Positions 1 to 47,885 of a DNA stretch of 47,885 nucleotides are shown here, in pieces. This DNA is from Chloroflexota bacterium. GTDB taxonomy: Bacteria; Chloroflexota; Anaerolineae; Promineifilales; Promineifilaceae. The stretch's first letter is position 1. Each line of letters begins with the position of its first letter. The stretch spans positions 1 to 47,885 of the forward strand of contig RFGV01000296.1 in assembly GCA_003696605.1 (NCBI GenBank), in the 5' to 3' direction. Position numbers and translations under genes: made by a program. The notes below the pieces were generated by a model. It saw only the letters and a program-made list of their open reading frames with translations. It had not been told where the DNA came from and did not search any database.

Positions 1-567
1 GGGTTTGTAACCGACCACCCCACAAAATGCGGCCGGACGATTCACAGAGCCTATCGTCTGTGTCCCTAAAGCAAGTGGGGAAAGGCCAGCCGCAACAGCC
101 GCAGCCGATCCACTACTGGAGCCTCCGGGCGTATGGGCCGGGTTGTGTGGGTTACGGGTAGGGCCAGGGGCAAAGTAGGCAAATTCTGTGGTGACTGTTT
201 TGCCTAATATAAGCGCACCCGCCTGTTTAAGGCGGGTTACGCTGGTAGCTTCTTTTCCCTGGAGGATGTCAGCCGGTAGTTGGCTGCCAGCCTGGGTAAT
301 AAACCCGTCAACGTGGAAAATGTCTTTGACGCCAATGGGAACGCCAAAAAGTAACGGCCGTTTATCCGGGTCAGGATATTGTGCCAGCAGGGTTTCAGCT
401 TCACGACGCAAACGATCAAAACGGCCGTTTTCAGGCACAAAAGCAAGCAATTGCGGCTCAACCTGCTCAAAATACTCCGCCAACTCTGCCAGATACGCCA
501 ACAACGGCCGTTGTCCACTCCGCAAAGCCCCCGCCAGCCCCCGCAACGAACGATGAAACTCTGGCAT
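1..567 (-). CDS. Amidase signature (AS) family amidase, 3' end cut by window edge
   Basis: The minus-strand frame is open from the ATG at 567 to the window edge (189 residues seen), so the C-terminal part is missing. It shows the AS-family core: Lys81 in GVKDIFHVDG (general base of the Ser-cisSer-Lys triad), the Gly/Ser-rich loop GGSSSGSAA at 148-156 that carries the cis-Ser, and the nucleophile region GTQTIGSVNRPAAFCG with Ser174. Such enzymes hydrolyse amides to acid and ammonia, and GatA of the Glu-tRNA(Gln) amidotransferase belongs to the same family. A GGAGGT ribosome site lies 11 bases before the ATG. It follows the molybdenum hydroxylase FeS gene after 31 bases, so it is probably the third gene of that operon and may act on an amide made or used in that pathway. 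Its substrate cannot be told, and GatA is less likely given this context. Three AACGGCCGTT copies lie inside it (353, 420, 503). Confidence 0.9.
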   Translation of the reverse strand, partial: MPEFHRSLRGLAGALRSGQRPLLAYLAELAEYFEQVEPQLLAFVPENGRFDRLRREAETLLAQYPDPDKRPLLFGVPIGVKDIFHVDGFITQAGSQLPADILQGKEATSVTRLKQAGALILGKTVTTEFAYFAPGPTRNPHNPAHTPGGSSSGSAAAVAAGLSPLALGTQTIGSVNRPAAFCGVVGYKP

Positions 568-598
568 CAACACAACACACCTCCACCCACCCTGCCCA

Positions 599-1087
599 TC
601 ACACCTGTTGCCTGGCCAGCTTCTCCGCCGCCAACTTAACCGCATCGACTATATGCTGATATCCCGTACACCGGCACAAATTCCCAGAAATCGCCTCACG
701 AATTTCCGCCTCCGTAGGCTGCGGATTCTCCTCCAAAAATGGCAACAACGTCATCAAAAAACCCGGCGTACAAAAACCACACTGTAACCCGTGTGCTTCC
801 CAAAATGCTTCTTGCAACGGGTGCAATCGTTCCCGATCTTCCGTCAGACCTTCCACCGTCATAATCTCATGGCCATTAGCCTGCACAGCCAATGTCAGGC
901 AAGAACGTACCGGCTGGCCATCAAACAAAATCGTACATGCGCCACAAACACCATGTTCACACCCGACATGTGTCCCGGTTAACCCTAGCTCATGCCGCAA
1001 AAAATCACTCAACAACAGGCGTGGCTCCACCTCACGCTCATACTGTTCCCCATTTACCGTGACAGAAATTCGAACATTTTTGGTCAT
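599..1087 (-). CDS. (2Fe-2S)-binding small subunit of a molybdenum hydroxylase (CoxS/XdhC-type)
   Basis: This 162-residue protein is the usual length for the small subunit of the xanthine dehydrogenase/CO dehydrogenase family. It carries electrons from the molybdopterin site to FAD through two [2Fe-2S] clusters. The N-terminal plant-ferredoxin-like cluster is bound by Cys43, Cys48, Cys51 and Cys63 (CEHGVCGAC...C). The C-terminal helical domain has Cys103, Cys106, Cys138 and Cys140 (CGFC...CRC). All eight ligands are present, so the protein looks functional. It starts 10 bases after the FAD subunit gene and is almost certainly co-transcribed with it. The large molybdopterin subunit is not in the window and could lie beyond the left edge. 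Without it the substrate (CO, purine, nicotinate, aldehyde or other) cannot be assigned. Confidence 0.95.
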   Translation of the reverse strand: MTKNVRISVTVNGEQYEREVEPRLLLSDFLRHELGLTGTHVGCEHGVCGACTILFDGQPVRSCLTLAVQANGHEIMTVEGLTEDRERLHPLQEAFWEAHGLQCGFCTPGFLMTLLPFLEENPQPTEAEIREAISGNLCRCTGYQHIVDAVKLAAEKLARQQV

Positions 1088-1097
1088 TTTGCTACCC

Positions 1098-1976
1098 TCA
1101 CTGAGATGATGTGGCTTTTGCCAGCGCCAATTTCAGCACGCGCCGGGTTAATACACCAGCCAGATGACGTTTGTAATCGGCCGTTGCATGAATATCGCCA
1201 GTCGGTTCAATTTCTTCCCTTGCCCCCACATCTGCCACCTCTGCAATAAGCGAGTCTGTAACTTTTTCGCCCACCAGCAAATCGGCCGCTTTTCGGGCAA
1301 TCATCGGGACTTCACCAAGATTCAGGTACACAATACGGGCTTTGCGGCAAACATCATTTTCGTCAAGAGTGAGAACGGCCGTTACCCCTGCCTGCGCAAA
1401 ATCACCATGCCGCCGTGCCACCTCCAAAAACCCATAACCCGTTCGTGGCGGCAACACCGGCACAACCACCTCAACCACCATCTCATCTGGGGCCAGGACA
1501 GTCGTAAACAACCCCTCAAAAAACGCTTCAGCCGCAACCCAACGCTCCCCCTGCGCCCGACGCAAACGCAACTGCGCCTCCAAAGCCACCATCACCACAG
1601 GCAGCTCCGCCGCCGGATCCGCATGCGCCAGACTCCCGCCCAGCGTCCCCCGATTTCGAATCTGCGGATGCGCCACATAAGGCATCGTATCATGCACCAA
1701 CGGCGCAACCTCCGCCACAACCGGATCCCGCTCCAGTTGCCGTTGTCGCACCATTGCCCCCAAACTCACCCCGCCATTCCGGCGACGCACCCAATTCAGT
1801 TCGGTTACCTCATTCAGGTCCACCAACACAGACGGCTGTGCCAGTCGAAAATTCATCATGGGGATAAGGCTCTGCCCCCCAGCCAGCAACTTCGCATCAT
1901 ACCCATAAGTCGCCAGCGTTGCCAACACTTCCTCCAACGAACCTGGAGCCACATAATCAAACGGAGCCGGTTTCAT
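1098..1976 (-). CDS. FAD-binding medium subunit of a molybdenum hydroxylase (CoxM-type)
   Basis: This 292-residue protein has both FAD pyrophosphate-binding motifs of the family: LLAGGQSLIPMM near the N-terminus and RNRGTLGGSLAHADPAAELP in the middle. The C-terminal part matches the CO dehydrogenase flavoprotein C-terminal domain. It would pass electrons from the FeS subunit to the final acceptor. I chose the ATG at 1976 because GGAAGAGG stands just before it. An in-frame TTG at 1994 would add six residues but overlaps that ribosome site. It is the first gene of the minus-strand operon (FAD subunit, FeS subunit, amidase). The order M-S without an adjacent L subunit is common, but L should be close by. 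The intergenic region upstream holds inverted repeats that may control it. Confidence 0.93.
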   Translation of the reverse strand: MKPAPFDYVAPGSLEEVLATLATYGYDAKLLAGGQSLIPMMNFRLAQPSVLVDLNEVTELNWVRRRNGGVSLGAMVRQRQLERDPVVAEVAPLVHDTMPYVAHPQIRNRGTLGGSLAHADPAAELPVVMVALEAQLRLRRAQGERWVAAEAFFEGLFTTVLAPDEMVVEVVVPVLPPRTGYGFLEVARRHGDFAQAGVTAVLTLDENDVCRKARIVYLNLGEVPMIARKAADLLVGEKVTDSLIAEVADVGAREEIEPTGDIHATADYKRHLAGVLTRRVLKLALAKATSSQ

Positions 1977-2044
1977 AGTGGATGCCTCTTCCAAAAAATG
2001 TGTTAAAAATCAGGCCAATAAAACAGTGTATAATCCTTGCTCAT

Positions 2045-2116
2045 ACCGAAAAACCATTTACCTCAAAAAGACAAGAGGAATGCCACATTTGTGGTAAACA
2101 TTTTTCGTTTTTCGGT
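2045..2116. repeat. Imperfect inverted repeat, possible operator or hairpin
   Basis: The outer arms ACCGAAAAAC and GTTTTTCGGT are perfect 10-bp complements. The inner arms TTTACC and GGTAAA are perfect 6-bp complements, separated by 30 bases. It lies about 70 bases upstream of the molybdenum hydroxylase start. It could be an operator pair or a long hairpin in the leader. Confidence 0.4.
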
Positions 2117-2132
2117 CAAAGCAATACGGCCT

Positions 2133-2157
2133 GTTCCCAAAACATAAGATTGGGAAC
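2133..2157. promoter_or_regulatory. 8-bp perfect inverted repeat, candidate operator
   Basis: GTTCCCAA, nine bases, then TTGGGAAC. The spacing between half-site centres (17 bases) would put both half-sites roughly on the same DNA face, as for a dimeric regulator. No regulator gene is adjacent. Confidence 0.35.
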
Positions 2158-2297
2158 GACAGCCTGTCTCAACGTTGAGGGATAGGTATTATCATGAATA
2201 GACAAAAACTTGTCAAACACCATCCTCAAAATGAACAACAAACAATCTGAGACAAAACGGCCGTAAATAGCCTATCCAGATTCCAGGAGAAAACAAC

Positions 2298-3515
2298 ATG
2301 CCAAACACAAACCAAACACAAACCAACGGACTCCTCGCCGGCATCCGCGTCATAGACCTTACTCGCGTTCTAGCCGGACCCTACTGCACCATGATGCTTG
2401 GCGATCTAGGCGCCGACGTCATCAAAATAGAAGCCCCAGAACGGGGTGACGACACCCGCCACTGGGGACCCCCATTTACACCCAGCGGTCAATCTGCCTA
2501 CTTCCTTTCCGCCAATCGCAACAAACGCAGCCTCACCCTCAACCTGAAAACAGAAAAAGGAATCACCATTCTCAAAGAACTCATCAAACAAGGCGACATC
2601 CTGGTAGAAAACTTCCGTACCGGCACACTTGCTCGCTGGGGACTAGACTACGACACCCTTCAAGAGCTGCGCCCCGGCCTCATCTACTGCACCATTACCG
2701 GCTACGGCTACAACGGCCCCTACAGCCACAAACCCGGCTACGACTTCATGGTACAGGCCATGGGCGGCTTTATGAGCGTCACCGGCCCAGCCGACGGTGA
2801 ACCCACTCGTGCTGGGGTAGCTATTGCCGATCTGGCCACCGGCATATTCGCTTGCAATGCCATCCTCGCCGCCCTTTTTGCCCGTGAACGCACCGGACAA
2901 GGCCAACGGATTGACATGGCCCTGCTCGACTCTCAGGTTGCCCTCATGTCATACGTGGCCAGCAACTACCTTGTCTCCGGAAAACGGCCGAAACGATACG
3001 GCAACGGTCACCCCAACATTGTCCCCTACCAGGAATTCCAGGCCAGTGACCAATACTTCGCCTTTGCCGCTGGCAACGATGGACAATGGCGCAAATTCTG
3101 CGAAGCCGTAAACCATCCAGAATGGGCTGAAGATCCCCGCTACGCCACCAACGAAGCCCGCGTCCGTCATCGCCAGGAAGTTGTTACCATGCTCAACCAA
3201 CTATTCCGCACCCGACCAGCCGCTGAATGGATGAAACTTTGCGACGAAATCGGCATCCCGTCAGCCCCAATCAATACCATGGACAAAGTATTCAACGATC
3301 CCCAGGTACAAGCACGCCAACTTAAACTGGAAATCTCTCATCCAGAAAACGGCACAATCCCACTGGTAGCTTCCCCCCTCCGCATCCCAACCTCACCCGT
3401 CCAGATTCGCTACCTGCCACCCAAACTAGGCGAACACACCGAAGAAATTCTGCAAGAACTTCTCCAGTACGACATCTCTCAAATCACCACACTTCGCCAA
3501 GAAAACGTCATTTAA
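2298..3515 (+). CDS. CaiB/BaiF (class III) family CoA transferase
   Basis: At 405 residues it has the usual length for this family, whose interlocked dimers move CoA between carboxylic acids through an aspartyl anhydride/thioester. The signature N-terminal block VIDLTRVLAGPYCTMMLGDL followed by GADVIKIEAP (18-47) is present. So is NRNKRSLTLNLKT (74-86). The PGYD motif at 146-149 places the catalytic Asp at 149, and QAMGGFMSVTG follows. A ribosome site AGGAG lies nine bases before the ATG. It is followed after 28 bases by the thiolase-like gene. The pair suggests acyl-CoA activation and degradation (dicarboxylic, aromatic or carnitine-like acids). The substrate cannot be read from the sequence. 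Confidence 0.94.
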   Translation: MPNTNQTQTNGLLAGIRVIDLTRVLAGPYCTMMLGDLGADVIKIEAPERGDDTRHWGPPFTPSGQSAYFLSANRNKRSLTLNLKTEKGITILKELIKQGDILVENFRTGTLARWGLDYDTLQELRPGLIYCTITGYGYNGPYSHKPGYDFMVQAMGGFMSVTGPADGEPTRAGVAIADLATGIFACNAILAALFARERTGQGQRIDMALLDSQVALMSYVASNYLVSGKRPKRYGNGHPNIVPYQEFQASDQYFAFAAGNDGQWRKFCEAVNHPEWAEDPRYATNEARVRHRQEVVTMLNQLFRTRPAAEWMKLCDEIGIPSAPINTMDKVFNDPQVQARQLKLEISHPENGTIPLVASPLRIPTSPVQIRYLPPKLGEHTEEILQELLQYDISQITTLRQENVI

Positions 3516-3543
3516 CATATCACATACCACAGGGAGACCATTC

Positions 3544-4686
3544 ATGCGACCAGTTAGCATCGTAGGCATTGGACAAATACCAGTCAAAAAAGCTTATTAC
3601 CGTAGCTTGCGGGAAATTGCGGCTCAAGTTGTTCGGCTGGCTATGGAAGATGCCGGTGTGGATCGGGTTGATGCACTTTTTGCCGGCAACATGCTCAGCG
3701 ACGAACTCCAAGGACAAAAACAGCTAGCCGCACTCATCGCCGATGAGGCTGGCCTGTATGGCATTGAAGCCTTGGCCGTGCGTGCCGCCACGGCCAGCGG
3801 GGCAGCTGCTCTTCGTATGGCTTATCTCGCCGTTGCCAGTGGTGAGGCCGATCTGGCCATCGCCGTAGGGGTGGAGAAAATGAGCGAAGGTGTGGCGACA
3901 CCTGCTTTGGCCAAAGCATTAGACGCTCGCTATGAAGTAGCCGCTGGTGCTACATTGTTGAGCAAAAACGCAGAACTTATGCGCCTTTACCGGCAACGCT
4001 ATAACGTCCCGGAAGACGCATTTGTCAATTTTGCCGTAAATGCTCATGCAAATGCACGCCATAACCCTAATGCACTCTTCCGGCAAAGGGTCACTGCGCG
4101 TACGGTTCGCCGATCGCGGGTGGTGATGGAACCGTTGCGGCTTATGGATTGTTCACCCATTTGTGATGGGGCAGCGGCCGTTGTGCTGGCTCCCCGCGAC
4201 GAAGCACGTGCATACACAAAGCAACCGGTTCATATTTTGGCTTCTAGCGTAGCCACAGATCGATTCCGTGTCAGCGATCGCAAAGATCCGCTAATGCTGG
4301 AAGCAGCCCGTTTGTCTGCATTTAAGGCTTTTCGATTGGCAAATGTGAATCGGGAAGATATTAGCCTGTATGAAGTGCATGATGCGTTTAGTATTATGGC
4401 GTGCCTGTTGCTGGAAGCTGTTGGTTTTGCCGAGCCAGGCCAGGGGTGGCGGTTGGCGGCCGAAAAAGAAATTGGGTTACGGGGGCGAATTCCTGTGGCT
4501 ACGATGGGGGGGCTTAAGGCGCGTGGCCATCCGATTGGGGCGACTGCTTTGTATCAGACCTGTGAAATTGTGTTGCAATTGACAGGGCGGGCAGGAAAGA
4601 ATCAGGTAAAGGATGCTAAAATTGGGTTGTTGCAAAGTGTGGGCGGAGCAGCTACCACATTATTGACGCATATTTTTGGCGTGTAG
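3544..4686 (+). CDS. Thiolase-superfamily protein (SCP-x type) with the nucleophilic Cys replaced by Thr
   Basis: The 380-residue product aligns by motif along its whole length with the SCP-x/archaeal type of thiolase: EVHDAF with His279, GGLKARGHPIGAT with His329, SPICDGAAAVVLA near 204-216, and the GLLQSVGGAA end block. Where the family has its acyl-accepting Cys (V-x-x-x-C-A-S-G), this protein reads AVRAATASG, with Thr83 from an ACG codon. Without that Cys the normal acetyl-transfer reaction should not work. It may be a non-condensing acyl-CoA-binding partner, use a different chemistry, or be decaying, although the rest of the frame is intact. A good ribosome site (GGGAG) lies before the ATG. 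It is downstream of the CoA transferase and ends four bases from the convergent kinase gene. Confidence 0.88.
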   Translation: MRPVSIVGIGQIPVKKAYYRSLREIAAQVVRLAMEDAGVDRVDALFAGNMLSDELQGQKQLAALIADEAGLYGIEALAVRAATASGAAALRMAYLAVASGEADLAIAVGVEKMSEGVATPALAKALDARYEVAAGATLLSKNAELMRLYRQRYNVPEDAFVNFAVNAHANARHNPNALFRQRVTARTVRRSRVVMEPLRLMDCSPICDGAAAVVLAPRDEARAYTKQPVHILASSVATDRFRVSDRKDPLMLEAARLSAFKAFRLANVNREDISLYEVHDAFSIMACLLLEAVGFAEPGQGWRLAAEKEIGLRGRIPVATMGGLKARGHPIGATALYQTCEIVLQLTGRAGKNQVKDAKIGLLQSVGGAATTLLTHIFGV

Positions 4687-4690
4687 TCTG

Positions 4691-6538
4691 TTAGGGGGCA
4701 TTCATAGCACATCGAAAGCCCAGGTTGGCGCGGGCAACAGTCGGATCGAATGAACCGCGGGCAGTAATGCGTAGCTCTTCGGGAGCAGAAAGCCATGAGC
4801 CCCCTCGAACAGATTTGAAGGAGCCTTCGGCAGGACCGAGTGGGTTGACGTCTGGAGAACGTTCATAGAAGCGGGGATCGTACCAGTCGCTCACCCACTC
4901 GACGACGTTTCCAGCCATGTCGTATAGGCCCAGGGGAGAACGGCCGTTTGGATAACTCCCTACTGGTGCCGTATCCCGATGTCCATCATCTACTGAACGA
5001 TCTGCCTTGTCACGGGGACACCCAGCATCACAATAGTTCACCTTGCTTCCGTCAAACGCATCTCCCCACGGATAACGCAACTTGATTCCCTGATTGGGAT
5101 CAAATCCGGCAGCCTTTTCCCACTCCGCTTCAGATGGCAAGCGTCCTCCCCGCCATTCACAAAATGTCTGGGCATCAAACCAGGTGACAAAAATAACGGG
5201 GTAATCAGCAAAAGCCGGATCGCCATAGTAAGCAGGGTGATAGGTAGCTCCAGGATTTGCAGGGGGGCTGCATACACCTGCATCAACACAAAGCGCGTAT
5301 TGGCCGTTCGTCACTTCTGTTTCATCAATAAAGTACGGGTCTATGCGAACAAGATGGGCTGGTTGTTCGTCTGATTCTCCTTCATCATTTCCCATGAGGA
5401 ATACGCCACCTGGGATAAAGATCATCCGTGCACCCGTTTCGGTGATAAAGGGTTCCGGTGTAGGCGTAGGCGGGTCGGTGGGGGCCGGTAGTGGTGTAGG
5501 GGTGGGGGCCAGGGCAGTCAGGGCAGCAATAACGGCCGATTCCAGTGTGGCTGTTGCCGCCACTCCCTGTGGTGCTTCTCCACGTGAAATATTCAACGCT
5601 CCAAACGCCAATCCAACCACTACAACCACCAAAAATAAGCCAGCCATTGCCAACGCCACACGCCGATCCAATTGCCGTCGCATACGCTGTGGCACCACTG
5701 GCGGCGGCACAGCCACAGAACGTTTCGGCGTGCGTCGCAAGGGAGCCACTTCCGGTTCCGGGCGTCCTGCTGGACGTGCCAATGCTCGTGCAAAATCAGC
5801 CACAGAATCATAACGCGCATCTGCCCGCAACGACATAGCCCGATTTGCCACAAGAGACAGATATGGCTCAACGTCAGGATTTACCTCACGTGCCGGAATC
5901 AGGTCAGCCAGACCACTCTCCCGTGCCAGTGCCTTTGGTGGCACTTGCCCTGTAAGCAGCGTGTACAAAGTTGCTCCCAAGCTGTAAATATCGCTTTGGG
6001 GCGTTACTTCTCGTTGTGCCTGCTGCTCTGGCGAACCATATCCATCCGTATGTGGTCGAATCCCTACTCCTGGCAAACCAGTATCGACCAAAAACACCTC
6101 TCCAGATGGTGTCAGGCGAATGTTAGCCGGTTTGATATTCAGGTGTAAAACACCCTTTTCGTGCAAATAAGTTAATGGTTTGCAGGCTGCCTGAAGCCAG
6201 GGCACAATCAGGTCAGAAGGCAGGGGGCCATATTGATTCAATAATTGTTGCAGATCAACACCATCTACATAAGTGCTTACAAGATACTGCCCTATATTTT
6301 CCAGGGCAAAATGATCTATCACAGATGGTAACTGGGGATGACTCAAACCACTTAGGCGACGTGCTTCTGCCCGAAAGCGACGCTGAATTTCTACGGAAGG
6401 ATCAAGGTACTCCTTGATGGCCACGTCTAGTTGATCGTGGATATCCCACGCCCGATACACAGCACCATAAGGGCCTTCCGCCAGCAGGCTCACTATGCGA
6501 TATCGTTTATTGAGTATTTCCCCAGGTAAAAGTGGCAT
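4691..6538 (-). CDS. Membrane protein: Ser/Thr pseudokinase domain fused to an FGE-sulfatase-like domain
   Basis: This 615-residue protein has three parts. Residues 10-255 form a protein kinase fold: AEGPYGAVYRA as glycine loop, Lys42 in VAIKEY, HLNIKPANIRL as catalytic loop, VDTG with Asp152 in the DFG position, and a GSPEQ activation-segment end. In the catalytic loop the HRD Asp is Asn134, so phosphotransfer is doubtful. One membrane helix follows at about 293-316, then a Thr/Pro-rich linker (345-363), then an FGE/SUMF1-like domain (368-615) with FIPGGVFLMGND, MAGNVVEWVSDWYDP and GFRCAMN. That domain lacks the Cys pair of true formylglycine-generating enzymes, so it is probably a ligand-binding or other SUMF-fold module outside the cell. 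Such fusions are frequent in Chloroflexota and Planctomycetota. I infer a signalling receptor with a kinase-like inner half. Confidence 0.9.
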   Translation of the reverse strand: MPLLPGEILNKRYRIVSLLAEGPYGAVYRAWDIHDQLDVAIKEYLDPSVEIQRRFRAEARRLSGLSHPQLPSVIDHFALENIGQYLVSTYVDGVDLQQLLNQYGPLPSDLIVPWLQAACKPLTYLHEKGVLHLNIKPANIRLTPSGEVFLVDTGLPGVGIRPHTDGYGSPEQQAQREVTPQSDIYSLGATLYTLLTGQVPPKALARESGLADLIPAREVNPDVEPYLSLVANRAMSLRADARYDSVADFARALARPAGRPEPEVAPLRRTPKRSVAVPPPVVPQRMRRQLDRRVALAMAGLFLVVVVVGLAFGALNISRGEAPQGVAATATLESAVIAALTALAPTPTPLPAPTDPPTPTPEPFITETGARMIFIPGGVFLMGNDEGESDEQPAHLVRIDPYFIDETEVTNGQYALCVDAGVCSPPANPGATYHPAYYGDPAFADYPVIFVTWFDAQTFCEWRGGRLPSEAEWEKAAGFDPNQGIKLRYPWGDAFDGSKVNYCDAGCPRDKADRSVDDGHRDTAPVGSYPNGRSPLGLYDMAGNVVEWVSDWYDPRFYERSPDVNPLGPAEGSFKSVRGGSWLSAPEELRITARGSFDPTVARANLGFRCAMNAP

Positions 6539-6561
6539 ATCTTGTTCTGAATTGTCTGGGT

Positions 6562-8496
6562 TCAGCTATCGAATTCGCGCATAATTTCTTCCAGACTTGC
6601 TTGTGATCCCATTATAGTTACCCGATCACCTAATTGAAGACGGGTATATCCGTGTGTTATGAGCAATTGGTCGTCGCGACGTACAGAGAGGACGAGTGTG
6701 TCGAGTGGCAAGCGAAGATCGCGAAGCGTACGGCCGTTTAACATCGGATCCCGCAATTCCACTTCTACAATATCTTGTTCCGGCCGCATACCCAACAACA
6801 GAGACCCTGTGGATGGAGACCGCACCAGTCGCTCCATCAGGCTAATAACAGCACTATTCGGCTCTACCACAATAACATCCAGGTCTCGAAAACGGTCATA
6901 ATTGGCTGGATCATTGAGCCGCACAATCACAGTTTCAATACCAAATTTCTCATATACCAGTTCACAAATCTGATAATTTTCCTCATCTGACATCATGGCC
7001 ACAACGGCATCAGCATGAGCGGTATCCAATTTTTGTAATGATTCCAGGTCAATTGCCGGAATATTGATAATACGCAAATTTTCATCTGTATGGGCAAGTT
7101 CTGGTTGATAGGCAGGATCAAGGCAAGCCAGCTTCACCTGCCAGTCATGTGCCAAAAGATGTCTGGCTAAAGTCACAGCTTCCCCGCCAACGCCAAAGAT
7201 GATTGCATCGCGGATGCCGTCAAATTCGGCCGTTTCTCCCCGTGTGTGTCCTTCACCAGCCCGATTAATCGCATATTTCAGAAAAATCGGGCCAACAATT
7301 TCATTCAAAACCACCACAGCAATAATCATTGTCGCAAAATCATTTCCCAACTGAGGAAACTCACCTGCCACCTCTTTGGCCAACCCCAAGGCAACACCAG
7401 CCTGAGTAAGAAGCCCCATCCAATACAACCGACTATGTTGCACTGAGTCACCAGCCACCACACCACCAGCAAACGAGCCCGCAATAATAGCCACCAGACG
7501 TACCACAAACAACGCCAACGCAATCGGCCAGATAGTCAATAACACATCCAGCTTAAGCGATGCCCCTGTCAGCGTAAAGAAAGCCACATAAACAAACGGC
7601 CCCGTCTTGTGCAAAATATGGTCAAACTCAGTGCGGTAATTCGTAAAATTAGTTACCAAGAAACCGGTCAGCATGCAAACAAGCAACGGTTCTACAAAAA
7701 TTTCAAATGGCCAGGCATCATGAGAATAGGTTCTGAGCTGAGCTGACAGATAAAAAACAGAATAGCCAGCAAGCAAAATCAGAATTGCCTTAACAAAGTG
7801 GTTGGTATTCATAGCCAGTATAAGACGAAGAACGGCCGCTACCACAAACGCTGCCAATATCGCCAATACCAACTCCCCCAACAACAACAACACAAACCCC
7901 AAATTCAAACTGACCTGAGCCAGCAAAGCATCAACAGCCGAAGCACTCAGGGCAAACACCATAATGACGATCACATCCGTAATTACCGTCACACCCAACA
8001 CCACCTGAGTAAGAGGCCCTTTTGCCCGCAACTCACTCACCACGGCAATTGCCGAAGACGGTGAACGCGCGATCAAAATTGCCCCCGTCAGCATGGCTGT
8101 CGCTGTCACCAGCACAGCCGATTTCCCGGCAATAAACGGAATAGCATTTGCCAGCAAAAATACCGAACCGCCAACAAGAATAAACGTCAGCACAACCACG
8201 CCAGCCGCAATCCAACCAATACTCTTAAACTTCCCTTTCAGTTCTGACAAAAGCAACTCATTACCAGCAGCGAAGGCAATGAGCGCCAGAGAGACCCCAT
8301 CCACAAAATGCAACTGTTCAATTGCTTCTTTGCTAAAAAAGCCCAGCACAAACGGCCCGGCAATTAACCCTGCAAACAAATATCCTGTAATTTTGGGCAA
8401 TCGAATTTTGGCAAACAAATTGCCAATTTGGTTTGATGACAAGGCAATAACACAGAAGCCGGTAAGTAAAATAAATATTTCCTGGTAATTCTCCAT
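6562..8496 (-). CDS. CPA2-family cation:proton antiporter with C-terminal RCK (TrkA-N/TrkA-C) domains
   Basis: The 644-residue protein starts with a hydrophobic core of about twelve membrane helices typical of KefB/RosB-like antiporters, including LPKITGYLFAGLIAGPFVLG and ARSPSSAIAVVSELRAKGP. It then has a Rossmann-type RCK_N domain (IIFGVGGEAVTLARHLL) and an RCK_C domain ending in GDRVTIMGS. These domains gate K+ or Na+ efflux in answer to nucleotides. I chose the ATG at 8496 (MENYQEIF), where the membrane protein naturally begins. An upstream in-frame start at 8550 would add 18 polar residues. A weak GGAG lies 15 bases upstream. The gene follows on the same strand as the kinase fusion, with 23 bases between them, so they may be co-transcribed. 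Confidence 0.9.
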   Translation of the reverse strand: MENYQEIFILLTGFCVIALSSNQIGNLFAKIRLPKITGYLFAGLIAGPFVLGFFSKEAIEQLHFVDGVSLALIAFAAGNELLLSELKGKFKSIGWIAAGVVVLTFILVGGSVFLLANAIPFIAGKSAVLVTATAMLTGAILIARSPSSAIAVVSELRAKGPLTQVVLGVTVITDVIVIMVFALSASAVDALLAQVSLNLGFVLLLLGELVLAILAAFVVAAVLRLILAMNTNHFVKAILILLAGYSVFYLSAQLRTYSHDAWPFEIFVEPLLVCMLTGFLVTNFTNYRTEFDHILHKTGPFVYVAFFTLTGASLKLDVLLTIWPIALALFVVRLVAIIAGSFAGGVVAGDSVQHSRLYWMGLLTQAGVALGLAKEVAGEFPQLGNDFATMIIAVVVLNEIVGPIFLKYAINRAGEGHTRGETAEFDGIRDAIIFGVGGEAVTLARHLLAHDWQVKLACLDPAYQPELAHTDENLRIINIPAIDLESLQKLDTAHADAVVAMMSDEENYQICELVYEKFGIETVIVRLNDPANYDRFRDLDVIVVEPNSAVISLMERLVRSPSTGSLLLGMRPEQDIVEVELRDPMLNGRTLRDLRLPLDTLVLSVRRDDQLLITHGYTRLQLGDRVTIMGSQASLEEIMREFDS

Positions 8497-8722
8497 AACT
8501 AAGTTTTTCTCCACGATTATGCTTGTCTGACCACAAAGCCAGACTGCCATTTTCTATAAACTAAACTGGCCATATCTGAACGACATGGCTATTGATAGCC
8601 AATTTTATTCTCTGTGCAACTGTGTGTTCTCCCCGTAACTCTCTGTGTTTTACCTGAATATTTGCATTTTTCTACCCCAAACAATTTTCGGGAATTAGAT
8701 ATTAACCGGATAATATGGTGCA

Positions 8723-9979
8723 TTATTCAGGGGAAGCAAGAAGGTTTTTTACAATACGGCCGTCTTTCATGACCAACACAATATTTTCCGTCTGTTCCAA
8801 TGAACGAATATCCGCCAGCGGATCCGTCCGCACCACCACCACATCCGCCAACTTGCCCGGCGCCAACGTACCAACCCGATCTTGCCAGCCCAGGCACTCT
8901 GCAGCCACCTTTGTCGTTGCCACAATCGCATCCATTGGTGACATGCCCACTTTACACATCAAACCCAACTCTCGCAAGTTCGTCCCGTGTGGCATCACAC
9001 CCGCATCTGTCCCCATAGCAATTTTCACACCCGCTTTCCAGGCACGGGCAATACTCTCACTATGAATCTCAATCGTCTCCCGTGCCTTACGTACCCCCCA
9101 TTCTGGCATAGAACCAGTCGCTTCGGCAATTTCCACCACTGCCAGCGGCGCCAACAGCGTGGGCACAAGAAACGTCCCATGTTCCACCATCAACTCAATG
9201 GCCTCATCATCCAGATAAATACCATGCTCAATCGAATGAATACCGGCCCGCACGGCGTTTTTGATGCCTTCAGCCCCTTGCGCATGAGCCATCACCTTAA
9301 TCCCCCGACGATAGGCCGCTTCCTGAACAATAACGGCTAGCTCTTCTGGCGAAAATTGGGTGAATTCAGGATGGTCTGTGGGGCTAAGCACACCACCAGT
9401 ACTACATACTTTGATTACCTCTGCCCCGGCGCGTAATACTTCGCGTACTTTTTTGCGAACCTCGTCCACGCCATCACAACGGCCGTCTGGCCGCCCAGGA
9501 TGTGGCGGGAACAGGTTTATTTCTGCTCCAGATGGCAACCAGCCATCTCCATGTCCACCAGTAATGGTAAGCACACTAATACTGATTTGCATTCGCGGCC
9601 CCTCAATCAGCCCCTGTTCGACAGCCTGCTTCATGCCCAAATCAGCCCCACCAGCATCGCGCACACTGGTGATGCCCGCATTTAACGTACGCCGCATCTG
9701 GTCAATGGCCTGATAGAAGGGTAAGGAGAAGGGAGTGTTGATGGCCTTCATCAGGTTTACACCGTCAAAAAGCAGGTGCACGTGGGTATCTATTAAACCG
9801 GGCAGAATATACCCCCCCTGGGCATCTATCATTTCTACTGGTTCATTGGGGAGTGGTATATCTGCTTTGTGCCCCACTGCCTGAATTTTGTTTTCGCGAA
9901 CCAAGATGGCCGCTTGTGGTAGGGGATCCCCCCCATTTCCGTCAATTAATGTGCCATTGTGTATGAGCTGATACTTCAT
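8723..9979 (-). CDS. Metal-dependent amidohydrolase (imidazolonepropionase/prolidase-like)
   Basis: The 418-residue protein is a member of the amidohydrolase superfamily with a TIM-barrel metal site. Visible are DTHVHL with His66 and His68 (metal ligands), EVIKVCSTGG with the Lys that is usually carboxylated in this group, VMAHAQG and SIEHGIYLDDEAIELM with the later His ligands, and GTDAGVMPHGTN with the catalytic Asp. The end LADVVVVRTDPLADI is the normal beta-sandwich return. The closest functional group is the Xaa-Pro/Xaa-Arg dipeptidase and imidazolone-type hydrolases, but the substrate is not certain. The ATG at 9979 has AGGAAAG directly upstream, which decides against a longer start at 10009. 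It is divergent from the methyltransferase gene. Confidence 0.9.
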   Translation of the reverse strand: MKYQLIHNGTLIDGNGGDPLPQAAILVRENKIQAVGHKADIPLPNEPVEMIDAQGGYILPGLIDTHVHLLFDGVNLMKAINTPFSLPFYQAIDQMRRTLNAGITSVRDAGGADLGMKQAVEQGLIEGPRMQISISVLTITGGHGDGWLPSGAEINLFPPHPGRPDGRCDGVDEVRKKVREVLRAGAEVIKVCSTGGVLSPTDHPEFTQFSPEELAVIVQEAAYRRGIKVMAHAQGAEGIKNAVRAGIHSIEHGIYLDDEAIELMVEHGTFLVPTLLAPLAVVEIAEATGSMPEWGVRKARETIEIHSESIARAWKAGVKIAMGTDAGVMPHGTNLRELGLMCKVGMSPMDAIVATTKVAAECLGWQDRVGTLAPGKLADVVVVRTDPLADIRSLEQTENIVLVMKDGRIVKNLLASPE

Positions 9980-10077
9980 TTTCTTTCCTCTTTTTGCTGA
10001 AAGTTGCACAAAAAAACTGGAACAGGTAGTTTATCGGATGTTGTATAAAGAACAAAAAGCTGGAGCAATGTGAGAAA

Positions 10078-10962
10078 ATGTCTGAACAGTCAGAAGATAT
10101 TGCCAAACGGTTGCAAGCAGCATTATGGCGTATTTATCGTCGTCCAGAACGGCCGTTTCCCTGGACTCACAGCGGCAATCTACCCTGGAACGATCCTGCA
10201 TTCTCCGAGCGCATGTTACGAGAACACCTGGACGACAGCCACGGAGCTGCCTCACGCAACACAGCCGAGCGAACCCACCAACTTCGCTGGCTAATGGAAA
10301 AGCTGGCTATTGCGCCTGGCAAACATGTGTTGGATGTCACCTGTGGTCCAGGATTATACGCTGTACCTCTGGCACAACAGGGCATCACTGTAACCGGGGT
10401 AGATTTCAGCCCGGCAGCAATCGCTTACGCCCGTGATTTGGCCAAAGTGGAAGGGGTGGCCGACTTGTGCCAATTTATTGAAGCAGACATTCGTGATTAC
10501 GCACCGGAAACGGCCGTTTACGACGCTGCCCTCTTCCTCTACGGCCAACTTGCCGTCTTTCCCCGTCACCAGGCTCAAACCATCCTCACCCACCTCGCCC
10601 GCGCCCTCAAACCCGGCGGACGCCTTTGTGTGGAACTACTCAACCAGGAAAAAGTAGACAAAACCAACAGCAACTGGTGGTTCACCGACAATACTGGCTT
10701 ATGGGGAGACACCCCCTTTCTCCATCTTGGCGAACGATTCTGGCTAGAAACAGAAAAAATCTCCGTAGAACGTTACCTCATCCTCCATCTGGAAAGCGGC
10801 CAACTGGACGAAATCCATTTATGCGACCAGACTTACGCCGTCAGCGAAATGGAAGCCATGATGTATCAGGCCGGCTTCCAAAAAGTAACGGTCTATCCAG
10901 CATGGGATGGCTTACCTTTGTACGATGCAGATGAGTGGATTGTGTATGTAGCAACACGCTAG
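10078..10962 (+). CDS. Class I SAM-dependent methyltransferase
   Basis: The 294-residue protein has a clear Rossmann methyltransferase core. Motif I is VLDVTCGPGLYAVPLAQQG, followed by VTGVDFSPAAIAYAR (the acidic residue that binds the SAM ribose) and FIEADIRDY. A long N-terminal extension of about 85 residues precedes the core. The C-terminal part has LKPGGRLCVELL and then beta strands. The acceptor is unknown. Convergent with the YihY gene, whose end is 13 bases away. Two full AACGGCCGTT copies fall in the frame, giving Glu-Arg-Pro-Phe and Glu-Thr-Ala-Val peptides. Confidence 0.88.
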   Translation: MSEQSEDIAKRLQAALWRIYRRPERPFPWTHSGNLPWNDPAFSERMLREHLDDSHGAASRNTAERTHQLRWLMEKLAIAPGKHVLDVTCGPGLYAVPLAQQGITVTGVDFSPAAIAYARDLAKVEGVADLCQFIEADIRDYAPETAVYDAALFLYGQLAVFPRHQAQTILTHLARALKPGGRLCVELLNQEKVDKTNSNWWFTDNTGLWGDTPFLHLGERFWLETEKISVERYLILHLESGQLDEIHLCDQTYAVSEMEAMMYQAGFQKVTVYPAWDGLPLYDADEWIVYVATR

Positions 10963-10975
10963 CACCTGCTCCCAA

Positions 10976-11869
10976 TCAGCCATTGTCTTCCTGGGAATGC
11001 ACCTCACTTTCAGAAAGAATGCGCGAGCCATACCGATTAGCAAACACCTGGGTGAATTCTGCACCAAAAAGCAAAATTTGCGCCGAATAGTAAACCCAAA
11101 CAAGCAACACCACCAGAGAACCGGCTACCCCATAGACTGACCGCACACCAGTGAAACGCAAATAGAGACTGATGACATACCGACCGACACCTAGCAAAAC
11201 GGCCGTTACACTTGCCCCCAGCCAAACATCCCGCCACGCCACCTCTGCATCTGGCAAAATTTTGAACAAAATCGCCAGCAAAACAACCATCATGAGCAAG
11301 GGCAGCAGCCCCCCAGCCAAAGACCAAAGCGGTGTAAGAGGTGGCAACCAGTACGCCAGCCAATCTCGCAATGCTGCCAACACAGCACTGGCCGCCAACG
11401 TAAACACCAATAATAACCCTACAATAAAAACCATCAGAAACGACAGCAAACGGGTGCGTACAAATTGCCATACACCATGCCGTGGCGGCGGCTCTACATG
11501 CCAGATGGCATTAAGCGCCCGTTTGAGTTGACCAAACACACCAGACGCACCAAATAACAGGACAAGGCCACCAATAACAGTTGCCCAAATATTGGCCGAC
11601 GGCCGAAAAAGGTTTTGAGCGAGTAAATTTTGCAAGAAAACGGCCGTTTCTGGCCCAACAACACGCTCCAACTCCGCCAACAACCGCCCCTCTGCCGCCG
11701 CCGGACCAAACACCAGCCCCGCAACAGCCACAACCAGCACCAACAACGGCGAAAGCGCAAACAAAGTATAGTAAGCCAGGCCTGCCGCCAACATAGAAGC
11801 CTTGTCACGGCTAAAGGCAACGGCCGTTTCTCGCACCAACTCCCAAAAAATTCGCCAGCCCCGTCGCAA
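10976..11869 (-). CDS. YihY/BrkB-type inner membrane protein
   Basis: This 297-residue protein has about six membrane helices and the family's hallmark segment ASMLAAGLAYYTLFALSPLL near the N-terminus. Further family blocks are FGASGVFGQLKRALNAIW and YYSAQILLFGAEFTQVFANRYG near the C-terminus. The role of the family is unsettled: it was once called RNase BN in error and is also known as virulence factor BrkB. It appears to begin at a TTG (11869) placed four bases after the stop of the trans-sulfuration gene, with GGTGGT upstream. The two genes are therefore probably translated from one message. Three full palindrome copies lie inside. Confidence 0.88.
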   Translation of the reverse strand: MRRGWRIFWELVRETAVAFSRDKASMLAAGLAYYTLFALSPLLVLVVAVAGLVFGPAAAEGRLLAELERVVGPETAVFLQNLLAQNLFRPSANIWATVIGGLVLLFGASGVFGQLKRALNAIWHVEPPPRHGVWQFVRTRLLSFLMVFIVGLLLVFTLAASAVLAALRDWLAYWLPPLTPLWSLAGGLLPLLMMVVLLAILFKILPDAEVAWRDVWLGASVTAVLLGVGRYVISLYLRFTGVRSVYGVAGSLVVLLVWVYYSAQILLFGAEFTQVFANRYGSRILSESEVHSQEDNG

Positions 11870-11872
11870 TAC

Positions 11873-13036
11873 CTACACCACCTTCCCCAACGCCTGTCGC
11901 AAATCTGCAATCAAATCCTGCACATTCTCAATCCCCACCGAAATACGCACCAGTCCCGGATCCACCGCCAGCGGCGAATCGGCCACCGAAGCGTGCGTCA
12001 TCGGTGCAGGCAGCTCAATAAGCGACTCCACCCCACCCAGCGACTCCGCCAATGTAAACAACTTTGTTTCCCTGGCAACCACCCGGGCTGCGGCTTCACC
12101 ACCATGCAAAATAAAGGAAATCATGCCACCGGGCGCCTTCATTTGCCGCCGCGCCAATTCATGTTGCGGATGCGACTCCAGGCCAGGATAAATCACCTCA
12201 GCCACAGCAGGATGATCTGCCAAAAATTGAGCAATCTGCATCGCATTCTGGCAATGTTGCCGCATCCGTAACGCCAGAGTCTTAATGCCACGCAAAGTCA
12301 GAAAACAATCCATCGGCCCCGGCACAGCCCCAACAGCATTCTGCAAAAACTTGAGCTGTTCATAAACGGCCGTATCATTCAACACAATCGCCCCCCCAAC
12401 AACATCCGAATGACCACCAATATACTTGGTCGTACTATGCACCACAAAATCAGCCCCCAAAGACAACGGCCGTTGCAACACCGGCGACGCAAACGTATTA
12501 TCCACACCCAACCAGGCACCAGCCTCATGCGCCACATCAGCCAGCGCCGTAATATCACTAATACGCAACATCGGATTCGTGGGCGTCTCCAACCAAACCA
12601 GTTTTGTATTCGGTCGCATCGCTTCCCGAACGGCCGTTACATCCGTCGTATCCACAAAACTAAACGCCACCCCATACTTCTGCAACACCTTGTCAAACAA
12701 ACGGAACGTTCCCCCATACACATCATTCCCACAAACCACATGATCACCCGCGCCCAACAATCGCAACAACGTATCAATCGCCGCCATACCCGACGCAAAC
12801 GCCAGCGCATACTTCCCCCCCTCCAGCGCTGCCAGCGACGCCTGCAAAGCCGTCCGCGTCGGATTATCCGTCCGTGAATACTCATACCCCTTATGCACCG
12901 CCACATCTGCCTGAGCATACGTCGAAGTCTGGTAAATAGGCGTCATCACCGCCCCCGTTTGCGGGTCTGGCTCCACACCCGCATGCACAACCAGCGTCTC
13001 CAAATGCAATTCATTCTGCTCTTTCTGCTCTTTCAT
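11873..13036 (-). CDS. PLP-dependent trans-sulfuration enzyme (cystathionine gamma-synthase/lyase family)
   Basis: The 387-residue protein matches the Cys/Met metabolism PLP family: YEYSRTDNPTR (phosphate and substrate contacts), ALAFASGMAAID (cofactor-stacking loop), VWLETPTNPML, VDNTFASP, and the PLP-binding Lys204 in HSTTKYIGGHSD. These enzymes make or split cystathionine, or release thiol from methionine or homocysteine. Motifs alone do not separate gamma-synthase from gamma-lyase. The ATG at 13036 has GGGAG five bases upstream, so I prefer it to an upstream ATG at 13054. It leads the operon with the YihY gene. It faces a divergent DoxX gene across 273 bases that hold CRP-like half-sites. 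Confidence 0.92.
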   Translation of the reverse strand: MKEQKEQNELHLETLVVHAGVEPDPQTGAVMTPIYQTSTYAQADVAVHKGYEYSRTDNPTRTALQASLAALEGGKYALAFASGMAAIDTLLRLLGAGDHVVCGNDVYGGTFRLFDKVLQKYGVAFSFVDTTDVTAVREAMRPNTKLVWLETPTNPMLRISDITALADVAHEAGAWLGVDNTFASPVLQRPLSLGADFVVHSTTKYIGGHSDVVGGAIVLNDTAVYEQLKFLQNAVGAVPGPMDCFLTLRGIKTLALRMRQHCQNAMQIAQFLADHPAVAEVIYPGLESHPQHELARRQMKAPGGMISFILHGGEAAARVVARETKLFTLAESLGGVESLIELPAPMTHASVADSPLAVDPGLVRISVGIENVQDLIADLRQALGKVV

Positions 13037-13153
13037 TATCACTCCCGTACTCAATCATTCAATCTTGTCACTCAAATAAAACATCTGTTTGTTCTCATTA
13101 ACCAACATCTCTTGCAAATTGTAGTCCCTCTGCCACGCTTTGCCTACTAAATG

Positions 13154-13193
13154 TCACACCTGTATTGTGATTTATGTCACAATCACCTTGTGA
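13154..13193. promoter_or_regulatory. Array of four TGTGA/TCACA half-sites, CRP/FNR-type operator
   Basis: TCACA (13154), TGTGA (13166), TCACA (13177) and TGTGA (13189) alternate with steps of 12, 11 and 12 bases, close to one helical turn. The middle pair forms TGTGA-N6-TCACA (13166-13181), the exact consensus layout of a CRP-family dimer site. TGTCACAA/TTGTGACA (13175-13195) forms another perfect inverted repeat. The full site is centred about 66 bases before the likely transcription start of the DoxX gene, an activator-like position. Confidence 0.65.
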
Positions 13194-13203
13194 CAATCGT
13201 CAA

Positions 13204-13232
13204 TTACAAATGGACGCCCGTCCGCCTATAAT
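13204..13232 (+). promoter_or_regulatory. Candidate promoter of the DoxX gene
   Basis: A perfect -10 hexamer TATAAT stands at 13227-13232. The -35 position at 17 bases spacing (TTACAA, 13204-13209) is poor. A weak -35 next to upstream CRP-like half-sites is what an activator-dependent promoter looks like. Confidence 0.55.
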
Positions 13233-13309
13233 GCAGGTAGATTTGAAACACAGGGTAATGAATTAAAAATCAAACGGAAATCAGCTCGCTTTGCGAGAAG
13301 GAGAGTACC

Positions 13310-13903
13310 ATGAGTACCTTAAGAATCAAGAATCGCGTGATCACCGATCCGCCCGTTGCCGAATTTCTATTCAGCAACACCCGTAGCAGTTGGCTTTGGC
13401 TTCTTTTGCGTGTCTGGCTGGGCTACAAATGGATAGACGCAGCTTTGCACAAAATTGACAATCCGGCCTGGGTCCAGACAGGCGAAGCCCTCAAAGGATT
13501 CTGGATGGGTGCCGTACAGGTGCCAGAGCAGGGACGGCCTCCTATTGCATTTGACTGGTATCGCTCCTTCATTCAGTTCCTGCTGGATACAGAATCTTAT
13601 ACCTGGTTTGCCAAAGTTATTGCTTACGGTGAATTTTTGGTAGGGATTGCGTTGATTTTGGGTCTGTTTACAGGCATCGCAGCTTTCTTTGGCGGGTTCA
13701 TGAACTGGAACTTCATCATGGCCGGCGCAGCCAGCACAAATGGCCTGATGTTGGTAGTAGCCATGTTACTGATTCTGGCCTGGAAGGTTGCGGGGTACAT
13801 CGGACTGGATTACTTCCTCCTGCCTCGGTTGGGGACTCCGTGGCGGGTAAAGTCAGCGGCGGAAGTGGTTGAGCCGCCTACCAACAAGCTGGCTAGAGCC
13901 TAA
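13310..13903 (+). CDS. DoxX/DoxD-family membrane protein
   Basis: This 197-residue protein has four membrane segments with the DoxX pattern: SSWLWLLLRVWLGYKWIDAA, then AKVIAYGEFLVGIALILGL, then TGIAAFFGGFMNWNFIMAG, then a last helix before LGLDYF-like residues (here IGLDYFLLPRLG). Family members are small quinone-linked or redox-associated membrane proteins, and DoxD is part of archaeal thiosulfate:quinone oxidoreductase. Their role in most bacteria is unknown. A strong ribosome site GAAGGAGAG precedes the ATG. It is transcribed alone: a CRP-like operator and promoter lie upstream and a strong terminator follows 47 bases downstream. The control region suggests regulation by a CRP/FNR protein sensing redox or carbon state. 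Confidence 0.85.
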   Translation: MSTLRIKNRVITDPPVAEFLFSNTRSSWLWLLLRVWLGYKWIDAALHKIDNPAWVQTGEALKGFWMGAVQVPEQGRPPIAFDWYRSFIQFLLDTESYTWFAKVIAYGEFLVGIALILGLFTGIAAFFGGFMNWNFIMAGAASTNGLMLVVAMLLILAWKVAGYIGLDYFLLPRLGTPWRVKSAAEVVEPPTNKLARA

Positions 13904-13950
13904 CCTTTCTTCTCCTGTTTCTCCTTTCGTTGGCCGAAACGGCTAATCTG

Positions 13951-13990
13951 AAAAAGGGTGGTGCAAAAAGCACCGCCCTTTTTCGTTTTG
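13951..13990 (+). terminator. Rho-independent terminator after the DoxX gene
   Basis: AAAAAGGGTGGTGC (13951-13964) and GCACCGCCCTTTTT (13970-13983) form a 14-bp stem with one G-U pair and a five-base loop, ending in a T run. The A run on the left also makes it usable from the other strand. Confidence 0.85.
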
Positions 13991-14039
13991 GGGGCAGGGC
14001 TTTGCTTGCGTTTTGGTGGGAATGGGTACAATTGGCAAC

Positions 14040-16997
14040 ATGAAGACAAAGTGGCAAGTTCGATTGGGATATTGGGTGCATACGGCCGTTTTCAGCACAC
14101 TTGTTGTTATTACTACGCTCACATGCATTCGCCTGCTTTATGAGTCGCTTTTTCCCCGCTGGCTATGGGCAGGACGGCCGTTTCCCGTTGTTGGCCTCAC
14201 CCTTTTGGTAACCATACCGGTGCTCATCATTCACCACCGACAATCTTTAGCTGTCACCCCCTTTTCCCCACTCCTTCTTAACATCTTCTATCTCGTCAGC
14301 CCAAACGTCAATCTGGTAGCTGGTTGGCTTGTGCTGGGCGGGTCAGTCTGGCTAACGGCCGTTCTTTTCTGGCAACGCTCCCCCTCCCCCTCCTCATTTA
14401 TGGGGGTGCTCTGGCTATGGCTGGCACTGATTCCCATCTACTATGCGACGATGCCTCATGTCGTTGGTCAGGCTGATACATTTGAATTTCAGGTCGTTGC
14501 GCCACGGCTGGGTATTGTGCACCCCACCGGCTACCCCCTCTATTTGCTGTGGAGCAAGCTATTCACCCTATTACCATTTGGTACAGTTGCCTGGCGCATC
14601 AATGCCGGCACGGCCGTACTGGCACTGGCAGCCTGTACTATTCTGTACTTATTCACCAACCGTCTGCTCCAGCACTCGCTACCAGCTTTACTAACGGCCG
14701 TTACCTTTGGCCTTACCCCCACATTCTGGAGCCAGGCCATCGAAGCAGAAGTGTACGCATTACATGCGCTGGTAGTCATACTGGCATTGTGGCTCATGCA
14801 CCAACTACTCACTGCCACCCGTCGTCCTGAAGCCTGGCGCACTGTTTACAGACTTGTTTTTCTTATTGGTCTGGGACTGACCAACCACCTGACCACTGTC
14901 TTTCTGTTACCGCCGGCGGCTGTAACTGCCTGGCTGGCCTGGCGAGTGTGGCGCGAGCCGCTCCGTTCAGTGGCCACTCGTTTACCCCGACTGATTGTGG
15001 CTTTTGTGTTACCACTATCTTTGTACGCCTACCTACCTTTGCGTTGGCTGGCCGTAAATGGAGAACCAATGGGAGCAAGCCGTTTTGTGGATTGGGTAAT
15101 TGGTGGGCGATTTCAGGGTGCTTTGCAATGGTTGGCCTGGCTGAATGATCCTGCCCGCTATGCCATTATTGGCCGCCTGGTGCTGGCAGAGTGGGGCTGG
15201 CTGAATCTGGGGGTGGCAGGTGTGGGGTTATTGGCGCTTTTGTGGCGGAATTGGCGTATGACGGCCGTTTTGCTCATTACATGGCTGGGGTTTATCTTTT
15301 ACGCGCTTAACTATTATGTGCCAGACCTGGCTGTTTTTATTATTCCGGCTCATCTGGTAACGGCCGTTTTTTGGGCTGCTGGTCTCCACATGGCTTTTCG
15401 GGTTTTACGCCGCTTGTGGTCTCACGCTGGCATCCCGCTGGCGACGACGTTGCTCCTGTTGCCCACGTTGCTGGCTGCTGCCAGATATTGGCCTGAACTG
15501 GCCGACCGAAATGACCCGGCTCTTTTGCAATGGGGAACGGCCGTTTTGCGCTTGCCCATTCCCCAAAACGCGGCCATTTTGGCCGACAGTGAAAAAATCG
15601 CGCCTCTTTTCTATTTACAACAGGCAGAAAATGTGCGGCCTGACCTGGACATCATGGTTTTGCCTGACGAAGCGGCCTATCGGGCGGAACTGGACAAGCG
15701 GGTGGCATCCGGGCAACCGGTCTTTTTGGCTCGCTTTTTGCCTGGCCTGGAAGGTGTGTATCATCTGCGTTCGTTAGGCCCGCTAACAGAAGTAAGCCGC
15801 GAACCACTGACGCATCTGCCCGAAACGGCCGTTCCTGCCACCCTGACTTTTGGCGAAGTACGACTGTTAGGATATTCACTGGCCACAGAAGCGGCTACCA
15901 ACCCGCAAGAATCGGCCGTTACCCTATACTGGCAAGCCACCCAACCAATTACCCAAACACAGGTGGTTTACGTACGCTGGCAGGCCGAAGATTATACTGG
16001 CCAACCGGACGCACCTGCCGGGCAACATCCAGCCAACAACTACTATCCAATTGCTGCCTGGAAAGGGAATGAGATTGTACCCGACTATCATCACTGGCCC
16101 CGGCCTATGCCAGCCAAGCCGACACGTATGGCTTTGCAGGTCGCACTGGGCGCACCGTTTACACCGGCTAATGCCTTGAACTGGCAGACTGTCACAGAAA
16201 TCACACTGCACCCCTTGCCAGCACTGCCCCAGGAACGGCCGTATCGTCTCATCGTGGGGAACACAGCCATCACCGGTGCTACCTTCCCAGACCAGATTCG
16301 CCCGCAACAACCCTTGCCAATCACCATATCCGGCATTGGTTCGGCCGCAGAATTATCTCTGACCCTTGCAGAACAGTATCCACCTGCCACTCCCGATTTA
16401 CTTATTTCCCCAACTGTCACTTCTGGCAGTTTTACCTGGGCCACAGAATTGGCAACGAGCCAGAAAAACGGCCGTTATCACCTCATCCTCACACATCCCG
16501 GACAAGCCGCTTTCTGTGGCTGGCTCACTCCCCCTGCCAGTGGCTGCTCTCTGGGAATCATTACCCTTAGCGGTGTCCCCCTGCCACCAGATGCCATCAA
16601 CTTTGAAGATAAAATCGCCCTGCTAAAGACAGAAATACCAGAAACAAGCCTGCATCCAGGCGGCCAATTTGCCGTCACATTCACCTGGCAAGCATTATCC
16701 CCTATCGCTGAAGATTACACCGTATTTGTCCAAATTTTGGACGCCAATGACAAGCTTGTAGGGCAGGTAGATGCCTGGCCAATGCAAGGGACATTCCCCA
16801 CCAGCCAATGGTCTCCTGGCGAAATCATCACCGATCCCTACGTGATACAACTCCCGGCAGACTTGCCACCAGGTGAATACCGGTTGCAGGCCGGTTTTTA
16901 CTTGCTGGCTACTCTACGCCGGTTGCCGGTTGTTGATGCCAATGGCACACCCGTAGATGATAAAGTGGTAATACCAGGGCTTATCCATCAACCTTAG
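14040..16997 (+). CDS. DUF2723-family multi-pass glycosyltransferase (protein O-mannosyltransferase-like)
   Basis: The protein is about 985 residues. The N-terminal half has about twelve membrane helices. Near the start of the DUF2723 domain lies the family block QADTFEFQVVAPRLGIVHPT with GYPLYLL following it, where acidic residues on the first outer loop serve as catalytic base in GT-C enzymes. The C-terminal 400 residues are soluble and beta-rich, with repeated Ig-like strands, and lie outside the cell. It probably transfers a lipid-linked sugar to proteins or polymers. The start is uncertain: ATG at 14040 or 14022. TACAAT at 14027-14032 could be a -10 of a leaderless message starting at 14040. 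It contains 12 CGGCCG cores, the highest density in the window. Its end overlaps the convergent MEMO gene by 17 bases. Confidence 0.85.
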   Translation: MKTKWQVRLGYWVHTAVFSTLVVITTLTCIRLLYESLFPRWLWAGRPFPVVGLTLLVTIPVLIIHHRQSLAVTPFSPLLLNIFYLVSPNVNLVAGWLVLGGSVWLTAVLFWQRSPSPSSFMGVLWLWLALIPIYYATMPHVVGQADTFEFQVVAPRLGIVHPTGYPLYLLWSKLFTLLPFGTVAWRINAGTAVLALAACTILYLFTNRLLQHSLPALLTAVTFGLTPTFWSQAIEAEVYALHALVVILALWLMHQLLTATRRPEAWRTVYRLVFLIGLGLTNHLTTVFLLPPAAVTAWLAWRVWREPLRSVATRLPRLIVAFVLPLSLYAYLPLRWLAVNGEPMGASRFVDWVIGGRFQGALQWLAWLNDPARYAIIGRLVLAEWGWLNLGVAGVGLLALLWRNWRMTAVLLITWLGFIFYALNYYVPDLAVFIIPAHLVTAVFWAAGLHMAFRVLRRLWSHAGIPLATTLLLLPTLLAAARYWPELADRNDPALLQWGTAVLRLPIPQNAAILADSEKIAPLFYLQQAENVRPDLDIMVLPDEAAYRAELDKRVASGQPVFLARFLPGLEGVYHLRSLGPLTEVSREPLTHLPETAVPATLTFGEVRLLGYSLATEAATNPQESAVTLYWQATQPITQTQVVYVRWQAEDYTGQPDAPAGQHPANNYYPIAAWKGNEIVPDYHHWPRPMPAKPTRMALQVALGAPFTPANALNWQTVTEITLHPLPALPQERPYRLIVGNTAITGATFPDQIRPQQPLPITISGIGSAAELSLTLAEQYPPATPDLLISPTVTSGSFTWATELATSQKNGRYHLILTHPGQAAFCGWLTPPASGCSLGIITLSGVPLPPDAINFEDKIALLKTEIPETSLHPGGQFAVTFTWQALSPIAEDYTVFVQILDANDKLVGQVDAWPMQGTFPTSQWSPGEIITDPYVIQLPADLPPGEYRLQAGFYLLATLRRLPVVDANGTPVDDKVVIPGLIHQP

Positions 16998-17796
16998 TCG
17001 GATTAGTAAAAAGAAACGCGCCATAACCAACCACCTGATCTTTGGAACCGGCCGTGTCCCCAGAGTTACGCAGGTCGGCAATGTGTACCACCATCCCTGA
17101 TTGTTCTGTCAGGTATAACAAGCCCTGAATTGCCAGACGGCCACAAGCCTGTTCGGGACCGATTGCGTTTGGTCGCTGGCGCTGAATGGCCATCGCTGTT
17201 GCCATGTCGAGGCGGCGGGCAGTCTCGTAGGTGTGGTAGTGGCTTAAATCAGAGCTGACTATGAAGCGGGTATGGGAGTCACTCCAGAATACGCTCAATA
17301 TTTCGGCAACTTGTTGTGGTGTGGCGTCCCCGACTAAAAGGGGGACAATGCGTGCCTGGGGGCAGATTTCTTGCAGAAAAGGTAGCTGGACTTCGAGGCA
17401 GTGTTCGGGAATGTGAGCGGGGTTGGAGATGTGGATGTAGGGAAACGGCCGTATCTTTTCCACCGCTTCCAAATCAACAACCATCTCGCCTAAAGGCGTA
17501 GCAAATGCAGTAAATGATGTGGCCGCAATGCCAAATACAGGCACCCAATGGGCTGGGCCAATCAGTACCAATCGTTCAATTTGTTGGCCATCAGATAACC
17601 AATGGCGATAGGCTGTGCCGGCTACAGGGCCAGAGTACAAATAACCAGCGTGAGGCACAATGATCGCTTTTGGGGGTGGAACGTGGAGATAAACGGCCGA
17701 TTCCAAAAATTGCCGGACTGTCTGGCGCAAATGCACTGGCTGCGAGGGATAAAATGTTCCGGCTACAGCCGGAGAGCGGACTTTGGTCGTGTCCAT
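16981..17796 (-). CDS. amrB: AmmeMemoRadiSam system protein B (MEMO1 family)
   Basis: The 271-residue protein matches MEMO proteins over their whole length: VRSPAVAGTFYP at the N-terminus, IIVPHAGYLYSG with His49, LIGPAHWVP with His83, the central EVQLPFLQ, FIVSSDLSHYHTYETA, and a C-terminal VVGYGAFLF strand. Human MEMO1 has the same His pair as metal ligands. In bacteria and archaea the gene travels with a radical SAM gene (AmrS) and an AMMECR1 gene (AmrA). The AmrS gene is present here, divergent, 173 bases away. A GGAGGTGAAGG ribosome site precedes the ATG. The chemistry of the system is unknown. Confidence 0.93.
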   Translation of the reverse strand: MDTTKVRSPAVAGTFYPSQPVHLRQTVRQFLESAVYLHVPPPKAIIVPHAGYLYSGPVAGTAYRHWLSDGQQIERLVLIGPAHWVPVFGIAATSFTAFATPLGEMVVDLEAVEKIRPFPYIHISNPAHIPEHCLEVQLPFLQEICPQARIVPLLVGDATPQQVAEILSVFWSDSHTRFIVSSDLSHYHTYETARRLDMATAMAIQRQRPNAIGPEQACGRLAIQGLLYLTEQSGMVVHIADLRNSGDTAGSKDQVVGYGAFLFTNPTKVDG

Positions 17797-17969
17797 TTTC
17801 CTTCACCTCCGCCTGCTTTTCTATATTATAATACAAAGAAAGAGGCTTTTAGTTTCTGGTTAATTTGCGTGATTAATCAGACAATGGTGAGGCAGGAAAT
17901 TTCACTGCCATTCTTCATGATCTTTGCAGCACATAACACCCCTGCCTGAATGGTTGCAAATAAGGGAAA

Positions 17970-19052
17970 ATGGTAACAACCAGGTATTGGCATCGTTTGC
18001 CAGACGGCCGTATTCAGTGTGATGTTTGTCCACGAGCGTGTAAGCTGCACGAGGGACAACGGGGGATGTGTTTTGTGCGTTTGTGTCAGGATGGGCAAAT
18101 TATGCTGGATACATACGGCCGTTCTTCCGGTTTCTGCGTAGATCCCATCGAAAAAAAGCCCCTCAACCACTTCCTGCCTGGCACACCCGTTCTCTCCTTT
18201 GGCACAGCCGGATGCAATCTGGCCTGTCGGTTCTGCCAAAATTGGGACATCAGTAAATCCCGCGAAATAGACACCCTGGCCGACACAGCCACACCGGAGC
18301 AAATTGCACAGGCCGCCCGACAACTTGGTTGCCGCAGTGTGGCCTTCACCTACAACGATCCGGTTATTTTTATGGAATACGCCATTGACGTTGCCCAGGC
18401 TTGCCACGAACTAGGTATTAAAACCGTGGCCGTAACAGCTGGCTATATGTGCGATGCGCCTCGCCGGGAATTTTACCGGTACATGGATGCCGCCAATGTG
18501 GACCTGAAGGGATTTACCGACGCATTTTATCGAAAGCTGTGTGCTGGAGAGTTGCAACCTGTGCTGGAAACACTTCTCTATCTAAAGCATGAAACCCGTG
18601 TCTGGTTTGAAATCACTAACCTGATTATTCCCGGACACAATGACTCAGAGGCAGAACTGGATGCAATGACGCAATGGATTGTCCGTAACCTGGGGCCAGA
18701 TGTGCCGGTGCATTTTACAGCTTTTCATCCAGATTATAAGATGCTGAATACGCCGCCGACGCCTCCCCAAACACTGACGCGCGCGCGGGAAATTGCTTTG
18801 CGTAATGGCATTCGATATGCGTACACAGGTAATGTATATGACCGGCGGGGGCAAAGTACGTACTGTCATGTGTGTGGTCAAGTGTTGATTGAACGGAACT
18901 GGTACGAGTTGGGCGTGTGGAATCTGACGGAAAACGGCCGTTGTCGTTTTTGCCATACTCCCTGTGCCGGTATTTTTGAGAACAAGCCCGGAAAATGGGG
19001 AGCCCGTCGCTTGCCAGTACGCCTGCAATATTTCATCTCTCGACACCAATAG
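17970..19052 (+). CDS. amrS: AmmeMemoRadiSam system radical SAM enzyme
   Basis: The 360-residue protein has the radical SAM [4Fe-4S] motif CNLACRFC (Cys82, Cys86, Cys89), in the CxxxCxxC form. Cys17, Cys20, Cys24 and Cys34 form an N-terminal cluster CDVCPRAC...GMC that is typical of AmrS and PFL-activating-like proteins. A C-terminal zinc-ribbon-like part has Cys299, Cys302, Cys325, Cys328 and Cys332. Partial barrel landmarks VAFTYNDPVIFMEYAIDVA and DLKGFTDAFYRKLC follow the family. It is divergent from the MEMO gene. The third member AmrA is not in the window. A ribosome site AAGGGA stands before the ATG. minC follows after 121 bases. Confidence 0.93.
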   Translation: MVTTRYWHRLPDGRIQCDVCPRACKLHEGQRGMCFVRLCQDGQIMLDTYGRSSGFCVDPIEKKPLNHFLPGTPVLSFGTAGCNLACRFCQNWDISKSREIDTLADTATPEQIAQAARQLGCRSVAFTYNDPVIFMEYAIDVAQACHELGIKTVAVTAGYMCDAPRREFYRYMDAANVDLKGFTDAFYRKLCAGELQPVLETLLYLKHETRVWFEITNLIIPGHNDSEAELDAMTQWIVRNLGPDVPVHFTAFHPDYKMLNTPPTPPQTLTRAREIALRNGIRYAYTGNVYDRRGQSTYCHVCGQVLIERNWYELGVWNLTENGRCRFCHTPCAGIFENKPGKWGARRLPVRLQYFISRHQ

Positions 19053-19106
19053 TACAAGTATTTTCTCTTCCCCTCTTGCCATCCCCCCTTTTTTGTTGTA
19101 TGATTT

Positions 19107-19124
19107 CAACAATAGGTATTGTTG
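19107..19124. promoter_or_regulatory. 18-bp inverted repeat upstream of minC
   Basis: CAACAATA-GG-TATTGTTG is a perfect 8-bp inverted repeat with a two-base centre, about 50 bases before the minC start. A third related piece, TTGTTGTA, lies at 19093-19100. It looks like an operator overlapping the AT-rich promoter zone of the min block. Confidence 0.45.
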
Positions 19125-19173
19125 TAATATCCCGCACGTATCGCTATCGTTGGTACGGCACCCTGTAAAGTGA

Positions 19174-19893
19174 ATGGTCGCGCAAACTGAGCCACAAATC
19201 AGTATTAAGGGAGTACGTGAAGGTCTGCTTATCACCCTGGGCAATGGGGTGTATGCAGACATTTTGGCGCGACTGGAGGAAGAGTTAACAACAAAGCAAA
19301 CATTTTTGCAGGGCAGTCAGGTAATTTTGGCTGTAGGTGACCGGGCGTTGCGCCTGGCAGAGTTGCGTGATGTTCAGCAGATGTTGGCGGAACGGGGGCT
19401 GACGTTGTGGGCTGTGTTGGCAGATTTGCCGGAGACGCGAGATGCAGCGCGCCAGTTGGAACTGGCGACACGCCTGCCTGGTAGCCAGACAGACCTGGAG
19501 GGGAATATGCTGGAAACGGCCGTTTCTCCTTCTCACACGCCAGAAATTGAGCCACCTTCGGCCAATTGTTTGTTGTTGGCCGAAACATTGCGTTCTGGCC
19601 GTTCTGTCTATTATGAAGGGCATGTTGTTATCATTGGGGATGTGAATCCAGGTGCCGAAATTATAGCTGGCGGCAATGTTGTTGTTTGGGGACGTTTGCG
19701 GGGGTTGGTGCATGCTGGCGCGTTGGGAGATGAAACGGCCGTTATCTGTGCCCTAGACCTTTCCCCCACCCAACTCCGCATCGCCAACCAAATCGCCATT
19801 CCTCCCGACGAACCCGCTCGCTCTCCCATCCCTGAAAAGGCATTCATTAAACAAGGACAAATCATTGCCGAACCGTGGCAAATTCGTAAGTAG
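19174..19893 (+). CDS. minC: Septum site-determining protein MinC
   Basis: The 239-residue protein has a MinC N-terminal domain (about 8-105, blocking FtsZ polymerisation), a linker, and the C-terminal beta-helix domain (about 130-239) that binds MinD. The latter starts with LRSGRSVYYEGHVVIIGDVN and GAEIIAGGNVVVWGRLRG, the hallmark of MinC-C. The next genes minD and minE confirm the assignment. The linker carries an AACGGCCGTT copy (19515-19524) read as Glu-Thr-Ala-Val-Ser, and a second copy (19734-19743) lies in the beta-helix. The ribosome site is weak. The 121 bases upstream hold an inverted repeat. Confidence 0.94.
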   Translation: MVAQTEPQISIKGVREGLLITLGNGVYADILARLEEELTTKQTFLQGSQVILAVGDRALRLAELRDVQQMLAERGLTLWAVLADLPETRDAARQLELATRLPGSQTDLEGNMLETAVSPSHTPEIEPPSANCLLLAETLRSGRSVYYEGHVVIIGDVNPGAEIIAGGNVVVWGRLRGLVHAGALGDETAVICALDLSPTQLRIANQIAIPPDEPARSPIPEKAFIKQGQIIAEPWQIRK

Positions 19894-19955
19894 TGGCGAT
19901 AGCATGTTGCGGCTTTCGGGGCAGGGACACCCCGTAGCCATCAAGGAGTAATTTT

Positions 19956-20762
19956 ATGAGTGGTAAAGTGATTACGATTACATCGGGCAAAGGTGGTGTT
20001 GGCAAAACAACCGTAACTGCCAATTTGGCTTCTGCGTTGGCTATGATGGGTAAAAAAGTGGTTGCCATTGATGCTGACATCGGGTTACGCAACCTGGATG
20101 TCATCATGGGGCTGGAAAACCGGATAGTCTATGATCTGGTTGACGTGGTAGAAGGACGGTGTCGGCTACGGCAGGCAATGATCAAAGACAAACGCTTGCC
20201 AGAGCTGTACCTGATCCCGGCTGCGCAAACACGAGACAAAACGGCCGTTAGCCCCTCCGACATGATCGTTGTTTGCGACCAGTTGCGGCAAGAAATGGAC
20301 TACATTGTCATAGACTCCCCGGCCGGAATTGAACGTGGTTTCCGCAATGCTGTGGCCCCGGCCGATCAGGTAATCATTGTTACCAATCCAGAAGTATCGG
20401 CCGTGCGCGATGCCGACCGCATCGTAGGCCTCATCGAAGCTGAGGAAAAAGGACCAGCCAAGCTGCTCATCAATCGCTTGAAACCCGGCCTGGTAGCCAG
20501 GGGAGAAATGCTGTCTGTGGAAGATGTTTTGGATATCCTCATGATTGATCTCATAGGCGTTATCCCTGAAGATGAGTCCATCCTCATTGCTGGTAATCAG
20601 GGAATGCCCGTTGTTTTAAGCAGTGCCAATGGAACCAGTGCCGGCCAGGCATTCCGTAATGTCGCCCAGCGGCTAGAAGGACAAGATGTGCCGTTTTTGG
20701 ATTTGACGCCCAAAAGTGGCCTTCTGAACCGTTTGAGCAGTTGGCTAAACAAGCAATCATGA
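19956..20762 (+). CDS. minD: Septum site-determining ATPase MinD
   Basis: The 268-residue ParA/MinD-type ATPase has the deviant Walker A motif SGKGGVGKTT at about 10-19, AIDADIGLRNLD, and IVIDSPAGIERGF. The C-terminal end LLNRLSSWLNKQS is the amphipathic membrane-targeting helix. It recruits MinC to the membrane and is released by MinE. AAGGAG stands just before the ATG. At residues 95-98 the sequence TRDKTAVSPSD replaces a stretch that in E. coli reads DKDAL, because a full AACGGCCGTT (20240-20249) falls there. The spacing to minC is 62 bases and to minE 103 bases. Confidence 0.97.
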   Translation: MSGKVITITSGKGGVGKTTVTANLASALAMMGKKVVAIDADIGLRNLDVIMGLENRIVYDLVDVVEGRCRLRQAMIKDKRLPELYLIPAAQTRDKTAVSPSDMIVVCDQLRQEMDYIVIDSPAGIERGFRNAVAPADQVIIVTNPEVSAVRDADRIVGLIEAEEKGPAKLLINRLKPGLVARGEMLSVEDVLDILMIDLIGVIPEDESILIAGNQGMPVVLSSANGTSAGQAFRNVAQRLEGQDVPFLDLTPKSGLLNRLSSWLNKQS

Positions 20763-20865
20763 AGTTAAGAGAAGCGCGAGAACGTCATTTGAATAATGCG
20801 CGTTTATTTTTCTATCTTTTGTATGTTCTTCGCGTTTCTGTGGTTTATTCTCACAGGAGCAGGCT

Positions 20866-21153
20866 ATGAGTTGGTTAAGCCGAATTTTTGGAAAGAAAGA
20901 AAGTAGCGGTGCTGTGGCCAAACAACGGCTGCAAATGGTGCTTATCCATGATCGCAGTGATATTTCCCCAGGGTTGTTGGAGCAAATCAAAGATGACATT
21001 ATTGAGGTCATTGCCCGTCATCTGACCATTGACCCGGAGAGTGTAGTGGTCAATCTGGCACAGTCGAGCCGTGAAAGTCGGCTGGTGGCGGAGATTCCGT
21101 TGCAATTAAACGGCCGTCGGCAAAAGTCATCCGTGGATTCGGATTCGGAATAG
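20866..21153 (+). CDS. minE: Cell division topological specificity factor MinE
   Basis: The 95-residue protein is of normal MinE length. The N-terminal MSWLSRIFG is the short amphipathic membrane helix. AKQRLQMVLIHDRSD is the MinD-contact strand that becomes a helix, and LEQIKDDIIEVIARHLTID is the dimer-forming helix of the topological domain. It stimulates MinD ATPase and makes the Min proteins oscillate or localise away from mid-cell. CAGGAG precedes the ATG. The tail contains ACGGCCGT read as Asn-Gly-Arg-Arg. Confidence 0.96.
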   Translation: MSWLSRIFGKKESSGAVAKQRLQMVLIHDRSDISPGLLEQIKDDIIEVIARHLTIDPESVVVNLAQSSRESRLVAEIPLQLNGRRQKSSVDSDSE

Positions 21154-21207
21154 GTAACAGGCTGGTTTTGGGGTACCCAGGGTCGTTTTCTGGATTAATG
21201 GGAGATG

Positions 21208-21223
21208 GGAAACGGCCGTTTCC
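21208..21223. repeat. Perfect 16-bp palindrome built on the CGGCCG core
   Basis: GGAAACGGCCGTTTCC lies in the 161 bases between minE and rodA. It is one of the longest single palindromes centred on the recurring motif. A second, unrelated palindrome TTGATATATCAA follows at 21261-21272, ahead of a possible -10 box TATACT at 21295-21300. Confidence 0.6.
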
Positions 21224-21314
21224 AGTCGCCAATTTCCCCGTCTTTAATTACAATCTCTCGTTGATATATCAATACCAAATATATGGAGAAAGGCTATACT
21301 AGCCTCTAATACCC

Positions 21315-22424
21315 ATGCTAAGCAGAACATCCGTCTGGCGACATTTTGACCTCTGGTTAACTGCCGCCGTTCTACTACTGACATCTTACGGCATCTTGAT
21401 GATACGCAGTGCCGTTACAGGCGCACCACTGCTGGAACCCTTGCCCGGACAGCAAGTCCAATGGGCTATTCTAGGCATCATCATCATGTTGGCAGTTGCC
21501 AGCATAGACTATCGTGTTTTTACAGCTGCCCACTGGTATATCTATGCCAGTTTTGTGGCATTACTTATCTTTGTCGCCGTCGCCGGACAAATCAACAATG
21601 ATGCCCGTCGTTGGATTCAAGTCACGTCCACCATCCAGATTCAGCCATCAGAATTCGGCCGTATCTTCTTCACCCTTACCTTCGGCCAATTTCTCGCCGA
21701 ACGCCGCCACCATATCCACCGTTTCTCCAACACCCTCATCACCCTCGCTTACGTCGGCGTTCCCATTGCCCTCATCTTCATTGAACCAGACCTTGGTATG
21801 TCCATTCTCTACATTTTCATCTGGTTCGTCATGATTTGGGTAGCCGGCCTACCTGCGTCCCACTTTGTTATTCTCGCGGCCATCGGCATCATCGGCATCA
21901 GTGCCGTCTTCCCATTCCTGGCTGACTACCAAAAAGAACGCATCACCGTCTTCCTCAACCCAGAGGCAGCCGACGAAGAAGACATCTTCAACATCAACCA
22001 GGCTGAAATCAGCATCGGCTCCGGCGGACTATGGGGCAAAGGTTACATGCAAGGCTCACAAAGCCAACTCGGTTTCTTGCGTGTACAGCATACGGACTTC
22101 ATCTTCTCCGTTATCACCGAAGAAATGGGGCTAATCTTCGGCTCTCTCGTTGTTCTCGGCCTCATGGCCTTTATCCTGATGCGTATTTTGCGTGTGGCCA
22201 CCCTCACCCCCGATCCAGCCGGGAAATTTACCTGCACGGGCATAGCGGCCGTACTCTTCTTCCAAACAGTTGTAAGCGTCGGCATGAACGTTCGTCTGCT
22301 ACCCGTTACCGGCCTCACCCTTCCCTTCGTTAGCTATGGCGGCAGTTCTCTCATCACGCTCTTTATCGGTATTGGCATTGTCCAATCCATCCTCATGCGC
22401 CACCGTAAACAAGACTTCGCCTGA
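21315..22424 (+). CDS. rodA: SEDS-family peptidoglycan glycosyltransferase RodA
   Basis: The 369-residue protein has about ten membrane helices and SEDS landmarks: IDYRVF after the second helix, RRWIQVTSTIQIQPSEFGRI (the conserved Q-P-S-E), FIEPDLGMSILY, and the C-terminal VRLLPVTGLTLPFVSYGGSS. It polymerises glycan strands from lipid II, normally with a class B PBP. RodA rather than FtsW is suggested by its length and motif spelling, but only a tree would settle it. No PBP gene is adjacent. The position directly after minCDE suggests a shape/division cluster. The candidate promoter TATACT is only about 15 bases before the ATG. Confidence 0.9.
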   Translation: MLSRTSVWRHFDLWLTAAVLLLTSYGILMIRSAVTGAPLLEPLPGQQVQWAILGIIIMLAVASIDYRVFTAAHWYIYASFVALLIFVAVAGQINNDARRWIQVTSTIQIQPSEFGRIFFTLTFGQFLAERRHHIHRFSNTLITLAYVGVPIALIFIEPDLGMSILYIFIWFVMIWVAGLPASHFVILAAIGIIGISAVFPFLADYQKERITVFLNPEAADEEDIFNINQAEISIGSGGLWGKGYMQGSQSQLGFLRVQHTDFIFSVITEEMGLIFGSLVVLGLMAFILMRILRVATLTPDPAGKFTCTGIAAVLFFQTVVSVGMNVRLLPVTGLTLPFVSYGGSSLITLFIGIGIVQSILMRHRKQDFA

Positions 22425-22500
22425 TTCCCGCCAACTGGTTGACCCGCCTCAGTTACGATATACTTTCTACAACTTCCTGAAAAATGAAGGATATTTCAAA

Positions 22501-23991
22501 ATGAGTGTACGAGTGCGTTTTGCTCCTAGCCCAACGGGCTACTTACACATTGGCGGAGCCCGAACGGCTTTATTCAACTGGATGTTTGCCCGCCATCATG
22601 GTGGTCAGTTCATCTTACGTATTGAAGATACCGACCAAAAGCGAACTGTGCCTGGTGCCATTGAAGCAATCATGGATGCCATGCGCTGGCTAGGTCTTGA
22701 TTGGGACGAAGGCCCCGATGTAGGCGGCCCTTATGGCCCTTACATCCAAACTCAGCGGGCTGATTTATACAGAGAATGGGCTTACTGGTTAGTAGAACAT
22801 GGCCATGCCTACAAATGTTTTTGTACGTCGGAAGAGGTAGCTAAACGGCGAGAATCCCGACAAGGCGACCAACAAGCAATCCTGGGGTACGATCGTCATT
22901 GTCGGTACTTGTCGGCAGAAGAAGTGGCAGCGAAAGAAGCCCAGGGAATTCCCTATGTTATCCGCTTTAAGATGCCTCTGGAAGGGACAACCACTATTCC
23001 TGATATCATTCGGGGAGACATTGTGGTGGACAATGGTCAGGTTCAGGACGCTGTATTGTTAAAGTCTGATGGATTGCCCACCTATCATCTGGCCAATGTG
23101 GTGGATGATCATTTCATGAAAATCACGCATATTTTGCGAGCGGATGAATGGATTAACACGGCTCCTCTTCATATTCATCTTTACCACGCATTTGGCTGGG
23201 ATGTGCCTGCTTATGCCCATTTGCCATTGGTGCTGAATCCGAGTGGCAAGGGTAAGTTGAGTAAGCGTGCTCAGGCTTTTGATGATGGTGGTCAGCAGGT
23301 ATTGGTCAAGGTGGAGGAGTTCCGTGATGCTGGCTACTTGCCAGAAGCAGTGTTGAATTTTTTGGCAAATGTGGGGTGGGCGTTTGGAGAAGATCGGGAA
23401 AAGTTTTCTATGGCGGAAGCAATTGCTCGTTTTCGCCTGGAGGATATTAATCCGGCGCCATCACGACTGCCATATGGCAAGCTGGATTGGCTCAATGGAC
23501 AATATATTCAGGAAATGGAGTCGGCAGCACTTGTTGAGGCGGTCGTTCCATTTTTGGAGAAGGCGGGGCTGGATGTCAGTCGGGATGTATTAATGGTGTT
23601 GGCTGATTCTATGAAGCCACGCTTGAAGCGGCTGAGTGATGCTGTGGATTTTTTGGTGTTTTTGCGGGATGAAACGGCCGAACCGCTGGCCGTTGAGCAA
23701 CTCGTGGACAAAAAATTACCCCTCGATGCTGCTCGTGCGGCTTTCCGGGAAGCCCTTGCTATTATTCAGACCATCGAACCATTTTCTGTTGATACGCTGG
23801 GTGAACAGTTGCGTGCCATTGGCGAACGACACACAACCAACAGCAAAGCTGGCCCATTCCTGGGCAAAATGCGCTTTGCTATTACTCGACAGCGTATTTC
23901 GCCCCCATTGTTTGAATCTATTGTGGCATTGGGCAGAGAACGGGCAACTGCTCGCCTGGAAGAAGCTGTAAAATTGCTGGAAACAGCGTGA
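22501..23991 (+). CDS. gltX: Glutamyl-tRNA synthetase
   Basis: The 496-residue class I synthetase has the HIGH-type motif PSPTGYLHIGGARTALFNW near the N-terminus and the KMSKS-type motif GKLSKR. EDTDQKR and GLPTYHLANVVDDH are further family blocks. The start is the ATG at 22501 with AAGGAT upstream and the standard N-terminus MSVRVRFAPSPTG. An in-frame extension back into rodA is not real. Upstream, TATACT at 22459-22464 could be a -10. The tRNA-Gln gene follows 70 bases downstream, which fits a non-discriminating enzyme that also charges tRNA-Gln, but this cannot be shown here. The gene body is almost free of the CGGCCG motif; one imperfect copy lies near the end. Confidence 0.97.
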   Translation: MSVRVRFAPSPTGYLHIGGARTALFNWMFARHHGGQFILRIEDTDQKRTVPGAIEAIMDAMRWLGLDWDEGPDVGGPYGPYIQTQRADLYREWAYWLVEHGHAYKCFCTSEEVAKRRESRQGDQQAILGYDRHCRYLSAEEVAAKEAQGIPYVIRFKMPLEGTTTIPDIIRGDIVVDNGQVQDAVLLKSDGLPTYHLANVVDDHFMKITHILRADEWINTAPLHIHLYHAFGWDVPAYAHLPLVLNPSGKGKLSKRAQAFDDGGQQVLVKVEEFRDAGYLPEAVLNFLANVGWAFGEDREKFSMAEAIARFRLEDINPAPSRLPYGKLDWLNGQYIQEMESAALVEAVVPFLEKAGLDVSRDVLMVLADSMKPRLKRLSDAVDFLVFLRDETAEPLAVEQLVDKKLPLDAARAAFREALAIIQTIEPFSVDTLGEQLRAIGERHTTNSKAGPFLGKMRFAITRQRISPPLFESIVALGRERATARLEEAVKLLETA

Positions 23992-24021
23992 CACACTCAG
24001 GCAAACAGCCCCAACCCTGAC

Positions 24022-24050
24022 TTGTCAGCAAGGGCATCACATGGTAAAAT
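24022..24050 (+). promoter_or_regulatory. Promoter of the tRNA-Gln gene
   Basis: TTGTCA (24022-24027), 17 bases, TAAAAT (24045-24050): five of six matches to each consensus box. The predicted transcription start is about five bases before the tRNA. Confidence 0.7.
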
Positions 24051-24061
24051 TTTGCCGCTAT

Positions 24062-24132
24062 TGAGGGATAGTTTAACGGCAGAACAGCGGACTCTGACTC
24101 CGTTAGTCCTGGTTCGAATCCAGGTCCCTCAG
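24062..24132 (+). tRNA. tRNA-Gln (anticodon CTG)
   Basis: The cloverleaf can be folded by hand. The acceptor stem is TGAGGGA/TCCCTCA, the D stem GTTT/GAAC, the anticodon stem GCGGA/TCCGT with loop CTCTGAC, and the T stem CCTGG/CCAGG with loop TTCGAAT. The anticodon CTG reads CAG (Gln), and the discriminator base is G. CCA is not encoded. It has its own promoter and a terminator 5 bases after its end, so it is probably a single-gene transcript that can also receive read-through from gltX. Confidence 0.96.
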
Positions 24133-24136
24133 CAGA

Positions 24137-24162
24137 AGCCACCCAATGCGGTGGCTTTTTTT
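24137..24162 (+). terminator. Rho-independent terminator of the tRNA-Gln gene
   Basis: AGCCACC (24137-24143), a six-base loop, GGTGGCT (24150-24156), then a run of T to 24162. Confidence 0.85.
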
Positions 24163-24166
24163 GTGT

Positions 24167-25342
24167 TTACACAAATGCCCCAATGCCGGTTAGTGCGCGC
24201 CCAACAATAAGCAAATTGATTTCGTTTGTGCCTTCATAGGTATAAATAGCTTCTGCATCAGTCAGATGGCGGGCAATGTGATTGTCAATAAGAATGCCAT
24301 TACCGCCCAAAATTTCTCTTGCCAAACCTGCCACCTGGCGTGCTTTGCGGGCGTTGGTATATTTGGCTAACGCGACCATACTTTCATCCATCTGGTTGTT
24401 TTCCATCAATTCGGCTAACCGAAAACAGAGGCATTGCATTTCGGTAACAGCGGCAGCCATTTCGACCAGTTTTTGCTGAATGAGCTGGAAGCTGGCTATT
24501 GGTTGGCCAAATTGTTCACGGTTGCGGGCGTAATCTAGTGCCAGTTCGAGGCAGGCAGCGGCCAATCCGGCTGCTTCCCAGGCTACGCTATATCGGGTAA
24601 AGGTCAGCACGCGAGTAACATCACGAAATGAGTGGCAGTTTGTCAGTCGGTTCGCAGCAGGAACAGGTACATTCTCGAGGGTGATTTCTGCGTTTAGGAC
24701 AGCCCGTTTGGCTATTTTGCCGGTGATGTTGTGAATGGTGAGGCCGGGTGTTTGTTGGGGATGCTCGATAATGAAACCGCCAAAACGGCCGTTTTCATCC
24801 CGCGCCCAAATGATCAACAAATCTGCAATCGCCGCATTACCAATCCAGCGCTTTACCCCATTCAGGACATACACATCCCCTTCTCGTCGGGCTGTAGTCA
24901 ACACATGCCCCGCATCCGATCCCCGCAAAGGCTCCGTCAGGCCAAAGGCACCAATCATTTCCAAACGCGCCATAGCTGGCAACCAACGTGCTTTTTGCTC
25001 CTCTGAACCTAAAAGCCCAATTGTTCCCATTGCCAAACCCGAATGCACACCATAAAACGTGCCTATCGAACCATCGCCACGAGCCAATTCATACCGCACC
25101 AACCCGGCAGACAAAGCATCCAATCCGGCACACCCATAACCGTGTAACATCCCCCCCATAATAGGAATAGGCAACGTACCTAACTGCATGACAATCTCAC
25201 GCGGGAACTCTGCCCGCTCCCAATACGGATTGATATGAGGCCAGACAATCTGTTCCACAAAATGACGAATTTGTTGCCGTAAATCACGCTGGGCTTCTGT
25301 GAGGCGATCATTCAAGCGGTAAAAGTCAAATCCGAGATTCAT
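24167..25342 (-). CDS. Acyl-CoA dehydrogenase, glutaryl-CoA dehydrogenase-like
   Basis: The 391-residue flavoprotein belongs to the acyl-CoA dehydrogenase family. Visible are GAFGLTEPLRGSDAG (FAD and substrate loop), GVKRWIGNAAIADLLIIWAR, RNREQFGQPIASFQLIQQKL, and the C-terminal catalytic base block YTYEGTNEINLLIVGRALTG, where Glu follows TY. The TYEGT form with GRALTG is that of glutaryl-CoA dehydrogenases. It would oxidise an acyl-CoA and pass electrons to ETF. Decarboxylation of glutaryl-CoA is possible but not proven. The ATG at 25342 follows trmD by 17 bases, so the two share a transcript. Confidence 0.93.
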   Translation of the reverse strand: MNLGFDFYRLNDRLTEAQRDLRQQIRHFVEQIVWPHINPYWERAEFPREIVMQLGTLPIPIMGGMLHGYGCAGLDALSAGLVRYELARGDGSIGTFYGVHSGLAMGTIGLLGSEEQKARWLPAMARLEMIGAFGLTEPLRGSDAGHVLTTARREGDVYVLNGVKRWIGNAAIADLLIIWARDENGRFGGFIIEHPQQTPGLTIHNITGKIAKRAVLNAEITLENVPVPAANRLTNCHSFRDVTRVLTFTRYSVAWEAAGLAAACLELALDYARNREQFGQPIASFQLIQQKLVEMAAAVTEMQCLCFRLAELMENNQMDESMVALAKYTNARKARQVAGLAREILGGNGILIDNHIARHLTDAEAIYTYEGTNEINLLIVGRALTGIGAFV

Positions 25343-25359
25343 GTTTCATTCCTTTTACA

Positions 25360-26148
25360 TCACAATGGGCTATTGCTGGCCGCTTCCTCGTCTGCTGTAT
25401 GCTTCCTCAAGTGCTCTTCGGCCAAAACACGCAAAAACCAGCGATCTTCTTCGGTCAGATTGGCTGTTAGCAAGAGTTCTGGACGACGCTGCCAGGTACG
25501 CCGCAGTGCTTGTTGGCGTCGCCATGCCTGAATGCGGGCTGCATGACCTGAACGCAAAACGGCGGGGACTTCCCAACCCCGAAAGTTGGCCGGACGGGTG
25601 TAATGGGGGCCTTCCAAAAGGCCACTGGCATAGCTGTCTGTTTCGGCGGCATCTTCTGCACCTAATGCGCCGGGGAGTAATCGTGTAACAGCATCTATAA
25701 CAACCAGGGCGGCCAGCTCTCCACCAGTCAAAACATAATCGCCAATGGAAATTTCGTCCGTGACGAGATGTTCGCGCACGCGCTCATCTATACCTTCGTA
25801 ACGACCACACAGGAGCATGATCCAATCGTGCCGGGCCAGTTCGCGGGCAACTTTTTGGGTAAACGGCCGTCCTTGGGGAGTGAGTAAAATGACTGGTGGT
25901 CGTTTGTCTGTGGGCACGTTTGCCAACACAGATTCAACTGCGGCAAATATAGGCTCTGGCTTGAGTACCATCCCTCCCCCACCACCATAAGGTGGCTCAT
26001 CTGTTACCCGGTGTTTGTCTGTGGTGTATTGGCGAATATTGTGTATATGTACGGAAAGCAACCCCATCTCTTGCGCCCGTTTGAGGATGCTTTCGTTCAG
26101 ATAGGCCGGAAACATGGCTGGAAATAATGTGAAGATATCTACGCGCAT
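25360..26148 (-). CDS. trmD: tRNA (guanine-N1-)-methyltransferase TrmD
   Basis: The 262-residue protein methylates G37 next to the anticodon. Family landmarks are [13 protein letters not shown] at the N-terminus, [32 protein letters not shown], and the trefoil-knot SAM site [20 protein letters not shown]. The tail EAASNSPL is short. In many bacteria trmD sits with rpsP, rimM and rplS, and none of these is here. It is divergent from rfbD with 100 bases between, and co-directional with the acyl-CoA dehydrogenase. Confidence 0.97.
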
Positions 26149-26248
26149 GGGTCAAGTATGCGGCGAGGCTGAGCAGGTGTCAAGTCTTCTGCCTGAAGCT
26201 GGCAAGCTGGGGTATAATCCGCAAAATTTTTGTGAATGAGGAGAAAAG

Positions 26249-27094
26249 ATGCGCGTTTTTCTGACTGGTGGCAAAGGCCAACTGGGTGTGGCCTTGCAAA
26301 AAGCTTTGGCAGCGCATGAGGTAATTGTTACGGATATTGAGGAGCTGGATATTACAGACGGGGTAGCAGTGAAAACGGCCGTTTCTGATGCCAACCCCGA
26401 TGTACTCATCCACTGCGCTGCCTACACCAACGTAGATGGTTGCGCCAAAGACCCGGCACTGGCCTACCGTATTAACGGACTGGGCACACAAAATGTTGTG
26501 CTGGCTTGCCAGCAAGCAGGTGTCGATCTTGTTCATATCAGCACCAATGAAGTATTTGCTGGTGAGAACCCCGACGGCTATGAAGAATGGATGCCACTGA
26601 ACCCGATTAACCCCTACGGCCGTTCCAAAGCCGCCGCTGAGTTCTTTGTCCGCTCTCTCTGGCCACACCACTACATCGTCCGCACCGCCTGGCTCTACGC
26701 ACCCGGTGGCCGTAACTTTATTCACGCCATTTTGCGCCGCGCCCGCGAAACAGGACAGCTTCGCGTCGTTACAGACGAAGTCGGAAATCCTACTTATGTC
26801 AAGGATTTGGCGCAAGCTATCAGCCAACTCATACAAACCAAACAATATGGCACTTACCATTTTGTAAACAGCGGCGCCTGTTCGCGATGGGAATTTGCTA
26901 ACGAAATTTTGCGGCTGGCCGGACTGACCAACGTGGTAAATACACCAATTTTGAGCCGTGAATTCAAACGGGCTTCTACGCCACCACCCTATGCCGCCTT
27001 GCATAATATCGCCGGGGCCGCACTGGGCATTACATTGCGCCCCTGGCCAGAAGCACTGGCAGACTATCTGGCTGAGCACGGAACAGAAGCATGA
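26249..27094 (+). CDS. rfbD: dTDP-4-dehydrorhamnose reductase (RmlD/RfbD family)
   Basis: The 281-residue extended SDR protein has the NADPH motif GGKGQLG at 7-13, DITDGVAV, NPDVLIHCAAYTNVDGCAKDP (the family's typical block), and the catalytic NPYGRSKAAAE (Tyr and Lys of YxxxK). The active-site strand reads HISTNEVFAG instead of the usual STDYVFDG, so substrate specificity may differ. It makes dTDP-L-rhamnose in the last step, but rfbA, rfbB and rfbC are not here. AGGAG precedes the ATG, and TATAAT at 26213-26218 is a possible -10. Its stop overlaps the next glycosyltransferase start (ATGA). Confidence 0.88.
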   Translation: MRVFLTGGKGQLGVALQKALAAHEVIVTDIEELDITDGVAVKTAVSDANPDVLIHCAAYTNVDGCAKDPALAYRINGLGTQNVVLACQQAGVDLVHISTNEVFAGENPDGYEEWMPLNPINPYGRSKAAAEFFVRSLWPHHYIVRTAWLYAPGGRNFIHAILRRARETGQLRVVTDEVGNPTYVKDLAQAISQLIQTKQYGTYHFVNSGACSRWEFANEILRLAGLTNVVNTPILSREFKRASTPPPYAALHNIAGAALGITLRPWPEALADYLAEHGTEA

Positions 27095-28071
27095 CAGACA
27101 AAAAGCCGCTGGTATCGGTGATTATTCCTCACTGGAACGGCCGTCACCACCTGGACGACTGCCTGAACGCCCTGCGGCGCCAAACTTTCCGTGACTTTGA
27201 AATTATTTTGGTTGACAATGGATCAACCGATGGCTCTCAGGCCTATATCCGGGAACAGTTTCCCGAAGTGCGCCTGGTCGAGTTAGGAGAAAATCGGGGA
27301 TTTACCGGTGCATGCAATGCTGGTTATGCGGTGGCTCAAGGCGAATTGATTGTTTTGTTGAACAATGACACCGAAGCTGCCCCAAACTGGCTAACGGCCG
27401 TTGTGAAAGCTTTCCAACGCCACCCCAGAGCCGGCATTGTCGCTTGCAAAATCCTTCTCTTCGATCAACGGGATCGTTTCCACACCGCTGGCGATTACTA
27501 TCGCGTGGATGGCATTCCCGGCAATCGGGGTGTGTGGCAACAAGACACCGGCCAATACGACCGGGAAGAACAAGTCTTTGGTGCTTGTGGGGGAGCAGCC
27601 GCCTACCGCCGCCAAATGCTTGAAGAAATCGGCTTTCTGGATGATGATTTTTACTTTTCCTGTGAGGATGTGGATATTTCCTGGCGGGCACACCTGGCCG
27701 GATGGGAAGTATGGTATGTGCCAACGGCCGTTGTGTACCACAAACTGAAAGCTTCAGGAGGAAGTGGGGCAGTCAGCAGTTACTACGACGGCCGTAATTT
27801 CCTCTACCTCATCTGGAAAAACTATCCTGCTACCTTGCTACGGCAATATTGGCGGGCAATTATACGCGCCCAATGGCGCATTACGCGCGAAGCATTACAC
27901 CATTGGCGGGGCGAAGCTGCTCGCGCCCGGCTACGGGGGCAACTGGCTGGCTTGTGGGGTATTGTCAAAATGTGGCCTAAACGGCGTCACATTCAGGCAA
28001 ATCGGCGAATTGACGACGATTCATTGACGGCTTTGCTGACACCGGTTGACGATGTACCCTCCCATAGGTAA
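27091..28071 (+). CDS. Family 2 glycosyltransferase (rhamnosyltransferase-like)
   Basis: The 326-residue protein has a GT-A fold: VSVIIPHWNGRHHLDDCLNA at the N-terminus, ILVDNGSTDGS, ENRGFTGACNAGYA, the metal-binding LLNNDTEAAP, and EDVDISWRAHLAGW, which holds the catalytic base region. This spelling is shared with rhamnosyltransferase-like GT2 enzymes of polysaccharide synthesis. It overlaps rfbD by four bases (translational coupling), which fits transfer of the rhamnose made by that pathway. The C-terminal 70 residues are basic and helical. Five CGGCCG cores fall in or at the edge of the gene. Confidence 0.9.
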   Translation: MTDKKPLVSVIIPHWNGRHHLDDCLNALRRQTFRDFEIILVDNGSTDGSQAYIREQFPEVRLVELGENRGFTGACNAGYAVAQGELIVLLNNDTEAAPNWLTAVVKAFQRHPRAGIVACKILLFDQRDRFHTAGDYYRVDGIPGNRGVWQQDTGQYDREEQVFGACGGAAAYRRQMLEEIGFLDDDFYFSCEDVDISWRAHLAGWEVWYVPTAVVYHKLKASGGSGAVSSYYDGRNFLYLIWKNYPATLLRQYWRAIIRAQWRITREALHHWRGEAARARLRGQLAGLWGIVKMWPKRRHIQANRRIDDDSLTALLTPVDDVPSHR

Positions 28072-28118
28072 GATTACCCCTTCGGTGCGGGCTGTATCTG
28101 GAGTACAATACCGACAGT

Positions 28119-28128
28119 TACGGCCGTT
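28119..28128. repeat. Intergenic palindrome copy TACGGCCGTT
   Basis: An imperfect copy of the recurring palindrome between the two glycosyltransferase genes. Confidence 0.6.
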
Positions 28129-28161
28129 GTGCCCAATTCATTTGACAGGACTAAAATCGTG

Positions 28162-28935
28162 ATGAAATCAGCAACACCATTACTCAGCTTGATTATTCCA
28201 GCCTACAACGAAGGCCGCCGCCTGCCCAAAACATTGCCCGGTGTAGTCACCTTTGTTCAGGCGCAATCATACACCACCGAAGTCATCATCGTAAACAACA
28301 ATAGCAGCGATAATACCCGCGCCATCGCCGATGAATTTGCGGCCCAATACCCCTTCATTCGTGTGATGGATGAACCCACCCAAGGCAAAGGAGCCGCTGT
28401 TCGTACCGGTATGCTGGCCGCCACAGGTGAGTATTTATTCATCGCTGATGCAGATTTTTCCATGCCAGTCGAAGAAGTCAACAAGTTTTTGCCGCCTAAT
28501 TTGTCTGATTATGATGTAGCCATTGGCAGCCGGGAGGCCCCTGGCGCCAAACGATTTAATGAGCCTCATTACCGCCATTTGATGGGACGTGTTTTTAATT
28601 TTTATGTCAAGGTGCTGGCTGTGCCCGGTTTTCAGGACACTCAATGTGGCTTTAAATGTTTTCGGCGCGAAGTGGCACGAGATCTGTTTTCTACCCAAAT
28701 AATTGATGGGTTTGCATTTGATGTGGAAGTGCTCTTTATTGCTCTACGACGTGGGTATCGCATTGTGGAAGTGCCGATTAACTGGTATCACCGCACCAAT
28801 AGTCGGGTTAATCCAATTCGGGATACGTTTAATATGATTCGGGAGGTTTTGCGCATTCGGTGGAATGGCTGGAACGGCCGTTACGATCCACCAACTAACG
28901 CAGATAAACCCTTTCCGGTAAACAGCCACCATTAG
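28162..28935 (+). CDS. Family 2 glycosyltransferase, dolichyl/polyprenyl-phosphate glucosyltransferase-like
   Basis: The 257-residue protein has LSLIIPAYNEGRRLPKTLP, IIVNNNSSDNT, EPTQGKGAAVRTGMLAA, the metal-binding FIADADFSMPVEE, and DTQCGFKCFRR. These motifs are those of dolichyl-phosphate beta-glucosyltransferases (ALG5-like), which load a sugar onto a lipid phosphate. There is no C-terminal membrane domain. I chose the ATG at 28162 with CAGGA upstream; a GTG at 28129 would add 11 residues. A lipid-linked sugar from this enzyme could feed GT-C enzymes such as the DUF2723 protein at 14-17 kb, which is an inference. Confidence 0.88.
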   Translation: MKSATPLLSLIIPAYNEGRRLPKTLPGVVTFVQAQSYTTEVIIVNNNSSDNTRAIADEFAAQYPFIRVMDEPTQGKGAAVRTGMLAATGEYLFIADADFSMPVEEVNKFLPPNLSDYDVAIGSREAPGAKRFNEPHYRHLMGRVFNFYVKVLAVPGFQDTQCGFKCFRREVARDLFSTQIIDGFAFDVEVLFIALRRGYRIVEVPINWYHRTNSRVNPIRDTFNMIREVLRIRWNGWNGRYDPPTNADKPFPVNSHH

Positions 28936-28950
28936 CCTGAACTGCCCATT

Positions 28951-29577
28951 ATGGCGTCACTGGTTCTGGAAACATCTGTCTGGCAAGAAATTAACAGCCC
29001 TCTGATTGCCGGGCTGGATGAAGCCGGGCGAGGCGCATTGGCCGGCCCGGTGGTAGCTGCCGCAGTTATTCTTCCTCTCACTCGCCCCGATCAATTGGCT
29101 TTGCTAAATAAAGTCAATGATTCCAAACAGCTAACAGCGCGCACGCGGGAGAAATTGTATCAACTCATTGTGGCACAGGCGGTCGCCTGGGGTGTTGGCA
29201 TCGTTGCGGCGGAGGTGATCGATCGGATTGGGATTTTGCCGGCCACACGAGAAGCAATGAGAACGGCCGTTTCCCAACTTGCCCCCGCGCCAGACTACCT
29301 GCTCATAGACGGCCGTATTCGCCTCCGCAACCTGCCCACCCCCCAACAAGCCGTCATTCGCGGCGATAGCCTTAGCCTCAGTATTGCCGCCGCCTCCATC
29401 ATTGCCAAAGTCACTCGCGACCAGATCATGACCGAACTGGATAAAAACTACCCCCAATACGGATTTGCCCGCCACAAAGGATATGGCACAGCCCATCACC
29501 TGGCTACCCTGGCCCAACACGGCCCTTCCCCCGTCCACAGGTTTTCTTTTGCCCCCCTGCGCAACACACTCCTTTAA
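28951..29577 (+). CDS. rnhB: Ribonuclease HII
   Basis: The 208-residue protein has the RNase HII active site GLDEAGRG (Asp23, Glu24) at 21-28, then VAAAVIL, NDSKQLTARTREKLY, LLIDG with Asp120, and SIIAKVTRDQ with Asp157. It removes RNA from RNA/DNA hybrids and single ribonucleotides from DNA. It starts 15 bases after the glycosyltransferase gene and is probably the last gene of that transcript. Confidence 0.96.
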   Translation: MASLVLETSVWQEINSPLIAGLDEAGRGALAGPVVAAAVILPLTRPDQLALLNKVNDSKQLTARTREKLYQLIVAQAVAWGVGIVAAEVIDRIGILPATREAMRTAVSQLAPAPDYLLIDGRIRLRNLPTPQQAVIRGDSLSLSIAAASIIAKVTRDQIMTELDKNYPQYGFARHKGYGTAHHLATLAQHGPSPVHRFSFAPLRNTLL

Positions 29578-29680
29578 TCTCTGTGACAACAAAATTGGCA
29601 CACAGCCTCCGCATAGCCAAACTCTTTTATGCAAGCAAACAGTTAATCACGCTGTCATTGAGTATCTACCGCAAAACTTC

Positions 29681-29708
29681 TTGACAGAATAGTTCTGCGT
29701 CGTATAAT
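29681..29708 (+). promoter_or_regulatory. Consensus housekeeping promoter of the MarR-ABC exporter operon
   Basis: TTGACA (29681-29686), 16 bases, TATAAT (29703-29708). Both boxes are perfect sigma-70 consensus. The predicted start lies about 30 bases before the MarR gene. Such a strong promoter suits control by a repressor, possibly the MarR protein itself. Confidence 0.85.
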
Positions 29709-29746
29709 TCCGCTATGCATTTTTCTATCTAGAACGGAGCAAAGTG

Positions 29747-30292
29747 ATGCCACCAACGATACTAGACACCCCCGAACAGCGGGAAAAATGGATTGCTTTT
29801 ATTCACTCACTTAATCCAGACACCGATGCCCGTGCTATACGCCTGATGGATGAAATGCGCATGGTTGGTCGAACCTTGCACATCATTGGCGAGCACAGCC
29901 TGGCAGAAAGTGGGCTATCTTATGCCCAATATCGTATTCTGATGAGTCTGTTTTTCTGCGAAAATATGGAAGGGCGGAACGGCATGAATCCTTCTGAAAT
30001 TAGCGAACGACAGGGAACAAGTCGGAATACAATTAGCAGTCTGGTGCGCAGCCTGGAAGAACAAGGGCTGGTGAAGCGTGAATTAGACCCCCAGGATCGG
30101 CGGAAATTTAACATTCAGCTCACGGAAAACGGCCGTTCTCTGGTGCGTCAGCACGCCAGCCGTCATTTCCGCATCATTCACGACTTCTTCAGCACCCTCA
30201 CCGCTGATGAACAAGAAACCCTAAGCCAATTATTAGCCAAAATGCGCACTGCTGCTCTGCAACAGGCCGAAAAACAAACCCAGCCAGAGTAA
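29747..30292 (+). CDS. MarR-family transcriptional regulator
   Basis: The 181-residue protein has a winged helix-turn-helix: MNPSEISERQGTSRNTISSL (helix-turn-helix), VRSLEEQGLVKRELDPQDRR (wing with the family's D-x-R-D/R pattern), and FNIQLTENGRSLV. Helices on both ends form the dimer interface. MarR proteins usually repress their own operon and release DNA on binding a small aromatic or toxic compound. It leads two ABC exporter genes, 18 bases downstream, behind a consensus promoter. The natural reading is a drug- or lipid-responsive repressor of the exporter. ATG at 29747 is preferred to the GTG three bases... upstream at 29744, given GGAGC before it. Confidence 0.92.
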   Translation: MPPTILDTPEQREKWIAFIHSLNPDTDARAIRLMDEMRMVGRTLHIIGEHSLAESGLSYAQYRILMSLFFCENMEGRNGMNPSEISERQGTSRNTISSLVRSLEEQGLVKRELDPQDRRKFNIQLTENGRSLVRQHASRHFRIIHDFFSTLTADEQETLSQLLAKMRTAALQQAEKQTQPE

Positions 30293-30310
30293 ACTTCAGG
30301 AGAGTATTGT

Positions 30311-32218
30311 ATGCAAGCAACATCACGACGAGAACGATTTAACCGTCCCCGACCGGGCAACCGCTCATTGGGACGCGCTATCCGGTATGTAGGGCGATAC
30401 CCACGTATCACCATAACGGCCGTACTTGCCCTCTTCATCGCCACTGCTGCCCAACTCACCGTTCCCCAACTCATCCAACAAATCATCGACACCATCATCA
30501 CCAACGCCACCAACAAAGCCATTCTTGACCTCCCTCCCGAAATCCAGCAATTTGTCTCCCAACGCCTTGGTCTTGACCTCGCCAACATGCAACTTGACCT
30601 GGACAACGCCCCTCGGGCATTACTCATCGCAGGTATCACTGTCGTCATCTTTGCCATCGCTCGCGGTCTCTTCACCTTTGCCCAAACCTATTTCTCCCAG
30701 GTCCTCTCCCAAAACATCGCCTTTGAACTCCGCAACGACATCTTCGCCAAAATTCAGCGACTCAGCTTTAGCTACCATGACCGCAATCAGACCGGCCAAC
30801 TCATGATTCGCGCTACTGATGATGTGGAACGCCTCAGAATTTTTTTGGCACAAGGATTACTCATGGCCTTACAGGCTTTCATTCTGCTTGTTGGTACAAT
30901 TATTATCCTTTTTGCCACCAACACTCAGCTAACCCTCGTTGTCCTGCCCATTCTTCCCATCGCCCTAATTGTGTTTATGGTCTTCGGCACAGTCGTACAA
31001 CCTCTGTTTCGCGAAGTACAGCAACGACTGGCCCGTGTCAATACCATCCTGCAAGAAAACTTGGCTGGTCTCAAAGTTGTCAAGGCCTTTGCTACCGAGC
31101 CGTATGAAGTTGCCCGTTTCGACAAAAGTATTCAGGATTTGCTGGAACAACGAATCCGCATCAGCCGCACATTCTCTTTTCTGTTTCCCTTTGTTTTCTT
31201 GATCGCCAACCTGGGACAAGCGGCCGTTTTGTACTTTGGCGGGCGTCAGATCATCAATGGCACCCTGACATTGGGCGAATGGCAAAAGTTCAGCCTCTAC
31301 CTCATTTATGTATTTATTCCAATGGGACAACTAGGCTTCATCATTTCCCTCATGGCGCAGGCAGGAGCCAGCGCTCAGCGTATATTTGAAATCCTGGATG
31401 CCAAAAATGAAGTGGCCAACAAACCAGATGCCATTGAACTTCCACCCATTGAAGGGCGTGTTACCTTTGATAACGTCACCTTTCGTTATTTTCCCGGCAG
31501 CGAACCAGTATTGAAAAATGTCAGCTTTACGGCCGAACCTGGTCAAACCATTGCCTTGTTGGGTGCTACCGGAAGTGGAAAAACCACCATCATCAATCTC
31601 ATCCCCCGCTTCTATGATGTCAGCGAAGGGCGTGTTCTGATTGATGGGCATGATGTACGGGATGTCACCATTGAAAGTTTGCGGCGGCAAATCGGCATTG
31701 TGCTGCAAGAGACAACTCTCTTTACAGGTACAATCCGTGACAATATTGCCTTTGGCCGCCCAGATGCAACCGATGAGGAAATTATGGCAGCGGCGAAAGC
31801 GGCTGCTGCCCACGACTTCATCATGTCATTCCCCCAGGGGTATGACACGCCCGTAGGTGAGCGAGGCTCAACGCTTAGTGGGGGACAAAAGCAACGAGTG
31901 GCTATTGCCCGTGCTTTGCTCATGAACCCGCGCATTTTGATTTTGGATGACTCGACCAGTAGTGTCGATTTGCAAACAGAGTATCAGATCCAAAAGGCAC
32001 TGGACAAGCTCATGGAAGGGCGCACCAGTTTCGTTATTGCTCAGCGTATCAGCACAGTCTTGAATGCTGACCAGATTTTGGTGCTGGACAAGGGAGAAAT
32101 TGTTGCGCGTGGTGTGCATGAAGAGTTGATGGAGAACAGTCCGATTTATGCAGAAATTTATCATTCGCAATTGGCTGAAGATGTGGAAATAGAACTTACG
32201 GGGGAATCTCATGATTGA
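30311..32218 (+). CDS. ABC exporter half-transporter with degenerate ATP site (heterodimer subunit 1)
   Basis: The 635-residue protein has an N-terminal six-helix ABC exporter membrane domain (about 30-340) and a nucleotide-binding domain. The Walker A is GATGSGKTT near 417-425 and the signature STLSGGQKQR is canonical. The Walker B region reads ILILDDSTSSVD, with Asp where the catalytic Glu should be, and the switch loop reads VIAQRIST, with Gln for His. These two changes mark the non-catalytic site of heterodimeric exporters such as TM287/288 and BmrCD. It is translated in an eight-base overlap with the partner gene. The substrate is probably a drug, lipid or peptide. AGGAGAG precedes the ATG. 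Confidence 0.94.
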   Translation: MQATSRRERFNRPRPGNRSLGRAIRYVGRYPRITITAVLALFIATAAQLTVPQLIQQIIDTIITNATNKAILDLPPEIQQFVSQRLGLDLANMQLDLDNAPRALLIAGITVVIFAIARGLFTFAQTYFSQVLSQNIAFELRNDIFAKIQRLSFSYHDRNQTGQLMIRATDDVERLRIFLAQGLLMALQAFILLVGTIIILFATNTQLTLVVLPILPIALIVFMVFGTVVQPLFREVQQRLARVNTILQENLAGLKVVKAFATEPYEVARFDKSIQDLLEQRIRISRTFSFLFPFVFLIANLGQAAVLYFGGRQIINGTLTLGEWQKFSLYLIYVFIPMGQLGFIISLMAQAGASAQRIFEILDAKNEVANKPDAIELPPIEGRVTFDNVTFRYFPGSEPVLKNVSFTAEPGQTIALLGATGSGKTTIINLIPRFYDVSEGRVLIDGHDVRDVTIESLRRQIGIVLQETTLFTGTIRDNIAFGRPDATDEEIMAAAKAAAAHDFIMSFPQGYDTPVGERGSTLSGGQKQRVAIARALLMNPRILILDDSTSSVDLQTEYQIQKALDKLMEGRTSFVIAQRISTVLNADQILVLDKGEIVARGVHEELMENSPIYAEIYHSQLAEDVEIELTGESHD

Positions 32219-34196
32219 TCGGCAGGCACAATTACTTGGAACTGAAGTCAGGAAAGCCCGTAGTGTCAGTCAAACGCTGAAGCGGTTTTGGGGATATTTT
32301 CGGCGATATTCGTGGGCGCTGATATTAACGGCCGTTTTTGTCATCGCTGGTACCTATATGCAAGTCCTGATACCCGATCTCACCGGTCAGGCTGTGGACT
32401 GCTATTTAGGTCCCTTCGCCGCCCGCTCCTTCGCAGAAGGCAATTTCGCCGATTTCCTCAATCAACTACCGGCTGGTGTCCAGCCCCCCGTCGATAGTGG
32501 CGATGCATTCAGTAACTGCTGGTACACCACACCAGACCTCACTGCGACGGCTGATGACACATTGCTCAATTTCGGCAAACTCATTCTGATAATCATTCTG
32601 CTCTATCTGGGCAACGCCATATTAAGCGGCATCCAGTTCTATCTGATGAGCTGGTCAGGCTTCCATGTATTGCGCGACCTGCGGGCAGAAGTATTTCGGC
32701 ACGTCCACCGTCTTTCCCTGGGATACTTCACCCGTCACGAGGCTGGCGATGTTATGAGTCGTTTTACCAACGACACAGACACTTTACAACAAGTCATTGG
32801 TTTTGGGCTGGTCAGCGTGGTACAAGGCGTCCTACTCATCGGCTGGATTGTGTACCAGATGCTTAGTCGCAGTTTTGCATTCGCCCTGATCAGCCTGGTC
32901 ACGTTGCCTCTGATGGTATTGGCCACCCGCTGGTTTTCCAATCAGGCTCGCAAGGCATTTCGCCGGGCGCGATTGGAAATTGGTGCCGTAAATGCTGACC
33001 TTCAGGAAAGTATTTCAGCTGTACGTGAGGTACAGGCGTTTAGCCGTGAAGAAGAAAATATTGCCCAGTTTCGGGAAAGCAATGCGGCAAATCGGGATGC
33101 AAACATTCGGGCACAAATGTACACCAGTGCATTGGCACCTACATTGGAAGCGTTGAGCTATGTAAGTATGGCCATTGTGGCTGGCGTGGGTGGCTTTTAC
33201 ATTTTAAGCGGCCAGCCATTTTTTGGCTCAACCATTTCGGTAGGATTGATTGTGACCTTTATTGCTTATACGCAACAGTTCAACCGGCCTGTGCAGCAAA
33301 TTGCCTTGCTTTGGGCAAATATCCAGAGTGCGGTGGCCGGGGGTGAGCGAATTTTTGACTTGCTGGATGAACCGGCTGAAATTACTGACAAACCGGATGC
33401 GATTGAAATGCCGCCAATTAAGGGGCATGTGCGTTATGAGGATGTGTGGGCAGAATATAATCCGGGTGAGCCGATTCTTAAGGGTATTAACATTGAGGCG
33501 CAGCCGGGGGAAACGGTGGCAATTGTAGGCCCAACTGGTGCCGGAAAAACAACTATCATCAATCTGTTGCCTCGTTTTTGGGATGTGACGCAAGGACGGG
33601 TGTTGATTGATGGGTATGATGTGCGGGATGTGACGCAACATAGTTTGCGACGTCAGATTGGTATTGTGTTGCAGGATACGTTTTTGTTTAGTGACACGGT
33701 GATGAATAATATTCGTTACGGCCGTCCTGATGCCACCGATGATGAGGTGATTGCTGCAGCCAGGCTGGCACGGGCTCATGATTTCATTATGCGGTTACCA
33801 GATGGGTATAACACGGTGTTGGGTGAACGGGGTGCTGGCCTGAGCCAGGGTCAACGGCAGTTACTGGCCATTGCTCGTGTGGCTCTTACTAATCCGCGCA
33901 TTCTCATTCTGGATGAGGCAACAAGTAGTGTGGATACACGTACAGAGCGGGAAATTCAAAAAGCTTTGGAGGTTTTGCTGGAAGGGCGCACAAGTTTTGT
34001 GATTGCCCATCGCCTGAGCACAATTCGGAATGCGGATCAGGTGCTGGTGCTGAATGAAGGGGAAATTATTGAGCGGGGAACGCACAAGGATTTGCTGGCA
34101 GCCAAAGGATTTTATTACCGGCTGTATATGAGCCAGTTTCGCCGGGAAGTGCCAGACGAGGAAGAGGATACGGCCTTTTTTGTGCCGGGTGATTAG
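32211..34196 (+). CDS. ABC exporter half-transporter with canonical ATP site (heterodimer subunit 2)
   Basis: The 661-residue protein has a six-helix membrane domain with a long first outer loop (about 50-110) and a nucleotide-binding domain. It has Walker A GPTGAGKTT near 439, Walker B ILILDEATSSVD with the catalytic Glu, and the switch His in VIAHRLST. Its signature motif is GLSQGQRQ rather than LSGGQ. With subunit 1 it would form one active and one degenerate ATP site, the rule for heterodimeric exporters. It ends at a 17-bp inverted repeat that probably terminates the operon. Confidence 0.94.
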   Translation: MIDRQAQLLGTEVRKARSVSQTLKRFWGYFRRYSWALILTAVFVIAGTYMQVLIPDLTGQAVDCYLGPFAARSFAEGNFADFLNQLPAGVQPPVDSGDAFSNCWYTTPDLTATADDTLLNFGKLILIIILLYLGNAILSGIQFYLMSWSGFHVLRDLRAEVFRHVHRLSLGYFTRHEAGDVMSRFTNDTDTLQQVIGFGLVSVVQGVLLIGWIVYQMLSRSFAFALISLVTLPLMVLATRWFSNQARKAFRRARLEIGAVNADLQESISAVREVQAFSREEENIAQFRESNAANRDANIRAQMYTSALAPTLEALSYVSMAIVAGVGGFYILSGQPFFGSTISVGLIVTFIAYTQQFNRPVQQIALLWANIQSAVAGGERIFDLLDEPAEITDKPDAIEMPPIKGHVRYEDVWAEYNPGEPILKGINIEAQPGETVAIVGPTGAGKTTIINLLPRFWDVTQGRVLIDGYDVRDVTQHSLRRQIGIVLQDTFLFSDTVMNNIRYGRPDATDDEVIAAARLARAHDFIMRLPDGYNTVLGERGAGLSQGQRQLLAIARVALTNPRILILDEATSSVDTRTEREIQKALEVLLEGRTSFVIAHRLSTIRNADQVLVLNEGEIIERGTHKDLLAAKGFYYRLYMSQFRREVPDEEEDTAFFVPGD

Positions 34197-34216
34197 GACA
34201 GTACCAAGAGAGATAT

Positions 34217-34265
34217 GGAAAACGGCCGTTATTCACACAAATAACGCAAATAACGGCCGTTTTCC
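34217..34265. terminator. 17-bp perfect inverted repeat made of two CGGCCG palindromes, probable bidirectional terminator
   Basis: GGAAAACGGCCGTTATT (34217-34233) and AATAACGGCCGTTTTCC (34249-34265) are exact complements with a 15-base loop. The element sits between the convergent ABC exporter and alpha/beta hydrolase genes. The loop and right arm contain a tandem nine-base repeat CAAATAACG (34238-34255). There is only a short T run, so termination is likely but not certain. Each arm is itself palindromic, so cruciform or four-way forms are possible. Confidence 0.7.
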
Positions 34266-34271
34266 TGGCCC

Positions 34272-35225
34272 TCAATTCCCTAAATACTGCTCCAAAAACG
34301 CAATCGCCACCTTCGGATGATTAACCAAATACTGATACCCTTCAAACCGGTGCATCGTTTCCACCAACAATGGACTGACAGCACATGGTGTTGCTTCTAC
34401 CATACGCATCACATCGGGCACACTTCCCCAGCGATCCCCCTTCCCCTGCACATACAATATTGGTGTTTCACCAGCCCCTGCGGCCACAAATGCCGGCTGA
34501 ATAGCCGAAAATCCCGGACCACCTGACAACCGATATACCAAATCAACCAACGGCAAAACCACCCGGCTTAATATCCCCATCATTTCCGCACCATACCGAC
34601 GGGCAAAAAGGGATACAGTCGTTGGCTGCACAGCAATCCCGGCTTTGATGCTATCTGTACGTGGCAAGGCATAAAGCAGGGTATTAGCCCCCATAGAAAA
34701 GCCAATCACGCCAATTCGTTGCGGATTTACCTCCGATCGTTCCTTCAGAAATTGCAATGCCCCCAACAAATCGTTGGCTTCTGATTGGCCAAATGTAACC
34801 GGCGGTGCAGCGGCGCTCTCCCCATGATTACGCAAATCAAACATGAGTACATGAAAACCAGCTTGATGCAATGCATAGGCCAATCGTAATAAATCAACTG
34901 GTGTGGTGCCGTTCAATTTGGCCAGTACGTCCTGAGCTGATTCACCCAGGCGATTCCAGGGCCAACCGTGTACTAAGACAACCGTAGCGCCATCGCGGCC
35001 ATTTTCGGAATGAGCCGGAATAAACCAGCCGGATAACCGCACACCATCTGCCGCCGGAAACTGAACTGCCTCGTAATCCATATCCAGGCTGGCCGGTGTG
35101 GTCCACAATCGTTGCCGTGGCGGTTGAATGACACGCCGGGCAAACATAAAAACGGCCGTTCCCACCACCCCGGCCAACACACCATATAACCAAAATAACC
35201 ATCGCAATACCCGACGGAAACTCAT
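34272..35225 (-). CDS. Membrane-anchored alpha/beta hydrolase
   Basis: The 317-residue protein begins with a membrane segment (about 8-27, LFWLYGVLAGVVGTAVFMFA) and then a Ser hydrolase fold: VVLVHGWPWNR (oxyanion loop), FDLRNHGES, GVIGFSMGANTLLYA with the nucleophilic Ser in GxSxG, and a late HRFEGYQYL with the likely catalytic His. It resembles BAAT/YfhR-like acyl hydrolases, with substrate unknown. GGAGAGG stands before the ATG at 35225, which decides against a start at 35243. It is divergent from the TPR gene. Confidence 0.87.
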   Translation of the reverse strand: MSFRRVLRWLFWLYGVLAGVVGTAVFMFARRVIQPPRQRLWTTPASLDMDYEAVQFPAADGVRLSGWFIPAHSENGRDGATVVLVHGWPWNRLGESAQDVLAKLNGTTPVDLLRLAYALHQAGFHVLMFDLRNHGESAAAPPVTFGQSEANDLLGALQFLKERSEVNPQRIGVIGFSMGANTLLYALPRTDSIKAGIAVQPTTVSLFARRYGAEMMGILSRVVLPLVDLVYRLSGGPGFSAIQPAFVAAGAGETPILYVQGKGDRWGSVPDVMRMVEATPCAVSPLLVETMHRFEGYQYLVNHPKVAIAFLEQYLGN

Positions 35226-35391
35226 TATCCTCTCCTTTACCATCTGCCCAAATATTCACACATAACCGATTATATCCCCAAGCATAAATAATCAGTAAAA
35301 AAGCCTCTTTCTCTCCTGTTCCCTGTTGTTTCCCTCAAAATATCAGATAAACTAATAATTGGGTTTTTGGGTAACAATAAGGATCTAATAA

Positions 35392-36678
35392 ATGGGCACA
35401 ATGGAAACCACACCCTATCACCAGCTAATCAAACAAGCCGAAACGGCCGTTGCCAATCAGCAATACTGGCAAGCAGTAGAGCTATATACCCAACTCCTAT
35501 CCCAAACCGACCCCCAAACCACCGACCCTGCCATCAAAGAATGCCGCCTCAAAGCACTACAACAACGTGGCCGTTTGTTAGGCATGCTAGGAGAACAAAT
35601 CGCTGCCCTGGCAGCCTATGAACAATACTACCTCGAAGCCGGCAACAGCCAGCAAGCCGTTGACGCCCTCGTCCGCATCGGTGACCAATCCCGCGGCCTG
35701 GGCAAACTAAACCGCGCCCTGGAAGCCTACCGCGAAGCCCTTGTACTTTCCGAAGCACTCAACCTCACAATCGGTCGAGCACAGGCACTAGGCGGTATGG
35801 GCATCGCCTTCATGATGATGGGGCAAATGGAAGAAGCTATCAACCACCTTTACAAAGCCAACTCCCTGTTCGCCCAAACAGGAGACATCATCGGTCAAAT
35901 GAAAGCCCAAAACCGCATCGGCGTCGTCTACGCTATGCACGGCGCACTGGATAAAGCAATTACCGCATTTCAGGCCAGCCAACAACTCGCCCGTCAGGCC
36001 AATCGCCCTCTAGACCTGGTCATGACCTTAAACAATCTGGGAGAATGTCACCAGGTACTGCAAGACATGGAAGAAGCCCTCAAGTACCATCAAGAAGCCC
36101 TCACACTGGCCGAAAGTGGCGATTTTCGAATCGTCGCCGGTGACATTTCCCGCAATCTGGGCCTGGAGTTAATGTACTCTGGCCGTGTACAAGAAGGACT
36201 CCCTTATTTGGAACGCGCCTTAAAAATAGCCCGCGAAACCAACAGCCTGGAATTGCACCAGACCAGCCTATATGCCCTTTCTCTGGCCTATGTAGAACTC
36301 GGCAATGTGGAAAAAGCCAAAGAATACGCCCAAGCCCTAAAAGAATTGGCCGAAAAAGAAAACGTTCGGGCACACATCGCCGAAGCATTGTATGCCCTGG
36401 GGCTTTGTCACCAAAAAGCTGGGGATATCAACAGTGCCCAAGAAGTGTGGCAACAAGCCATTTTCCTGGCTCACGACACAGAACGACGCACCCTACTCTG
36501 GCAAATTCACGCTGCTCTGGCTCAAATTTCCCCTCCCAGCCTGGCTGCTGTTCATAATCGGATTGCGGCCGAAGTCATTCAGCAGATTGCCGAACCGATT
36601 GAGGATGAAACACTCTGTTCTCGCTTTTTGAATGCCCCCACCATTAAGCCCATTTTGCAGCAAGCCAACGCTGAGTAA
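35392..36678 (+). CDS. Tetratricopeptide repeat (TPR) protein
   Basis: The 428-residue protein is made of helical hairpin repeats of 34-42 residues across nearly its whole length. Examples are the repeats around GKLNRALEAYREALVLSEAL, MEEAINHLYKANSLFAQTGD and MEEALKYHQEALTLAESGDF. It has no enzyme domain, signal peptide or membrane helix. It resembles the TPR arrays that bind partner proteins in Chloroflexota signalling proteins. The partner is unknown. AAGGAT is found nine bases before the ATG. Its end is 14 bases from the convergent PIG-L gene. Confidence 0.88.
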   Translation: MGTMETTPYHQLIKQAETAVANQQYWQAVELYTQLLSQTDPQTTDPAIKECRLKALQQRGRLLGMLGEQIAALAAYEQYYLEAGNSQQAVDALVRIGDQSRGLGKLNRALEAYREALVLSEALNLTIGRAQALGGMGIAFMMMGQMEEAINHLYKANSLFAQTGDIIGQMKAQNRIGVVYAMHGALDKAITAFQASQQLARQANRPLDLVMTLNNLGECHQVLQDMEEALKYHQEALTLAESGDFRIVAGDISRNLGLELMYSGRVQEGLPYLERALKIARETNSLELHQTSLYALSLAYVELGNVEKAKEYAQALKELAEKENVRAHIAEALYALGLCHQKAGDINSAQEVWQQAIFLAHDTERRTLLWQIHAALAQISPPSLAAVHNRIAAEVIQQIAEPIEDETLCSRFLNAPTIKPILQQANAE

Positions 36679-36692
36679 GCCCTCTTATACAT

Positions 36693-37577
36693 CTAAAGCT
36701 GGCTCGTGGGAGCAGGTTGGGATTCGGCCGTTATTCCGGCAAACAAGTCCGTCTCCCGCAACCCATTTTGAGCCGGAGGATATGCCCGCATATACGTTTC
36801 GTGCCCAAACAATCGCTTCTGTGCCCACACCGGCACCAGACGCGTAAACCCTGTCCCCCCTCCCTGACTGGAGTGACAGGCACTAGCCTGCCGCTTCACA
36901 TCCCAATAATCCCGATAATCAATCCTGGCATGAATCTGACTTGGCGAAACCCCTATTTTAGTAAAATCAATATCTTTGTTACGCCCCATCCGCGTTGGAT
37001 CTTGTCCCCGCAACCGCAGCAAAAAGATATAAAACTTCACCCATCGGTTAGAAAAAACAGAATAATACAGTTTTTGGGGCTGATAAGGTGCGGGTCCTAT
37101 ATCGGGAAATTGTTCCGGGTCACCAGCAGCATAAAAAGCCGTAGTGGTAATTTTCCAGCAAAAAATATGATCAGGATGAAAATAGCCCCCCGTTTCATCA
37201 TGAGTAACCACTACTTGCGGCCGAATTTGACGAATAAGACGCACCACACGGCCTACCGCTTCCTTCTCATCGGCCTGAATAAAGGCATCTGGATGTTCAT
37301 TGGCCGGATCATTGATATAGCCAGAGTCGCGGTATCCAAGCATATGCAGCTTACCACCCAAGATGCGTACGGCCGCTTCCAACTCCTTGGCGCGTATAGC
37401 GGCCAACTCTTCTCTTGCATTCTCAAACCCTTCGGCCACAGAACCAGCCGCGCCATCTGTGGCAATGGCAATATGAACGTCTACACCCTCGGCTGCATAA
37501 CGCGCCAACGTCCCACCTAAGCCAAAAGATTCATCATCAGGGTGTGCCAATACAGCTAATAATCGTTTTTCCAGCAT
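36693..37577 (-). CDS. PIG-L/LmbE-family deacetylase
   Basis: The 294-residue protein has the zinc site of GlcNAc-type deacetylases: AVLAHPDDESFGLGGTLARY near the N-terminus (His, Asp, Asp) and GYFHPDHIFCWKIT in the middle (third His). It also has the family's DGAAGS and GYRDSGY blocks. Such enzymes remove acetyl groups from N-acetylglucosamine conjugates, for example in mycothiol, bacillithiol or glycolipid synthesis. The exact substrate is not clear. The ATG at 37577 has GGGAGGT about 14 bases upstream. It lies alone, convergent with the TPR gene. Confidence 0.9.
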   Translation of the reverse strand: MLEKRLLAVLAHPDDESFGLGGTLARYAAEGVDVHIAIATDGAAGSVAEGFENAREELAAIRAKELEAAVRILGGKLHMLGYRDSGYINDPANEHPDAFIQADEKEAVGRVVRLIRQIRPQVVVTHDETGGYFHPDHIFCWKITTTAFYAAGDPEQFPDIGPAPYQPQKLYYSVFSNRWVKFYIFLLRLRGQDPTRMGRNKDIDFTKIGVSPSQIHARIDYRDYWDVKRQASACHSSQGGGTGFTRLVPVWAQKRLFGHETYMRAYPPAQNGLRETDLFAGITAESQPAPTSQL

Positions 37578-37703
37578 CAAATTGTCTGGTTACCTCCCTT
37601 AAAGCATAAAAGCAAGTATTTTGTGTTGCTGGCCAAAAGCCAATGCCTGGTGGATATAGTGTTGAATTATTGCCAGTGCCGTTTCCTTAAATGTGGCAAA
37701 GCA

Positions 37704-38471
37704 TTATGATTTTTGAGCAGTCAGGTGAAAGTGCCGCATCATTGGCACGAATGGAATGGGTTTGACCGTTTGAAATGGATGGCGCACATGTGGTAGAACG
37801 AAGAGACCAGCATTGGGAAGGATCCGGCTGAGACGGTAGGCTTCATTGACTGGTACGAGTTCATCCCGATCGCCGACGCAGAAAAGGGTGGGAATTTGAA
37901 TGCGACGTACCATCCCTTCTGTTAGCCCTTTTTCGGCCATGAGGGTTATCAAATCGGCTACCTGGCGTACGAGTTCGCGCCAGTGTCGTGCACCATGTTC
38001 TTTGACCAGCTGGTCGGCATAACCAGGGGCTTTTTGGGCCATCGTATCTGGCTCAAGTTGTTCGCGCATTCGGGTGACGGTTTCGGCTGTCCAGTAGAAT
38101 TTGGTGGCGTGTACAAGCAGGGTGGAGACCAGTCGGGGTTGGCTTAGGGCGAGCATCATGCCCAGGTAGCCGCCCAGACTGTAACCGGCAACGTGTAGTT
38201 GGGGGATTTGCAGGTGGTCGATGAGGGTGATGATGTCTTGTAGCATATTGTCGAGGGTGAGATTGGGCTGGGTGTTGGTGGAACGGCCGTGACTGCGCAA
38301 ATCTACCATAATCACCCAAAAATCTTTTACCAATTCGGCCACAAAAGGTCGCCACTGTACACTGATTGAGCCCAACCAGCCAGGCAAAAGCAACAGGGCA
38401 GGCTTGCCGGGTTTGCTGCCAAATGATTCGAAATGAATTTTGGTGCCATCATCAACTATGATTTCTGTCAT
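37704..38471 (-). CDS. Alpha/beta hydrolase
   Basis: The 255-residue protein has a standard fold: LLLLPGWLGS (oxyanion loop), VMVDLRSHGRS-like residues (here IMVDLRSHGRS), VAGYSLGGYLG with the nucleophilic Ser, CVGDRDELVP with the acid, and VLPHVRHPF with the His. It resembles BioH/3-oxoadipate enol-lactonase-like esterases. It has no signal peptide, so it should be cytosolic. It follows acpS by 26 bases on the same strand. Confidence 0.9.
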   Translation of the reverse strand: MTEIIVDDGTKIHFESFGSKPGKPALLLLPGWLGSISVQWRPFVAELVKDFWVIMVDLRSHGRSTNTQPNLTLDNMLQDIITLIDHLQIPQLHVAGYSLGGYLGMMLALSQPRLVSTLLVHATKFYWTAETVTRMREQLEPDTMAQKAPGYADQLVKEHGARHWRELVRQVADLITLMAEKGLTEGMVRRIQIPTLFCVGDRDELVPVNEAYRLSRILPNAGLFVLPHVRHPFQTVKPIPFVPMMRHFHLTAQKS

Positions 38472-38497
38472 GATGTTCCTCTCGTATGTTTCTGGTT

Positions 38498-38875
38498 TTA
38501 TGAGTTTCCACCTGTTTTTATGGCAACAGCCATCCCGATAGCGTGTGTGTTGGTGTGAGAAAGGCTGATTGACCAGTGGCGCAATCCCAGTGTTTCGGCG
38601 AGTGTCAATGCCTGATTGTGTAATACCAGTTCTGGCCGTCCCCGACCATCACAGACGACTTCTATGTCTACCCAGCGAATGTCGCCGATGCCTGTGCCCA
38701 GTGCTTTAGCCACTGCTTCTTTGACGGCAAATCGACCGGCGAGGCTGGAAAAACGGCCGTTACAATATGCCTGTTCCTGAGCTGTAAAAAAACGATTCAA
38801 GAACCGTTCCCCATGTCGGGCTATCCCCCGCTCTATTCGAGCAATCTCAATAATATCTACCCCACAAACCAACAT
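38498..38875 (-). CDS. acpS: Holo-[acyl-carrier-protein] synthase
   Basis: The 125-residue protein is of normal AcpS length. It has VCGVDIIEIARIE with metal-binding Asp7, the hallmark GRFAVKEAVAKALGTGIGD with Glu53, and SISLSHTNTHAIGMAVA at the end. It moves phosphopantetheine from CoA onto a Ser of acyl carrier protein, an essential step in fatty-acid synthesis. It follows the M16 gene by seven bases, so it belongs to the long minus-strand transcript. Confidence 0.96.
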   Translation of the reverse strand: MLVCGVDIIEIARIERGIARHGERFLNRFFTAQEQAYCNGRFSSLAGRFAVKEAVAKALGTGIGDIRWVDIEVVCDGRGRPELVLHNQALTLAETLGLRHWSISLSHTNTHAIGMAVAIKTGGNS

Positions 38876-38882
38876 CTTGCCT

Positions 38883-40154
38883 CTACGGTCCTGCTACAGA
38901 AACAACCAATTGCTCCGTACTTAAATACTTTTGTGCTGCTGCCTGGATTCGCTCCGGTGTAATTTCTCGAATCATATCTGGATACCTTTGCAAATAATCC
39001 AGACCCAATTGATAAAATTCGATATCGCCAATCACACTTGCCAGACCGCTATTTGTTTCCAGCCCTACTGGCATGGAGCCGATACGATATGCTTTACTAT
39101 CTTCCAGTTCATCCTCCGGCACCAGCTCATTTTGCATACGGCCGATTTCCGCCCGAATACTTTCAATCGTCTTTTCCACATTCTCCGGCGCCACACCAGC
39201 CACTGCATACCAGGGCAGTGGCCCTACACTTCCATGCAGTTGGCTATACGCATAATAAGCCAGACCTTGTTCCTCACGCACTGACTTGCCAATACGCCCC
39301 ATCATACCAAACACGCCCAAAATTGTATTCATCAAACTGGCATCCAGATAATCAGGCGCGGAACGTAGTGGTCCTGGTAATCCCATCACAATATCGGTCT
39401 GGCTTTTCTCTGGCAATGAGGTTTGCACACGGGTTAATTGGGCAGGAGGGGCGGCTGAAGGTATTGGAGGGAGTTCAGGTTGCTGGGGATTTTCCCATGC
39501 GCCAAAGGTCTGTTCGATGCGGGCAAGCGCATCTTCTGCTTTGATAGCACCAACAATAACCACTAACATTCCTTTGGGGCCATACCATGTATTGTGAAAG
39601 TTGACAATGTCCTCACGTGTAATGGCAGAAATGGTTTCTGTGTACCCAGAACTGGAACGGCCGTATGGATGCTCCCGGCCATATAAGGTTTCATAAAACC
39701 GCAATGTGGCCATGTAACGGGTATCATTAGCTCGAATAAGCAAGCTGGTCAAAATTTCGCCGCGCAATTGCTCCACCTGCTCTGGCGGAAACACAGGTCG
39801 GCACAAAGATTCGGCTATGATATCCAGCACCAGATCAAAGTCCTCTACCAGGCTATGCCCACTAAAGCTGGTCATATGTCGGCCAGCGGTAAACCCAACT
39901 TCGGCGCCGACTGATTCCAACGACTCATAAATTTCGTCAAATGTGCGTTTTTGGGTGCCTCGCATGAGCAAACTGGCAGTAAACGCAGCCAATCCGGCTT
40001 TTTCGGCCGTTTCTGCCAGGGCGCCAGTTCGTACCCCACCATCAATAACCACTGTCTGGCTGGCAAAATTTTCGTAAATCAATACCGTGATGCCGTTTGG
40101 CAATACCCGGCGCACAATTGAATCTGGACCGGGATAACTGCTTTGATTGCTCAT
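38883..40154 (-). CDS. M16-family peptidase-like subunit lacking the zinc motif
   Basis: The 423-residue protein has the M16 (pitrilysin/processing-peptidase) fold. In the place of HFLEH it reads AFTAS at 57-61 (GLAAFTASLLMRGT), so it cannot bind zinc. It keeps the block GRIGKSVREEQGLAYYAYS, where the Arg/Tyr pair contacts substrate in the partner-type subunits. An active M16 gene lies 2.4 kb upstream on the same strand, so the two probably form a heterodimer like mitochondrial processing peptidase. I chose the ATG at 40154 (MSNQSSYPG) with GGAGAG upstream. An in-frame extension to 40295 would overlap the ClC gene and looks random. Confidence 0.9.
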   Translation of the reverse strand: MSNQSSYPGPDSIVRRVLPNGITVLIYENFASQTVVIDGGVRTGALAETAEKAGLAAFTASLLMRGTQKRTFDEIYESLESVGAEVGFTAGRHMTSFSGHSLVEDFDLVLDIIAESLCRPVFPPEQVEQLRGEILTSLLIRANDTRYMATLRFYETLYGREHPYGRSSSGYTETISAITREDIVNFHNTWYGPKGMLVVIVGAIKAEDALARIEQTFGAWENPQQPELPPIPSAAPPAQLTRVQTSLPEKSQTDIVMGLPGPLRSAPDYLDASLMNTILGVFGMMGRIGKSVREEQGLAYYAYSQLHGSVGPLPWYAVAGVAPENVEKTIESIRAEIGRMQNELVPEDELEDSKAYRIGSMPVGLETNSGLASVIGDIEFYQLGLDYLQRYPDMIREITPERIQAAAQKYLSTEQLVVSVAGP

Positions 40155-40291
40155 TCCATGCTCTCCATATTGCCTGAAGTTTTCTTTATTTTTGTAACGA
40201 TACAGCAGAAACACAGGTGAGACAGAGATGTTCTCAAAAGTTTTCAATACAAATACCTGCCGAGGGAGTGTAATCAAGCCGAAAGATATCG

Positions 40292-42073
40292 TCAACCCTC
40301 ATCGGGAGAAACGGCCGTTTCCCCCCACGTACTTGCCCAAACCGCCTGCGCCAACACATTCAGCTTCTCATCCTCTCCCAACACCAGCAACACATCACCC
40401 GCCCGCAGCGATTCCGTGGGCAACACACCCAATCGCACTGCCGACAAACCATCTCCTCTTGCCTCCAACCGACCAATCACTGTCACCCCAAATCGCCGCC
40501 GAAAATCCAACGAAACCAACGTCTCCCCGTCCCAGGCTGGTGGCACCTGCACACGCTGCACACTCACCCCCGGTACAATCTGACGCATATCTCCCTTTTC
40601 CCGCTGAGTCCGATAAATCGTGTTATCGTGCGCCAAAATTGTCACCACCACCAAAATTAACAACGCCGGCACCATATAAATCGTGCCAAACAATTCCACC
40701 GTAAACAAAATTGCGGCCAACGGCACATTCACAATTGCCACCAACGTAGCCGTCATACCTGGAATGATCAACATTTGTGGCTCATATTGAAACAAACGAG
40801 CCAAAACGGCCGCTACCATTGTGCCAAAATAAAGCGACGGAATCAGTAAACCAGCCGACCCACCCGACCCAATCGTTGCCAACGTAGCCACCATCTTGGC
40901 AAACAAGGCAATCAAAGCCACAGCAATCGTCAATTCACCAGCAAACGCCATATCCACAGCCAACTCACCGGGACCCAACACCAGTTCGAAACCAGGGGTT
41001 TCTGGATGAAGCACGCGGATCAGGTAATGCACAACCAACGCCACCAATGCCGTAAATCCGGCACCTGTTAAATGCCGTTGCCAGACATCAGGTTGGCGGT
41101 GGTGAAACCATTCTTCGAAACTGGCTCGCAAACGACCAAAGTAAATACTCATCAACGAAATGATCACCCCCAGCAAAATTATAATTCCAAAATAACGCAG
41201 GTCTGACGGCGGAACAATTCGTTGTGAAATTTCAAAAGCGGCCGTGTGCCCTGATGTAAACAAATCTGTCAGGAAAAATGCTGTCAGGGCAGAGATGAGG
41301 GCATAAATCAATTTTTCGAGAAGCGGCCGATGCCTGTACATGACTTCGGCAGCAAAAAAGGCGGCTGCAAATGGCGCACCTAGCAATACGGAAACGGCCG
41401 CAGCAATTCCGCTTAATTGCGCCGTTTGCAAGTCATCCGGATCTTTGGCCTGCCACCACCGCCAAAGCCGCCCTACCAGGCCTAACTGACCATCAATCTT
41501 TTGCACAAGTGAACGGGGTTTGAACAGCCCGGCAGCCAGACTTTCACCAATGAGCATAACGCTGGCCTCCAGACCACCACTCCCGCCACTCCCTAGCGTA
41601 GCCAGTGTGGCCAGAAATTTGCGAATTGCCAGGGTGAAGGTAGGGAGTTGCCAGCGGGCTTCTACCCCTTCCTGACCGGTTAGTGTGCTTTCCAGTGAGG
41701 GTTCAGACGCGAAGTAAAGGGAGATGGCTCGCTCCAGGCCATCCCCTTCAACAGCATTTAGTTCATGTAAACGGCCGTTTTTGTCTCGAAAATACACCCA
41801 AACTGGCCGATATTGGACAATGGCCGCCACAATCAACGCCCCTGCCAACAATGGCAAAAACACCAACAATGGTGAAGGGGACTCCTCCAACCAATGCAAT
41901 ACCGTCTCAAAGACAAAATGAACGGCCGTTTTCAGGGCAAACACCATCCCCCAAACGACCACACCTATAACCAACGACTGCACAACCAGCCGCCGCTCTT
42001 CCTCATCAAAGTAATCTGGCAACTGACGTACAACATTCAGATGTCGAATTGTATCTCGTAGCGCATTAATCAT
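40292..42073 (-). CDS. ClC-family chloride channel/transporter with C-terminal RCK_C-like domain
   Basis: The 593-residue protein has about twelve membrane helices in the ClC pattern. The ion-path motif ATLGSGGSGGLEAS (158-171) carries Glu169 at the position of the gating Glu. A second ion-path motif TIGSGGSAGLLIPSLYFG lies around residue 400. The last 100 residues form a soluble domain that ends in AGDVLLVLGEDEKL, like an RCK_C/TrkA-C domain rather than the CBS pair found in many ClC proteins. An extended loop at 90-140 is additional. It overlaps the lipoprotein gene by eight bases and is followed after 137 bases by the inactive M16 gene. Ending peptide GETAVSPDEG is encoded over a full AACGGCCGTT. 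Confidence 0.9.
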   Translation of the reverse strand: MINALRDTIRHLNVVRQLPDYFDEEERRLVVQSLVIGVVVWGMVFALKTAVHFVFETVLHWLEESPSPLLVFLPLLAGALIVAAIVQYRPVWVYFRDKNGRLHELNAVEGDGLERAISLYFASEPSLESTLTGQEGVEARWQLPTFTLAIRKFLATLATLGSGGSGGLEASVMLIGESLAAGLFKPRSLVQKIDGQLGLVGRLWRWWQAKDPDDLQTAQLSGIAAAVSVLLGAPFAAAFFAAEVMYRHRPLLEKLIYALISALTAFFLTDLFTSGHTAAFEISQRIVPPSDLRYFGIIILLGVIISLMSIYFGRLRASFEEWFHHRQPDVWQRHLTGAGFTALVALVVHYLIRVLHPETPGFELVLGPGELAVDMAFAGELTIAVALIALFAKMVATLATIGSGGSAGLLIPSLYFGTMVAAVLARLFQYEPQMLIIPGMTATLVAIVNVPLAAILFTVELFGTIYMVPALLILVVVTILAHDNTIYRTQREKGDMRQIVPGVSVQRVQVPPAWDGETLVSLDFRRRFGVTVIGRLEARGDGLSAVRLGVLPTESLRAGDVLLVLGEDEKLNVLAQAVWASTWGETAVSPDEG

Positions 42074-42578
42074 TTTCTGGCAATCGCTCTACTTCAAAGT
42101 CCGGCCCAGAAACGGCCGTCAAGTCCACTACCACCTCACGCCCCCCAAAACCATCCACCAGATCATGCGCCCGCACCCGCACCACCGTCACATCTGCTGG
42201 AATAACAATATTTGCCTGACTACGGGTAAACGGTTGTTCATTTTCATGCGGATGCAACAACAATCGAGTAAATGGGCTATCTGGCTCTGGCTTGATTACC
42301 GTTCCATCTGGCAAAACAACATCCCACCCATCTGCATAATCTTCCCAACCAGTATCCGGATGCTGCACAGTAACATGAAACGTCCAAACATGGGGTGCCG
42401 TCTCAACCGCTCGCACAAAAAGCACGTCCGCATCGGCAGCAGCAGGGGGGAGTGCAGTGGATGTGACAGTTGTAGTCGGTGTCGCAGTTGCTGGCAACGG
42501 AGAAACGGCCGTAGAAGTAACCTGACATGCAGCCAACCACCAGGCCAGAAAAACCAGCACCCCAAACGGCCGTTTCAT
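42066..42578 (-). CDS. Small lipoprotein of unknown function
   Basis: The 170-residue protein has a signal peptide (MKRPFGVLVFLAWWLAAC) with a lipobox LAAC and lipidated Cys18, a Thr/Pro/Ala-rich linker to about residue 47, and a beta-rich domain (DVLFVRAVETAPHVWTFHVT and on) of about 120 residues. I do not recognise the family. It starts two bases after the active M16 gene stop and overlaps the ClC gene, so it is part of that operon. Three CGGCCG copies lie in the gene, one at codons 3-5. Confidence 0.8.
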   Translation of the reverse strand: MKRPFGVLVFLAWWLAACQVTSTAVSPLPATATPTTTVTSTALPPAAADADVLFVRAVETAPHVWTFHVTVQHPDTGWEDYADGWDVVLPDGTVIKPEPDSPFTRLLLHPHENEQPFTRSQANIVIPADVTVVRVRAHDLVDGFGGREVVVDLTAVSGPDFEVERLPEND

Positions 42579-42580
42579 TC

Positions 42581-43867
42581 CTATCCTGCCATCACCTCTG
42601 GCTCGTACCAGCCAACCACCCGATTACGTCGCCGCAAATACGTCTCCCGCACCCGCTCAATATCATCCAACGTCACCTCATTCAGCCGCTCCAACACCCC
42701 CTCAAACCAACCATAATCACCCGCCACCGTTTCTGCCAGCCCCAGCAATTGCGCCTGTCCGGTAATACTCTCACCAGCCATCACAAATTCAGCCCGCGCC
42801 CGCTTCAGTGCCTTATTTAGCTCCATTTCCGTAATTGGCTCTTGGGCTAATCGTGCCAGCTCCGCATCCAGCGCATCTTCCACCTCGGCCAGCGTGCGGC
42901 CAGATCGCACCACCACGTTAATCCCATACAAAAAAGGATCAACCGTTGGTCCCAAGCCGCCAGAAACGGCCACAGCCAGACCATTGCTTACCAACGCTCG
43001 ATACAAGCGGGAACTCTTGTTGCTACTGCCACCACCAATCACTCCCAGGCTGCTTCCGCCGGCAAAAGCAGCATTGAGCAATACCAAAGGAAAATAGTCT
43101 GGATGGGTTGCTGGCGGCACTTTGTACGCCACTGTCAAAAAAGCGGTGTCTCCCGGCCCATTAACCACTACTCGTCGCTCGCCCCGCTGTAGTGGCTCCT
43201 GCCGAGTTACTGGTTCGGCCGGTTCGCCAGCTGGTATATGGCCAAATAGTTCGTTCAGACGGGATAGCATTTCGTCTTGCTGGAAATCACCCACAACAAC
43301 AGCAATCGCATTATTCGGTACGTAGTAACGCCGATAGTGGTTGTACAGGTCGTCGCGAGTCATGTTGTGCAAGTCCACCTCGTCGCCGATCACATCGTGG
43401 TGATATGGATGCACACGGAAGGCAACGGCCGTTAATTCTTCGTTTAGCAAAAAACGGGGTTCGTTTTCATACATATGCCGCTCCGAAAGAATGACCGTGC
43501 GCTCCGACTCCACTTCTTCCGGGTGCATCAGGGTATTCACCATGCGGTCTGCTTCCAGCTGCAAAGCCAGATCAATGCGGTTTGAAGGCATCGTTTCGTA
43601 GTAAGCGGTAAAGTCCAGCCAGGTGAAAGCATTCCAATATCCACCTTCTCGCGAAATCATCCGATCCAGTTCCGCACCGGGAAAGGTAGGGGTGCCCTTG
43701 AACATCATGTGTTCTACCCAATGGGATACGCCGGTAACACCTGGTTTCTCGTTGCGGCTTCCCACCCGATACCAGATCATAAAACTGGCAACAGGTGCAT
43801 GGTGCATTTCTTTGAGAATAACTGTCAAGCCATTGTCTAATGTGGTTTTGTAAACCGGTAAGCTCAT
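42581..43867 (-). CDS. M16-family zinc peptidase (active subunit)
   Basis: The 428-residue protein has the inverted zinc motif HWVEH (His49, Glu52, His53) and Glu129, exactly 76 residues later, as third ligand. The N-terminal block LDNGLTVILKEMHHAPVASF and the HPYHHDVIGDEVDL region are typical. Its own second half keeps SSRLYRALVSNGLAVAVSG. It is the probable catalytic partner of the zinc-less M16 protein at 38.9-40.2 kb. There is no signal peptide, so it should act in the cytosol. AGGAGC precedes the ATG. It leads the transcript M16, lipoprotein, ClC, M16-like, acpS, hydrolase. Confidence 0.95.
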   Translation of the reverse strand: MSLPVYKTTLDNGLTVILKEMHHAPVASFMIWYRVGSRNEKPGVTGVSHWVEHMMFKGTPTFPGAELDRMISREGGYWNAFTWLDFTAYYETMPSNRIDLALQLEADRMVNTLMHPEEVESERTVILSERHMYENEPRFLLNEELTAVAFRVHPYHHDVIGDEVDLHNMTRDDLYNHYRRYYVPNNAIAVVVGDFQQDEMLSRLNELFGHIPAGEPAEPVTRQEPLQRGERRVVVNGPGDTAFLTVAYKVPPATHPDYFPLVLLNAAFAGGSSLGVIGGGSSNKSSRLYRALVSNGLAVAVSGGLGPTVDPFLYGINVVVRSGRTLAEVEDALDAELARLAQEPITEMELNKALKRARAEFVMAGESITGQAQLLGLAETVAGDYGWFEGVLERLNEVTLDDIERVRETYLRRRNRVVGWYEPEVMAG

Positions 43868-43917
43868 AGTTGCTCCTGTTGTTTCCCTGATTTTAACCCG
43901 AATGTTGGTGGGGCGAA

Positions 43918-44358
43918 TTATAGCTTGGGAGCAGGGTTTTGGGAAACGGCCGTTTCCGGCATTTGGATTTGTTGGTGATGTTCTCGAATAATTTTCAATG
44001 ATGTAGAAGATTCACGGATTAACTGAAAAGCAGCAAACACCAGGCAAGCTATTCCGGCAAACGTCAATCCAATAACGACTAAATCCACATTTTCGGCAAT
44101 CAGGCTGGTAATTCCACCTACAAGGCTGGCTATGGAAAAAAAGCCCACACCAAGATAAAGACTCACCAAGGCATTGCGAAAGCAAATAGAGCGTGTTAGC
44201 AAGTGGCGGGCGATACGTTTATTTGCTTCGGAACTGGTATGCAGCAAGTGGTGAAATTCTTCATGTATTTGTGCGTAACGCACAGAGGTAGATAGAACGA
44301 GCAGTGCCACGCCAGGCAGCAAAATGAGCGGTGTCAGCCATATCGTTGTTGTGACCAT
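43918..44358 (-). CDS. DUF2721-family membrane protein
   Basis: The 146-residue protein has three membrane segments: about 8-24 (LTPLILLPGVALLVLS), 64-88, and 92-113. A polar stretch in between contains ARHLLTRSICFRNALVSLYL, the conserved part of DUF2721. The function of the family is unknown. It ends with PETAVSQNPAPKL, where a full AACGGCCGTT encodes Thr-Ala-Val in a tail that looks unconstrained. It is divergent from the ABC-2 exporter ATPase gene, with 79 bases between. AGGAGGA lies before the ATG. Confidence 0.8.
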   Translation of the reverse strand: MVTTTIWLTPLILLPGVALLVLSTSVRYAQIHEEFHHLLHTSSEANKRIARHLLTRSICFRNALVSLYLGVGFFSIASLVGGITSLIAENVDLVVIGLTFAGIACLVFAAFQLIRESSTSLKIIREHHQQIQMPETAVSQNPAPKL

Positions 44359-44437
44359 ATTTGTCCTCCTATCCTGTTACAACGAATTATCACAGAAACG
44401 CTTGGAAAATGGCGGTGGGTTGATTACACTTGCCGGT

Positions 44438-45415
44438 ATGAGTAAGCTGGCAATTGTAACAGAGAATTTGACACGTGTGTTCTGGCCGGCTCGGGGCTGG
44501 CGACGCACGGAAAGGGAAAAACCGATTACGGCCGTTTCCCGTGTCTCTCTCTCTATCCCTCGCGGGGAACTGTTTGGGCTGCTCGGTCCTAACGGCGCCG
44601 GCAAAACCACACTGGTCAAAATGCTCTGCACGCTCATTCTGCCCACTGCTGGTACAGCCACAGTAGCCGGTCACCCGTTAACACAGGCGGGTCACATTCG
44701 GTCATCTGTGGGGCTTGTCGTCTCAGATGAACGCAGTTTCTTTTGGCGATTGTCTGCCCGGCGTAATCTTGCTTTTTTTGCCGCGTTGTACGGGTTGTAT
44801 GGCAGGGTCGCCCAACGGCGAATTGAGCAGGTATTGGCAGATGTGGATTTGCTGGCAGTGGCAGAACGGCCGTTTCGTCAATTCTCCAGCGGAATGCGCC
44901 AACGACTGGCTATTGCCCGTGGCTTGCTCCACCAGCCCCAAATTCTGTTTCTGGACGAACCTAGCCGTAGCCTGGACCCTGTCGCGACGCAACAATTACA
45001 TAACCTGATTCGCAGATTAATGGCTGAACGAGAAATGACTATCTTTCTGATTACCCATGATCTGACCGAAGCAGAAAAGTTGTGCGATCGGGTGGCGTTG
45101 ATGCATCGGGGAGAGATACAAGCAACTGGCTCACCAGCAGCGTTGCGGGCCAGGTTACGGCCGTATCGGCAATACACAATCGAGACAGACAACGCCATCC
45201 GCCTGAAAACGGCCGTAGAAAACGCACGTCGGGAAACCCGTCTTCCCCCCTTGCATTGCTCAGACTGCACCCTTACTTTTCAGGCCAACGAAGATGCCGG
45301 TGAATTAACGGCCGTACTCGATCATCTGCGTCAACACCAGCTTGTCATCCGCCACATAACCAGCCACCTGCCCACTTTAGAAGAAGTCTTCACCCATTAC
45401 ACCAGCCAGCCATGA
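44438..45415 (+). CDS. ABC-2 type exporter, ATP-binding subunit
   Basis: The 325-residue ATPase has Walker A LLGPNGAGKTT (48-58), signature FSSGMRQRLAIARGLL (149-164), Walker B ILFLDEPSRSLDP (169-181), and switch His in LITHDLTEAEKL. The Q-loop region reads VVSDERSFFWRL, so the usual Gln is not present, a spelling that recurs in a subgroup of ABC-2 ATPases. The C-terminal 80 residues form a DUF4162-like domain. ATG at 44438 gives a normal N-terminus; an upstream in-frame start at 44324 would overlap the divergent gene. The stop overlaps the permease start (ATGA). Confidence 0.92.
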   Translation: MSKLAIVTENLTRVFWPARGWRRTEREKPITAVSRVSLSIPRGELFGLLGPNGAGKTTLVKMLCTLILPTAGTATVAGHPLTQAGHIRSSVGLVVSDERSFFWRLSARRNLAFFAALYGLYGRVAQRRIEQVLADVDLLAVAERPFRQFSSGMRQRLAIARGLLHQPQILFLDEPSRSLDPVATQQLHNLIRRLMAEREMTIFLITHDLTEAEKLCDRVALMHRGEIQATGSPAALRARLRPYRQYTIETDNAIRLKTAVENARRETRLPPLHCSDCTLTFQANEDAGELTAVLDHLRQHQLVIRHITSHLPTLEEVFTHYTSQP

Positions 45416-46269
45416 ACAACAATCACCCCAAACACACCACCCATGTTCCCCATTCACCTGAAATCGGCCGCATATTGGCTGCCTTTCTTGCTCGCGACTT
45501 TTTCACCGAAATCAGTTATCGGGCTGCTTTCCTCACCAGTATTGGCGGCATTCTGTTCCGTGTTTTCATCTTTTATTTTCTGGCTCAGCTAATTGGTCAA
45601 ACAGCTTCTCCCCTTCTGGAAACATATAACGGCGATTACTTTTCATTTGTATTAATTGGGCTGGCGCTAGGCAGCTACTTTGGTGTTGGTCTTACCGGAT
45701 TTGCCCGTGCCCTGCGCGAATCACAAACAACTGGCACACTGGAAGCAATGTTAATGACCCCAGCCCCTGTCTCAATTATCATCACCGGTTCGGCCGTTTG
45801 GAGCTACACCTTTACCACATTCCGCGTGTTCATTTATCTGCTAACTGGCTCACTATTGTTGGGTGTTCGCCTGAACCATGCCAATATTCCGGCTGCTTTA
45901 CTCATTCTCGTTTTGGGAATCATTTCCTTTGCCAGCATTGGCATCGTTGCCGCCGCAATTATTATGATTATCAAGCGGGGCGACCCTATCACCACGCTGC
46001 TAGGCAACCTGGCCAATTTGGTAAGTGGTGTGTACTATCCCCTGGAAGTGCTACCTGGCTGGTTGCAGGCAATAGCTCATTTACTCCCCCTCACTTATGC
46101 CTTGCGTGGCTTGCGGCTGGCACTCCTCGCTGGTGCCGATTGGGCCACACTGTGGCCTGATATACGGGCTTTGCTTGGCTTCTGTGTGGTCTTGTTTCCG
46201 TTATCGCTTTTGCTATTTGGGATGGCGGTACAACGGGCACGGGCTGAAGGAAGTCTGGCACAATTTTAG
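45412..46269 (+). CDS. ABC-2 type exporter, permease subunit
   Basis: The 285-residue protein has six membrane helices in the ABC-2 permease arrangement, with the N-terminal amphipathic segment AAFLARDFFTEISYRAAFLT, then GTLEAMLMTPAPVSIIITGS (the conserved coupling-helix region), and LANLVSGVYYPLEVLPGWLQ with the family's Y-P-x-x-x-L-P-x-W-L block. The pair probably exports a polysaccharide, lipid or antibiotic. It is translationally coupled to the ATPase gene and ends at a hairpin built from two CGGCCG palindromes. Confidence 0.92.
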   Translation: MNNNHPKHTTHVPHSPEIGRILAAFLARDFFTEISYRAAFLTSIGGILFRVFIFYFLAQLIGQTASPLLETYNGDYFSFVLIGLALGSYFGVGLTGFARALRESQTTGTLEAMLMTPAPVSIIITGSAVWSYTFTTFRVFIYLLTGSLLLGVRLNHANIPAALLILVLGIISFASIGIVAAAIIMIIKRGDPITTLLGNLANLVSGVYYPLEVLPGWLQAIAHLLPLTYALRGLRLALLAGADWATLWPDIRALLGFCVVLFPLSLLLFGMAVQRARAEGSLAQF

Positions 46270-46315
46270 TGGTTCATTTCAGGCAGGCCGGGTTGCGACG
46301 AGGGAGGAAAATAAA

Positions 46316-46355
46316 AACGGCCGTTTCTCCAACCCCTACAAGAGAAACGGCCGTT
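46316..46355. terminator. 14-bp perfect inverted repeat made of two CGGCCG palindromes, probable bidirectional terminator
   Basis: AACGGCCGTTTCTC (46316-46329) and GAGAAACGGCCGTT (46342-46355) are exact complements with a 12-base loop. The element sits between the convergent permease and UDP-glucose dehydrogenase genes, the same layout as at 34217-34265. No long T run follows. Confidence 0.68.
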
Positions 46356-46369
46356 ATCCAACACACCTC

Positions 46370-47809
46370 TTACTGCTTCTGCGGCACAGGCTCCGCAACC
46401 ATTCCGTTATTCATTTCCGCCTCCATCTGTTCACCCCGCAAAAACAACCCGCCAACCGCCAAATAATCATACCCCTTCGCCACCAGCGAATCATAATCAG
46501 GAATCATACGACGGCCGTCAATAATCAAATACGGCGGCTTTACACGCTTCTCAATCGTACGCGACAACCCACGAAACTCTTCCCAATCCGTTGAAATATA
46601 CAACGCATCACTACCAGCAATCGCCTCCTGAGCTGTTTCATGATAAGTAATACGCTCAAACAGATGATTTTTCTCCGGGTTAAACCAGGTGCGCTTTGCC
46701 TCTTCCATTGCCAACGGATCATAAGCCCGAATCTCTCGCACCCCACGCGCCAGCAAAGCCTCCACGGCCTTCAGGGCTGAGGAATCCCGCATATCATTTG
46801 TGCGCTTCTTAAAAGCCAGCCCCAGCAAAGCGACTGTTTTTTGGTTAAAGCTAAATCCCGCCTCATAAACAGCCCGATCAATCAAATACGTCTTTTGGTA
46901 TTCATTGATGTTATACACAGCCTGGAGCAAGTCAGTAGAACGCCCAGCCTGATTAAGCTGGTAGATAAGTGACTGAATATCCTTACCAAAACAACTGCCA
47001 CCCGCCCCATTACTGACATAAGACCCCCATGTGCTGATACGAGCATCGGATGTGACACCGATTTTCAAATCTTCCATGCGGATATTGGGGAAGGTTTCGG
47101 CCAGACGCGCCCCCACACCATTCCAGAAAGAAATGTAGGTAAGAAGCAGCGTGTTACCAAGATATTTGATAGCTTCGGCCGTTTCTGGCGTCGTCTCCAA
47201 ATACCGAATACGCACATGATTGACAAACTGGGAATAAACCCGGCGCATAATCCGAAAATCCTCTTCTGTATCTGCACCAACCACTACCCGATCCGGCTTG
47301 CGCGAGCCCTCAACCGCATTACCTTGGGCCAAAAACTCCGGATTTGACGCCACACCAAAATTCTCCACCCCATGCTCTAACATGATCTGCTCCAGCATAC
47401 GCGCCGTTCCAATCGGTACAGTGCTCTTGTTTACCAACACCACCCGATTCTTTTCCTCGCGTTGAGCCAGCAATTCGGCCACATGATGAGCGGCATTCAA
47501 ATAATAGCTCAGGTCTGTAGAACCATCCCTTTTGGGCGGCGTGTTGATACAGAAGAAAAACACATCTGTACCTTCCACAATATCCGTAATATCACTGGTA
47601 AAAAACAGATATCGGTTTAACGTTTCGGCAATACTGGCCGCCAGCCCCGGCTCATTGACATAACGCTCAATTTGTTTCGGATCGCCAGATTTGTAGGCAG
47701 CAATGCGGGCTTCGTCAATATCGTAGGCATAGACTTCGTGGCCGGTCTCGGCCAATACTGCGGCATGTGGCAAGCCCACAAAACCAGTTCCAACAACGAT
47801 GATTTTCAT
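46370..47809 (-). CDS. UDP-glucose/nucleotide-sugar 6-dehydrogenase
   Basis: The 479-residue protein has the NAD motif IIVVGTGFVGLPHAAVLAE (3-21), INTPPKRDGSTDLSY, ASNPEFLAQGNAV, ISFWNGVGARLAETFPNI in the central helix, and the catalytic Cys in GGSCFGKDIQSL. The usual bacterial spelling is GGSCFPKD; here Pro is Gly. The protein is longer than most bacterial enzymes (about 440) and nearer to the long eukaryotic-type UGDH. It makes UDP-glucuronate, or a related uronic acid, for cell-surface sugars. AAGGAG precedes the ATG. The 76 bases upstream contain a GGAGCA/TGCTCC inverted repeat (47844-47858). Confidence 0.92.
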   Translation of the reverse strand: MKIIVVGTGFVGLPHAAVLAETGHEVYAYDIDEARIAAYKSGDPKQIERYVNEPGLAASIAETLNRYLFFTSDITDIVEGTDVFFFCINTPPKRDGSTDLSYYLNAAHHVAELLAQREEKNRVVLVNKSTVPIGTARMLEQIMLEHGVENFGVASNPEFLAQGNAVEGSRKPDRVVVGADTEEDFRIMRRVYSQFVNHVRIRYLETTPETAEAIKYLGNTLLLTYISFWNGVGARLAETFPNIRMEDLKIGVTSDARISTWGSYVSNGAGGSCFGKDIQSLIYQLNQAGRSTDLLQAVYNINEYQKTYLIDRAVYEAGFSFNQKTVALLGLAFKKRTNDMRDSSALKAVEALLARGVREIRAYDPLAMEEAKRTWFNPEKNHLFERITYHETAQEAIAGSDALYISTDWEEFRGLSRTIEKRVKPPYLIIDGRRMIPDYDSLVAKGYDYLAVGGLFLRGEQMEAEMNNGMVAEPVPQKQ

Positions 47810-47885
47810 TGGTTAACTCCTTAATTCTCAAGTATTGTTTATCGGAGCAACATGCTCCAACCTGTATTTTTGTAATTTTGACACC

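Follow-up and report, generated by a model that had tools for sequence, protein, structure and literature searches.

Two kinds of short motif that are iterated across bacterial genomes bear on the locus described here. In Neisseria and the Pasteurellaceae, closely spaced inverted copies of the uptake sequences (DUS and USS) form terminator hairpins that are enriched between tail-to-tail genes (Kingsford et al. 2007, PMC1852404; PMC2397512), and the enrichment of these pairs between convergent genes holds even when the distribution of the single motif is allowed for (PMC1852404; PMC2397512). The terminator pairs of Neisseria have long stems and fewer Ts in their tails (PMC1852404). The second kind is represented by HIP1 (GCGATCGC) of cyanobacteria, which goes together with orphan methyltransferases for sites internal to it (PMC4390886); the text of that paper mentions neither terminators nor hairpins.

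The present locus lies in a window of 47,885 nucleotides, the whole stretch of DNA from an uncultured Chloroflexota bacterium that was analysed. We read its element at 34217-34265 with considerable confidence as a putative bidirectional hairpin of the intrinsic-terminator type, assembled from a HIP-like repeat, the ten-letter palindrome AACGGCCGTT. That such an element could end transcription from both sides had been proposed in the first-pass annotation; two-way termination is now the most likely reading, predicted from the excess of motif pairs at convergent gene ends and from the hairpins that relatives hold at the same junction. The genes, called with a codon-usage script that gave sensible output for the window, and the parts of the element are as follows.

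32211-34196, plus strand: ABC exporter (transmembrane and ATPase domains), the second of two tandem ABC genes, ending 20 nt before the hairpin
34217-34233, no strand assigned: left arm, 17 nt, GGAAAACGGCCGTTATT, containing one AACGGCCGTT at 34221-34230
34234-34248, no strand assigned: loop, 15 nt; the presumed ancestral state, lacking the 9-bp duplication, is a loop of 6 nt (CACACA)
34238-34255, plus strand: tandem duplication of CAAATAACG over loop and right arm
34249-34265, no strand assigned: right arm, 17 nt, AATAACGGCCGTTTTCC, containing the second AACGGCCGTT at 34252-34261
34260-34265, plus strand: TTTTCC, the short U-tract of the ABC transcript; the opposite strand also reads TTTTCC, at 34222-34217
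34272-35243, minus strand: alpha/beta hydrolase, convergent; 6 nt lie between its stop codon and the hairpin
46316-46355, no strand assigned: second palindrome-pair hairpin of the window, with a 14-bp stem, between convergent genes (46269, plus; 46370, minus)

The geometry first reported for the site, a perfect 17-bp hairpin between the convergent ABC exporter and hydrolase genes whose arms stand 15 bases apart and each enclose a complete palindrome, is borne out in every particular: the arms are 100% complementary and 15 nt separate them. The predicted RNA fold of 34205-34275 has a free energy of -29.9 kcal/mol (z -7.4, with none of 200 shuffles equally good), and the opposite strand of the hairpin also folds strongly. 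A stable, GC-containing stem of 17 bp just behind both stop codons, at 20 nt and 6 nt, is what is looked for in an intrinsic terminator. A simple terminator scan with a loop limit of 8 nt did not return the element because its loop is longer than that limit; many other pairs have loops of 4-12 nt, a range that would include the 6-nt loop presumed before the duplication. An Rfam search gave no match at the element. Origin as a mobile element or part of a larger repeat was considered and rejected: beyond this element the genome has just four further copies of the 17-mer arm, compared over the arm alone.

Much of this structure comes with the motif. AACGGCCGTT is self-complementary, so any two neighbouring copies form a stem of at least 10 bp, and 10 of the element's 17 base pairs are thus supplied automatically. 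The remainder are matched bases beyond the core, GGAA/TTCC on the outside and ATT/AAT on the inside, and at least seven such extra pairs arise in about 0.5% of randomly paired intergenic copies of the motif. The 17-bp stem therefore exceeds what two random copies would give. The earlier description of a palindrome of palindromes stands insofar as the stem is longer than chance pairing would make it; in part, the nesting is inherent to the repeat and to its flanks, which have a palindromic consensus of their own, roughly GGRAACGGCCGTTYCC (summarised by eye). The tandem nine-base repeat noticed in the loop and right arm is likewise present, CAAATAACG occurring twice at 34238-34255, and it is one of only two perfect tandem 9-mers in an intergenic sample of 87 kb. 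Slippage that enlarged a 6-nt loop to 15 nt is plausible as the simplest reading of this duplication; as an account of how the element grew, slippage may apply to the loop and not to the arms, which were not built that way.

The 4.92-Mb genome has 3085 copies of the palindrome itself, whereas a reversed-sequence control gives 25, and the window has 45 copies, against 0.1 expected. The palindrome equals its own reverse complement and its counts are equal on both strands. Single copies have an even distribution over genes (0.78/kb) and intergenic DNA, with a density in convergent regions above the genome mean, and within genes one reading frame is favoured, xxA ACG GCC GTT. Within the family, roughly one sampled genome in two has hundreds to thousands of copies and the others few, and outside the family the count is at most 9 per sampled genome; the named relatives are uncultured Chloroflexota (Anaerolineae, Ardenticatenia, Promineifilum). 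With its perfect palindromy and great excess both in genes and between them, AACGGCCGTT is a HIP-like repeat. It shares with HIP1 the short perfect palindrome, the thousands of copies and the spread through coding sequence, here with a preferred reading frame and a patchy occurrence among relatives, and it differs in sequence and in that a search with the profile for the C5 class (PF00145) found no C5 DNA methyltransferase in its genome. Such a methyltransferase was rejected as the cause of the repeat: that search found none here, and among the relatives its occurrence did not clearly follow the number of motif copies. Our literature search found no paper that describes AACGGCCGTT as a repeat, nor one on iterated palindromes in Chloroflexi.

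The even spread of single copies implies that the palindrome has some role other than termination, and would suit a DNA-level signal, such as an uptake sequence, a methylation site or the binding site of a dimeric protein, with pairing at gene ends merely incidental. A ComEC-type competence gene, found in the genome, points the same way. However, ComEC is widespread among bacteria and is weak evidence for a role in uptake, the methylation variant is opposed by the missing PF00145 enzyme, and a DNA-level signal leaves unexplained the pairs at 3' ends, the extended stems and the outward T-tracts documented below. As an explanation of the hairpin we regard it as improbable.

A further alternative is that chance has placed two copies of so common a palindrome side by side, and that the hairpin they form has no function. 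All 46 close pairs in the genome, defined as two copies with a gap of 4-34, were located, and about 60 would be expected genome-wide from 3085 copies; moreover, any pair is bound to fold, and the consensus in the flanks adds further base pairs at no cost. Against chance stands the placement of the pairs. In a sample of 18.6% of the genome that contains every close pair, with counts that are approximations owing to the gene calls and contig sampling behind them, convergent regions hold 5 pairs against 0.55 expected at mean motif density and codirectional regions 13 against 2.4, whereas divergent regions show no excess (1 against 1.2) and the inside of genes a deficit (24 against 53). The same distribution recurs in G001, which belongs to another genus of the family: 9 pairs against 0.37 expected in convergent regions, 17 against 2.4 in codirectional regions, 2 against 1.5 in divergent regions, again no excess, and 17 against 32 inside genes, again a deficit. 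Over-representation of paired copies where convergent genes end had been named beforehand as a test. It is seen in both genomes relative to mean motif density; with the single-copy density of convergent regions as the baseline, the excess in the element's own genome falls short of significance (5 pairs against 2.6, P 0.13). The codirectional excess persists when that class's own single-copy density is used (13 against 4.2, P 0.0005). Pairs are thus also frequent behind codirectional genes and mark 3' ends generally, and the deficit within genes perhaps reflects selection against hairpins in coding sequence.

The form of the intergenic pairs is equally difficult to reconcile with chance. Their stems extend past the core by a mean of 3.2 in the element's own genome and 3.1 in G001, compared with 0.7 and 0.65 for pairs within genes (P 3e-6 and P 4e-6, respectively). 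Single intergenic copies paired at random extend by 1.5, and in 20,000 draws the mean seen for intergenic pairs was never attained. The outward flanks of intergenic pairs are T-richer, with a tail score that differs from that of gene pairs at P 1.5e-5 and from that of single intergenic copies at P 0.0008, and most intergenic pairs lie some 20-50 nt past a stop codon. Taken with the pairs at gene 3' ends, far above expectation in two genera, and with the hairpins of other sequence that relatives hold at this junction, these traits leave chance neighbouring little credit.

The junction was also compared in relatives. The hydrolase is present in all 29 family genomes searched, and a convergent ABC neighbour was also seen at five relatives' loci (L094, L102, L106, L111 and L122, of which L106 and L111 belong to one genome and have junction sequences that resemble each other). 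All six hydrolase/ABC convergent junctions, our own included, hold a hairpin, whose z against mononucleotide shuffles ranges from -2.5 to -7.0; the five in relatives lack the palindrome and have no evident sequence likeness save that between L106 and L111. At L084 (genome G042), a homologous hydrolase with a different neighbour is followed, about 30 nt beyond its stop codon, by a palindrome pair that has A- and T-tracts. At these loci a hairpin is kept at the hydrolase/ABC junction and its sequence is replaced, which is how a terminator would be expected to behave. Across the element's own genome, 30 of the 50 convergent junctions of 25-600 bp have a strong hairpin, and the usual pattern is a GC-rich stem with an A-tract before and a T-tract after it. 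The palindrome occurs in 6 of 34 hairpins at such junctions, and most are without it; it supplies some of the terminator stems in this genome, alongside other sources.

On each strand of the element the U-tract consists of UUUU followed by CC, and in the full stem all four T pair with A; as an intrinsic-terminator tract it is weak. A tract as short as UUUUCC, next to a stem that is long, very stable and placed directly after both stop codons, could mean that the hairpin chiefly protects or defines mRNA 3' ends, as a barrier to 3' exonucleases after termination farther on, and terminates only weakly itself. We consider this unlikely, although it is the most probable of the three alternatives: the tail score of the element, 4.26, equals the mean of intergenic palindrome pairs and so is no lower than that of the others, and many pairs in G001 have clear U-tracts (for example CCGTTTTTTTCTTCT, and a full tract also in AACGGCCGTTTTTTTCTTCT). 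In addition, the two genes end 6-20 nt from the hairpin, and later termination would yield RNA antisense to the opposite gene.

For termination in both directions, the following sequence of events may be envisaged. Each of the convergent mRNAs would traverse the element and, shortly after its stop codon, form the one 17-bp stem. The CGGCCG core of the palindrome makes this stem GC-rich, the AA/TT at the palindrome ends, extended to AAAA/TTTT, provides a short U-tract on both strands, and RNA polymerase would be expected to stop at the element. As to how the parts were gained, the likely order begins with the recruitment of two adjacent AACGGCCGTT copies, to which matching bases would have been added on both sides (GGAA/TTCC and ATT/AAT); the 9-bp tandem duplication would have come later and brought the loop from 6 nt up to its present 15 nt.

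Placed beside the described systems, the element resembles DUS and USS pairs in that a short motif with more than 1000 copies (here 3085) gives rise, in close pairs, to terminator-like hairpins, with an enrichment of close pairs at convergent ends, and it resembles those of Neisseria in its long stem with few tail Ts. It differs in several respects. The DUS and USS motifs are oriented and non-palindromic and must be inverted, whereas AACGGCCGTT is a perfect palindrome that pairs in any orientation; they are linked to DNA uptake, in which AACGGCCGTT is not known to act, a ComEC homologue alone having been seen; the host here is a member of the Chloroflexota; and the motif takes part in only about one sixth of the convergent-junction hairpins. 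With bidirectional intrinsic terminators at large it has in common the GC-rich stem between convergent genes, preceded by an A-tract and followed by a T-tract, and it is set apart from them by a stem drawn from a genome-wide repeat, a short U-tract and a long loop. On balance we favour the view that this Chloroflexota family draws bidirectional terminators from a HIP-like palindrome, with selection at the ends of genes retaining and extending the pairs, in which case the principle of the DUS terminators would have arisen independently with an orientation-free motif.

The device is thus of a known kind, and what is new is the motif and the host phylum. It extends the recruitment of genome-wide iterated motifs as terminator stems to another phylum and to a perfectly palindromic motif, and it gives the HIP-like repeat AACGGCCGTT one measurable selective use. 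The orthologous junctions, in which hairpin sequences are replaced and the structure is kept, make terminator turnover testable.

Several further arrangements of the palindrome were observed. The second hairpin of the window, at 46316-46355, has a good T-tract on its minus-strand side (TTTTTATTTT). In genome G012, the palindrome recurs every ~35 bp with similar spacers at C126 (7-394), C78 and C11, and these arrays look like tandem repeats built on it. Contig C16 of that genome carries five palindrome pairs within 3 kb (L151-L155) with a near-identical loop of 7-8 nt (TTGTGAAT), as if copied locally. At L028, the same pair hairpin with similar flanks lies at 473-511 and 14802-14840, near both ends of contig C104, which hints at a repeated segment or at the edge of an assembly.
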